Part shown: piece after piece, positions 1 through 42,145 of the stretch
Layout of the letters: the number at the start of each line of letters is the position of its first letter
How positions within the stretch are numbered: position 1 is the stretch's first letter
Virus record (IMG/VR): IMGVR_UViG_3300030382_003558
Span: 4,473 to 46,617 of that record
Reading direction: 5' to 3' (one strand)
Length of the DNA stretch: 42,145 nt
Source: a virus
The notes under the pieces: model-generated
What the model was told of the DNA's origin: nothing
Database searches by the model: none
Seen by the model: the letters and a program-made list of their open reading frames with translations, nothing else
Program-made: the position numbers and the translations under genes

Positions 1-402
1 CGAGAAGAGATTTGGCACTGGATAGAAGAGACTTACAATGTATCAGTTGGCGATATTATGAATGGAATAGTTACACCACTGGCTCACACTTCTCCACCTT
101 GGGAAGCAGTAAAAACAGATAGTAATACTATACGAATTATTTCTTACTCCTCTCCGGACCCCTTCACCATAAAGGCAAAAGGATTGTTGAATACTATTTG
201 TACTATTACACATCCTCACTGGTCGCAAGAAGCAGAGGCCAACGCAAAACTCATAGCAGCAGCACCAGTTCTACTAGCAGCCCTAGAGGGTCTTATGCAG
301 CAAGCAGCTAGGGATGCAGAGGTGTACGCACCAGAAGGCAACGAGCCTATCTGGGCATACATTTATGATGCTTACGATGCACTCTTTAAGGCCAGAAACT
401 AG
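1..402 (+). CDS. Small phage protein with ANAKLIAAAP motif, possibly 5'-partial
   Basis: The frame is open from the first base of the window to the stop at 400-402, so the true start may lie outside; the first in-window ATG is at 58. From that ATG the protein reads like a common small phage family: a PW-containing N-terminal stretch (SPPWEAV), a beta-rich middle, then EANAKLIAAAPVLLAALEGL near the C-terminus. The ANA(K/R)LIAAAP..L.AL helix recurs in many phage proteins of unknown function. The 19 in-frame residues before the ATG (including EEIWHWIEETY) could be a genuine N-terminal extension or chance. No enzymatic function can be assigned. It lies at the head of the accessory gene region. 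Confidence 0.6.
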   Translation, partial: REEIWHWIEETYNVSVGDIMNGIVTPLAHTSPPWEAVKTDSNTIRIISYSSPDPFTIKAKGLLNTICTITHPHWSQEAEANAKLIAAAPVLLAALEGLMQQAARDAEVYAPEGNEPIWAYIYDAYDALFKARN

Positions 403-455
403 ATGCTTGCCCTTGGAAACGAGGGCTTGCACCTATTTTTTAACTACCAATACCT

Positions 456-701
456 ATGACGAAATTCAAAGTCGGCTTTCACATGCAGCAAGGTTACTAC
501 ACTACTGTAGAGGCAGAGAGCAAAGAGGCAGCATCAGAGCAAGTTCAGAAACTCCTTGATGCAGGAGAACCTGTAGAAAACTCTCAGCAAGCTATGGAGG
601 AACACTCTGTAGTAGACTCTTACCAAGAATGCTCAGAATGCCTTTGGGGTAGGATAGGTGTATCTTGTGAGTGTGAGAAAGATAAACCAGATACAGAATG
701 A
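456..701 (+). CDS. Small acidic protein with C-terminal cysteine cluster
   Basis: 81-residue protein. The first 40 residues (MTKFKVGFHMQQGYYTTVEA, then ESKEAASEQVQKLLDAGE) look like a small alpha/beta fold of the kind found in many phage proteins whose sequence runs V.VEAES.EEA...A. The C-terminal third holds four cysteines (ECSEC...C.C), possibly a metal knuckle. The start is supported by TACCAAT at 445-451, four bases before ATG, preceded by a T-run and with no G in the 19 bases upstream. No Shine-Dalgarno is present. Function unknown. Confidence 0.6.
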   Translation: MTKFKVGFHMQQGYYTTVEAESKEAASEQVQKLLDAGEPVENSQQAMEEHSVVDSYQECSECLWGRIGVSCECEKDKPDTE

Positions 702-898
702 GCATAGGTGCAGCCTATAGATCCTTTCAGTCCGTAGGTTGCGTAGTGTGCTTTAGCCACACTGATACGGTTACAAGCCTTATCGCTCGATATGTCGCTT
801 CTCTCTGAAGATAGGTGAAAGAGTCAGAAGACTCTAATAACCTTTTCCACCTTCGGAGGGCGCATATCTGGCACTTTTATTTACTACAACCAATATAT
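702..898 (+). other. 197-bp non-coding leader with several hairpins
   Basis: No convincing gene starts here; the open frame that begins at 815 lacks a good start before 899. Several stem-loops can be read directly: ATAGG/CCTAT (about 704-718), AGTGTG/CACACT with loop CTTTAGC (about 745-763), CTTC/GAAG (about 799-811) and AGAGTC-AGAA-GACTCT (820-835), the last enclosed by AGGT/ACCT. The stretch ends in a G-free tract with ACCAAT at 889-894 just before the ATG at 899. This could be a structured 5' leader or a small RNA. I recognise no known riboswitch class in it. Confidence 0.4.
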
Positions 899-2092
899 AT
901 GTCGGCTTACAAATTCCCGATAGAGGATCTAACATGGCGAAAAAACTGCGTAGGTGTAGCCTGTTTTAATTGCAGCAAATTGTTTGCTGTACGGAAGGCA
1001 CACTACGAGAAGAATAACAATTTGTACTGCACAAAGAAGTGCCACTCAGGTGAAGGCTGCAAGACGAAGAGGTGTACGAAGTGCAAGGAGGTGAAGGATA
1101 AGAAAGACTTTCCAAAGGCTACGCACACAAAAAGCGGTGTGTATTCGCACTGTAGGATTTGCTCTAATGCCACAACAAGAAGTGCGTACAAGAAATCCAA
1201 GAAAAACCCTGATAAGTATATCAAGGTGTGCGCCATTGAAGGGTGCAACAATAAAACTCCTATGTCGCATCCTCGCTGTGGAATGCATCAGAATATAGGA
1301 ACGAATAGGGATAAAGGTGAACTCAAGAATTTCTATGAAGGTAAGCAGGTTCAATATGCAGACAAGATCATAGACTACCCAGAGTCACCTACAGGCAAAG
1401 CGTATATCGGCATAGCCAAGAAGCCTTTAATGGAATCCGAGACAGGATATGGGTTCGAGGGTGTTCTTATCCAGACTGACGATAGGATGCTTGTACAGTG
1501 CCATAATTGCGGAGAGTGGAGAAAGCATTTATCACTACACGTAAAAAGCTGTACAGGTCTGACTGCCAAGGAATACAAGAGGAAGTACGGATTGCTCATG
1601 CGAACAGGATTGTTGTCAGATGCTCAATCTATGGAGAATACGAAGAATCTTTTTAATCAGACTGTTGGATTTAGAGATTGGAATAAGAACCCTAAAAATG
1701 CGAAGAGAAGAATGGAGCAAAACGCAAAGGGTAGAGCGTTGGCAGTAGCAAGAAAGAAGAAAGGAGGTGTGTCTGCAGAGCAGATGAATAGGACTGGAAC
1801 ATGCCCCTTGCAGATAAAGACACGTGTTATCGAGTTCATACATGCTAACAAAGAGTTCCCCACGGCAAGTAACCGAGGACAAAGCCTTTACCAGATAATA
1901 GCCAAGAGGTTCGGATCGTTCAAAGATGGCATGAGGGAGTACGGCCTCCCCCAGTGGATCAAAGGTACTTACGGAGAGAGGTATTATGAGTTCCCCGATG
2001 GGTCAATCCATTCCTTCAATTCAAGGGATATCCAAGAGAGAGATATGTTCTATCAGCTCATGGTGCAGAAATGCCCTGTACTCACTAACTAG
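899..2092 (+). CDS. Multi-zinc-finger DNA-binding protein with MucR/Ros-like finger
   Basis: 397-residue protein rich in metal-ligand pairs. C22/C25 with C44/C48, then C59/C62 with C85/C88 (the CTKCKEVKDKKDF...CRIC pattern of phage zinc ribbons), then C111/C116. At 201-231, CHNCGEW...H...C.GLTAKEYKRKYGL resembles the Ros/MucR zinc-finger family, in which the finger is followed by hGLT.eeYr.k(y/w)GL. A helical module near 315-365 ends FGSFKDGMREYGLP. This suggests a nucleic-acid-binding regulator or a degenerate homing-endonuclease relative; I see no HNH active-site residues. The start at 899 is chosen over 815 because the extra 28 residues are atypical and the ACCAAT leader motif sits four bases before 899. 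Confidence 0.6.
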   Translation: MSAYKFPIEDLTWRKNCVGVACFNCSKLFAVRKAHYEKNNNLYCTKKCHSGEGCKTKRCTKCKEVKDKKDFPKATHTKSGVYSHCRICSNATTRSAYKKSKKNPDKYIKVCAIEGCNNKTPMSHPRCGMHQNIGTNRDKGELKNFYEGKQVQYADKIIDYPESPTGKAYIGIAKKPLMESETGYGFEGVLIQTDDRMLVQCHNCGEWRKHLSLHVKSCTGLTAKEYKRKYGLLMRTGLLSDAQSMENTKNLFNQTVGFRDWNKNPKNAKRRMEQNAKGRALAVARKKKGGVSAEQMNRTGTCPLQIKTRVIEFIHANKEFPTASNRGQSLYQIIAKRFGSFKDGMREYGLPQWIKGTYGERYYEFPDGSIHSFNSRDIQERDMFYQLMVQKCPVLTN

Positions 2093-2117
2093 CCTTTTAT
2101 TTTTCCCACATATTCTT

Positions 2118-2531
2118 ATGGCAAACTACGAAACGGCAGCCTCACGAATAGAGGTATGCAAGAAGCTAAAAAAGTTCTTAGCCGAGAGCAAAGTATCGCA
2201 AACAGCGTTCGCAAACAGGTTAGGGATAAACACGGCAAACATATCTAATTATATACACATGAATCACTTGCCCGGAGGCAAGAATGCCGAGGCTATCATC
2301 GATGCTATCGAGACATGGCATCAGGTGAAAGCTGCAAGCCCTGCAGTAGTAGATAATCTAATGCTACAAGACCTAAAGGAATCCTTGGATACTCTAGGCA
2401 GAATGGTTTTAAGAGCAGAGCAAGCTCAGGTGCAAATAGACGGTACGGTAGAACACCTATCCGAGATTGTACTTAAGCTATCTGAACAGCTAGACAGATC
2501 AGAGGCTAAGACTTACCTCTCGGCTGTATGA
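2118..2531 (+). CDS. XRE-family HTH regulator with coiled-coil tail
   Basis: 137-residue protein. Residues about 10-65 form a lambda-repressor-like helix-turn-helix: VCKKLKKFLAESKVSQTAFA followed by NRLGINTANISNYI, with the typical Q-x-x-xA spacing. The C-terminal half is helical, with regular hydrophobic spacing suggesting dimerisation. A DNA-binding regulator is likely, and it could act on palindromes such as 5473-5500, although that is inference. The ATG at 2118 follows TTTTATTTTTCCCACATATTCTT, a G-free leader with CCC ten bases upstream. Its stop overlaps the next ATG (ATGA), indicating translational coupling. Confidence 0.75.
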   Translation: MANYETAASRIEVCKKLKKFLAESKVSQTAFANRLGINTANISNYIHMNHLPGGKNAEAIIDAIETWHQVKAASPAVVDNLMLQDLKESLDTLGRMVLRAEQAQVQIDGTVEHLSEIVLKLSEQLDRSEAKTYLSAV

Positions 2532-2662
2532 AAGAACACTACAATCTTCCAACGGCAAATGGACAAGACTATCAAGAGAATCTTCGGAAGAAGAAGGAAG
2601 TGGCTAAGAGGAACAGATGCCTGGGCACTGGATCATGCGACTGTAAGCTGTGCAGAGGTTAG
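2528..2662 (+). CDS. 44-residue zinc-knuckle protein
   Basis: Short gene whose ATGA start overlaps the stop of the XRE regulator. It begins MKEHYNLPTANGQDYQENL, continues into a basic helix (RKKKEVAKRNR) and ends CLGTGSCDCKLCRG, four cysteines in a tight cluster that could bind one zinc ion. An alternative frame (from 2559) gives a 70-residue arginine-rich protein with no motif; I prefer this one because of the coupling and the cysteine cluster. Function unknown; nucleic-acid or protein binding is a guess. Confidence 0.5.
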   Translation: MKEHYNLPTANGQDYQENLRKKKEVAKRNRCLGTGSCDCKLCRG

Positions 2663-2823
2663 CTTAGAGGGGCTTTACAGCCCTTCACTGGTATCCTCTC
2701 CACATACTGCGTGGCTCTCACCTAGAAGTAAAACTAGGGAGTTTGTCTGGAAGGCACTGGTGCTAGCGTGATCGCACCAAGGAAACTCAGCGAGAGCCAA
2801 ATTATTTTTTACCAATTCACCTT
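2663..2823 (+). other. 161-bp non-coding region with a tRNA-sized folded element
   Basis: Perfect complementary segments are nested here. TGGCTCTC (2712-2719) pairs with GAGAGCCA (2792-2799). Inside are CCTAG/CTAGG (2721-2725 with 2734-2738) and GAGTTT/AAACTC (2739-2744 with 2783-2788), the latter enclosing TGGTGC/GCACCA (2758-2763 with 2774-2779). The 88-nt unit is a closed multi-branch fold. A separate hairpin with GGGCT/AGCCC arms lies near 2669-2683. It is not a tRNA because there is no T-arm. Downstream is T-rich sequence and TACCAAT before the ATG at 2824, so this may be a structured leader or a free-standing small RNA. Confidence 0.5.
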
Positions 2824-3066
2824 ATGGATGCACTACTTACAATATTCACCGGCATAGCAATACTCTTCCTTACTGGCATGACATACATGCTCGGCAAGAA
2901 GAGGGGAGCTAACAAGTATAGCGAACTTGTTATCAAACTACTGGAGACAGATAGCAAGCTCCTCCAGAACACAATCCAGACTAAGTGGCAGACTACAGAG
3001 CTTCCTCGTAACTGGTTTCGTGCAGGTTTGCAAGGTGTACGAGAATGCTACAGCCCGAAAGCGTAA
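2824..3066 (+). CDS. Small membrane protein
   Basis: 80-residue protein with one N-terminal transmembrane segment (LLTIFTGIAILFLTGMTYML, residues 4-23) followed by a basic stretch (GKKRG), consistent with a cytoplasmic C-terminus of about 55 residues. The tail is amphipathic and ends CYSPKA. The start has TACCAAT at 2810-2816, seven bases before ATG, and no G in the preceding 26 bases. Function unknown; a small inner-membrane phage protein that modulates the host envelope would fit. Confidence 0.6.
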   Translation: MDALLTIFTGIAILFLTGMTYMLGKKRGANKYSELVIKLLETDSKLLQNTIQTKWQTTELPRNWFRAGLQGVRECYSPKA

Positions 3067-3072
3067 TAATAT

Positions 3073-3106
3073 ATACCCCTTTACACCTATTGGCGCAGAG
3101 GGGTAT
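3073..3106 (+). terminator. Hairpin after the small membrane gene
   Basis: ATACCCCT (3073-3080) is perfectly complementary to AGGGGTAT (3099-3106), with an 18-nt loop. It is followed by TATGCTTTTGTTC, a weak T-rich stretch. It lies between the stop at 3066 and the endonuclease start at 3127. A weak intrinsic terminator or an RNA-processing hairpin are both possible. Confidence 0.35.
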
Positions 3107-3126
3107 TATGCTTTTGTTCAGAAAGC

Positions 3127-3585
3127 ATGAAAACTATACCATTATCACAAGGCAAAGAGGCAATAGTAGACGATGAAGACTACTTACTACTATCTAAATC
3201 TAATTGGACTGCTGCAAAGCGCCCACATGGATTTTATGCTTATAGGGGAAAGGATAGTGGTGGATGGATATATATGCATCAGATTATTCTAGGGAAAAAG
3301 GATGATTTAGAGGTAGATCATATTAACGGAGATGGTTTAGATAACAGGAGAGAGAATCTCAGATTTGTCACTAGGCAGCAAAATTGTTGGAATGCCAAGG
3401 GGAAATCAGGCGGATTCAAAGGCGCTACTTTTTCAAAGGAAAAAGGGCTATGGGCTGCAAGAATTTATGTGTCAGGACACAATAGACACATAGGTTACTT
3501 CAAAGAAGAAGAGGATGCAGCCATAGCATATAATGTAGCAGCACAGCTATTTAGAGGGGAGTTTGCACGACTTAATGATGTATAG
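3127..3585 (+). CDS. HNH homing endonuclease with C-terminal AP2 domain
   Basis: 152-residue protein. The central HNH nuclease runs from H51 (MHQIIL) through DHINGDGLDNRRENLRFVT (D64-H65 and N73), the form typical of phage free-standing homing endonucleases. Residues 98-152 form an AP2-type DNA-binding domain (GGFKGATFSKEKGLWAARI, then IGYFKEEEDAAIAYNVAAQL, ending GEFARLN). Such enzymes nick or cut cognate phage DNA and spread their own gene. It is inserted between two small genes and has no TACCAAT or CCC leader of its own. The C-terminal 25 residues closely match those of the gene at 28168. Confidence 0.9.
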   Translation: MKTIPLSQGKEAIVDDEDYLLLSKSNWTAAKRPHGFYAYRGKDSGGWIYMHQIILGKKDDLEVDHINGDGLDNRRENLRFVTRQQNCWNAKGKSGGFKGATFSKEKGLWAARIYVSGHNRHIGYFKEEEDAAIAYNVAAQLFRGEFARLNDV

Positions 3586-3676
3586 CTATACTCCTCGTAG
3601 TGACGTATAGACGAGGGTTGTAGGAGTGGTTGCCCTACCCAACTAGCAACCACCTTTATTACTACCAATTGCTATC
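3586..3676 (+). other. Intergenic region with two strong hairpins
   Basis: CCTCGT (3593-3598) pairs with ACGAGG (3611-3616). GTGGTTGC (3626-3633) pairs with GCAACCAC (3646-3653), and is followed by CTTTATTACT. An alternative pairing, ACTCCT (3590-3595) with AGGAGT (3622-3627), competes with the first stem. The second hairpin could terminate transcription of the upstream endonuclease gene or form part of the leader of the gene at 3677, whose TACCAAT motif is at 3663-3669. Confidence 0.4.
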
Positions 3677-3943
3677 ATGCAAGAATTAGCAAAACTCATA
3701 GGCGAGAAGGCTGAAGGAGCTAAAGGAAAAGGCAAGCAGCCCAGCGAGGAGCAGTTAGAAGCTGCAAGGGCAGGGGCAGACTCTCTTACAAGCTACATAA
3801 TGGGAGTATTGGAGGCAGCTAGAACAGAAGGAGTTACAGACTCGGAGATGGCAGAGGTGATTAGACAGACAATTATAGATCTTAAAGACGTAAGACAAAA
3901 TCTCATGCGATTTAGAGAGATTAAACTTACTGAATCTGAATAG
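3677..3943 (+). CDS. Small helical protein of unknown function
   Basis: 88-residue, mostly helical and charged protein (MQELAKLIGEKAEGAKGKGK at the start; AGADSLTSYIMGVLEAARTE in the middle). It has no transmembrane segment and no cysteines. TACCAAT lies seven bases before ATG. The pattern could fit a small DNA-associated or inhibitor protein, but nothing specific is recognised. Confidence 0.55.
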   Translation: MQELAKLIGEKAEGAKGKGKQPSEEQLEAARAGADSLTSYIMGVLEAARTEGVTDSEMAEVIRQTIIDLKDVRQNLMRFREIKLTESE

Positions 3944-3992
3944 GCTATATGCCACCATCGGCTTATTCATGGTGCTTATGACATTTGAGGTA

Positions 3993-4021
3993 TTGACAAT
4001 TGATTCATTTTATGCTAATAT
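3993..4021 (+). promoter_or_regulatory. Near-consensus sigma70 promoter
   Basis: TTGACA (3993-3998), 17-bp spacer, TAATAT (4016-4021). The in-frame ATG at 4027 is five bases past the -10 hexamer, so the transcript would start at or within a few bases of the start codon (leaderless) for the transglycosylase gene. Confidence 0.75.
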
Positions 4022-4026
4022 ATATC

Positions 4027-4821
4027 ATGCATTTATTTCATTTCCAAAAACGTATGAAACACAAACTAAACAACATTATCGGCATATCAGGGATAGTATT
4101 GATCGGATTATTCTACGTATCTCAGATACTATGGGGAATAGGACTTATGCTTCCAGATCCTATACCACAAGCAGCAGCATCAGATCCGGTAGTGGAAGCT
4201 CTGCTTCTTATGGAAGACATCAGAGCGAATCAGGATCGCATAGCAGAAGCTCAAGACAGCAACAGGCAGCTTGTTATCCGTTTACGCAAAGCAGGCTATG
4301 ATGTTGACTGGAACGAACTTACATTGCATAGAATTGAGCAACTTCATTTTGCCCCTGTAAGCGATGTAAAGTATTGGACATGGGTAGAGGCAGAAGATTA
4401 TAAGAACGAGCGCCTACGGTACTACCAAGACCTCCTACGTGCCGAAGGAATCACTAACCCAGACCACCTTAAGAACCTTACAGCTCAGTTAATGGTTGAA
4501 AATGGTCAATTAGATCCTGAAATTAAAGGGGATTATAACAAGAAGGGATATTACTGCAGCCTAGGTATACCGCAGATCAATATGTGCGTACATCATGGAG
4601 TCTCAGCGACTACATGGCTGAATCGTAACCCGGAGTGGAAGGACTGGAAACTACAGATGGAGATCATGACAGAGTGGACAGTGGGTAGGTACGAGAAGTA
4701 TGATGAAGATATCTTTCAGACTGTTCTAGGACACAATTGCCCTTCTTGCGCTAACGCTAGATGGGATAACGGATACTGGAAGAAAGTACAGAACCACGAA
4801 TTATTACTTTCCCTTATCTAA
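4027..4821 (+). CDS. Membrane-anchored lytic transglycosylase-like protein
   Basis: 264 residues from the leaderless ATG at 4027; the start could also be 4054 (MKHKL). Residues about 15-40 are a signal anchor (NNIIGISGIVLIGLFYVSQI). After a helical linker comes an SLT/lysozyme-like domain: LTAQLMVENGQLDPEIKG places the likely catalytic glutamate at E158, and YCSLGIPQIN at 176-185 matches the G-(L/I)-(M/P)-Q-I-N motif that follows it in lytic transglycosylases. C177, C187 and the CPSC pair near the end may form disulfides. It would cleave peptidoglycan glycan strands from the periplasmic side. It sits in the early region, far from the endolysin/holin cassette, which favours a role other than timed lysis, such as superinfection exclusion or wall remodelling (inference). 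Confidence 0.7.
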   Translation: MHLFHFQKRMKHKLNNIIGISGIVLIGLFYVSQILWGIGLMLPDPIPQAAASDPVVEALLLMEDIRANQDRIAEAQDSNRQLVIRLRKAGYDVDWNELTLHRIEQLHFAPVSDVKYWTWVEAEDYKNERLRYYQDLLRAEGITNPDHLKNLTAQLMVENGQLDPEIKGDYNKKGYYCSLGIPQINMCVHHGVSATTWLNRNPEWKDWKLQMEIMTEWTVGRYEKYDEDIFQTVLGHNCPSCANARWDNGYWKKVQNHELLLSLI

Positions 4822-4822
4822 C

Positions 4823-5296
4823 ATGAAGTTTACTAAGAAGACAGTACTACTCATACTCATAGCAGTAGCCATGCTCATCATCGGTATGGGTATCAACCCT
4901 GCAGAAGCACACGCATTAGGAAGAGTACGACCAGAGTGTAAGCCTGCAGATGGCTACCTCTTCAGGGATGCTCACGGAAACATCATCTGCAAACTCTATA
5001 AGCAGCCTACAGTGAAGAAGGTGGTAAAGCCTACTACGGCAGCAAGACCAGTAAGGCAGACCCGGAGGCAACCAGTCAAAAGACTTTCACGTAGCCGGGC
5101 AATACGATCACCGATAAAGGCACGTATAACAAAGTCAGACCTTAAGCCACTTGTATACACCAGAATCTCGCCTCGTAGTATTCGTAGGCAGATAAGCCAC
5201 GAACTTGAGAACTTTGATATAGAGGCTGAGAAGGCACGTATCCGTGAAGTGCAGAGAAAGCACCACGAAAGACGGACTAAGCGCCTAGAGGACTAG
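4823..5296 (+). CDS. Secreted, highly basic protein
   Basis: 157 residues. A clear signal peptide (MKFTKKTVLLILIAVAMLII, then GMGINPAEAHA with an A-x-A type cleavage site near residue 30) precedes a mature domain with a cysteine pair (C38, C56) and a very basic, proline- and arginine-rich tail with a helical basic end. The gene starts two bases after the transglycosylase stop, with CCC nine bases upstream, so the two are probably co-expressed and may act together in the periplasm. Binding to acidic wall polymers or DNA is possible. No family recognised. Confidence 0.6.
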   Translation: MKFTKKTVLLILIAVAMLIIGMGINPAEAHALGRVRPECKPADGYLFRDAHGNIICKLYKQPTVKKVVKPTTAARPVRQTRRQPVKRLSRSRAIRSPIKARITKSDLKPLVYTRISPRSIRRQISHELENFDIEAEKARIREVQRKHHERRTKRLED

Positions 5297-5438
5297 GCAA
5301 GTCACGTTCTAATCTCTCGATTGCAATAGCCATAAGCTCATTCTGATTGTCGATAGTATTCCTATCCATCTGAATGGGCTTTTTTAACGTATCTATTGCA
5401 GAACGCATTGCGAGTTCCATATCTACAAGATTTGTCAT
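5277..5438 (-). CDS. Small helical protein on the minus strand
   Basis: 53-residue protein (MTNLVDMELAMRSAIDTLKK..., ending RDLPSPLGA), predicted mostly helical, tail-to-tail with the secreted basic protein (20-bp overlap). Its ATG at 5438 is preceded at six bases by TATTCT (5445-5450 on the plus strand as AGAATA), with a TATACA -35 17 bp further away. This is the leaderless geometry seen at other transcription starts. The gene is divergent from the gene at 5512, and the two share a putative operator. Function unknown; a small regulator is plausible from the layout. Confidence 0.5.
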   Translation of the reverse strand: MTNLVDMELAMRSAIDTLKKPIQMDRNTIDNQNELMAIAIERLERDLPSPLGA

Positions 5439-5472
5439 GCCGGGAGAATACCTCAGTAAAAATCAGTTGTAT

Positions 5473-5505
5473 ACTCTTGACACAATTGTATCACAAGAGT
5501 AGGGT
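5473..5505 (+). promoter_or_regulatory. Promoter with overlapping palindromic operator
   Basis: TTGACA (5477-5482), 17-bp spacer and TAGGGT (5500-5505), six bases before the ATG at 5512. The arms ACTCTTG (5473-5479) and CAAGAGT (5494-5500) form an inverted repeat centred on CAATTG, covering the -35 and the whole spacer. A divergent leaderless-type promoter for the minus-strand gene at 5438 lies immediately to the left. The arrangement looks like a repressor binding site that controls both directions. Confidence 0.6.
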
Positions 5506-5511
5506 TATTCT

Positions 5512-5715
5512 ATGACTAATCTAACACTAAGCAGGCACTACAGAATAGACGAAGACACAGATGCTATGCGTACCAGTGTGGCACTTGCCATCTGGAAGAA
5601 ACAGAATCGCACAGGCACTCCCTCTATGGGAGAAGAACACCGTATCGTTATCCAGTACGCACACAATGTTATGTTCCCGGATGACACTATAGATATTTCT
5701 ACCGCTATTTTATAA
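5512..5715 (+). CDS. Small protein of unknown function
   Basis: 67 residues, MTNLTLSRHYRIDEDTDAMR at the start, no cysteine and no transmembrane segment. It is the first gene of the unit that also encodes the probable ssDNA-binding protein. A near-consensus promoter ends six bases before the ATG, so the mRNA is probably leaderless. Its first four residues (MTNL) are the same as those of the divergent small gene, which may be chance. Confidence 0.55.
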   Translation: MTNLTLSRHYRIDEDTDAMRTSVALAIWKKQNRTGTPSMGEEHRIVIQYAHNVMFPDDTIDISTAIL

Positions 5716-5728
5716 CCCCCTATACATC

Positions 5729-6745
5729 ATGACTACAGAGTTAGACTTTCCAACGGCAAAAGCCCCAGATGCAGCAACCTCATTCAGAGAGATCCGAGTA
5801 GCAGGCTCAAGCCTATCGGATACAGACGATATTGAAGCAGGACATTTATTCATAGTCGGCTACGGAGATAACAAGAACGAAGATCTTGGAGCAGACGGAA
5901 TAGATTGTGTTGTACTCAGGCAAGCTATGAAGACAACTGGAGAGTGGAACGATTCAGACCCTAACAACCGTCACTATATGTACAACTCCTCAGAGTTCTT
6001 AGACTGGAGTGATATAGTGGTCCTATATGATACACACAGCATTCCCACAAGCATTGTGGCAGCCTTGCCTTACAGCCACCGTAACCCAGACCTACCATCA
6101 ATCGGAGGAAAAGGAGACAAAGCGCTTAAGGGTAAGTGCAACCTTAGACTACGATACGTGTTCTACGTACTGTACAACGATGAAGTGTTCAGACTGAACG
6201 GAGGTAGTACAGACTTCACCGGAGCAGATGGTAACGACAAGCCGTTTGGATTCGATAAGCCACAGGAGCTTAGCTTCTCTCACTTCCTGAAGGAGTGTGG
6301 TGATGAGCCTATGTACAACTTTACGTGCAAGCTATCTGGTAAGAAGCACAGCAAAAAGATATTCCCTAAGCAGTTCGAGAAGGGCAAGAAGCAATCGGAT
6401 ACTAAGCAGCTTGCTACCTATGACAGAATGGTAGAGCTATACGAGTCTCTTAATGAAGCACACTGGACTAGGTTTGGTAAGGCTATGGATGCAGAAAACA
6501 ACCTAGATGTTTGGAGCCAGAAGATTGTGGAGGTGCTTAAGGAGAATACCTTTGATGCTCTCCTGAAGGGCAAGAGCAGCGAGATGTTCAAGGTATCTAT
6601 GGACTCATTGCCTGATGTTATAGATGTAGAGTTCCTAGATGCACCTAAGCCTGCAGCATCCGTAGAGGAGGTAGCAAGCTCCCTAGACGGAACCCTTACA
6701 GACTCTCTGAAGAGTGATACGAAAGTAGAAGATTTGCCTTTTTAA
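5729..6745 (+). CDS. Probable single-stranded DNA-binding protein
   Basis: 338 residues. The core is beta-rich with a strand-like block (KCNLRLRYVFYVLYNDEVFR) resembling uncharacterised phage proteins encoded near replication genes. The C-terminus is acidic and ends KVEDLPF, closely matching the D-(I/L)-P-F tip by which bacterial SSB proteins recruit partners. I infer a phage SSB or another recombination/replication protein that carries an SSB-like tip; fold and sequence do not allow a firm family call. The start is preceded by CCCCC at 5716-5720, eight bases before ATG, with no G in the last 23 bases. It lies upstream of small zinc-binding genes in one operon. Confidence 0.45.
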   Translation: MTTELDFPTAKAPDAATSFREIRVAGSSLSDTDDIEAGHLFIVGYGDNKNEDLGADGIDCVVLRQAMKTTGEWNDSDPNNRHYMYNSSEFLDWSDIVVLYDTHSIPTSIVAALPYSHRNPDLPSIGGKGDKALKGKCNLRLRYVFYVLYNDEVFRLNGGSTDFTGADGNDKPFGFDKPQELSFSHFLKECGDEPMYNFTCKLSGKKHSKKIFPKQFEKGKKQSDTKQLATYDRMVELYESLNEAHWTRFGKAMDAENNLDVWSQKIVEVLKENTFDALLKGKSSEMFKVSMDSLPDVIDVEFLDAPKPAASVEEVASSLDGTLTDSLKSDTKVEDLPF

Positions 6746-6763
6746 TTTTTTCCACCATGCGAC

Positions 6764-6865
6764 ATGGAACAAGTTACCCTAGAAGAAGCTCCAGAGTGTG
6801 CCAGATGCGGTACATCTCGACCCCACCGTACTTCCTACCAATGTGAATATGAGGAACAAGAATAA
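6764..6865 (+). CDS. 33-residue zinc-knuckle peptide
   Basis: Short frame starting 18 bases after the ssDNA-binding gene: MEQVTLEEAPECARCGTSRP then HRTSYQCEYEEQE. CxxC followed by H and C could form a small zinc site. It overlaps the start of the next gene by 17 bases. Support is limited to the motif and tight packing; an overlapping frame from 6757 (29 codons) looks less protein-like. Confidence 0.4.
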   Translation: MEQVTLEEAPECARCGTSRPHRTSYQCEYEEQE

Positions 6866-7022
6866 AGCAGATGCATTGTTAGAGTTCCTAGAATGGTGTC
6901 ATGCAGATGACTACATGGGAACAGACGATGATATGCCAGACCATTGTAATGACTGGATATCCGGGCTATCCCCGGAGGAAGTCGGAGATCTTGCACAAAT
7001 TGAATTCCAAAAAGGTATATGA
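6849..7022 (+). CDS. Small acidic protein
   Basis: 57 residues, MRNKNKADALLEFLEWCHAD at the start, strongly acidic in the middle and helical overall. The start at 6849 is preferred over an in-frame ATG at 6798 because the latter would overlap most of the preceding small gene. Its stop overlaps the next start by four bases (ATGA). Function unknown. Confidence 0.5.
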   Translation: MRNKNKADALLEFLEWCHADDYMGTDDDMPDHCNDWISGLSPEEVGDLAQIEFQKGI

Positions 7023-7315
7023 CCTGCACCTGCACCCTCACAGATCCCTACGCAGCTTGCTCTGAGCATGATAACAGGCCATACGATGTACGGTCCGAGG
7101 AGGAGAGTAAGGGTTTTGCCAAGAGGCACAAGCACCTACGTTGTAGTTGCGAAGAGTGCTACGTAAAGTACTGGAACATAGAGAAACACTCTACGGATCA
7201 GCTATGCAACGATTGTGCGCTGAGAAAGAAGATGGAGGCTAAGCCACCTAAGCTGATATCGTACATGGATGAGTGTCACACCAGAAGATTTTACCAAGAG
7301 GCAGAATGTTCATAA
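7019..7315 (+). CDS. Cysteine-rich zinc-binding protein
   Basis: 98 residues with a series of metal-ligand pairs: CTCTLTDPYAACSEH at the N-terminus, then LRCSCEECYVKYW, then CNDCALRKK, and a final ECH...C. The layout resembles two or three small zinc ribbons. The gene starts within the previous stop (ATGA) and overlaps the next gene by ten bases. A nucleic-acid-binding accessory role is plausible but not demonstrable. Confidence 0.6.
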   Translation: MTCTCTLTDPYAACSEHDNRPYDVRSEEESKGFAKRHKHLRCSCEECYVKYWNIEKHSTDQLCNDCALRKKMEAKPPKLISYMDECHTRRFYQEAECS

Positions 7316-7620
7316 CCTGCTTCTTCTGCTCTATGGCTGTACCGAAGGAAAACACTACAGATTACTGTTGTGATAGATGCTTCCCGAAGGTACTGAAGGA
7401 GAGAGCAGTAGAGAAGGAGAGGCAGCGCAAGTCTCAGATAGATGCCCTGGGTAAGCTACGGAAGAAGAACAACCAAGGCGCATTCCTAGGAGATGACATA
7501 GAGCATGAGAACTGGAAGAAGGATATTATAGAGACAGACAAGCCTATCCGGTCCGAGTCTCTGATCGGAGTAGACGACTTCAATTGTTATCATCCAATGC
7601 CAAAGGCAAGACGAGCATGA
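7306..7620 (+). CDS. Zinc-ribbon protein with basic helical region
   Basis: 104 residues from the ATG at 7306. The N-terminus has a four-cysteine ribbon (MFITCFFCSMAV...YCCDRC, CxxC twice) followed by a long charged helix (KVLKERAVEKERQRKSQ) and a C-terminal segment with no motif. An in-frame ATG 33 bases upstream is possible but lies deep inside the previous gene. The family is not recognised. Overlapping starts and stops show it belongs to the same operon as its neighbours. Confidence 0.55.
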   Translation: MFITCFFCSMAVPKENTTDYCCDRCFPKVLKERAVEKERQRKSQIDALGKLRKKNNQGAFLGDDIEHENWKKDIIETDKPIRSESLIGVDDFNCYHPMPKARRA

Positions 7621-7787
7621 GTGAACCCCAAGACAAGCGAGAGGCAGAGATAGAGGAGGTGAAGGAGTGGGTTGCGATGATCGGAGCGTGTAAAGAGCTG
7701 GTCCAGTACCAGTGCATAGGCGCAAGAGCGCAGAAGATCCGAGAGCTACTAGAACAATTACTTCCTCCCCTTACTACAAATGATTAG
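7617..7787 (+). CDS. Small helical protein
   Basis: 56 residues, MSEPQDKREAEIEEVKEWVA at the start, then a second amphipathic helix (GARAQKIRELLEQLLPPL). It overlaps the preceding stop (ATGA) and runs into the start of the secreted peptide gene. A coiled-coil partner or antidote-like small protein would fit, but nothing specific supports this. Confidence 0.5.
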   Translation: MSEPQDKREAEIEEVKEWVAMIGACKELVQYQCIGARAQKIRELLEQLLPPLTTND

Positions 7788-7944
7788 CACCCTCATCTGG
7801 GTTACGGTTATTTCAGCACCCCTCCAATCCCCACAGGGGATGCAGCAAGTGTGTAACTTGTCAGGCATGTACTGGCCAGAGTATTGTTTACACGTTAAGA
7901 GGTTAGCAAGACTACCTAAAATTCCTTACGACACTGGACCATGA
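7780..7944 (+). CDS. Small secreted or membrane peptide
   Basis: 54 residues with a hydrophobic N-terminus (MISTLIWVTVISAPLQSPQG) resembling a short signal peptide, then a cysteine pair (VCNLSG...YC) and a basic tail. CCCC at 7767-7770, nine bases before ATG, supports the start. It overlaps the upstream gene by eight bases and the Fic gene by four. It is co-translated with the Fic protein and the papain-like protease, so a shared function is possible. Confidence 0.5.
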   Translation: MISTLIWVTVISAPLQSPQGMQQVCNLSGMYWPEYCLHVKRLARLPKIPYDTGP

Positions 7945-8381
7945 ACTTGTTAGACTTCATCACCGAGAGCAATAACATTGAGGGAGAGAAGACTATCCCC
8001 GAAAAGGAGCTACCTATCTATGAATGGTTTTTGTCGAAAGAACTAACAGAGGATCGTGTAAAGGATTTCCACATGGATCTGTTCGCTGTAAGGGCGCAGG
8101 TTATGCCACAGCCAGTACCAGATAAATACCTTGGGAAGTATCGAGATGTACCTGTATACATTGGCAGCAAAGAGATATCACCAGTAGGTATAGATGATGC
8201 TATGGAGCTTCTTTTTAATCCAGAATGTACTGCATCCGCCTTTGAGTTCCATAAGATATTCGAGAACATTCATCCGTTTATAGATGGAAATGGCAGAGTT
8301 GGCAGAGCGATCTGGCGACATCAACATGGAGAAGCCCCTCTTGGATTCTTACACACCTACTACTACCAATCTCTAGTATGA
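7941..8381 (+). CDS. Fic-domain protein (AMPylase) with N-terminal inhibitory motif
   Basis: 146 residues, close to a minimal Fic core. The complete catalytic motif HPFIDGNGRVGR is at 111-122, with the catalytic histidine H111 and the phosphate-binding GNGR. Fic proteins typically transfer AMP (rarely other nucleotides) to hydroxyl side chains of target proteins. Near the N-terminus, S10-N-N-I-E14-G15 matches the (S/T)xxxE(G/N) autoinhibitory motif; an N-terminal position would make it a class II-like Fic protein. Keeping both motifs suggests a regulated enzyme rather than a relic. The gene overlaps its neighbours by four bases on each side, coupling it to the secreted peptide and the protease. 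Targets are unknown; host translation or defence factors are candidates. Confidence 0.85.
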   Translation: MNLLDFITESNNIEGEKTIPEKELPIYEWFLSKELTEDRVKDFHMDLFAVRAQVMPQPVPDKYLGKYRDVPVYIGSKEISPVGIDDAMELLFNPECTASAFEFHKIFENIHPFIDGNGRVGRAIWRHQHGEAPLGFLHTYYYQSLV

Positions 8382-9127
8382 AATACTCCCTAGGTTATAC
8401 ACCAGATGTAAAAGACCGTAGGGACTTCACGTACAAGAAAGCATTTCGTACAGTATCCACACCAGCATTAGTAGACTACACAGATGAGATGAATCCGATC
8501 AGGAACCAAGGAGCTAAGGGTTCGTGCGTAGCCTTTGCCTTTGCAGCTATCAAGGAATGGCAGGAGTTTTACCAGAGAGGATTTACAGAACAGTGGGATA
8601 TGTCAGAGCAGTTCCTCTACGAGCATATACAGCTTCACCCCGGAGGAGGAGCGTACCCAAGGGAAGCTCTTAAGGTATTGCATGACATAGGTATACCGCT
8701 AGAGAAGCAGTATCCGTACAAGCGAGGAAGTGATAAGAATAAGCTAGTGCCACCGGAGAAGAAGATAGGAAACCTACGCATGTTCAACACCGCCAGACGA
8801 TTCAGGGCTAAGGGATACGCTAGGATCAGGAACGTAGAGGAGCTTATGCAGTCACTGACAGTGAACGGTCCGTGTTTCATAGGTACAGAGTGGCTTGACG
8901 GATGGTACGATAAGACAATATTGCAGGCGCAAGACGGCAGGGTGTCAGGAGGACATGCTATCACCGCTGTAGGATTTGATAGAGAGGAGGGATTGATTAA
9001 GATCCGCAACCAGTGGGGAGAACATTGGGGAGATGAAGGCTATGGATGGATGACCTTTGAGGCGTTCGAGGAACATGCAATAGATTGCTGGGCGATCTTT
9101 GACATGGGACACCCTCTAGTTAGATAA
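8378..9127 (+). CDS. Papain-family (C1A-like) cysteine protease
   Basis: 249 residues. The papain triad and oxyanion glutamine are present: Q44 in IRNQGAKGSC with nucleophile C50, H193 in SGGHAITAVGF, and N211 in IRNQWGEHWGDEGYGW. The N-terminus (YTPDVKDRRDF) is the segment usual in bacterial and phage C1A proteins. There is no signal peptide or long propeptide, so it may act in the cytoplasm or in the virion. TACCAAT at 8364-8370 lies seven bases before ATG, and the start overlaps the Fic stop. Papain-like enzymes are unusual in phages of this size; the substrate is unknown. Confidence 0.88.
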   Translation: MKYSLGYTPDVKDRRDFTYKKAFRTVSTPALVDYTDEMNPIRNQGAKGSCVAFAFAAIKEWQEFYQRGFTEQWDMSEQFLYEHIQLHPGGGAYPREALKVLHDIGIPLEKQYPYKRGSDKNKLVPPEKKIGNLRMFNTARRFRAKGYARIRNVEELMQSLTVNGPCFIGTEWLDGWYDKTILQAQDGRVSGGHAITAVGFDREEGLIKIRNQWGEHWGDEGYGWMTFEAFEEHAIDCWAIFDMGHPLVR

Positions 9128-9128
9128 T
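9099..9128 (+). promoter_or_regulatory. Sigma70 promoter inside the end of the protease gene
   Basis: TTGACA (9099-9104), 18-bp spacer, GATAAT (9123-9128). The next ATG is at 9135, six bases past the -10, predicting a leaderless transcript. Confidence 0.65.
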
Positions 9129-9134
9129 GATCCT

Positions 9135-9485
9135 ATGGCTATGCAGCCTGAAGATGTGGAAAGGCTAAGAGAACAGCATCAGGATACGGAAGTACCACTA
9201 CACGCAGGCTTGGAGTTAGCGCAGTTGTTAGCCCAGATACCGGGGGGAGACATAGAGCTTCTTACTGAAATCGCAACCACGTATGCAAGGCAGTACAGGG
9301 TTGTCTTTGGTAGCGATGTACACAGGATTCTCTTAGATGAGATCAATAGGCATGAAGATCAGAGATTTGATGTAAGGCAGCAGTACTTTTGGGCTTTGTT
9401 TGTAGCTTGCATTGATGACGGCAGGACCGTCTACCCTACAAACTTTACCAAGATGCTAGATGACGAACAGGGAGGAGCCGTGTAG
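9135..9485 (+). CDS. Conserved-looking small protein, possible packaging or replication accessory
   Basis: 116 residues, mostly helical (MAMQPEDVERLREQHQDTEV at the start; ELLTEIATTYARQYRVVFGS in the middle). No motif is recognised. Its position before the terminase, and its own promoter, would suit a small terminase subunit, but there is no clear helix-turn-helix, so I do not call it that. An alternative is a small regulator. Confidence 0.55.
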   Translation: MAMQPEDVERLREQHQDTEVPLHAGLELAQLLAQIPGGDIELLTEIATTYARQYRVVFGSDVHRILLDEINRHEDQRFDVRQQYFWALFVACIDDGRTVYPTNFTKMLDDEQGGAV

Positions 9486-9564
9486 TCATGGCTGGTACGA
9501 CATAACGCTATGTAAAGAGTGCAGGAAAGAGCTGTATACATATATGCCAGATGAATGTGAGTAA
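9460..9564 (+). CDS. 34-residue zinc-knuckle peptide
   Basis: Frame overlapping the end of the previous gene by 26 bases: MTNREEPCSHGWYDITLCKE then CRKELYTYMPDECE. CxxH and CxxC spaced by nine residues form a plausible zinc finger. The stop abuts the stop codon of the minus-strand HNH gene. The motif is the only support. Confidence 0.4.
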   Translation: MTNREEPCSHGWYDITLCKECRKELYTYMPDECE

Positions 9565-10185
9565 CTAATGAAGAATCTTCACGTGCTTTCTTCTATTACA
9601 AAAATTGCAGCAAGGTCTAATATTACAGGGTAGGTTAGCACCATCTTTTCCCATAGGGATAACGTGGTCTATGCAATTATATGACGATGAGCAGATCCAA
9701 CATCTATCTCCCCATAGGGCAATCCTATTCCAGAGCTGTTCAGATGTTATGCGATCAGGGAGGCCGTACTTCTTAGCTGTTCTGTTTGCCTTAGCAGCCT
9801 TCTTGGTTATCCTATGGCTTAACTCTTTGTTTTCAGCCTTCCATCTTTGAAAAGGGGTCTTCTTCTTCTTTGTGTAGAATCCTCTGGCATAAGCCCTAAG
9901 CCTATCGCCATGCTTGGCGTAGTACTTCTTATGATTCTGAGAATATCGTTCTTTATTTTTATGGTAGTTGGCCTTGGATCTTTCTCTCTGCTTCTCCGGG
10001 TTATCTTTCCTCCACTTCTCTGCAGACTTCCTGTATCTTGACTGATGTTTCAGGTAATGCTTTCTTCTCTTCTCTTTTACTTTATCAGGATTGTCGATCT
10101 GCCATTGCTTATGATAATGCTTAGAGCATAAACCCTTAGCTAAATGATTACCCTTACAACCGTCTATAGAGCATATCCTTGTCAT
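9565..10185 (-). CDS. HNH endonuclease (zinc-binding, recombination endonuclease VII-like)
   Basis: 206 residues on the minus strand. The N-terminus has a zinc-binding pattern (CSIDGC...GLCSKHYHKQW) followed by a long lysine/arginine-rich helical region. The C-terminus is an HNH/His-Me-finger domain: CWICSS...CIDHVIPMGKDGAN, then C-x6-C-x2-C before NRRK. DH is the expected metal/nucleophile-activating pair. Such genes are free-standing homing or Holliday-type nucleases. The ATG at 10185 is chosen because a promoter ends eight bases upstream. Sitting against the genome's main direction between accessory and packaging genes, it may be mobile. Confidence 0.8.
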   Translation of the reverse strand: MTRICSIDGCKGNHLAKGLCSKHYHKQWQIDNPDKVKEKRRKHYLKHQSRYRKSAEKWRKDNPEKQRERSKANYHKNKERYSQNHKKYYAKHGDRLRAYARGFYTKKKKTPFQRWKAENKELSHRITKKAAKANRTAKKYGLPDRITSEQLWNRIALWGDRCWICSSSYNCIDHVIPMGKDGANLPCNIRPCCNFCNRRKHVKILH

Positions 10186-10193
10186 CAAAAGGA

Positions 10194-10222
10194 ACTATAT
10201 CATTGTATCGATGATTGGACAA
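10194..10222 (-). promoter_or_regulatory. Promoter for the HNH gene, divergent from terminase
   Basis: On the minus strand: TTGTCC (10222-10217), 17-bp spacer, TGA-TATAGT extended -10 (TATAGT at 10199-10194), eight bases before ATG at 10185. Its -35 overlaps the -35 of the divergent terminase promoter. Confidence 0.6.
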
Positions 10223-10244
10223 AGGTTTTTTATAATGTTACCAT
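10215..10244 (+). promoter_or_regulatory. Promoter for terminase, leaderless type
   Basis: TTGGAC (10215-10220), 18-bp spacer, extended -10 TGT-TACCAT (10236-10244), six bases before the ATG at 10251. A better-matching TATAAT at 10231-10236 lacks a -35 at the right distance and may be an alternative -10 that would give a leader of a few bases. An ATCAT/ATGAT inverted repeat at 10199-10215 could be an operator. Confidence 0.5.
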
Positions 10245-10250
10245 AGAGCT

Positions 10251-11894
10251 ATGCAACTAGATAAAGAGTCAAGGAAGAAGATGGAGAGTAGAATATGGAG
10301 AATGCATAATTTATATACAATCAGGACCAAGGTAGCAGGGTATGAAGGGCAAGACATACGCTTCACACCGAACTTCGTACAGAAGCAGATCTACCAGAAG
10401 ATAGAGGAGGGATGGAAACGTATCATCATCCTGAAGCCACGTAAGCTGGGAGTAACTACAGGGGTGATGCTTTACCTGCTAGACACAGCGCAGTACTACC
10501 CTAACCAGCGATGCCGAACCATTGCCCATCGTAAAGATACAGTGACAGAGCTGTTTGAAGACATACCGCTGTTCGCCTTCAATAAGATACCGGAGCCACT
10601 ACGGATGCCGATCAAGCACATCACCAGAGCAGAGCTAAACTTTGCAGGAATAGGATCCAAGTACAGCATAGATGTTGAAGCACGTGGTATGACCCCATCC
10701 GTTCTACACTTCTCGGAGATTGCATACGTGGAAGACGAGGGCAAGCTGCAAGACACACTGGAGTCACTACCTATGACAGCGCAGGGTATAGCTGAATCTA
10801 CCGCCAACGGTAAGGGGAACTGGTTTGAGCGTACCTTCACAAAGAACTGGCAGTTGCTGGAGAATGGAGATAAGCCACAGTGGTATCCGATGTTCTTTGC
10901 ATGGTTCGATGATCCCAACAACGCAACACCTTGGATAGAGGGTACACGCTTCAAGTATCCTTCAGAGATTGCAGAGATGAGAGCCAAGTACAGGAACTCA
11001 GACGGTACGGACCTTACAGATCACCAGCTCCTATGGTGGGACCAGAAGAAGCATGAGCTAGAGGACCGCATGAATGAGCTGTATCCCAGCAACCCAGACG
11101 AAGCCTTCATCTTCTCCACCGGGCGAGTGTATCCGAAGTTCAGCCGAGATCTACACGTGGTAGAGACTATGCATTTTGATGACTACGAGATCACAATGGA
11201 CTACGGACAGCAAAACCCTATGTGTTTCCTGAAGGTTCACAGAGATGCAGATGATAACTACATCGTATTCCAAGAGGCGTACAGGAAAGATTGGGCTATC
11301 AAGGATGCTGCAGATTGGCTATTCGCTAACTGTAAGGAGAAGATAGATAACGATGGCTTCCTACATATAAAGTTTTGCGACCCTAAGATCTTCTCTAAGG
11401 ATCAGGTACGCTCCACGATGACTGCAGGGCAACCCATGATAAAGACAGAGGACCGGTCATCAATCGCAGAGGAGTTTAGGAAGCATAAGATTCTGATGCA
11501 CAGAGGAACACAGAACGCAGTCATCCCCGGTATCTCTAGGGTGAAGGAGTACATGAGATTTGATATGAGTCATCCGCATCCGTTCTACAGAGATGAGTAT
11601 GGAGATGTGAAGAGGGGCGCACCGAGACTCTTCATCACCGAGAACTGTACGAGTCTGATCTGGGAGTTTGCTAACTACCTATGGCCGAAGGATCCTGTAG
11701 GTAACATCAACAAGGAGTCGTATGAAAACCCACGCAAGCTACACGATCACGCTATGGATGCTCTACGGTATGCCATTATGACATGGGCTGAGCCTATGAC
11801 AGAGCTACAGCAGAAGGCTGGCGCTCCGGGGACTGTTCTAAATCTTCTTGATAAACACTATCAGGCTCAGAAGGAGGAGCTGGCTTACGATTAA
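10251..11894 (+). CDS. terL: Terminase large subunit
   Basis: 547 residues. The ATPase half has a Walker A-like loop at 63-70 (PRKLGVTT), a Walker B/catalytic glutamate region at 151-162 (VLHFSEIAYVED, E156) and a coupling motif ESTANGKGN at 182-190. The C-terminal nuclease half starts with ITMDYGQQNPM near residue 318 (metal-binding aspartate), continues with KFCDPKIF, and closes with HDHAMDALRYAIM. TerL powers DNA translocation into the prohead and cuts the concatemer. The P-loop lacks the usual G-K-(S/T), which occurs in several TerL branches. It leads the packaging/head operon. No convincing small subunit is visible nearby. Its last 101 bp are overlapped on the other strand by a regulator gene. 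Confidence 0.9.
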   Translation: MQLDKESRKKMESRIWRMHNLYTIRTKVAGYEGQDIRFTPNFVQKQIYQKIEEGWKRIIILKPRKLGVTTGVMLYLLDTAQYYPNQRCRTIAHRKDTVTELFEDIPLFAFNKIPEPLRMPIKHITRAELNFAGIGSKYSIDVEARGMTPSVLHFSEIAYVEDEGKLQDTLESLPMTAQGIAESTANGKGNWFERTFTKNWQLLENGDKPQWYPMFFAWFDDPNNATPWIEGTRFKYPSEIAEMRAKYRNSDGTDLTDHQLLWWDQKKHELEDRMNELYPSNPDEAFIFSTGRVYPKFSRDLHVVETMHFDDYEITMDYGQQNPMCFLKVHRDADDNYIVFQEAYRKDWAIKDAADWLFANCKEKIDNDGFLHIKFCDPKIFSKDQVRSTMTAGQPMIKTEDRSSIAEEFRKHKILMHRGTQNAVIPGISRVKEYMRFDMSHPHPFYRDEYGDVKRGAPRLFITENCTSLIWEFANYLWPKDPVGNINKESYENPRKLHDHAMDALRYAIMTWAEPMTELQQKAGAPGTVLNLLDKHYQAQKEELAYD

Positions 11895-12177
11895 GCTCTT
11901 GCAGAACAGTGTAGACCTGATGCTCTGGTACGTGCTGAATACACACAGCGACAAGGGCGCTTAACATCTTTCTCTTCTCCACCTCTTCCACAGGGAAGAA
12001 CACCACAGAGGGTGGGAGATTAAAAGCATCGCTGATTTTTATCATTGTCTTTCGTTGGCAGTCATGGTTGGAATTAAGCTCGATATTTGTAATGAGCTTC
12101 ATGGAGACTTCTGCTCTACGTGCTAACTCCATCTGGTCCCATCCATACTTCAGTCTGAACTCTCGAACAAGATGCAT
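11794..12177 (-). CDS. XRE-family repressor, antisense to the terminase end
   Basis: 127 residues on the minus strand. The N-terminus is a helix-turn-helix of the XRE type: LVREFRLKYGWDQMELARRA, then EVSMKLITNIELNS and the following KTMIKISDAFNL helix. The C-terminal half is proline- and glutamate-rich and is encoded in sequence that also codes the last 33 residues of terminase. The ATG at 12177 is chosen because TGC-TACTAT, an extended -10, ends six bases before it. It probably represses one of the nearby promoters. Only the HTH half is conserved in appearance; the tail may be constrained mainly by the terminase frame. Confidence 0.75.
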   Translation of the reverse strand: MHLVREFRLKYGWDQMELARRAEVSMKLITNIELNSNHDCQRKTMIKISDAFNLPPSVVFFPVEEVEKRKMLSALVAVCIQHVPEHQVYTVLQELNRKPAPPSEPDSVYQEDLEQSPERQPSAVALS

Positions 12178-12183
12178 AGATGT

Positions 12184-12192
12184 ATAGTAGCA
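12184..12192 (-). promoter_or_regulatory. Extended -10 promoter for the XRE repressor
   Basis: On the minus strand TGC-TACTAT ends six bases before ATG at 12177; no good -35. It faces away from the extended -10 TGT-TATGCT (12223-12231) that lies ten bases before the plus-strand gene at 12242. Confidence 0.45.
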
Positions 12193-12222
12193 CAAGAATC
12201 CATTAAAAACATCTAGTCTATA

Positions 12223-12231
12223 TGTTATGCT
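12223..12231 (+). promoter_or_regulatory. Extended -10 element before the portal operon
   Basis: TGT-TATGCT, ending ten bases before the ATG at 12242. There is no recognisable -35. It would give a leader of only three or four bases. It lies in the 64-bp region between divergent genes. Confidence 0.4.
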
Positions 12232-12241
12232 CTAAGCAATC

Positions 12242-12535
12242 ATGGAATTTCTACTGATCTTAGCACTTGTGGCCGTACTTCAATTAGCAGGAATGGGAGT
12301 ACTGGCCTACCTCTTTTTGAAGATGATGAAGTCAGTGTCTGCAGACGTAAGGACTCTGGCTATGTTCAAGAAGTCACGGACCAGAGAGGATCTGTTTGCT
12401 ATGCAGAGCATGGGTATCAACGAAGAGGGTGCTAAAGAAGAGGAAACCGAAGAGGAAGAAGAAGAACTGTATACTGCAGATGAGATCCCACAAGATGTTT
12501 TAGCTAAAATAGCAAAGTCAGATGGCAGCGAGTAA
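12242..12535 (+). CDS. Membrane protein with acidic tail, between terminase and portal
   Basis: 97 residues. One N-terminal transmembrane segment (EFLLILALVAVLQLAGMGVL, 2-21) is followed by a basic linker and an extremely acidic C-terminus (a run of E at 62-74). Its end overlaps the portal start by 14 bases. The last bases lie in a 37-bp sequence repeated exactly at 27215. Position suggests a late operon gene; holin-like or prohead-membrane roles are possible but unproven. Confidence 0.6.
   Translation: MEFLLILALVAVLQLAGMGVLAYLFLKMMKSVSADVRTLAMFKKSRTREDLFAMQSMGINEEGAKEEETEEEEEELYTADEIPQDVLAKIAKSDGSE
12495..12531 (+). repeat. 37-bp exact direct repeat, copy 1
   Basis: Begins ATGTTTTAGCTAAAATAGCA and is identical over 37 bases to 27215-27251. 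This copy spans the end of the membrane protein gene and the portal ATG at 12522. Confidence 0.9.
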
Positions 12536-14483
12536 AGAGTACAACAGACTAGGCAAGTTGATTAAAGAGTCGAAAGACAGAACTCCTCTTTGGCAAGCCA
12601 AGGTATCCAGCTGTATGCACTTTGACGATGGAAACCACAGACTGTACTTTGACATGAATGGTAGACCCCGGAGCAGAGGACTTAGGGATAACGAGGTACA
12701 CAGGACCGTAAACAAATTCCCACAGACACTTTCTAGAATCTCAGCACGTATGACTGCAACCCAGCCACGCTGGAACCCGGTCCCCTCAGAGCTTGCTGAT
12801 GTTACCGATGATGAGATCGATGCAGCTGATGCAATGTTGCAGGATCTATGGGAGGGAGATGAGTTTGGAGACAATGCACTACGTACTGCAGCTAAGTTTG
12901 TAGCAAGGCAGGCGTTCTTGCAGGGTAGGTATCTCACGTACTATACCTTCGACAAGGAGGTCAACATGCCAGTGATGGAATGTTATTCGCTATGGGATGT
13001 ATTCTCTGATGCTCCAGAGTCACTGAAGGATAAGCAATGGCTTATTATCGCATTGCCGACATCCGTACAGAAGATCAAGCACAACAAAGAGTACGATGCT
13101 AAGGTCCGGTCTAAGGCTAGAGCAGACGGTAAGCTGGCAGAGTCAGGATTGCAGCAACAGTTTGATCGTAGATCTACAGGCACGAACAATAGTATGCAGG
13201 ACACGCAGATCCTGTATCACTCCTTCGAGGTTATCAAGAAGGGTGAGGATGAGGAGAAGAAGGGTGAGGAGCTAGGCGATGATGCATCACTAGCAAAGAT
13301 CAAGAAGGAGGATAAGGCAAAGACTGTAATCAAGTACAAGGTGACAAGCGAGAGAGGCGTACTCATAGAGAAGGAGCTAGACTACCCTCGACTATCGTCT
13401 ATCTTTGATAGCTATGCACCGGAGGAGAAGGGAGTGTTCTACGCATCCCCTGTAGCATACTCATGGATTGATATGCAGAAGGGTATCAACAAGACTATCA
13501 GCAACATCGAGGCTTACATTGATAACATGCTACAAGGTAAATGGATCATCCGAGATGATGGTGTATCTATCCCTGTAGCTGGTAGACAAGGGCAGAAGAT
13601 TAAGGATCCATCTGGGTCCGGGGTAGCTAACCTACCTATGCAGCCTCTACCGCAGACTCACTTCCAGCACCTACAGGTTATGGAGCGATCCTTCGAGGAT
13701 GCTTCAGGAGTCGCAGAGGCTTCTATCTCACGTGTTGCAGGTATCGGAGACTCTGGTAAAGCTATAGAACAGCTCCAGCAGATCAACCAGATGAGTACAT
13801 CGGATCCCATCGACAACTTCCAGATGTTCCTATCACGTGCTGCAAAGAAGCTCCTGAGGCAAGCTGCAGATAACTGGAGTGAGGTACACACTCTCTACAG
13901 ATACGACAAGGGGACCGGAGAGAACATACCTATTCACCTGATCGGAGAGGGGTTCGCAAACGAAGACCCAGAGGATGTTACACAGGAGAGGGATGGAGAG
14001 AAGCCTACGAAGCTACGAGCCTTCAAGCGTATTGATGTAGAGATAGAGCTGGACCAACTCTTCAGGAAGAACCAAGAGAGAGTAGAAGTCAAAGAGCTAT
14101 TCCAGATGGGATGGATCCCCGGAGCTAACCCTGTATGGGATATTGTGGTGATGAACGCATACCGTATCGGTAGTGGTAAGAAGATCGTCAAGGAGCTTAA
14201 GAAGTTACAGAACCCTATTGCACTTGCAGCGGAGGCAAACGCACAGCGCATGGTGCAGGGTGAGGAGATTCCTATCAACGGTAATGATCCGCATGAGTTC
14301 TTTGCACAGTTCTACGAGCAGAGAGCGAAGGAGATGTTGCAAGCAGGAAACCAAGAGGGTGCAACATTACTAAACGGCCAAGCACAGCGACATAGAATCA
14401 TTGCACAGCAAGGAGATGGAGGTGCTGGTGATCCTAATGTTCCAGAAGATTTAGCAGGACTCGAAGAAGGTCAAGGTCTGTAG
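12522..14483 (+). CDS. Portal protein
   Basis: 653 residues, the length of large podovirus (P22-like) portals. Its position directly after terminase and before scaffold and capsid, the charged N-terminus, the central wing-like mixed region, the hydrophobic/helical stretch YSWIDMQKGINKTISNIEAY expected in the crown/stem region, and the long helical Q-rich C-terminus all fit. Twelve copies would form the dodecameric vertex through which TerL pumps DNA and to which the adaptor binds. The start overlaps the upstream gene by 14 bases. The identification rests mainly on context and length rather than one diagnostic motif. Confidence 0.8.
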   Translation: MAASKEYNRLGKLIKESKDRTPLWQAKVSSCMHFDDGNHRLYFDMNGRPRSRGLRDNEVHRTVNKFPQTLSRISARMTATQPRWNPVPSELADVTDDEIDAADAMLQDLWEGDEFGDNALRTAAKFVARQAFLQGRYLTYYTFDKEVNMPVMECYSLWDVFSDAPESLKDKQWLIIALPTSVQKIKHNKEYDAKVRSKARADGKLAESGLQQQFDRRSTGTNNSMQDTQILYHSFEVIKKGEDEEKKGEELGDDASLAKIKKEDKAKTVIKYKVTSERGVLIEKELDYPRLSSIFDSYAPEEKGVFYASPVAYSWIDMQKGINKTISNIEAYIDNMLQGKWIIRDDGVSIPVAGRQGQKIKDPSGSGVANLPMQPLPQTHFQHLQVMERSFEDASGVAEASISRVAGIGDSGKAIEQLQQINQMSTSDPIDNFQMFLSRAAKKLLRQAADNWSEVHTLYRYDKGTGENIPIHLIGEGFANEDPEDVTQERDGEKPTKLRAFKRIDVEIELDQLFRKNQERVEVKELFQMGWIPGANPVWDIVVMNAYRIGSGKKIVKELKKLQNPIALAAEANAQRMVQGEEIPINGNDPHEFFAQFYEQRAKEMLQAGNQEGATLLNGQAQRHRIIAQQGDGGAGDPNVPEDLAGLEEGQGL

Positions 14484-14530
14484 AAGAAGAATCCGTCATA
14501 CCTCCATACTTATAGTATAGGATGTCAATG

Positions 14531-14560
14531 TTGTTCTTTTCAAACCACCGTTTCTGTAAT
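14531..14560 (+). promoter_or_regulatory. Candidate promoter upstream of scaffold and capsid
   Basis: TTGTTC (14531-14536), 18-bp spacer, TGTAAT (14555-14560). It would start a transcript about 90 nt upstream of the scaffold ATG, with the hairpins at 14578-14613 in its leader. Confidence 0.4.
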
Positions 14561-14577
14561 TAAAAGCAGGAACGCTC

Positions 14578-14613
14578 GCCAGATCGCATACTGGCAGCAA
14601 GCACTTTGCTTGC
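14578..14613 (+). other. Tandem hairpins in the scaffold/capsid leader
   Basis: GCCAG (14578-14582) pairs with CTGGC (14591-14595), and GCAAGC (14597-14602) with GCTTGC (14608-14613). They are one base apart and flanked by GCTC/GAGC segments that could close a larger stem. There is no T-run, so an intrinsic terminator is unlikely. A leader that stabilises the mRNA or tunes expression of the abundant capsid genes is possible. The 172-bp gap between portal and scaffold holds nothing else I can support. Confidence 0.45.
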
Positions 14614-14655
14614 AAAACAAACGAGAGCATTCTCCTACTACTTCCCCATATCTTT

Positions 14656-15387
14656 ATGGATGACCCATTGCGTGAAGAGGGCGACCCAGACCCTATCGAA
14701 CTCGCAGACGATGAACTACTGGACTCAGATGACACTTATCCGTCAGTCGATGACGACACTATCGACAGTGAACCACCTGAGGAAAAAACTGTCCCCTATA
14801 CTAGATTCAAAGACGTTAATGATAGATTGAAAGACGTTGAAGCTAAGTATCAAGCAGCTACAAAACCTAAAGAACCTGAACCAAAGGATCCTCCGGCTGA
14901 GAGATATTCTCAGAAGCAGATCGATACAGTCCAGCAACTCGCTGGTACTAAAGAAATGCAAGACCGCATTGATGAACAAGATAGGCGTTGGGAGGAAAAG
15001 GAGGCTAAGGATCAAAAGGATGCTGACATAAGGGATCGTAAAGCCGTGGTAGCCAACAAGGAGTTAAACCCTAATGGCTTTAAGGAAGCACAAGTACAGA
15101 AACAAGTTCAGAAATGGTCTGATTCTAGCGATCCAGATAAACGCTGGCTTGCACTGGCTTCGTATGAACGTGTCATCACAGAGATGAATACGCTCTACAA
15201 AGCAAAAGGATCCAATAAGAAAGACCCGCCTCCAAAGGTGGATAAGGGATCTGCAGCTGCAACCACCGAGGTTCGCAATCCAGACGTTGCTGAAAATCCA
15301 AACGCCAACAACCCTCTAAAAGCTATGGACTCTCTCAAGAGAGAAGCTGCAGAGTATATGAAGGCTATGGAAGGTGGGGATGAATAG
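14656..15387 (+). CDS. Scaffolding protein
   Basis: 243 residues. The N-terminal 45 residues are very acidic (MDDPLREEGDPDPIELADDE), and most of the rest is charged helix with coiled-coil character (RFKDVNDRLKDVEAKYQAA; a long K/E/D-rich middle), ending in a helical C-terminus (LKAMDSLKREAAEYMKAMEG) of the kind that binds the capsid protein inside procapsids. Position between portal and major capsid is the standard one. CCCC at 14644-14647, eight bases before ATG, supports the start. Confidence 0.8.
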   Translation: MDDPLREEGDPDPIELADDELLDSDDTYPSVDDDTIDSEPPEEKTVPYTRFKDVNDRLKDVEAKYQAATKPKEPEPKDPPAERYSQKQIDTVQQLAGTKEMQDRIDEQDRRWEEKEAKDQKDADIRDRKAVVANKELNPNGFKEAQVQKQVQKWSDSSDPDKRWLALASYERVITEMNTLYKAKGSNKKDPPPKVDKGSAAATTEVRNPDVAENPNANNPLKAMDSLKREAAEYMKAMEGGDE

Positions 15388-15419
15388 AGTAACAATTTTG
15401 TTACTTTCCCCTTACTCTT

Positions 15420-16739
15420 ATGAGTACCGTTGCATTAGGAGACAGGCTGAATAAAACTCTTACAGAGTTTGTGATCCCTCGTTTCCGAAAAAACTTCTGG
15501 CTTACAGCTAGAAAACCAATGCTCCGAGCTATTGGTATGCCACGTGAAGAAGCAGATGTTGGAGATGGCTCCAATGTTATGCCACGTGTGCAAAATGTAG
15601 AACGAATCAACTCAGCGTATGAGGCCGAGGTTATTCATAACCACACTCCATTTGGAGGAGGTACTTACGCTCAGAAGATTGGCGATTCTCTCAGGCCGGG
15701 TAAGTTCAAGGGATCTCGATCCAGTCTACGTATGAAATTCATTACGCAGTCTATGGAGATTCCAGATCAGATCATTCACGCTTCTCGAAGCCCAGAATTT
15801 TCTATCACGAACGAACTCGTTGAAAACATGGAAGGTGCTATGCACACCATGCATGGAGAGATGAACCGACAGATGGTAGGTAATGCTAGTGGTGTACTCT
15901 GTTACGCTAACGGAGCTGTTTCAAGCTCTAATGTGTTCACAGTACAAACTAACACTTCTGCCACTAACGAAGTTCCCGGCACAAAGCACTTGCAAGAAGG
16001 TGATGTTCTTCTTGTAGGTACAGCTGGGCAGGTCGAAGCAGGTACAGCTCAAACTGTTACTGTTTCTTCTGTAGATTCTGCTACGCAGTTTACTTCAACT
16101 ACAGACGAGAATACTTCAGATAACGATGTTATTGTACGAGCTGATGTCTATAATGCAGACGACAGCGTATACAATGAGATCCAGACTCTTGCTGGTCTTT
16201 TGTCTAACACTGGAACGGTCCAGAACATTAACAAGGCTAACAACTATTGGTTCCAATCAGAGCAGCCTTCAGCAGTAGGTGCTTTGGCTCTTGCTGATAT
16301 TGATGACCTTGTTTCAGCTACTCGACAGTTTGCTACTGACCCATCAGCTTGCTTCCTTCTTGGAAACAGAAAGCAATGGCGTAGGTATTCAGCTCTCTTG
16401 CAAGCTAACCGCAGATTCAACCACAGCACTCCTTCAGACTTCTCAGGAAATCTTGTAGGTGGTTCTACTGGCCTATCTGTTTACACTCCAGATGGAGAAA
16501 TCGCATTCGCTATGGATGACGATGTTCCAGACGGAGTTATTTACCTTGTTGACCCTAATGGTCTTGCATGGATGAACTTCCGTGAATTTGGACCTGCAGA
16601 CGATGCTCTTCAAAAAGATGGCTTCCCCGGCCAGAGAAAATCAGGGACACTTAACTACGAGTTTGTTTTGTGGGTTGGTGGAAACCTCGCACAAACCAAT
16701 GCACGTGCTAGTGGAAAACTTACTGGTATCACTTCCTAA
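15420..16739 (+). CDS. Major capsid protein
   Basis: 439 residues, following the scaffold gene. The sequence suits an HK97-fold shell protein with an inserted beta-rich domain: an N-terminal helix (TLTEFVIPRFRKNFWLTARK), a spine-helix region (ITNELVENMEGAMHTMHGEM), a Thr/Ser/Val-rich beta insertion at about 165-245 (VTVSSVDSATQFTSTTDENT), and a C-terminal beta region. Codon choice looks smoother than in the accessory genes, as expected for the most abundant product. CCCC at 15408-15411, eight bases before ATG. No cleaved prodomain or protease gene is seen. Confidence 0.85.
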   Translation: MSTVALGDRLNKTLTEFVIPRFRKNFWLTARKPMLRAIGMPREEADVGDGSNVMPRVQNVERINSAYEAEVIHNHTPFGGGTYAQKIGDSLRPGKFKGSRSSLRMKFITQSMEIPDQIIHASRSPEFSITNELVENMEGAMHTMHGEMNRQMVGNASGVLCYANGAVSSSNVFTVQTNTSATNEVPGTKHLQEGDVLLVGTAGQVEAGTAQTVTVSSVDSATQFTSTTDENTSDNDVIVRADVYNADDSVYNEIQTLAGLLSNTGTVQNINKANNYWFQSEQPSAVGALALADIDDLVSATRQFATDPSACFLLGNRKQWRRYSALLQANRRFNHSTPSDFSGNLVGGSTGLSVYTPDGEIAFAMDDDVPDGVIYLVDPNGLAWMNFREFGPADDALQKDGFPGQRKSGTLNYEFVLWVGGNLAQTNARASGKLTGITS

Positions 16740-16744
16740 TCCTT

Positions 16745-16945
16745 ATGCCTTATTTTAAGCATCTTACTCCGGCAGAAAACGAAGCTAACGCTAAAACTGA
16801 AGCTCGTATGGAGCAACAGGCAGAAGCGCAGAAAGCTATTATGGATGCAGCGAATTACAAGCGTAAGAATCAGGAGAAGGATTTTCTATCTGAACATATA
16901 TGGGACTTCCTTGTAGAAACCGGTCAGGCAAATCGTATTTACTAA
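16745..16945 (+). CDS. Small head-region protein
   Basis: 66 residues, MPYFKHLTPAENEANAKTEA at the start, mostly charged helix, ending DFLVETGQANRIY. It lies five bases after the capsid stop. It may be a head accessory or assembly factor by position only; the family is not recognised. Confidence 0.55.
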   Translation: MPYFKHLTPAENEANAKTEARMEQQAEAQKAIMDAANYKRKNQEKDFLSEHIWDFLVETGQANRIY

Positions 16946-16960
16946 TTTCCCCCTATAACT

Positions 16961-17647
16961 ATGAGTGACCAACTCAGAATAGGAACAAGGCATACAGTGT
17001 CAGGCGCTGCTGAAGTCGCTATCGACTTGGATCTTGAGTCAGAGACAGCTGTAGGACTCCGCATCGATGAAGATGTAGGATCTACGGTTGCATCTGTACA
17101 GATTCGTAATAACGCCCAAACTGCAGTCTTTAGCATTCATGCAACAGGAGATACTGAGGCATTCATGGACCTAACATCGGTGAACACAACTGGTAACGCT
17201 TTCGTTATCACTGCTAACTCACTGACTACAGGACTTGGAATCTCTATTGACTCCTCTGCTACTGCCATTACTGGTGCAGGGCGATTGCTAGACGTAACAC
17301 ATAGTGGAGCAACTAGCACATCGGGAACTCTTGTAGAGTTTAGCTCTGCAGCAGCTGATGAAACTATCATTCTTGCGGTTACTGCATCTGCAGCACTCGC
17401 AGGTGGTAAAGGTATTCACCTGAATACTAACTCCATGACTACTGGTACAGCTCTAGACATTGATCTAGCAGCTCTTACCTCTGGTATTGGTATCGACATT
17501 TCATCTTGTCCAGTTGTTAAGATGGGTATTAACTTCACTGACGGTACTGCTTCCACAATCGACCCTTCTGCTACGGCAGAAACAGGTTGGATTAACGTAG
17601 GAGTCGCTGGCACTGTAAGGTATATCCCGTACTATGCCGCTAGTTAA
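16961..17647 (+). CDS. Beta-repeat structural protein, possible head decoration or fibre
   Basis: 228 residues, low in charge and rich in T, S, A and G, made of short recurring strands: TTGLGISIDSS, TSTSGTLVEFSS, MTTGTALDIDL, LTSGIGIDISS. This suggests a parallel beta-helix or triple-stranded repeat. It is the last gene of the head operon and would be made in large amounts, which favours a decoration or fibre protein. CCCCC at 16949-16953, seven bases before ATG, supports the start. A terminator follows 24 bases after the stop. Confidence 0.65.
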   Translation: MSDQLRIGTRHTVSGAAEVAIDLDLESETAVGLRIDEDVGSTVASVQIRNNAQTAVFSIHATGDTEAFMDLTSVNTTGNAFVITANSLTTGLGISIDSSATAITGAGRLLDVTHSGATSTSGTLVEFSSAAADETIILAVTASAALAGGKGIHLNTNSMTTGTALDIDLAALTSGIGIDISSCPVVKMGINFTDGTASTIDPSATAETGWINVGVAGTVRYIPYYAAS

Positions 17648-17671
17648 ACCTAGACTAAATATAATATACTT

Positions 17672-17697
17672 AAAGGGTTGTGAAAGCAGCCCTTTTT
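17672..17697 (+). terminator. Rho-independent terminator after the head operon
   Basis: AAAGGGTTG (17672-17680), loop TGAAAG, CAGCCCTTT (17687-17695) with one G-U pair, running into TTTTT. It ends the terminase-to-decoration transcription unit. Confidence 0.85.
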
Positions 17698-17715
17698 GTG
17701 TGCCATGCAAACACT

Positions 17716-17802
17716 ATGAAGGATGCAGCCAAAAAATACGACAAGGCAGCTGTAGAAATGTTCGGAGGATTCGCATCCACAAATTTCCAACTTGATGCGT
17801 AA
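17716..17802 (+). pseudogene. Relic of an AP2-type homing endonuclease C-terminus
   Basis: The frame encodes 28 residues, MKDAAKKYDKAAVEMFGGFA then STNFQLDA. This matches the last helix and strand of AP2 domains as seen in the two complete HNH-AP2 genes here (DAAIAYNVAAQLFRGEFARL at the 3127 gene): A-A-x-x-Y-x-x-A-A-x-x-x-F-G-x-F-A-x-x-N. No HNH part remains upstream, where the head operon terminator lies. It is probably the 3' scar of an endonuclease gene that was once inserted between the two late operons. A translated mini-protein cannot be excluded. Confidence 0.6.
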
Positions 17803-17820
17803 GGGTTCAAGATGTATAGT
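17792..17820 (+). promoter_or_regulatory. Promoter of the tail operon
   Basis: TTGATG (17792-17797), 17-bp spacer, TATAGT (17815-17820). Predicted start near 17827, giving a leader of about 20 bases that contains CCC eight bases before the ATG at 17847. It overlaps the end of the AP2 relic. Confidence 0.7.
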
Positions 17821-17846
17821 ATTGTCAAATCCTTTCCCTGATACCT

Positions 17847-18173
17847 ATGAAAGTAACTCTGAATCTAACTCTCCAAGAACGATTCCTATGTCTTGGTCTA
17901 CTTAATAGCGTGAAAGGAGCAGACATGGTTGAATGGGGATTTATAAACGAAGCGCAATCTATATTAGAATCCTCAGATGCAGTACAAAAAGAGTTTGGCA
18001 TGAAGAAGGCAGAGAATGGCGCTTGGACTTGGAACAAGAAAGGTATGGAAGATCGACCATACGAAATACCAACAGAAGCTGCAGAAGTTCTTAAGAGAGA
18101 CTTACAACAGAAAGACCAGCAAAAGCAAATACCTAAAGACCTTGTTACCCTAGCAAGAAAGATTTTAGCTTAA
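17847..18173 (+). CDS. First tail-operon protein, unknown function
   Basis: 108 residues, MKVTLNLTLQERFLCLGLLN at the start, alpha/beta, with the central stretch EFGMKKAENGAWTWNKKGME, ending in a helix. It is the first gene after the tail-operon promoter. CCC at 17836-17838 supports the start. Similar short proteins occur in phages without known function; assembly chaperone is a guess from position. Confidence 0.55.
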   Translation: MKVTLNLTLQERFLCLGLLNSVKGADMVEWGFINEAQSILESSDAVQKEFGMKKAENGAWTWNKKGMEDRPYEIPTEAAEVLKRDLQQKDQQKQIPKDLVTLARKILA

Positions 18174-18187
18174 TACCCCTTACATAT

Positions 18188-18685
18188 ATGAAGATAGAAC
18201 AGCTTACCAAAGCCAAGATAAAGGTGATGAACAAGGAGGAGCTATTTGAACTCCTGAAGAACTACGGTGTAGCTCTCAAAGACATTACGAACTATGAAGA
18301 AAGCAAGCTCTTAGAGTCAGCTCTGGAGCTTAAGGATAAGTCAGCTGCAACACAGAAGAAGATAGCAGAGGCAGAGAAGCCACAAGAGGCAGTACCAGAT
18401 CTTACCAAGGAAGACAAAGATGATCCGGTGAAGTCTCTATTCGAGATGGGTTACAACACGCAGGAGGATGTACAACGTGCGCTGCAGGCTATCAAGAACG
18501 CTAAGAAGGAGCTTGAGCTTAAAGAGCAAGAGTTTGCAGAGAAGGCGGAGATCATAACTCAGGAGGAAGCTAAGCTGGAGGAGAAGAGGAAGAGTGTAAA
18601 CATCAAGCTCAGGAAGCTGGAAGAGGAATACAAGACATGGCAAGAGTGGCATGATAAAGTTATTGCAGCTAAGAAATCTACATGA
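18188..18685 (+). CDS. Coiled-coil protein
   Basis: 165 residues. The N-terminal 50 residues look like a small helical domain (AKIKVMNKEELFELLKNYGV, a SAP- or HeH-like start seen in capsid-associated phage proteins), and the C-terminal half is a long coiled coil (AIKNAKKELELKEQEFAEKA and onward). CCCC at 18176-18179, eight bases before ATG. Its stop overlaps the next gene's start. The pair probably interacts. Confidence 0.6.
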   Translation: MKIEQLTKAKIKVMNKEELFELLKNYGVALKDITNYEESKLLESALELKDKSAATQKKIAEAEKPQEAVPDLTKEDKDDPVKSLFEMGYNTQEDVQRALQAIKNAKKELELKEQEFAEKAEIITQEEAKLEEKRKSVNIKLRKLEEEYKTWQEWHDKVIAAKKST

Positions 18686-19590
18686 GCGATGACAAAGCAA
18701 CACCAACGGCTTCTACAAGTAAGGAAACTGTAAGACCAGAAAAGGTAGATATTGCAGTGCATGAGTTTGCAGCTAGGGAGCTTAACGAACGTCACCTTAA
18801 GCTAACAAAGGGTGTAGATGCTTTGCAGAAGGAGAATGATAAGCTCTCTTCAGATAGCGATGCTTTGCAGAAAGCTGTTGCTGAAGGTAGGGCAGACGTA
18901 AAGAAGGTGGATGATGCTAAGAAGGCAGCTAAGAAGAGTAAGGAGGCTACGCTTGCAGACCTCGATCAGAAGGTTGCAGCACAGCGTGGAACTCTTAAGG
19001 CAGAAGCTACAGAGGCAAATGCTAAGCTCAAGGTTGCAGCACAGGAAGAGAAGAAGGCTTATGAAAAGGTTAAGGACATTGAAAAGACTCTTGTAGATGT
19101 TGCAGCTACACGTGCAAGCGTTAAGAAGGCTGATAGCAAGCTAAAGGGTGAACTCAAGGCTTCTTCAGAGAAGGCTAAGGAGCTTAAGCTCAAGGAAACA
19201 GCAGTTGGAAAGCGTGAGGTTGCAGTTGTCACTTCAGAGAACACAGCTGCTAATGCTTCAGTTGCACTGGAGAAGAGAGAGAAGAAGGTTGCAGAGAGAG
19301 AGGCTGCTGTTAAAGCAAAAGAAAAGGAGGTTAAAGAGAATGAGGCTTCACTGAACACTCGACTTAAGGGTATTGACGGTGCAAGAGAGAAGGCTGAAAA
19401 GGAGTTTAAGAGAGCGAACACGTACTACAATCTCATTGACGAGGCTAGGCGTGACATTCTCACAGAAAGCTACACAGAAGACGATACTTCGTACAAGCAT
19501 CTTTCCAAAGATCAGGCTGGAAAGGTTGATAGAGTGGTAGGAGACTACCTAGAGATGCTATCTAGCGTGTATGAGAAGAAGGATTCGTAG
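18682..19590 (+). CDS. Long coiled-coil protein, lysine/alanine/glutamate-rich
   Basis: 302 residues, almost all heptad-rich helix of K, A, E and D from about residue 35 to 260 (DALQKENDKLSSDSDALQKA and onward), with a globular C-terminal tail (EDDTSYKHLSKDQAGKVDRV). No cysteine, no transmembrane segment. It overlaps the previous coiled-coil gene by four bases. The composition suits an internal or fibre-shaft virion protein. A short tape-measure protein is unlikely given length and the rest of the tail genes. Confidence 0.6.
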   Translation: MSDDKATPTASTSKETVRPEKVDIAVHEFAARELNERHLKLTKGVDALQKENDKLSSDSDALQKAVAEGRADVKKVDDAKKAAKKSKEATLADLDQKVAAQRGTLKAEATEANAKLKVAAQEEKKAYEKVKDIEKTLVDVAATRASVKKADSKLKGELKASSEKAKELKLKETAVGKREVAVVTSENTAANASVALEKREKKVAEREAAVKAKEKEVKENEASLNTRLKGIDGAREKAEKEFKRANTYYNLIDEARRDILTESYTEDDTSYKHLSKDQAGKVDRVVGDYLEMLSSVYEKKDS

Positions 19591-19592
19591 AT

Positions 19593-19620
19593 AACAAGAC
19601 AATCGTAATGTAGTCTTGTT
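19593..19620 (+). other. Perfect hairpin between coiled-coil gene and repeat protein
   Basis: AACAAGAC (19593-19600) pairs with GTCTTGTT (19613-19620), 12-nt loop. It sits between the stop at 19590 and the ATG at 19625 with no T-run, so it is more likely an attenuating, processing or translation-limiting hairpin than a terminator. Confidence 0.5.
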
Positions 19621-19624
19621 GTAT

Positions 19625-21178
19625 ATGGCTACAGGTCTTCCAAATGATATAAACGCTCGGCATCACCAGAGCTTTCAATACGTAGGTAGCGTAGTCGCAC
19701 AACGGGTAGGTGTCTTTAACTCATCCGGTACACAGGTGGATACGTTTGGAGGTACTAGTGCAGCGGTGTATGTAGATGATGCAGACTGGACAGCTACTAG
19801 CTCAAGCCACAGCTTGTCAGGAGGTATCTACCAAAGCACACCCGGATCTGTAACAGACGGTGACACTGGACCATTTAGAATGGATGCCAATGGAGCTATT
19901 CACATTAACGATGGAGGGAATACTATTACAGTAGACGGTACGGTTACAGCAAACCTCTCAGCTACAGATAATGCGGTTCTAGATAGTATAGATTCTGCTA
20001 CTACAGCAATCCAAACAGCGGTAGAGATCCTAGACAATGCTATCTCTGGATCAGAGATGCAGGTAGACATTGTTTCTGGAGGAGGTGGAGGAACGGAGTA
20101 CACAGAGGATGTAGCTACAGCTAACCCTATAGTTGGTACGGCTACACTGATGGAAAGGGATGATGCACTTACAACAGTGACACCAGCAGAAGCAGACTGG
20201 ATTGGAATGAGAGGTACAGCTGAAGGTGCGCTCTGGACTCAGGACTTTAACTCAGATGCAATCCTTGCAGACACTACAGCCATAAAGACAGCTGTGGAGA
20301 CTCTAGACAATGCAATCTCTGGTAGTGAGATGCAGGTAGATCTTGTCTCTGCAAACGTAACCAACGCAGGTACATTTGCTGTGCAAGTAGATGGTTCAGC
20401 TCTTACGGCCCTGCAACTGATAGACAACATTGTTTCTGTAGATGATGCAGCGTTCTCACTGGGTTCAGGTTCAGGAGTGATGATGATGGGATTTGCAGGT
20501 ACACAATCTGTCAATGCTAATGATTCAGCAGCCTTAGCTTGTGATACAGATGGTGCTTTGCATATCTCCGATGGTGGTAACTCAATAACAATAGATGGTA
20601 CTGTTACTGCTGACCTTGGTGCTACTGATAATGCAGTATTAGATGCAATTGCTGCTTCTCTCGCCTTGTTAGATAACTCAATATCGGCTGGAAATGAATT
20701 ACAAGTTGATGTGGTTGGTTCTTTACCCGCTGGTAGCGCAGCGATTGGTAAGCTGGCAGCTAACTCAGGTGTAGACATTGGAGATGTCGATGTGACGAGT
20801 ATCACAAACGACTCTATCAATGGACCAGAATCATCCACAGGACCATCGGTAGACTCATATACACAAGTAGCCATAAACCTAACGACTGGTGCAAACCAAG
20901 TTCTAGCTTCTTCTGCAGCAAACAAGCAGATATGGGTATATGGATACACATTCACTTGTGGTGATGCAGATGGACAAACGGTTAGCTTTCAAGACGAAGA
21001 CGATACAGCTCTATCTGGAATCATGGAGTTCGCACAGTATGGAGGTGCAGCAGTATCCCCTTCAGGGAACTTCGCAATGCCTATATGGAAACTAGCAACA
21101 GACAAAGACCTTGAAGTTGATATCACAGGAGGTGATGTCGATGGATGGATTTCAGTCGCAGTTGTAGACGTATCTTAA
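19625..21178 (+). CDS. Repeat-rich virion structural protein
   Basis: 517 residues. Three related segments recur, each with a beta strand pair followed by a helix and strand: ITVDGTVTANLSATDNAVLD...LDNAISGSEMQVDIVSG, a shorter ADTTAIKTAVETLDNAISGS copy, and ITIDGTVTADLGATDNAVLD...LLDNSISAGNELQVDVVG. The C-terminal 120 residues form a separate beta domain. Low charge, high T/S/A/G and D content suit an exposed tail or whisker protein. The ATG at 19625 is chosen over two upstream TTG codons. Role unknown. Confidence 0.6.
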   Translation: MATGLPNDINARHHQSFQYVGSVVAQRVGVFNSSGTQVDTFGGTSAAVYVDDADWTATSSSHSLSGGIYQSTPGSVTDGDTGPFRMDANGAIHINDGGNTITVDGTVTANLSATDNAVLDSIDSATTAIQTAVEILDNAISGSEMQVDIVSGGGGGTEYTEDVATANPIVGTATLMERDDALTTVTPAEADWIGMRGTAEGALWTQDFNSDAILADTTAIKTAVETLDNAISGSEMQVDLVSANVTNAGTFAVQVDGSALTALQLIDNIVSVDDAAFSLGSGSGVMMMGFAGTQSVNANDSAALACDTDGALHISDGGNSITIDGTVTADLGATDNAVLDAIAASLALLDNSISAGNELQVDVVGSLPAGSAAIGKLAANSGVDIGDVDVTSITNDSINGPESSTGPSVDSYTQVAINLTTGANQVLASSAANKQIWVYGYTFTCGDADGQTVSFQDEDDTALSGIMEFAQYGGAAVSPSGNFAMPIWKLATDKDLEVDITGGDVDGWISVAVVDVS

Positions 21179-21189
21179 TCCCCATATTT

Positions 21190-21549
21190 ATGCTCCCAGT
21201 AGAACCTAAAACATCGGCAGCACTCGATCCGCTTGTTACTACTATTGATACTAAGCAATCTGAAGAGTTGGCCGCAAGTAAACCATATTGGCAAGGGGCA
21301 AAGACCAGAGATGATAGTACTGCAAAAGTATCTGACCATGATTCATGGAAAACAAAAGGTATAGCTCTGGGAGATATCACAGAAGATGTATCTGTTCACA
21401 CTTACGATGGACCAAACGGATCAGGCTATATTATAATCATGGAGAAGCCAGTTACAGGTGGCCGATTCATCAAAAGGGTAGTCCACGGTGCTGAGCAGAG
21501 TAGAGCGCAGGACTGGACATTTACCCCCGATGATGATGGCATTACCTGA
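21190..21549 (+). CDS. Small tail-region protein
   Basis: 119 residues, MLPVEPKTSAALDPLVTTID at the start, ending in a beta-rich half (GYIIIMEKPVTGGRFIKRVV). CCCC at 21180-21183, six bases before ATG. It overlaps the LamG gene start by 14 bases. Function unknown; structural by position. Confidence 0.55.
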   Translation: MLPVEPKTSAALDPLVTTIDTKQSEELAASKPYWQGAKTRDDSTAKVSDHDSWKTKGIALGDITEDVSVHTYDGPNGSGYIIIMEKPVTGGRFIKRVVHGAEQSRAQDWTFTPDDDGIT

Positions 21550-23674
21550 TAACGGGGACTTTTCACAATCTGGCTCTATTATCTCTCGATGGAAACTCGA
21601 TGAGTCTTCTGGTACAAGAGAGGATAGTGTAGGCTCTAACGATCTAACAGATAACAATACTGTGACAGGAGCTACAGGCAAATTTGGAGTTTCTGCCTCT
21701 GCTTTTGCTAGGGCATCTACTGAATATCTTAGCATTTCAGACAACGCATCTCTTAGCCCTGTGGGGGATATATCCTACTTTGCGTGGATAAAGCCTACAA
21801 CCACACCAGATGATAATGCCTATGCTATAGCTAGTAAATATGATGACGCAGACAGGTCTTGGTACTTCGATTATAGCGAGGATGGAGGTGGTGAGAGACT
21901 CCACTTCTATGTACGAGACTCCAACGGAGACTCAACCTCTCCTGAAGTAGCAGTAACTCTAGCAAATGACACATGGCATCAAGTTGGCTTCGTTTACGAT
22001 GTTTCTGCTTTTGAGGTGAAATTTTACGTCAACGGCGTTCAGGTAGGAGCTACTGGCTCTACAGCAGGGGTAAACGACTTAAGAGACAGTGCAGGAGATT
22101 TCCGTATCGGCGCTATGGATAATGCGGGAATTGCGAATTTGTGGGATGGGCTTATGCAAGATGCTATCTTCTGGGATGTAGAGCTTACAGCAGCAGAAGT
22201 AGCTGCGAACTACAACCTATACGGTACAGGTTTACCAGCTACAGCAGCCCTTCCTCAGTCAGGCTCAATAACCGCTAGGTGGAAGCTAGATGAGCCGTCA
22301 GGTACAAGAGCAGACTCTGTAGGAAGCAATGATCTTACGGACAACAACACAGTCACAGCAGAAGGAGCACAATTCAACAATATAGCAGCAGTCTTCGAGC
22401 TTGATAATTCGGAAAACCTATCCATAGCGGATAATGCTGATATGTCCCAGACAGGAGACATGAGTTATTTTGTTTGGGTTCAGTTTGAAACTCACACAAT
22501 GGCAGATTCAAGACTGATGGATAAGCTGCTATCTGCAGGGGATCATCGGTCTTACTACTTTGCAATGACAACCAATGGTACGCAACTAAGGTATGGAAAC
22601 TACTCAAATGGTCAATCTGGATCTGACAATGATATATTAAGGAACTTTACCCCTACTGATGGGGCTTGGTATCACATGGGGTTTGTCTATGATGCGAGTG
22701 CGGGGGAGGCGAAGCTATTTATAAATGGTGCGCAGCTGGGGGCTACAGATACAGGAATGAACACAAGTGTATATGATGGCGATGCTGACTTTACGATAGG
22801 AGGAGCTTCAGCCTTCCATGACGGGCTCATGCAAGACGCAATCATGTGGGGTGCTGAACTTACAGATGCAGAGGTGGAAGACCTATACAACGCATACTTC
22901 AACCTTCCAGACGAAGGAGATTTGCCTCAGCCTGGCTCAGTCGTAGCCCGTCACACACTCACAGAGGGCGGTGGAACGAGGAATGACCAAGTGGGAACAA
23001 ACCATCTTACTGATAATAATACTGTAACCTCTACGACAGGGATTTCAGAAACTAACTCTAGTGCAGAAAGAGCAGCAGACTTTAATGATAGCAACAGCGA
23101 ATACCTCACTGTCGCAGATAACGCCAATATTTCCATAACAGGAGATATGTCTTGGTTCGCTTGGGTAAGACCTGATACAGCACTCCAAGGATCATCCGAT
23201 TCATATTTCCTAGCATCAAAATACGATCACACTCAGCGTAGTTGGTACATTGCATACGCATTGGAGGATACCAATGAACAGGTGGATGTCTATATTGCTG
23301 ATAATTTGACTGGAGATGCGAACAGCAAGAGAGAAATATGGGATGTCACCCTGGCAATAGGACAGTGGTATCACATGGGATTTGTTTATGATGCTTCGGA
23401 TGGAGAAGTTGGCTTCTATATAGACGGCGCTCAGGTTGACACTATACGAACAGGATTCGCCACAGATATTGTTGATGGAACTGCTGCTTACCGAATAGGC
23501 GCATTCTCTGGTGGAGGAGGTACAACAGGATTCTGGCCAGGGCAAGTGCAGGATGCAATCATGTGGAATGCAGAGCTAACAGGTGCAGAAGTAACAACTC
23601 TCTACGAGCTTTATACAGTAGAACCCTCTACAGGAACTCCGAGCGGATTAGCGTTACTAGGCGTAGGCAACTAA
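21536..23674 (+). CDS. Triple LamG/concanavalin-like tail protein
   Basis: 712 residues built of three tandem jelly-roll lectin-like (LamG-type) domains of about 220-235 residues. Each starts with a related strand block: SGSIISRWKLDESSGTREDS, SGSITARWKLDEPSGTRADS and GSVVARHTLTEGGGTRNDQV, all followed by VG(S/T)N.LTDNNTVT. Each also has a W(Y/H).(M/V)GFVYD...K.Y.NG..G pattern and ends with a LWDG/WPGQ...A..W..ELT.AEV segment. Such domains bind glycans and are common in receptor-binding or adhesive phage proteins. The start at 21536 is preferred because CCCCC lies seven bases upstream. Confidence 0.85.
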   Translation: MALPDNGDFSQSGSIISRWKLDESSGTREDSVGSNDLTDNNTVTGATGKFGVSASAFARASTEYLSISDNASLSPVGDISYFAWIKPTTTPDDNAYAIASKYDDADRSWYFDYSEDGGGERLHFYVRDSNGDSTSPEVAVTLANDTWHQVGFVYDVSAFEVKFYVNGVQVGATGSTAGVNDLRDSAGDFRIGAMDNAGIANLWDGLMQDAIFWDVELTAAEVAANYNLYGTGLPATAALPQSGSITARWKLDEPSGTRADSVGSNDLTDNNTVTAEGAQFNNIAAVFELDNSENLSIADNADMSQTGDMSYFVWVQFETHTMADSRLMDKLLSAGDHRSYYFAMTTNGTQLRYGNYSNGQSGSDNDILRNFTPTDGAWYHMGFVYDASAGEAKLFINGAQLGATDTGMNTSVYDGDADFTIGGASAFHDGLMQDAIMWGAELTDAEVEDLYNAYFNLPDEGDLPQPGSVVARHTLTEGGGTRNDQVGTNHLTDNNTVTSTTGISETNSSAERAADFNDSNSEYLTVADNANISITGDMSWFAWVRPDTALQGSSDSYFLASKYDHTQRSWYIAYALEDTNEQVDVYIADNLTGDANSKREIWDVTLAIGQWYHMGFVYDASDGEVGFYIDGAQVDTIRTGFATDIVDGTAAYRIGAFSGGGGTTGFWPGQVQDAIMWNAELTGAEVTTLYELYTVEPSTGTPSGLALLGVGN

Positions 23675-23676
23675 TG

Positions 23677-23685
23677 TGCTAAACT
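23677..23685 (+). promoter_or_regulatory. Extended -10 element before the adaptor gene
   Basis: TGC-TAAACT ends six bases before ATG at 23692, the geometry of other leaderless starts; no -35 seen. Could be chance. Confidence 0.35.
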
Positions 23686-23691
23686 ACAGCT

Positions 23692-24360
23692 ATGGCATTC
23701 GTACCACTCACCAGAGCTAACATACGCACTAGGCTGCAGAGAAAGACTTCAAACCAGCTTACCGATTCTAGCAACCAAGATGAGTACATAGATGATGCAG
23801 AACAGATAGCTATTTCTGATTGGATAAAGTTTGATAAAGGACTCATGCAGCGTATAAAGCAATCAGCATCTACAGATGCAGCTGGACTTCTCAATGTAGA
23901 TAAGGGGTTTGTACGACTATTACGGTTACAGGATACCAATGACACCAAGTACAGATACATAGATGACCCTAATGACTACCCTTACGCTACCGGATACTAC
24001 TTTGCAGGATTCGACCAGAACACAGACAAGAGAGAGTTTATGGTGCTTAGCCAAGGAGCTGCAGTAACGAGTACGACAATGGAATGGTGGGATGTAAGCA
24101 TGACGACTATGGCTGCAGACAGTGCAGCAGAAAGTGCAGTGCCGGGTATACTCATAGTGTACAAGGCATCAGAAATGTGGTGGGAGGATCAAGGGTCAGC
24201 CTTTAACACACAGGCAGAGCGCATGAGACAGAAGTACGAGGAGTTGCTGGAAAAGAACGAAAGGCTATACAGAAACCCTACAAACGACCCAGAGTGGATA
24301 GAATCTGTAGCAGATGAGGCTGGAGAGTGGTCAATGTATGGTGAGCATATAGTTAGCTAG
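23692..24360 (+). CDS. Head-tail adaptor (connector) protein
   Basis: 222 residues. The predicted helical build, the N-terminus (LTRANIRTRLQRKTSNQLTD, then a short DEYIDDAEQIAISDWI helix), and the C-terminal block PGILIVYKASEMWWEDQG.....QAERMRQKYEELLEKN are typical of phage adaptors of the P22 gp4/T7 gp11 kind, which bind the portal and carry the nozzle. Position just before the nozzle-like gene supports this. Family assignment is by pattern and context. Confidence 0.65.
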   Translation: MAFVPLTRANIRTRLQRKTSNQLTDSSNQDEYIDDAEQIAISDWIKFDKGLMQRIKQSASTDAAGLLNVDKGFVRLLRLQDTNDTKYRYIDDPNDYPYATGYYFAGFDQNTDKREFMVLSQGAAVTSTTMEWWDVSMTTMAADSAAESAVPGILIVYKASEMWWEDQGSAFNTQAERMRQKYEELLEKNERLYRNPTNDPEWIESVADEAGEWSMYGEHIVS

Positions 24361-24372
24361 AAGAATCATACC

Positions 24373-24401
24373 TTCAGAATGTACTACTTCTGACGTATAG
24401 T
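24373..24401 (+). promoter_or_regulatory. Promoter with inverted repeat before the nozzle gene
   Basis: TTCAGA (24373-24378), 17-bp spacer, TATAGT (24396-24401), six bases before the GTG at 24408. TCAGAA (24374-24379) and TTCTGA (24388-24393) form an inverted repeat across the -35 and spacer. Leaderless transcript predicted. Confidence 0.55.
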
Positions 24402-24407
24402 GATTTT

Positions 24408-26111
24408 GTGTCTAGAAGCATTCAGCCACCGGGAGCCTCTACTAGAACAATAGATAGGTTCTTTGGCATGGTTAGTGACCGTAGTGGTGTAGAGATGGAT
24501 GAGAACGAGTTTACTGCTCTAACAAACTACAGAGTAGACTATCTGCGAAGGCTTAAGCTACGTAATGGATCTAAGAAGCAGGGAGGGCTTACACATACAG
24601 GTAGCTCTAACCCGGTCCTAGGACTGGACCAGTTCGTACATGAGGATGGATCGGTCTTTGACCTTAAAGTAGTAAATACAGTGCTTTATAAGTCTGATGA
24701 CGGAGGAGCATGGGCTTCCCTAAGAACAGGATTGGCAGCTGCTACCACGTTCTTTGCCTCTATGATAACGAAGAAGACAGGGGCGGGTAACGAGGAGAGC
24801 GATACGGTAGATTCCTCTACCGCTACAACAGTGACAGCGACAAGTCTATCTATGACAGAAGCTGAGCATGTAGGCAAGATGCTAGTTATTAACGGAGAGA
24901 ACAAGTATATCAAAAGTAACACTGCAACAAAGATTACTGTAGCGGAGAGGTTTGATGTAGTACCATCAGCAGGAGATGCCTTCACGGTAGTCGCTACACA
25001 GAAAGAGTGCTTCTACGCTAACGGTACAGACTTCGAGAAGACAGATGGGACAACTCAGACAGTTCTGGACTCTAGTGTTCATGCTTACGTATTTGATGGT
25101 GTGGTGGAATACATAAACAGATTGTGGGGATGGAGAGGTAGTGATCTACACTTTTCAGATATAGGAGCAGGAGAACACTTCTCACGCAACGCACTGTATC
25201 CCTATGGATCTAAGATAATCGTAGCTAAAACATTCGGTAGTATGCTTGCAGTATGGGAATCTAATCGAATTACTGCCATAGATGGTGATAACCCTGATCA
25301 CTGGAAGCAGTTTCCTGTATCCACAAATCGTGGTACTGACTCACCATTGTCCGTAGCTACATACGCCAACATGCAATTTGGTCTTAATAAGGATCTAGGA
25401 GTAATCATCATATCCACAGATAGTCTTAATCCGGGTGGACCAGAACCGCTGTCTGTATCAGATGAATACATCACTGTAGAGATACTTGCACACACAGATG
25501 CGGAGATAAATGCAGCTTGTGGTGAAGTAGCAGATAGTAAATACCACTTAACAGTAGGTACAGATCATTACACACTACATATAAGGGAGTCTCTGAATGC
25601 CCCTAGGAACGATGCGGGAGGAATTAGGTGGATATGGACTAAGGATTCCTATCCTGGCGCTCTGGTGGCAAATATACTACGCCTAATGGGTACTCAGCTT
25701 ATCGCTGGCTCTGATACAGACGGTCAGTTATACGAGTATAACGCAGCAGCTACCTACGATGATGATGGTACAGCTATTGCAGGACTCATAGAGAAGCAGT
25801 ACTGGAGGCCAAGGGTAGACGAAAGGCGCACGTTCTTCTGGTCCCTAAAGTGGAGACAGGATACTACTGCAGCACAGGTAAATGTAGTTGTCTCTGGAGA
25901 TCCAGATGGTGTTACCTATGGAGCAGCTCTTGCTACAATTGATCTGAATACTGAAACGTCTAATTTACATGAAGTCAAGTTTACTGCTAACCCGGATGAC
26001 GATAAATCTAAGGGATACACTATGAGTTACAAGCTCGTTACGAGTACAAGCATATTAGTGCCGGGTATAGAGGAGCTACATCTACTTTATATGCCTGACC
26101 CACTTGGATAA
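24408..26111 (+). CDS. Tail nozzle / DNA-stabilisation-like beta protein
   Basis: 567 residues starting with GTG. The N-terminus (RTIDRFFGMVSDRSGVEMDE, then NEFTALTNYRVDYLRRLKLRNG) carries the pattern in which an 'N-x-(V/R)' strand is followed by 'L-K-x-R-x-G', usual at the start of podovirus nozzle or P22 gp10-like stabilisation proteins. The rest is low in charge and beta-rich, compatible with a beta-propeller. It would plug the portal/adaptor channel and support the fibres. A close alternative is another tail tubular protein. Confidence 0.6.
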   Translation: MSRSIQPPGASTRTIDRFFGMVSDRSGVEMDENEFTALTNYRVDYLRRLKLRNGSKKQGGLTHTGSSNPVLGLDQFVHEDGSVFDLKVVNTVLYKSDDGGAWASLRTGLAAATTFFASMITKKTGAGNEESDTVDSSTATTVTATSLSMTEAEHVGKMLVINGENKYIKSNTATKITVAERFDVVPSAGDAFTVVATQKECFYANGTDFEKTDGTTQTVLDSSVHAYVFDGVVEYINRLWGWRGSDLHFSDIGAGEHFSRNALYPYGSKIIVAKTFGSMLAVWESNRITAIDGDNPDHWKQFPVSTNRGTDSPLSVATYANMQFGLNKDLGVIIISTDSLNPGGPEPLSVSDEYITVEILAHTDAEINAACGEVADSKYHLTVGTDHYTLHIRESLNAPRNDAGGIRWIWTKDSYPGALVANILRLMGTQLIAGSDTDGQLYEYNAAATYDDDGTAIAGLIEKQYWRPRVDERRTFFWSLKWRQDTTAAQVNVVVSGDPDGVTYGAALATIDLNTETSNLHEVKFTANPDDDKSKGYTMSYKLVTSTSILVPGIEELHLLYMPDPLG

Positions 26112-27223
26112 TGATTGTTGTCAACCGTTCACGCATAGTAAGTGCAGCGAGAGGTACATCTCAGGTACTATCAGACAGACCACAAGCCCCTAAACAAAAC
26201 CAAGTTTGGACAGATCCAGACACAGGAGATCAAGAGATGTGGAACGGAGCTGAGTGGACAAGACTTACAAGGCTAGACAGCATCTTCCCTAAGTTTGGAC
26301 TTGGAACAGATGGTGATGTATCCATTACTTCAGGTACAACAACCTTGTCAGCAGATGCATTTTATAACACACTTTCCATATCTTCTGGTGCAACACTTGC
26401 TACCGCAGGCTTTAGAGTCTTCTGCAGGGGTAAACTGGAGAACAATGGGAATATAGACTGTTCAGGAGCAGATGGTAAAGATGGAGATGCACAAGAAGCA
26501 GGAGGTGTAGCAGGTGCAGCGGTAACAGGATACTTAGGAAGCTCTGAAGGAGGAGGTACAGGAGGAAAGGGTTCAGCTGGATCAGGTGTAGCAGGTAATG
26601 CAGGTGGAAACTCTGGAAGCTCCCTACATTCAGCGGTAGCAGGTGCTGCAGGAGGTGCTGGAGGTTCAGGTGCATCTGGTGGAGGAGGAGCTGCAGGAGC
26701 AGGAGGAACAGTATCAGCGCACAGTGTAACTGAGGGATCTATAGAAGACCCCGAACAAGCTATCGCATACAGAACAAGGCCAGATGGCTCAGCTCAGGCA
26801 GCCTTCGGAGTAGGAGGTGGAGGATCTGGTGGAGGAGGTGGTGGAGGTGACTCTGGAGTTAGCTCCGGGGATCCGTGGGGAGGGGATGGTGGAGGAGGTG
26901 GAGCTTCTGGACATACAGGAATGGTAATTGCAGCTATTGTAAGTGGCACAGGTACAGTTACTGGTATAGGAGGAGATGGTGGGGATGGAGGTGACGGATT
27001 TGCTGGTAACAATGGAGATGAAGATACTGGTGGAGGAGGAGGTGGAGGAGCAGCTATGGGATCATTCTTCTTCCTCATGTACTCACGAAAAGAAGACTAC
27101 TTATGGACTATTACCCTAACTGGTGGCATAGGAGGTACTGGAGGTGCGCCTAATGATGCTGGATCTGCAGGGACAGACGGATCTGATGGATCTAATGGGG
27201 TTTTGTACGAGTATATGTTTTAG
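26111..27223 (+). CDS. Glycine-rich tail fibre / receptor-binding protein
   Basis: 370 residues. Residues about 24-50 (RPQAPKQNQVWTDPDTGDQEMWNGAEW) form a short capping motif common at fibre N-termini. A beta block follows (GDVSITSGTTTLSADAFYNT, then LSISSGATLATAGFRVFCRG), then about 210 residues of glycine-rich low-complexity sequence with GG/GGG runs, as in phage fibres whose tips are polyglycine sandwiches, and a short C-terminus. The start overlaps the nozzle stop (TAATG). The stop codon lies inside repeat copy 2. Confidence 0.75.
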   Translation: MIVVNRSRIVSAARGTSQVLSDRPQAPKQNQVWTDPDTGDQEMWNGAEWTRLTRLDSIFPKFGLGTDGDVSITSGTTTLSADAFYNTLSISSGATLATAGFRVFCRGKLENNGNIDCSGADGKDGDAQEAGGVAGAAVTGYLGSSEGGGTGGKGSAGSGVAGNAGGNSGSSLHSAVAGAAGGAGGSGASGGGGAAGAGGTVSAHSVTEGSIEDPEQAIAYRTRPDGSAQAAFGVGGGGSGGGGGGGDSGVSSGDPWGGDGGGGGASGHTGMVIAAIVSGTGTVTGIGGDGGDGGDGFAGNNGDEDTGGGGGGGAAMGSFFFLMYSRKEDYLWTITLTGGIGGTGGAPNDAGSAGTDGSDGSNGVLYEYMF

Positions 27224-27251
27224 CTAAAATAGCAAAGTCAGATGGCAGCGA
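27215..27251 (+). repeat. 37-bp exact direct repeat, copy 2
   Basis: Identical to 12495-12531. It holds the fibre gene stop and re-creates the ATG-GCA-GCG start found at the portal gene, here opening a 24-codon frame at 27242. Confidence 0.9.
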
Positions 27252-27316
27252 TGACTTCGGGTAGAAGAAGATTTCTGATAGAAATAACTAAGTTCTGTAT
27301 CATAAGTGCAATATGA
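27242..27316 (+). CDS. 24-residue leader-like ORF from the duplicated portal start
   Basis: MAAMTSGRRRFLIEITKFCI then ISAI. The first three codons are copied from the portal gene start within the 37-bp repeat. The stop TGA overlaps the ATG of the next gene (ATGA), so translation of this frame could carry ribosomes to the lysis region. It may also be non-functional. Confidence 0.35.
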   Translation: MAAMTSGRRRFLIEITKFCIISAI

Positions 27317-27624
27317 GTTCTAAAGAATCCCAGAAGAACAGGGGCGATATAGCCAAGATAAAGGAAGCTATGATCCAACATAACAAGGATGATGAGAAGG
27401 CTTTTGGCGCTATTAACAGCAAGCTAGATGCCATAGAAGCAGACCGGGATGAAGAACATAAGGAGATCATGGATGCTATCGCAGCACTAGATATGAAGGT
27501 TGCGCCAGTAGTAGACTGGTTTAAGAACATTACGTTTGGCAAGAGGGCGCTCATGTGGATTTTAGGACTGGTCGGTAGTATAGTAGCCATCGCAATAGGT
27601 CTTAAAACTCTCCTCTCTAAATGA
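27313..27624 (+). CDS. Coiled-coil protein with C-terminal membrane segment (XhlA-like)
   Basis: 103 residues. A charged coiled coil (SSKESQKNRGDIAKIKEAMI to about residue 65) leads to a C-terminal transmembrane helix (ALMWILGLVGSIVAIAIGLK) with a short basic end. The plan matches XhlA-type proteins that work with holins in phage lysis. It overlaps the endolysin start by four bases, which supports a lysis function. Confidence 0.6.
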   Translation: MSSKESQKNRGDIAKIKEAMIQHNKDDEKAFGAINSKLDAIEADRDEEHKEIMDAIAALDMKVAPVVDWFKNITFGKRALMWILGLVGSIVAIAIGLKTLLSK

Positions 27625-28184
27625 ACCCTAGATTCAGCAAGTGGACAGAAGACAACGTGGCAATCTGCAGATACCTGCATGAGAATGCGAGGGAGGTTTT
27701 TCTAGAGCTTGTACTGCGGATAGCAGAGCAGGGGATATATATACGACTTACGAGTGGTCACAGGACTGCAGAGGAGCAAAAGAAAGAGTACGATGAAGGA
27801 GACTCATGGGTGCTATGCCCTGATTCCTATCATTGTCACGGTTTAGCCGTAGACATAGTTCCTATGGAGAGGGTAAGCGATCTTCTGTACAGAGCTATTT
27901 GGGGCAAGGATGCGTGGGAAAGAGGTGTGTATGAGAAGATGGCTAAGGTAGCGTATAAGCTGGGGATAGCATGGGGATACCAAGAGTGGGGAGTGGATCG
28001 AGGGCATTTCCACTATCGAGACAACAAAACCATCTACCAGATAGCGGAGGGCAATTTTCCTAAAAAGCCTGAGATAGCTCAAATTCCTTACCATAGGGAA
28101 ACGAGAAGAGTAATAGATAGACTTCAGAATCGTGATATAATCACTCCTGTTTTATTCCCGTACCTTTATGTTAAAAGCAGGTAG
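27621..28184 (+). CDS. Endolysin, M15-type D,D- or L,D-peptidase
   Basis: 187 residues. The zinc-peptidase motif S-x-H-x(2)-G-x-A-x-D is at 69-78 (SYHCHGLAVD, zinc ligands H71 and D78), with the second motif DRGHFHY at 126-132 supplying the third histidine. LTSGHRTAEEQ at 43-53 is the usual upstream strand with a catalytic-site arginine. M15 endolysins cleave peptidoglycan stem peptides. No signal sequence, so release needs the holin. A cell-wall-binding domain is absent, consistent with a Gram-negative type host, though not proof. Confidence 0.88.
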   Translation: MNPRFSKWTEDNVAICRYLHENAREVFLELVLRIAEQGIYIRLTSGHRTAEEQKKEYDEGDSWVLCPDSYHCHGLAVDIVPMERVSDLLYRAIWGKDAWERGVYEKMAKVAYKLGIAWGYQEWGVDRGHFHYRDNKTIYQIAEGNFPKKPEIAQIPYHRETRRVIDRLQNRDIITPVLFPYLYVKSR

Positions 28185-28653
28185 ACCAAAAAAACATGGG
28201 ATGTCTAAGTCTAAAGAATACAAAACTTGGACTTGTATGAAGCAGCGATGTTATGACAAAAGCCATATTTCATATCCATATTATGGAAAAGTAGGAATAA
28301 GAGTCTGTGAGAGATGGAAAAGCTCGTTTCAAAGATTTTATGAGGATATGGGTGATAGACCACCCAATAAAACATTGGATAGAATTAATCCCACAGATGA
28401 TTATTATCCTGATAACTGCAGATGGGCTACTCAATCTGTACAAGTCCATAACCAAAAAAAGGGTAATGGTAGGCTGTCTAAATACAAAGGTGTCACATAC
28501 CACAAAAACCATAATGTATGGCAATCGACCATTACAAAGAATTATAAAAATATGTACCTTGGTTCATTTTCTTCAGAAGAAGATGCAGCAATTGCTTATA
28601 ATGTAGCTGCACAATTATTCCATGGAGACTTAGCCAACCTTAACCCTGTCTAA
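28168..28653 (+). CDS. HNH homing endonuclease with AP2 domain, within the lysis region
   Basis: 161 residues. The HNH part is the VCERW type: YYGKVGIRVCERWKSSFQRF, then LDRINPTDDYYPDNCRWATQ with an N-rich close. An AP2 domain follows (KYKGVTYHKNHNVWQSTITK, then YLGSFSSEEDAAIAYNVAAQ, ending LANLNPV). It overlaps the endolysin end by 17 bases and separates endolysin from the holin candidate. CCC at 28157-28159, eight bases before ATG. The final 25 residues are very close to those of the 3127 gene, although the two HNH parts are of different subtypes. Confidence 0.9.
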   Translation: MLKAGRPKKHGMSKSKEYKTWTCMKQRCYDKSHISYPYYGKVGIRVCERWKSSFQRFYEDMGDRPPNKTLDRINPTDDYYPDNCRWATQSVQVHNQKKGNGRLSKYKGVTYHKNHNVWQSTITKNYKNMYLGSFSSEEDAAIAYNVAAQLFHGDLANLNPV

Positions 28654-28675
28654 TATATCTATTCCCCAAACTTAT

Positions 28676-28903
28676 ATGGAAGTTCTTAGTATCAGTGCCT
28701 TCGTTGTCGGAGTCACACAGATCATCAAGAAGACTGGTATGTTGCCTAGCAACTATATACCAGCCGTAGCTACTATCCTCGGTGGAGTAGCAACCTATCT
28801 GTCCGTGTATCAAGTCGATATGTGGGCAAATATAAGCCTATACCTAATAGGTCTTACCGCTACTGGTCTTGTGTCCTTTGGTAAGGAGATTCGTAAGAAG
28901 TAA
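28676..28903 (+). CDS. Holin candidate
   Basis: 75 residues with two or three hydrophobic helices (VLSISAFVVGVTQIIKKTGM; YIPAVATILGGVATYLSVYQ; ISLYLIGLTATGLVSFGKEI) and a basic C-terminus (KEIRKK), the plan of small holins. CCCC at 28664-28667, eight bases before ATG. Position after the endolysin supports the call. A terminator-like hairpin follows. Confidence 0.65.
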   Translation: MEVLSISAFVVGVTQIIKKTGMLPSNYIPAVATILGGVATYLSVYQVDMWANISLYLIGLTATGLVSFGKEIRKK

Positions 28904-28913
28904 TGGAAAAATA

Positions 28914-28947
28914 AATACACCTTGTTCACGAATGAGCAGGGTGTATT
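28914..28947 (+). terminator. Long stem-loop after the holin candidate
   Basis: AATACACCTTGTTCA (28914-28928) pairs with TGAGCAGGGTGTATT (28933-28947) through 13 Watson-Crick and two G-U pairs, with loop CGAA. Downstream is ATTGTAATACTTTACT, not a clean T-run, so termination may be partial. It separates the lysis region from the following unit. Confidence 0.65.
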
Positions 28948-28979
28948 ATTGTAATACTTTACTATTACAAACGGATTAT

Positions 28980-29173
28980 ATGGGAAAATTACAAGAAGTC
29001 GAGATAGGTAAACGATCAAAGGGAAATCTATGTGTATAACCGAGTGGTCAGAAGAAACAGGGATAAATCCCACCACAATATATGGTAGGATATATAGGGG
29101 TTGGCCCCATGATAAAGCTCTTACAATTTCCCCTTCAGAATATCGCTCTTACTCCAGATCAACTAACAAGTAA
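28980..29173 (+). pseudogene. Frameshifted HTH fragment of a mobile nuclease-type gene
   Basis: Two short overlapping frames: 28980-29039 encodes MGKLQEVEIGKRSKGNLCV, and 29030-29173, in the -1 frame, encodes MCITEWSEETGINPTTIYGR continuing IYRGWPHDKALT. The second part matches the small C-terminal helix-turn-helix of phage HNH endonucleases and related proteins (TEWa.etGi...Ti..R..rGW....AL). Joined, they would form one module with no nuclease part. It is probably a decayed remnant; a short functional DNA-binding peptide is the alternative. Confidence 0.45.
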
Positions 29174-29593
29174 ATACTGGCAAGAGAAGGGCTACAAGCC
29201 CATTAAAGTAGAAAAATGGGTTCTGTATCCACAGCCGAGAAGGTCAGATTTTTTAAAAATATATTCGACTATTTATGTTTAGGACAAGGAGAAATCATCG
29301 CAGTACAAACAACATCCCTATCCAACTTCTCAGCGAGGAGGAAGAAGATGCTACGAGCAAAGGGCTTCAAATGGTGGATGGATACAAAAAATCCAGCATA
29401 CCTGCAAGTATGGTCAAAGAAATCAGGGCGCTGGGTAGACAAAACCGTAGAACTAACGTTAGAGGATTGGGAACAATTCCAGAAAGAAGAAGCAGAAGCA
29501 CTAGAAAAGGCTTCGATGCAGGATACGCCTCTGTCACGGAGCCTCTTTCCTGATGGCATCCCCGACAAAATTGGCAAGAAGAATGATTCGTAG
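29109..29593 (+). CDS. Nuclease-like protein made by -1 frameshift (or broken by an indel)
   Basis: Two frames overlap. The first, from ATG at 29109, reads MIKLLQFPLQNIALTPDQLT, then KYWQEKGY...VEKWVLYPQPRRSDFL and stops at 29280-29282. The -1 frame continues FFKNIFDYLCLGQGEIIAVQ then TTSLSNFSARRKKML and ends at 29593. Joined at the T-run they give about 161 residues matching a phage protein pattern, R.D(L/I)FG.(I/L)D.L.L..GE..AVQ.TS.SN.S.R..K, which resembles PD-(D/E)XK-type nucleases with Q in place of the usual E-x-K glutamate. The junction TTTTTTA (29249-29255), read T-TTT-TTA in the first frame, is a classical -1 slippery heptamer. Sequencing error or pseudogene are alternatives. Confidence 0.55.
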
Positions 29594-29625
29594 TGTAAAC
29601 ATAGGAAACAAAGTAGTATGCTGAT

Positions 29626-30588
29626 ATGCCACAAACTACTGATCGTTTCACCAGCAAAACGAGCGAGGTTAGAATGACCAACGCACAAAAGGGAAAGGCT
29701 CTATTGGCTAAAATGAAGATAGATCTATTTAACGAAGGAAACGCCTCTACACTAGCGCACGACAGGAGAGCGAGATTCATAACCCCAGAGGATATGGGCA
29801 ACTTCCGTGAGGCTCAGACTAACAAATCTATCCTTGGCCGTAGAGGAGGAGCAGTGATAGGGAAGATGACTACTCCGGGTGGAACATTCCCAGCTATCCC
29901 TACGGTAGCCATGAGAGAGAGCCTACGTGTTACAAAGCGTAACCTAGAGCGATTCCGTAGCCCAGAGGTAGCAGCGAAGGAGGATCAGCTACGTGGACTC
30001 TTCACCAAGTTCACAAATGCCAGAGAGACAGCTGTTACTAGACTACGAGCGCTATCTCCAGAGCTATTTAGGAGTAGGCAAGACATACGTGCAGAGCAGG
30101 AGTTAGCACAGCAGAAGCAGGGCTTACGCAGGGGATTCGCCTCTAGCCGTACACAACAAATACTAGATGCACAGAGTAGTGTACGTGGAGGAAGAATCTT
30201 TGAACACCAGAGAGATATAGAAGCTGGTATAGAGAAGGATATTAACCTGCTACACGGAGACACTATTCGAGCTAGAAAGAGGGAAAGAGCTAGAATGCTC
30301 AAGGTAAGAGACTTAGAAGCTGTAGAGGGTACAAGTGGTACTACGCCACTTACTGTAAAGTTTGGTCGAGGTCGTAAGGAGGTGGTTGCAGCTACAGGGG
30401 ATCCTACGATCCTTCAGGGTATAACACCTGAGATCCTAGATGCACAGAACCTAGAGAGTGGAACAATAGGAAAACGTGCTGCTGCTACATCTAGTAACAT
30501 CTCTGATCTAAGCAAGAAGGTAAACGAGACTCGTTTAGCTACAGCAAGGCAGAGACTAAAGCGTACACGTGACTCCTCCGCAGAATAA
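29626..30588 (+). CDS. Internal virion / ejection protein candidate
   Basis: 320 residues, basic and largely helical (TVAMRESLRVTKRNLERFRS; ELAQQKQGLRRGFASSRTQQ). It begins MPQTTDRFTSKTSEVRM, related to the start of the next gene (MPQITDRFKGAST), which suggests a common signal for incorporation into the head or a shared origin. It is the first of four consecutive genes whose overlaps (TAATG) and position before the end of the structural block suit ejection proteins. No enzymatic motif seen. Confidence 0.55.
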   Translation: MPQTTDRFTSKTSEVRMTNAQKGKALLAKMKIDLFNEGNASTLAHDRRARFITPEDMGNFREAQTNKSILGRRGGAVIGKMTTPGGTFPAIPTVAMRESLRVTKRNLERFRSPEVAAKEDQLRGLFTKFTNARETAVTRLRALSPELFRSRQDIRAEQELAQQKQGLRRGFASSRTQQILDAQSSVRGGRIFEHQRDIEAGIEKDINLLHGDTIRARKRERARMLKVRDLEAVEGTSGTTPLTVKFGRGRKEVVAATGDPTILQGITPEILDAQNLESGTIGKRAAATSSNISDLSKKVNETRLATARQRLKRTRDSSAE

Positions 30589-31814
30589 TGCCCCAGATAA
30601 CTGATAGATTCAAAGGCGCTAGTACAGCAAGACAAAAGCATCTCCAAGCAGGAAGGACTGCACCTGCACCAAAGAAAAGTACTGGCACACGGCCAAGTGC
30701 TAGATCTATACGTGCTGAAGCTGAGAAGAGGAACGCAAACCGAGCTGAAGCTGAGAAGAGGAACGCAAACCGAGCTGCTTCTAAGAAGGTGACAGACGGT
30801 ATGACAAAAGATGAGAGGGCAGAATTTAATGGGAATGAGGGAGAGGCTGCACGTGATGCAGCGAGTGACCCTTCTACGAGTCAGATGTATCAAAATGCAA
30901 CACAGCTCTCTACATTAGATCCAACCAAGAGGGAACAGACACTGGACTTCCTACGAGAAATGGCAGACGAAGAGTTCTTTGACCACTTTGAAAGGCGTAG
31001 GCAGGCAGTTGTCACAGATGCAAAGTTTGCTATGGAGACTATTGCACAACAGTTTGGAGAGCTTAACGAGGAGACTAAGAGGGAGCTAGGACAGGCTATA
31101 GAGAAACTGGACCATGACTCTGCTAAAGAGCTGCAGGCTACCTTCACAGCTGCCACACAGAGAGGGCTTATGGGTACAGGCGTTATGAAGATCTTGGCTC
31201 AGCGGATCATAGACGATGAGAAGTTCAGCGCTAAACAGCTACAAGAAGATCTAGATGCCGATCTACGATTCTCAGCGGAGAAGCAAGCCCTACAGGAGAA
31301 GGGTGTGGGGATAGATAAGGCAGCTGCACTATCTGGTATAGAGGATGATAGAGTAGAGGCTATAGAAATCGATATGTTCCAGCGAGCAGGCTTCGAGGAT
31401 ATGTTTGAGCTACTTAGGGCTATAGATAGTGGAGCCTTCGAGATGGATCCGGTAACAGGAAAGTTTAGAGATACGAGGACAGACGAGCAGAAGAATGTTG
31501 TAGACACTACAGCTACAGAAGTGCCAACGCCTGAGCAACAGGCTACTGATACACAGCAAGCCAGAGATATACCGTCTGCACCAGAGACTAGCTTTGATGC
31601 AACTCCAGAGGCTATAGAGACACGAAGCCAAGCTGTTAGAGCTAGGAATCTATCACAGCCTGTAGAAAGGACTACACTAGGAGATGTTCAGCAAGACAGC
31701 GCATCTAAAGAGATCCAAGAAAAAGAAGCTGAGAAGGCTGAAGGTAAAGCCCTTCAAAGTGCAGCAGAGATCCGAAGACGAGCTAGATTAGAACGTAACT
31801 CCCAACAATTATAA
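30588..31814 (+). CDS. Helical internal virion protein candidate
   Basis: 408 residues, highly charged and helical. N-terminus MPQITDRFKGASTARQ shared with the previous protein. Residues 42-61 contain an imperfect tandem repeat (RAEAEKRNAN twice). A middle block (LREMADEEFFDHFERRRQAV through LAQRIIDDEKFSAKQL) is long helix, and the tail is acidic/Q-rich. Starts at TAATG of the previous stop and ends the same way. Probably packaged in the head and ejected with DNA; inference from composition and context. Confidence 0.55.
   Translation: MPQITDRFKGASTARQKHLQAGRTAPAPKKSTGTRPSARSIRAEAEKRNANRAEAEKRNANRAASKKVTDGMTKDERAEFNGNEGEAARDAASDPSTSQMYQNATQLSTLDPTKREQTLDFLREMADEEFFDHFERRRQAVVTDAKFAMETIAQQFGELNEETKRELGQAIEKLDHDSAKELQATFTAATQRGLMGTGVMKILAQRIIDDEKFSAKQLQEDLDADLRFSAEKQALQEKGVGIDKAAALSGIEDDRVEAIEIDMFQRAGFEDMFELLRAIDSGAFEMDPVTGKFRDTRTDEQKNVVDTTATEVPTPEQQATDTQQARDIPSAPETSFDATPEAIETRSQAVRARNLSQPVERTTLGDVQQDSASKEIQEKEAEKAEGKALQSAAEIRRRARLERNSQQL
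30711..30770 (+). repeat. 30-bp tandem duplication inside a virion gene
   Basis: Two 30-base units (30711-30740 and 30741-30770) identical except at their third base, encoding RAEAEKRNAN twice. In frame, so it lengthens a charged helix. Confidence 0.85.
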
Positions 31815-32896
31815 TGCCTACACCACTTCTCAATGACGGCCAAGTAAATGACTTTATGAACTATCCGGGTCTTGTAGTAAAGGCTCAGCAACATGGTATG
31901 CGTAGAGCTGGTATGGACCCTTTAGATCCACAGGCAGCTATGAAGTTCACTGGAACAGATGAGTTCAGGAAGGCTGCATCGGAGATGGTAGAAGCAAGAG
32001 GAAACACTAATGCTATTGCTGGATACCTAGCATCGGATATCAACTTGCCTGACAAAAGTGATCCGCTTAGCGAGAGAAAGTTTGGCTTGTTTGAAGATCA
32101 GGAGAATAACCTACGAGGAAGGTTTAGAGCGCAGGGAGCTGCAGATGCACAAAACTTTGCAGACATGCAGAAACTACGACAGTACGCTGAGTTCAACGAG
32201 ACTGCATATAAGACGAAGAGGTTGAAAGAGCTTAATCCTACAGCAGATCTGGATGACCAGATTATGAAGCTCCGGTTCAGGCAGATGCATGAGGAAGCAG
32301 ATATTAGGTCCAACAAGCGCCTATCTCACCTATCACCTGCAGCTAAGCAGAGGATTATAAACTCTAACCGTAAGGAGGCAACTGACACCAGAGGTATGCT
32401 AAAGGATATCCGAGACTCTAAGCTAAGCGCAGCTGAGGCACGTATAGATGATGAGATAGCTTCTCACAACCAGATAGTATCTAACCTTAAGGGTCGTATG
32501 GAAGACAACAAGGAGATGCAGGCCATGATAAAGCGCAGAGGAGGAAACGAGGATACTCTGTTCCAGCTACGCAAAGACTTCCAAAAGATGGAAAGTGATC
32601 TGGCTAAGGATAAGGGTAAGAATGGCGAGGCATCATGGGAGGTCATCGCAGAAGGAATCATAAATCAAATGATAAAGGATGGCCGTAGACCTACAGAAAC
32701 CGACAGGAAGAATGCTGAGACTAGAGCTAAGCAGATAGAGGAAAGTAGAAAAAACCCACAAGGTAACGTAGGAATGCAAGCAGTTACATCTCTCTCATCA
32801 GCTCCTATAGACTTTAAGGCAGAAGCCAAAATGCTGAGCCCCAAAAAGAAGGAAGGCGATGACGATGATGGCGGTCTTCCTGAATGGTTATTCTAA
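31814..32896 (+). CDS. Helical internal virion protein candidate
   Basis: 360 residues, helical and charged (DEEIASHNQIV-like blocks; KRLSHLSPAAKQRIINSNRK), with an N-terminus MPTPLLNDGQVNDFMNYPGL and an acidic glycine/aspartate C-terminal tail (GDDDDGGLPEWLF). Overlaps the preceding stop by one base and ends four bases before the giant protein gene. No family recognised; ejection protein by position. Confidence 0.55.
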   Translation: MPTPLLNDGQVNDFMNYPGLVVKAQQHGMRRAGMDPLDPQAAMKFTGTDEFRKAASEMVEARGNTNAIAGYLASDINLPDKSDPLSERKFGLFEDQENNLRGRFRAQGAADAQNFADMQKLRQYAEFNETAYKTKRLKELNPTADLDDQIMKLRFRQMHEEADIRSNKRLSHLSPAAKQRIINSNRKEATDTRGMLKDIRDSKLSAAEARIDDEIASHNQIVSNLKGRMEDNKEMQAMIKRRGGNEDTLFQLRKDFQKMESDLAKDKGKNGEASWEVIAEGIINQMIKDGRRPTETDRKNAETRAKQIEESRKNPQGNVGMQAVTSLSSAPIDFKAEAKMLSPKKKEGDDDDGGLPEWLF

Positions 32897-32899
32897 ATC

Positions 32900-35800
32900 A
32901 TGGCTACCTTCGATCCCACCCAAGGCCAGTCATCCGGGCAGGGCAATGTCCTAGAGGGTATTCTGGAACCTGAACGGCCACCACAAGATCCTGTAATTGG
33001 ATATAAACCAAGGAATACTACCGTCATGGAAGATCTTGGACTATCCCCTGAACAGCTAACACAGCCGGGACAGCAGGATGCTGTAACACCAGAAGGACAG
33101 GGTATACAACGTAGGGTAGCAAAAAGAAGAAATGTACGTGTTCTCGAAGGGTTGTTAGGTGAAGGTACGCCACAGGTTCAGAAGCGCAAGAGGGAGAGGC
33201 TAGGAATATCTGAAACAATAGACCTTAAGAATATCCCCGGCATAGAGTCTGGAGGATCTATGAAGATCGCTCAGGCCATTAAGTCACACCTAGACACTCT
33301 TCCCAGCTACGCACAGCGTATAACAGGTTTAGAGGAGTCTGTATTACTATCATCCTCTAGGGCAAGCAGAATGGCTGACAGGTTCCATGAGATTGCCAAG
33401 GGGTACGAGGTAGAAACGAAGAAACTCAAAAACCTTGGAGTTGGTAAGAATGAAGGGCTGAAGCCAAGAAGAGATAAATTCCTTGCTAAGACTGAAGAGG
33501 GAGACTTCAGATTCGGACCCAAGAAGCCAAAGATATCAGAAGTGTTTAATGACATTGCTGATACATACGAAGAAGAGGGAGAGGAAGGAGAGCTGCCAAG
33601 CATTTTGTTTGGTCCAGTAGACATATTTGAGGATGCGCCAGAACCAGATACAGACCTCATACGACTTACTAAGTCTGCAACCGGAGGAGCGCTAGGTAGC
33701 GGTATTTCAACGCTACGTGGACTGGAGGCTCTTACTGGCCGTACAATCTTTGGAAACGATGCTCCAATTTTAGATATACAGAAAGCACTAGAGGTAGAGA
33801 ATCCTGTATTCCTAGACAAACTAGCATCTGGATTTGGTTCAACCCTTACGTTCTTCATACCGGGTGCAGGAGTAGCAAAGGGCGTATCTGCATTGTCAAA
33901 AGGCAGTAAGGTTATCTCATTTATATCTGCAGCTGCAGGTGTAGGAACTATGTCTGGAATTGAGGCATTGGCAGAGTCAGGAGAGATATACGAACAAGCA
34001 ATAGCTAAGGGGTACACAAAAAAGGAAGCAGCTGCACTAGCTAATCACGGAGCTGCACTAAACCTTATAACACTCATCCTCACGAACTCTGTTTTTCCTG
34101 CAGCCAAAGGTGGGGCGATAAAGAGGATGCTTGCTACTGCACCATCTGAAGGAATACAGGAGGCTGTACAGACGATGATTTCTAATTATGAGCTAGGCGC
34201 ACGTGACCTTGCATCAATTACAGAAGGAGCATTTGAATCCTTTGTTATAGGAGGAATCGTTGGTGGAATAATCGGAGGAGCTACTGATGGCTTTGATGTT
34301 CGTCAAGGCGGTAAAAGTACAGTAGACCCAGACTATATGAGCATCCTAGAGCAGAGAGCGCAGAGGGATGGCATCATCGGAGAAAGAAGAGTGCTATACC
34401 TAAAGCCTAGAGATAAGAAGGGTGGACCAGAACGCAAGAAGGAAAAAGAGCTTCAATTCACCGGACCAGAAGACATCACCCCACAGGAGGCACGTGCTGA
34501 GATTGAGTCTCTTATAGACCAGCAAAAAGAAATAGATGCAGCAGGAAGAGAGGCAGAAGCCCTAGACCCTGCTACAGCGAATGCTAGAAATTTGGCTAAT
34601 GAAGCAGTAAGAGTTGTTGGTAGTCCTGTAACGAAGGGGATCATACAAAAGCTCACAAAAAAGGCTGGGTTCGCTGGAATACAAGAGCTAACGCCAAGCG
34701 AGTTTAACAGCCTAATAAGAGAAGCCAGAGAACAGTCACCATCTACCGCTGCCACAGATATATTCAACGATATCCTTGCAGCCTCACAGGAGGTAACAGA
34801 GGAGGCAGATCCATCCGTATTCCAAGATGAGATAGCTTCTCTCGTACAAGAAAGAAGAACGCCAACAAGAAAGACACGTACAGTAGATGAGCTTATACAA
34901 GAGTTTGAGGGATTGCAGTTCCAAGACAGAGAGGTTGGCAAGGGTGGCCTTACAGGTCAGGATCTTATAAATACTCTCACTAGGCCAGCGCCAAAAGCGC
35001 AGAAGATAGAGAAAGTGAAGGACATCAAGCCTATAGACCTAATCCTATCTACAGCAGACATAGCTGCAAATGATCGCTTCATTGAAAGACTCACACAGGC
35101 AACACAAGACAAATCTGAGTCAAGCAAACCAATGACACGTGCAGAGTTCAGGAAGGCTCAGTTTGAAGCAGAGGCTCTACCACCCAGCGACATAAAGAAT
35201 AAAGCGCTTAAGATGCTCAAGGATGAACAGAAGAGGATGGGTACGAAGGAACAGAAGCTGGGAAGAGAGCTTGCTATAGAGAAGAAGAAAACTAGGCAGC
35301 TTGCACAGCAGAAGAAGGCTCTAGAGCGAACCATTCAGAAGGGTAAGCATGAGAAGACCGTACAAAAGATAAGCAAGGCGATACGTTCCACATCACTCTC
35401 TGCCGAGACTACCGCAAAGCTAGAACCAGTAACACGGTCTATAAAACTTCGCACACGACCAATAAAAGGATTAGCTAAGCTGATAAAGGAGGCAAAAGAG
35501 AAGTTCGACAATAACGACATGCTTCCATCGGATGTAATGGATACTGTTGCGGAAATGGAAGGCAAGACCATGAGCGAACTATCAGAGATCGACTTGGATC
35601 TACTTCTCTCTGCAGTAAAGAATATTATTCATCTAAGTGACATGCAGAATAAGGTTTTTATAGACGGTCAGATAAAGACCAGAGAGGAAACCGTGAAAGA
35701 GATAGTAAAAGATATTAAGAATCGCAAGGGGAAGAACAATGACGGTGATATCTCAGAGAAAGACGTAGCTGCCTTTGAAGCGGAGTTTATTGCACGATCA

Positions 35801-37870
35801 GATTTCATACCGAAGAAGCAAAGAGCTGGCAAGGTAAAGAAGTTTGTAGTAGCCTCCTTGCCACATCCTGTAAAAGCGTTTCAAATGGATGGTGGTAAAG
35901 AAGGTGGTGTCCATGTAAAAATCTTTGAGAAACAGCTAAACCAATCTCGATCAGATGCCCTTGAGCATACCCAAAAACGTGATGACTTCTTCAGGAATAG
36001 GATAAAGGATATAGACTTTGGCAATGGAAAAGACTGGAGTGATTACCTAACAAAAAAAGCAACACTACTAAGGCGACTCGCTAACAGGCTTAAGAACACA
36101 CCAGAGCAAAGAAGAAGCGCCAAAAGATACAAGATGAATCTATCTAGTGGTCAAGAGATAGGCATCACAAGAGGTGAAAAAATTTCCATGTATCTAACGT
36201 CAAAGAGGGAAGCAGGGCTGAAGCACCTTGTCTCTGGAGGCTTCTCATTCGAGACATCGAAGACGAAGATATACCAGTTCTCGATGCAAGACGTAAAGAA
36301 TCTACAACAGTCAATGACCAAGGATGAACTTACGGTAGCAAGAGCTATGAGAGACTTCCTTAATGGTCTACAGAAGGATGCCACAAACAAAATATCAATG
36401 GATCTTAATGGCGTAGCAGTACTACTAGAAGACAACTACTGGAGGATACACGTAAACGAGATAACACTAGACAAGAAACTTCAACCAAAAATAATACAGG
36501 TTCGCAAAACAATAGAGGGAATGGGAATGTTGCAGAAACTGGTAGACTCAGAAAATCCTATCATCATACATGATGCCTTCTCTGATTTTCAAGGGCAGAC
36601 AAGAGCAATGGCTGGATACATAGGTTTTGCAAAAACAATCCGAACAGGAAATCTTATTCTAAACGACCCCTTGTATCAAACAGTAATGACCGAGGAGGGA
36701 TTTGGTCTTCACATGAAGTCTATGCAAAAACTCATGGATGCACTGAACGGAGACTACTCCATGAGAACTGATGCAGAATCGGTACTCCTCAACCTACACG
36801 GAAAGGCTAAAAGTTCCAAGATCGTCATAAATCCGTTTACATGGATGAAGCAAGCTGTATCTGTAGTACTGGCTATACCAGAGATAGGCGCAAAGAACAT
36901 GGGTAAAGGAAGCTCTAAGGTAATAGGAAAGAAGACCTTTGCGAAAATGTACAAGTATTCAGCGGTGTTTAGGAATCGAATGGAGGGGTTCATAGGCCGT
37001 GAGCTTGGTGAACTATCCGCAGGTGGCGAGACAAGGCGTATGACAACAGGAGAGAAAGACTTGCAGCAAAAGATAGGTAAAGGAATCCAAACCTTCGATA
37101 TGCAGGCCATCGGAAGGATATGGGAAGGTGCAGAGGCCAAAGTAAAATCCGAGAAGCCAGATCTTACAGGCGACAAATTCTATCACGAAGTAGCAAAAGT
37201 CGCTGAGCAGGTAGTATCAAGAACACAGCCAACCTACTTCATAGAATCACGGTCCGACATAGGGATGATTAAAACTATATGGGTAAGAGAGCTTACAGCC
37301 TTCTCCTCCCAAACCAACAAGATATTTGGAATGGTATCCAGAGCCAGTACGAAGTACGCAAACAGCAATAAGACCGCTGCAGACAAGGCAGAGTATATGA
37401 CTGTTATATACGCTGTACTGATAAATGCTGCACTGGTCACTGGAATAGATGAGGGCCGTAAGGCATGGAGAAGACAAGAACACTCAGTCCTAACAACCTT
37501 CATTCAAAACACCTTCGGAGTTATCTACGGAGTACCAACCTTCCTTGGCGCAATCATTAGCAAACTAAAGAGAGGCACATACGCAGGATTCAGAGTATCC
37601 ACCCCCTCAATCCAAACACTTGACAATGCTGTAAATGGAGCAGTTGAAACTGTCCTTGGAGTAAAAGCTCTTGTATATGATGAGCAGTATGAAGGAGGAA
37701 AAAGAATAGGAGAAGATAAATGGAAAACTGAACTTCCAAAGGGTCTAATAAAGCTGGCAGATGGCATCACATCCATTCGATATGGTGTACCAGTAAAAAC
37801 GCCACTAAAAGATGCTGCACTACTCCTTGATAGAGTCGATCAATTATTTAAGGCTTCGGTGGGGAAGTAG
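32900..37870 (+). CDS. Giant internal (DNA-ejection) protein
   Basis: 1656 residues. Roughly: a charged N-terminus to 250; a hydrophobic/glycine-rich region at about 254-460 (TKSATGGALGSGISTLRGLE; LTFFIPGAGVAKGVSALSKG; FVIGGIVGGIIGG) that could insert in membranes; helical, charged segments to about 1000; a mixed domain at 1040-1300 (SDYLTKKATLLRRLANRLKN onward); and a C-terminal region with a hydrophobic helix near 1504 (YAVLINAALVTG). This length, composition and place match the largest ejection proteins of short-tailed phages (role of T7 gp16) and 'large polyvalent' phage proteins, which form a conduit across the envelope. I see no transglycosylase motif in it. The end overlaps the convergent glycosyltransferase by 23 bases. 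Confidence 0.7.
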   Translation: MATFDPTQGQSSGQGNVLEGILEPERPPQDPVIGYKPRNTTVMEDLGLSPEQLTQPGQQDAVTPEGQGIQRRVAKRRNVRVLEGLLGEGTPQVQKRKRERLGISETIDLKNIPGIESGGSMKIAQAIKSHLDTLPSYAQRITGLEESVLLSSSRASRMADRFHEIAKGYEVETKKLKNLGVGKNEGLKPRRDKFLAKTEEGDFRFGPKKPKISEVFNDIADTYEEEGEEGELPSILFGPVDIFEDAPEPDTDLIRLTKSATGGALGSGISTLRGLEALTGRTIFGNDAPILDIQKALEVENPVFLDKLASGFGSTLTFFIPGAGVAKGVSALSKGSKVISFISAAAGVGTMSGIEALAESGEIYEQAIAKGYTKKEAAALANHGAALNLITLILTNSVFPAAKGGAIKRMLATAPSEGIQEAVQTMISNYELGARDLASITEGAFESFVIGGIVGGIIGGATDGFDVRQGGKSTVDPDYMSILEQRAQRDGIIGERRVLYLKPRDKKGGPERKKEKELQFTGPEDITPQEARAEIESLIDQQKEIDAAGREAEALDPATANARNLANEAVRVVGSPVTKGIIQKLTKKAGFAGIQELTPSEFNSLIREAREQSPSTAATDIFNDILAASQEVTEEADPSVFQDEIASLVQERRTPTRKTRTVDELIQEFEGLQFQDREVGKGGLTGQDLINTLTRPAPKAQKIEKVKDIKPIDLILSTADIAANDRFIERLTQATQDKSESSKPMTRAEFRKAQFEAEALPPSDIKNKALKMLKDEQKRMGTKEQKLGRELAIEKKKTRQLAQQKKALERTIQKGKHEKTVQKISKAIRSTSLSAETTAKLEPVTRSIKLRTRPIKGLAKLIKEAKEKFDNNDMLPSDVMDTVAEMEGKTMSELSEIDLDLLLSAVKNIIHLSDMQNKVFIDGQIKTREETVKEIVKDIKNRKGKNNDGDISEKDVAAFEAEFIARSDFIPKKQRAGKVKKFVVASLPHPVKAFQMDGGKEGGVHVKIFEKQLNQSRSDALEHTQKRDDFFRNRIKDIDFGNGKDWSDYLTKKATLLRRLANRLKNTPEQRRSAKRYKMNLSSGQEIGITRGEKISMYLTSKREAGLKHLVSGGFSFETSKTKIYQFSMQDVKNLQQSMTKDELTVARAMRDFLNGLQKDATNKISMDLNGVAVLLEDNYWRIHVNEITLDKKLQPKIIQVRKTIEGMGMLQKLVDSENPIIIHDAFSDFQGQTRAMAGYIGFAKTIRTGNLILNDPLYQTVMTEEGFGLHMKSMQKLMDALNGDYSMRTDAESVLLNLHGKAKSSKIVINPFTWMKQAVSVVLAIPEIGAKNMGKGSSKVIGKKTFAKMYKYSAVFRNRMEGFIGRELGELSAGGETRRMTTGEKDLQQKIGKGIQTFDMQAIGRIWEGAEAKVKSEKPDLTGDKFYHEVAKVAEQVVSRTQPTYFIESRSDIGMIKTIWVRELTAFSSQTNKIFGMVSRASTKYANSNKTAADKAEYMTVIYAVLINAALVTGIDEGRKAWRRQEHSVLTTFIQNTFGVIYGVPTFLGAIISKLKRGTYAGFRVSTPSIQTLDNAVNGAVETVLGVKALVYDEQYEGGKRIGEDKWKTELPKGLIKLADGITSIRYGVPVKTPLKDAALLLDRVDQLFKASVGK

Positions 37871-38543
37871 GATACACAACATAATCCTTCGGATCTAGCT
37901 CCTGCTTATAGATATCCCAATCCTTCTCTGTTATCGGCCTAAGCCGTAGATGACCAAACACAAGTGTAGGATCCACGATCAGCTTGTACCCTGCATTGCG
38001 TACCTCCTTACTGAACGAGTGGTCTTCTGATCTACCGTCTTTCGGAATAAAGGGATACCGAGGCATCTTCTTAGAGTGCAGAATAGATGGCGGAACCAGA
38101 AACCCGAAAGCTCCTATGAAGTCTACCTCGAACCTCTTATCCCTAGGATAGTCCCAGAGGATAGCACCCTTACCTTCTGTATCCTCCAACCAGAACGCAG
38201 GGAAGTTTGGCGGTCCACCTACTCCTGCATATCCGGTATACACACAGTCCGGCATAGCCTTCTCAGACTCCAGCAATCTCTCCAGCGTATCCTTGTGGAA
38301 GACCATATCCCAATCCACAGAGAACAGGTAATCACACCCCTCCTCCTTCGCCATCTCCCAGAGCTTGTTACGATTTAGCGACACATCACTGGATGCCACC
38401 CGGAACGTCTTTATCTCACTGAACAACCCCTTCTCCAAGGAGTAGATAGCGCAGTCCATACACGAAACCCAGAACTCTTGCGTGACCACAGCATTTGATG
38501 CCAGTGGCGTAACCCATCCCAGAACTGGAGCTTTCTTGGACAC
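37848..38543 (-). CDS. Glycosyltransferase, GT-A fold, GT2-like
   Basis: 231 residues on the minus strand, starting with GTG at 38543. The N-terminal strand VLGWVTPLASNAVVTQEFWV, then RVASSDVSLNRNKLWEMAKE and EGCDYLFSVDWDMVFHKDTL, is the usual layout of GT-A enzymes, with DWD at 77-79 as the metal/nucleotide-sugar DxD motif. A later ED (GRSEDHSFSKEVRNAGY) is a likely catalytic/acceptor region. The frame is open upstream to 38870, but that part has no motif, and a leaderless-type promoter (TGG-TATACT) ends seven bases before the GTG. It could glycosylate phage DNA, virion proteins or host surface glycans. Confidence 0.75.
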   Translation of the reverse strand: MSKKAPVLGWVTPLASNAVVTQEFWVSCMDCAIYSLEKGLFSEIKTFRVASSDVSLNRNKLWEMAKEEGCDYLFSVDWDMVFHKDTLERLLESEKAMPDCVYTGYAGVGGPPNFPAFWLEDTEGKGAILWDYPRDKRFEVDFIGAFGFLVPPSILHSKKMPRYPFIPKDGRSEDHSFSKEVRNAGYKLIVDPTLVFGHLRLRPITEKDWDIYKQELDPKDYVVYPTSPPKP

Positions 38544-38550
38544 GAATCCA

Positions 38551-38559
38551 AGTATACCA
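38551..38559 (-). promoter_or_regulatory. Extended -10 promoter for the glycosyltransferase
   Basis: Minus strand TGG-TATACT (TATACT at 38556-38551), seven bases before GTG at 38543; leaderless. No clear -35. Divergent from the element at 38570-38578. Confidence 0.5.
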
Positions 38560-38569
38560 GCATGTTTTC

Positions 38570-38578
38570 TGTTAAGAT
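38570..38578 (+). promoter_or_regulatory. Extended -10 promoter for the small zinc protein
   Basis: TGT-TAAGAT, eight bases before ATG at 38587; no clear -35. The whole divergent intergenic space between the two genes is 43 bp. Confidence 0.45.
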
Positions 38579-38586
38579 AGTAAAGT

Positions 38587-38751
38587 ATGGAACACACTTG
38601 CGAAGCACTAACAAATTTCAATAAGCCAGAAGGCGAAGGAAGGTCAGCTACGGTGTACAGAACTAGACATGGGAAACTTATCGCAAGGTGCGTAACGTGT
38701 GACCAACCAACAATAATCACAGAGGCACAATTGCAAGCGATGATGGAGTAA
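38587..38751 (+). CDS. 54-residue zinc-knuckle protein
   Basis: MEHTCEALTNFNKPEGEGRS at the start, then a strand (VYRTRHGKLIARCVTCDQPT) with CxxC, and C5 as a further ligand. It ends IITEAQLQAMME. It is divergent from the glycosyltransferase and preceded by an extended -10 eight bases before ATG. Conserved-looking cysteines and a plausible promoter are the support. Function unknown. Confidence 0.5.
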   Translation: MEHTCEALTNFNKPEGEGRSATVYRTRHGKLIARCVTCDQPTIITEAQLQAMME

Positions 38752-38759
38752 CATATAGT
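38731..38759 (+). promoter_or_regulatory. Promoter for the structured leader and helicase operon
   Basis: TTGCAA (38731-38736), 17-bp spacer, TATAGT (38754-38759). Predicted start near 38766, exactly at the first base pair of the folded leader. Confidence 0.55.
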
Positions 38760-38765
38760 GATCTT

Positions 38766-38879
38766 TGTGCGACCTCTCCAGTCTACTACTGGCAGCCTTT
38801 TGTCTCCCCTCTTCTCGGAGGGAGTCGCACTTTCCGTACACACGGAGAGGGGTGATAAGGGGCTTACCAATTTTTTGTT
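38766..38879 (+). other. Structured 5' leader before the helicase operon
   Basis: GTGCGAC (38767-38773) pairs perfectly with GTCGCAC (38824-38830), closing a junction that holds CCAGT/ACTGG (38778-38782 with 38788-38792) and a C/T-rich against G/A-rich hairpin (TCCC 38805-38808 with GGGA 38820-38823, extendable). A CCGT/ACGG hairpin (38834-38845) follows. TACCAAT at 38865-38871 precedes the ATG at 38880. No frame of note occurs in it. It may be a regulatory leader or riboswitch-like element. Confidence 0.5.
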
Positions 38880-39278
38880 ATGACCCCAGAACTAGGAACC
38901 AAAGAGTTTGCTAAGCTAATAACTTCCGAACTCATGGAATGGACAGCCTCAATAGAAGAAAAATATGGAGGAGATGTTTGGAGATACTTCGCTATTAACG
39001 CCACCTCTTTTGTCCCAGAAGGAGACTCAAGCTCTGTAGGAATATTTGCAGCAGGAAGAGAGATAAACATACTAAGTGGCTTATTTAAGTGGATGGATGA
39101 AACAGCCCACACAAGAAAGAGTATGGGATTAGTAGATGATGCACAGGTGGAGCTAGTAAGAATGGCTAGTGTGCTGGATCTTATAGCTTCCTCTAAAGGA
39201 TGGATGTTTGATACAAGCCCCATAAAACCCGATGACGTACAAATAAGTACAGGAAAATCCAACATCCCCACTAAGTAG
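38880..39278 (+). CDS. Protein of unknown function upstream of helicase
   Basis: 132 residues, MTPELGTKEFAKLITSELME at the start, helical, with a small hydrophobic middle (YFAINATSFVPE) and a C-terminal tail with no motif. TACCAAT eight bases before ATG. It precedes and touches the DnaB-like gene, so a replication accessory (loader or inhibitor) is possible but there is no ATPase motif. Confidence 0.55.
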   Translation: MTPELGTKEFAKLITSELMEWTASIEEKYGGDVWRYFAINATSFVPEGDSSSVGIFAAGREINILSGLFKWMDETAHTRKSMGLVDDAQVELVRMASVLDLIASSKGWMFDTSPIKPDDVQISTGKSNIPTK

Positions 39279-40552
39279 TGTCTGTACCAATGTCCCTCCC
39301 GGCAGAGAAGGAAGCACTCTACAAGATGATTGCGAATAGCGACAAGGTACTAGCCCGAACACTGGTCCCCGAAGACTTCCACGATCCTGTACACAGGGAT
39401 ATCTTTGTCGCTGAAGCCAAGCTCGTAATAGAGTATGGCACTGGAGACTTTGTGAGTATTGCGGAAGCTATGAAGGATAATGTAGGAGTACAGAAAGCAG
39501 GCGGAAGTGCATACCTTGCACAGCTCTGCATCCTAGATGTACCAGAATCTCCTACTGCCGGAATCATCCGCATCCTGAAAGCCAGACGAATAGAGAGAGA
39601 TATGGTGCAAGCTGCATCTGAGATGCATACCAAGGAAGCGAAAGAAGTCCCTGCACACTTGATGGTCCTGAGCAAAGAAATGGGACAACTGCTACCTACG
39701 GAAGATGACGATCAGCGGATACGGATAATAAAGGCTGCTAATGAGGGAACAAACACAATTTCTACAGGATATAAGCACATGGATGAGGTATTTGGCGGAG
39801 GCTTTAAGGACGGAGCGCTGTATACCTTTGCCTCCAGACCCGGAGGAGGAAAAAGCACCCTTCTGGCGAACTTTGGAGCGCACCTGATAGATAAGGAGCG
39901 AGATTTCCTATTTATCTCCTTAGAAATGACGGAAAACGAGGTAATGGAGAAGTTACTACAGGCAACCTACGATATTTACCAGAAAGCAGCGCAAGATGAG
40001 ATGGAAGATCTGCTATCACCCATAAAATCACCCTTCACCATAAACGATACGAGCTTTACCTTAGACAAAGTAACCACAGAAATACTCTGCAGCGATGCAC
40101 CCATCATCTTCATAGACTATATACAGCTAATCCGTGACCCATCCGCCTCTACGAAACTAGCGGAAGTCACCAACATCACCAGAACACTGAAACTTTTGGC
40201 GATGGAGATAAAAAAACCCATAGTGACCGCCTGCCAGATGAGTAGAGCGATAGAACAAGACAATGCGAAGAAGAAACCACACCTACGAAGGGAACCCTAC
40301 CTCAGCGACCTACGAGAATCCGGCTCCATAGAGCAAGACAGCAACGTAGTATGCTTTTTGTGGAACGATGCCAGCCAAGAGTCCGAGGAGGAGAAGGCTG
40401 TACAGAGTACAGTAGACGATATGCAAGGATACGAACCAAGTAAGCTAGAGATTATAGTGCGGAAGAACAGATCTGGACCCGAAACGTACACCGGAAAACA
40501 TATAGAGCTTACCTTTGATATGCCTAAATCCCGAATCTATGAAACGATCTAA
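39278..40552 (+). CDS. dnaB: DnaB-family replicative helicase
   Basis: 424 residues from GTG at 39278 (an ATG at 39290 is an alternative). The N-terminal domain fits DnaB-N (EKEALYKMIANSDKVLART, DFHDPVHRDIFVAEAKLVI). The RecA-like domain has STGYKHMDEVFGGGFKDGAL, Walker A SRPGGGKST at 186-194, the FISLEMTENEV motif at 212-222, Walker B IIFIDYIQLI at 276-285, the CQMSRAIEQ motif at 319-327, and PYLSDLRESGSIEQDSNVV at 340-358. It would unwind the phage replication fork. It is the only certain replication enzyme here; polymerase and primase must come from the host or lie outside the window. No primase domain. Confidence 0.92.
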   Translation: MSVPMSLPAEKEALYKMIANSDKVLARTLVPEDFHDPVHRDIFVAEAKLVIEYGTGDFVSIAEAMKDNVGVQKAGGSAYLAQLCILDVPESPTAGIIRILKARRIERDMVQAASEMHTKEAKEVPAHLMVLSKEMGQLLPTEDDDQRIRIIKAANEGTNTISTGYKHMDEVFGGGFKDGALYTFASRPGGGKSTLLANFGAHLIDKERDFLFISLEMTENEVMEKLLQATYDIYQKAAQDEMEDLLSPIKSPFTINDTSFTLDKVTTEILCSDAPIIFIDYIQLIRDPSASTKLAEVTNITRTLKLLAMEIKKPIVTACQMSRAIEQDNAKKKPHLRREPYLSDLRESGSIEQDSNVVCFLWNDASQESEEEKAVQSTVDDMQGYEPSKLEIIVRKNRSGPETYTGKHIELTFDMPKSRIYETI

Positions 40553-40755
40553 GCAACAAAAGCCTCATAGTCCTCCTTCGTAAGCTCCATAATATTCAGG
40601 ATAACTACCTTCTCCAGACTGTAGCCTGACTCTTTGTACAACTCCTTCCGTAGCGCTGTATGGTTGCAGTAGCTTGCAGACTCCCAAGAGTAAGAGCCAA
40701 AGCCCACAGTACCATCCTTAGAGGTTGCCTGAAAGGAACAGTAGAAGTATCTCAT
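40549..40755 (-). CDS. Small conserved-looking protein
   Basis: 68 residues, MRYFYCSFQATSKDGTVGFG at the start, alpha/beta (QATSKDGTVGFGSYSWESAS; EKVVILNIMELTKEDYEAFV). The pattern of a short strand-rich protein ending in a helix with ILNIMELTKEDY is common among small phage proteins. Convergent with the helicase, four-base overlap. Function unknown. Confidence 0.55.
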   Translation of the reverse strand: MRYFYCSFQATSKDGTVGFGSYSWESASYCNHTALRKELYKESGYSLEKVVILNIMELTKEDYEAFVA

Positions 40756-41039
40756 TCCTCCTCTGGGGTAACTTTTACATAACTACCAGTATCACACGCC
40801 TCTAGCTCCATCCTCCTACGATTCTCAACATCCTTCTCCACACTCCGTACAGCTGCCTTAGCAAGTTCTTCTGGATCAGAGTACTCCAGTGGCGGTAAAT
40901 CATCAGAATGCCAGCCAACCATATTCTCAACTGCTATCTTCCTCTTGAGAGCCTTCTTTATCTTAGCCTTCTCAGCACGTGTTAGGCGCACATGAGTACG
41001 CTTCTTCTTGCCCTTTGGATATGGGAAGAGGGTGAACAT
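40752..41039 (-). CDS. Small basic-acidic helical protein
   Basis: 95 residues. Very basic N-terminus (PKGKKKRTHVRLTRAEKAKI then KKALKRK) likely to bind nucleic acid, followed by an acidic C-terminal half (EYSDPEELAKAAVRSVEKDV, ending TPEEE). Its stop overlaps the next gene and its start abuts the upstream stop, as in a translationally coupled operon. Family not recognised. Confidence 0.5.
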   Translation of the reverse strand: MFTLFPYPKGKKKRTHVRLTRAEKAKIKKALKRKIAVENMVGWHSDDLPPLEYSDPEELAKAAVRSVEKDVENRRRMELEACDTGSYVKVTPEEE

Positions 41040-41278
41040 TAGTAATTATCGGGATTTTCATGCATTTCTCCTACAGAATACCTAAAGTAATCCGCAAGAC
41101 ATCTATAACAAGGCGACCACTCATCCTCCCTCGTAGCACCCACATCAAAACTATAGATAGCATCAGATTCAAATCCGCACTTAGTACACTTGTAGTACTT
41201 GCCCTTCCTCACCTTGAGCTGGGGATCGGTATACTTCTTCTTACTGCCAGAGAATAGTGATCTAAGAGTGTCGCTCAT
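41039..41278 (-). CDS. Zinc-ribbon protein
   Basis: 79 residues from ATG at 41278 (a GTG six bases upstream is possible). Basic N-terminus (SLFSGSKKKYTDPQLKVRKG), then a ribbon KYYKCTKCGFESDAIYSF...CYRCLADYF with CxxC twice. The end (GEMHENPDNY) lacks motifs. Small single-ribbon proteins of this kind may bind nucleic acid or host RNA polymerase; not demonstrable here. Confidence 0.6.
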   Translation of the reverse strand: MSDTLRSLFSGSKKKYTDPQLKVRKGKYYKCTKCGFESDAIYSFDVGATREDEWSPCYRCLADYFRYSVGEMHENPDNY

Positions 41279-41457
41279 TTGCACTTACAGGAAACATACT
41301 TACACTCCTTACACGCTATCTCCTCCACGCCATACACATCAAAGTCCTTCGTAGCCAACCCATAGAACGTAACAGGGGAAGGTCTAGTACGACCCTTCAT
41401 GTCTATGGAAGCAGCTATCTCTCTAGCCCGGTTGTGGATCCACTCGCTAGGCTTCAC
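41275..41457 (-). CDS. MKPSEWI-family small protein, copy A
   Basis: 60 residues. N-terminus MKPSEWIHNRAREIAAS is shared with the two upstream genes. The C-terminus has cysteines ACKECKYVSCKCK (zinc-knuckle pattern). Its start lies inside the upstream gene's end. Related protein architecture in the tandem neighbours indicates duplication. Confidence 0.6.
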   Translation of the reverse strand: MKPSEWIHNRAREIAASIDMKGRTRPSPVTFYGLATKDFDVYGVEEIACKECKYVSCKCK

Positions 41458-41650
41458 AGGTACAAGGGGTATACAAGTCTCCCTCTACTACATGCTTACA
41501 CTTATCACACAGAACGATATCTAAAAATAGGTTGTCTAGCAGGTCTGTAACAGCTTTCAGCTCATACTGCGCTCTAGAGAACGGCAAAGGCTCACCATCC
41601 TCCTTATGTAGCTTTTCGGCCTGCATCTGAATCCAAAGGCTAGGCCTCAT
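41447..41650 (-). CDS. MRPSLWI-family small protein, copy B
   Basis: 67 residues from ATG at 41650. N-terminus MRPSLWIQMQAEKLHKEDG matches its neighbours (M-(K/R)-P-S-x-W-I-x(2)-(R/Q)-A-x-(E/K)). The middle is helical, and the C-terminus has CDKCKHVVEGDLYTPCTCEA, four cysteines. It overlaps genes on both sides by 11 bases. Confidence 0.6.
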   Translation of the reverse strand: MRPSLWIQMQAEKLHKEDGEPLPFSRAQYELKAVTDLLDNLFLDIVLCDKCKHVVEGDLYTPCTCEA

Positions 41651-41834
41651 CTGCAGAGGGAACATCCACAGTAGTATCCTCTGGAGTAAGCTCTCTCTCC
41701 TCTAAGTCAACAGCATCAAACTCCATCATCCTATCCAGCATATCTATCAAGGCCTGTACAACCATAACTTCCGGGTTTCCTTTACCAGCATCTAACTCTT
41801 CTGCACGTTGCTTTATCCACTCAGAGGGTTTCAT
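41640..41834 (-). CDS. MKPSEWI-family small protein, copy C
   Basis: 64 residues. N-terminus MKPSEWIKQRAEELDAGKG, central helix (EVMVVQALIDMLDRMMEFD), and an acidic tail (ELTPEDTTVDVPSADEA) without cysteines, unlike copies A and B. It is the first gene of the array in transcription order. Upstream sequence 41835-41870 holds TTGACA (41865-41860, minus) but no good -10 at normal spacing; TATAGA five bases before the ATG could serve. Confidence 0.6.
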   Translation of the reverse strand: MKPSEWIKQRAEELDAGKGNPEVMVVQALIDMLDRMMEFDAVDLEERELTPEDTTVDVPSADEA

Positions 41835-41885
41835 ATACGTCTATAAAATACACTAAGTTTGTCAAGGAGGCAACTCTATTTATAA

Positions 41886-42134
41886 CTAACAAGGCGGAAG
41901 ATCAGGATGCTTTCGACCTCGCCCTGTAATCTCCTTCATCTCCTGCTCCAGAGTAAGCTCCTGAGCGTACATATCAGCTTTCGTCTTCCTGTCTCGTTTA
42001 TACTGACCGAGAAGTAGAACAAAATCCTTAGTTTCCTCCCGGTATGCTGCAGTACGGACATACCAGTTTTCTCCTTCAACCTCTACATCTCCCTCTATAA
42101 GAGCAGATGTTATTACTACTTTGGCGACTATCAT
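41886..42134 (-). CDS. Small protein of unknown function at window end
   Basis: 82 residues, MIVAKVVITSALIEGDVEVE at the start. The first half is beta-rich with a repeated strand-turn pattern (EVEGENWYVRTAAYREETKD); the second half is charged helix. Its ATG is 12 bases from the window edge, so signals upstream are missing. Function unknown. Confidence 0.55.
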   Translation of the reverse strand: MIVAKVVITSALIEGDVEVEGENWYVRTAAYREETKDFVLLLGQYKRDRKTKADMYAQELTLEQEMKEITGRGRKHPDLPPC

Positions 42135-42145
42135 GTTATTATTGG

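Follow-up and report, generated by a model that had tools for sequence, protein, structure and literature searches.

A predicted Hjc-like nuclease gene of a phage is divided between two reading frames, probably by an ordinary indel

Programmed -1 ribosomal frameshifting uses X_XXY_YYZ slippery sites, such as those of HIV-1 gag-pol, dnaX, and the phage tail assembly chaperones. The locus described here lies in a 42,145-nucleotide stretch of DNA (the window), which comprises bases 4473-46617 of a 47,712-base IMG/VR virus record (IMGVR_UViG_3300030382_003558). It shares with these sites a zero-frame heptamer and a -1-frame continuation; in contrast to them, its heptamer is unconserved and no downstream structure was found. 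At the protein level, the closest described sequences are the uncharacterised proteins PBR31 gp7 (Xanthomonas phage), CUB19 gp61 (Stenotrophomonas phage), Venkman gp35 (Methylophilales phage), and that of Podoviridae ctMEh928, which belong to the same family and contain the whole domain. These proteins share the invariant E, D, D, Q, T, K, and W residues with the window at about 30% identity, but each is encoded by one unbroken frame of ~105 codons without a slippery heptamer. The archaeal Hjc proteins (PDB 1gef, 2wcw, and 1ob8) have a similar size and share the fold predicted for an intact relative, whereas the family is only 11-20% identical to them and carries Q-x-T at the positions assigned to ExK, the likeness being one of predicted fold.

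One gene in two reading frames

The zero-frame ORF (29082-29282, + strand) stops at the TAG at 29280-29282. Upstream of this stop, the heptamer T_TTT_TTA was present in the zero frame at 29249-29255 (+), as the initial annotation had reported, within a T6 A5 run that is followed by TATATT. Sequence inspection indicated that translation of this frame likely starts at ATG 29109, ahead of which AGGGG is found at 29096-29100, whereas no Shine-Dalgarno sequence precedes the in-frame ATG at 29082; the zero-frame piece thus spans 29109-29282. The open stretch of the -1 frame begins at 29207 and reaches its stop at 29593 (+). An ATG of its own at 29216 precedes the heptamer, which results in a 67-base overlap of the two ORFs.

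A family profile was built from 102 distinct relatives, with the window sequence excluded, and was searched against the 889 stop-to-stop six-frame segments of the window. The -1 frame scored 49.7 bits (E 1.2e-14) and the zero frame 16.2 bits (E 3e-4), and the next segment reached 3.3 bits. The joined protein scored 72-77 bits. Since the profile scores each frame separately and the joined protein higher, the two frames are, judged from the sequence, one gene in two pieces and not a chance arrangement. This agrees with the earlier proposal that the -1 frame continues the same protein, and the joined frames read SDF(L/F)KNIFDYLCLGQGEIIAVQ at the junction, as had been stated.

With the -1 frame as the query, tblastn retrieved ~105-residue proteins from phages of Xanthomonas, Stenotrophomonas, and Methylophilales and from two spring-water podoviruses. 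The translated phage relatives were single proteins whose N-terminal third resembles the zero frame and whose remainder resembles the -1 frame; in the window, the former is the N-terminal third and the latter the C-terminal two thirds of an Hjc-like family protein. The family homology of the -1-frame piece covers about 29261-29500, after which roughly 30-40 further residues extend the C terminus. A codon-bias model also changed its favoured frame from +0 to +2 near the junction. All seven invariant residues (E, D, D, Q, T, K, and W) were retained in the window across both frames, and because they all remain, the sequence suggests that the frame break is recent.

In-frame X_XXY_YYZ sites occurred 31 times in the 11,695 codons of the window's likely genes, corresponding to 0.07 expected per 26-codon overlap. 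The heptamer alone is less remarkable than the two-frame family match.

Distant relatives and a predicted Hjc-like fold

Two wider scans of viral contigs yielded at least 145 more loci, and 151 loci were among the matches listed. The relatives are distant, their identity to the window over the alignment being at most 38%. One locus was cut by a contig end; the other relatives span the junction, and all of them (150/150) run through it in one uninterrupted frame. Among 600 pattern-matching stretches of IMG/VR, at least 544 were confirmed as family members. The probe alignment A4, used only for widening the search pattern, contained hand-edited short rows: row 2 was ctMEh928 with one letter changed, and row 3 was a consensus written by hand. 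The joined-frame rows were typed by hand and served only as search queries. The narrower family scans, performed with the ctMEh928 protein and with a two-row alignment, gave no matches, and the Hjc-like family was found neither in genome contigs nor in plasmids.

In annotated phages, the family gene is located close to genes for NinB, a DNA methyltransferase, or antitermination protein Q. In ctXG6705 (L005:2884-3195) the gene is present and unannotated, and in phage Kintu (L003) its annotated start appears to be too far downstream.

Comparing family members with Pfam, PHROGs, and NCBIfam gave no significant match. An AlphaFold model was made for an intact relative (L114) from an alignment of 27 relatives, and its mean pLDDT was 96.9. 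In the structural alignment (VIA-align), the model matched the Hjc family members 1gef (Z 8.1), 1ob8 (Z 8.0), and 2wcw (Z 7.7) over 84-85 residues, covering the whole domain, and Foldseek gave 1gef a probability of 1.00, with a best E of 1.9e-3. Further matches were tRNA-splicing endonuclease domains and the VRR_NUC domain 4qbn (Z 7.2). Overall, the alignments with Hjc, VRR_NUC, and tRNA-splicing endonuclease chains covered 81-90 residues at Z 7-8.5, where the tool's own yardstick rates a Z of ~8 as no more than suggestive and allows that it may reflect just a common arrangement. The structural matches were mostly PD-(D/E)XK and related nuclease folds, and those from viruses included annotated Holliday junction resolvases and VRR-NUC proteins. 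The model therefore predicts a PD-(D/E)XK fold for the family, most like that of the archaeal Hjc Holliday junction resolvases, in line with the initial description of the gene as nuclease-like. The family motif comprises an invariant D-x5-D, an invariant Q-x-T, and an invariant K 13 residues past the Q. With Q-x-T in the place assigned to the E-x-K motif, a textbook catalytic mechanism is not assured for the modelled domain.

Setting of the gene in the virus record

The window encodes a terminase, a portal protein, and a major head protein. Just upstream of the split gene lie the genes for an M15 endolysin, an HNH-AP2 endonuclease, and a holin. Between the holin and the Hjc-like gene, a C-terminal remnant of an HNH homing endonuclease was detected at 29030-29173 (+), of which residues 1-40 only matched phrog_3377 (E 8.5e-8) and phrog_1065 (E 3.6e-6). 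This remnant overlaps the 5' end of the Hjc-like gene and ends where the Hjc-like homology starts, which suggests a local rearrangement. No second, intact copy of the Hjc-like gene was found within the same virus record. Close relatives of this phage were found neither in the IMG/VR viral contigs (queried with the split gene, the next gene at 29626-30588, the terminase, and the capsid protein) nor in phage records (queried with the portal, capsid, and 1656-aa proteins), although the searched collections may leave out records that lie very close to that of the window.

Several other features of the window were observed. The HNH-AP2 endonuclease gene (28168-28653, +), between the endolysin and the holin, is apparently intact and has about 70-73% DNA identity to Staphylococcus phage HNH genes over roughly 160-185 bases. 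An inverted repeat, AATACACC...GGTGTATT (28913-28950, +), is followed by a short T-rich stretch 3' of the holin; it was spotted by eye, is absent from the list of the terminator scan, and is possibly a transcription terminator. A 728-aa protein (21488-23674, +) has three Laminin_G_3 (concanavalin A-like) matches, from which it is possibly a tail or receptor-binding protein. A 1656-aa protein (32900-37870, +) matched phrog_28077 (E 4e-85), whose function is unknown, and had a single weak match among phage records.

Explanations for the frame break

We consider one gene interrupted by an ordinary indel, either a genuine mutation or an assembly or sequencing error, to be the best explanation, with a probability of about 90%. 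A recent indel near 29247-29267, at or by the low-complexity stretch TTTTTTAAAAATATATT, would have broken the frame; as written, the zero frame would then give a fragment ending before the second invariant Asp, and the whole domain would not be made. The unbroken relatives, the unconserved heptamer, and the retained invariant residues all favour this reading. Against it, the heptamer coincides with the junction defined by homology, and the relatives are too distant to test the site in this lineage. In a published survey of prokaryotes, pseudogene clusters outnumbered recoding clusters by 4010 to 146 (PMC3711429).

The spacing of the two invariant Asp residues bears on the size of the change. 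The Asp-x5-Asp spacing was present in all 102 distinct relatives. A -1 join at the heptamer gives Asp-x6-Asp, with one added residue, whereas a net +2 change keeps Asp-x5-Asp. Consistently, the best net +2 joins scored 75-77 bits against the profile compared with 71.9 (SDFLKN) and 74.7 (SDFFKN) for the -1 joins, a small gap of about 2-5 bits. A net change of +2 rather than -1 is favoured because it keeps the invariant spacing, and this sequence comparison is supporting, not decisive; in the structural model, the turn predicted between the two Asp residues could tolerate an additional residue. The initial annotation had named a single missing base in the T6/A5 run as the competing explanation, and such a loss is possible, but a net +2 fits the invariant spacing better than a single base does.

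Between the two forms of the indel, we slightly prefer a genuine mutation in the phage, at roughly even odds, over a technical error, which is somewhat less probable. This lean comes from the two-base fit, from the HNH remnant next to the gene, and from a contig that shows no other frame break, none of which is decisive. If the gene is in fact intact, an indel introduced during sequencing or assembly within its T6 A5 TATAT stretch would agree with the low-complexity run at the break and with the intact invariant residues, and for unclustered frameshifts that homologues bridge, sequencing error is the main expectation (PMC3711429). However, the spacing favours a change of two bases, a less usual homopolymer error than one of a single base. 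In addition, a frame scan across the 42 kb window revealed no other clear within-gene frame break, the switches falling at gene borders.

The initial annotation had proposed that programmed -1 ribosomal frameshifting on U_UUU_UUA produces a full-length protein from the two frames. We consider this very improbable. The proposal has in its favour a canonical heptamer in the right phase, exactly at the switch that homology requires, where only 0.07 such sites would be expected in the overlap, and the retention of the invariant residues across two frames; moreover, AAGG at 29240-29243, upstream of the heptamer, could serve as a weak internal Shine-Dalgarno sequence. However, the two-frame layout was seen in 0 of the 150 relatives that span the junction, and an in-frame X_XXY_YYZ site, sought over the stretch that begins two codons ahead of the first Asp and ends at the next invariant Asp, was present in 0 of 102 distinct relatives. 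Programmed frameshifting is thus unsupported, because the relatives found, although distant, have one unbroken frame and no slippery site. A stimulatory stem 3' of the heptamer was also sought, and the downstream RNA folded no better than shuffled sequences (z +0.3 to +1.3, with pseudoknots outside the model of the tool). Furthermore, the -1 product would disrupt the invariant Asp spacing, and the zero-frame product would by itself amount to a fragment that lacks the second Asp and has no evident use. In E. coli, according to work cited in PMC5009743, U_UUU_UUA is far less shift-prone than A_AAA_AAG.

As the comparison rests on distant relatives, a slippery site specific to this lineage keeps a small share of the probability. 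It is very doubtful that such a frameshift in an orphan podophage-like virus splits the Hjc-like domain and sets its dose. To our knowledge, there is no case of programmed -1 frameshifting in a small nuclease domain, and, if programmed frameshifting did operate here, a small phage nuclease would be an unusual place for recoding to be used.

Least probable of the readings with any remaining weight is that of two separate genes, in which the -1 ORF is translated alone, starting at ATG 29216, next to a spurious zero-frame ORF. An ATG is indeed present there in the -1 frame, but it has no Shine-Dalgarno sequence ahead, and its product would lack the invariant Glu and the first Asp. The N-terminal part of the family is also recognisable in the zero frame (E 3e-4), and joining the frames adds about 25 bits. 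Transcriptional slippage was rejected, since it usually needs longer runs than T6.

The case shows that, as evidence for recoding, a canonical slippery heptamer at the site of a frame break is weak when it is not conserved. The value of the case lies in the family itself, which is widespread in phages, has a predicted Hjc-like fold, and is unnamed in all three family libraries.
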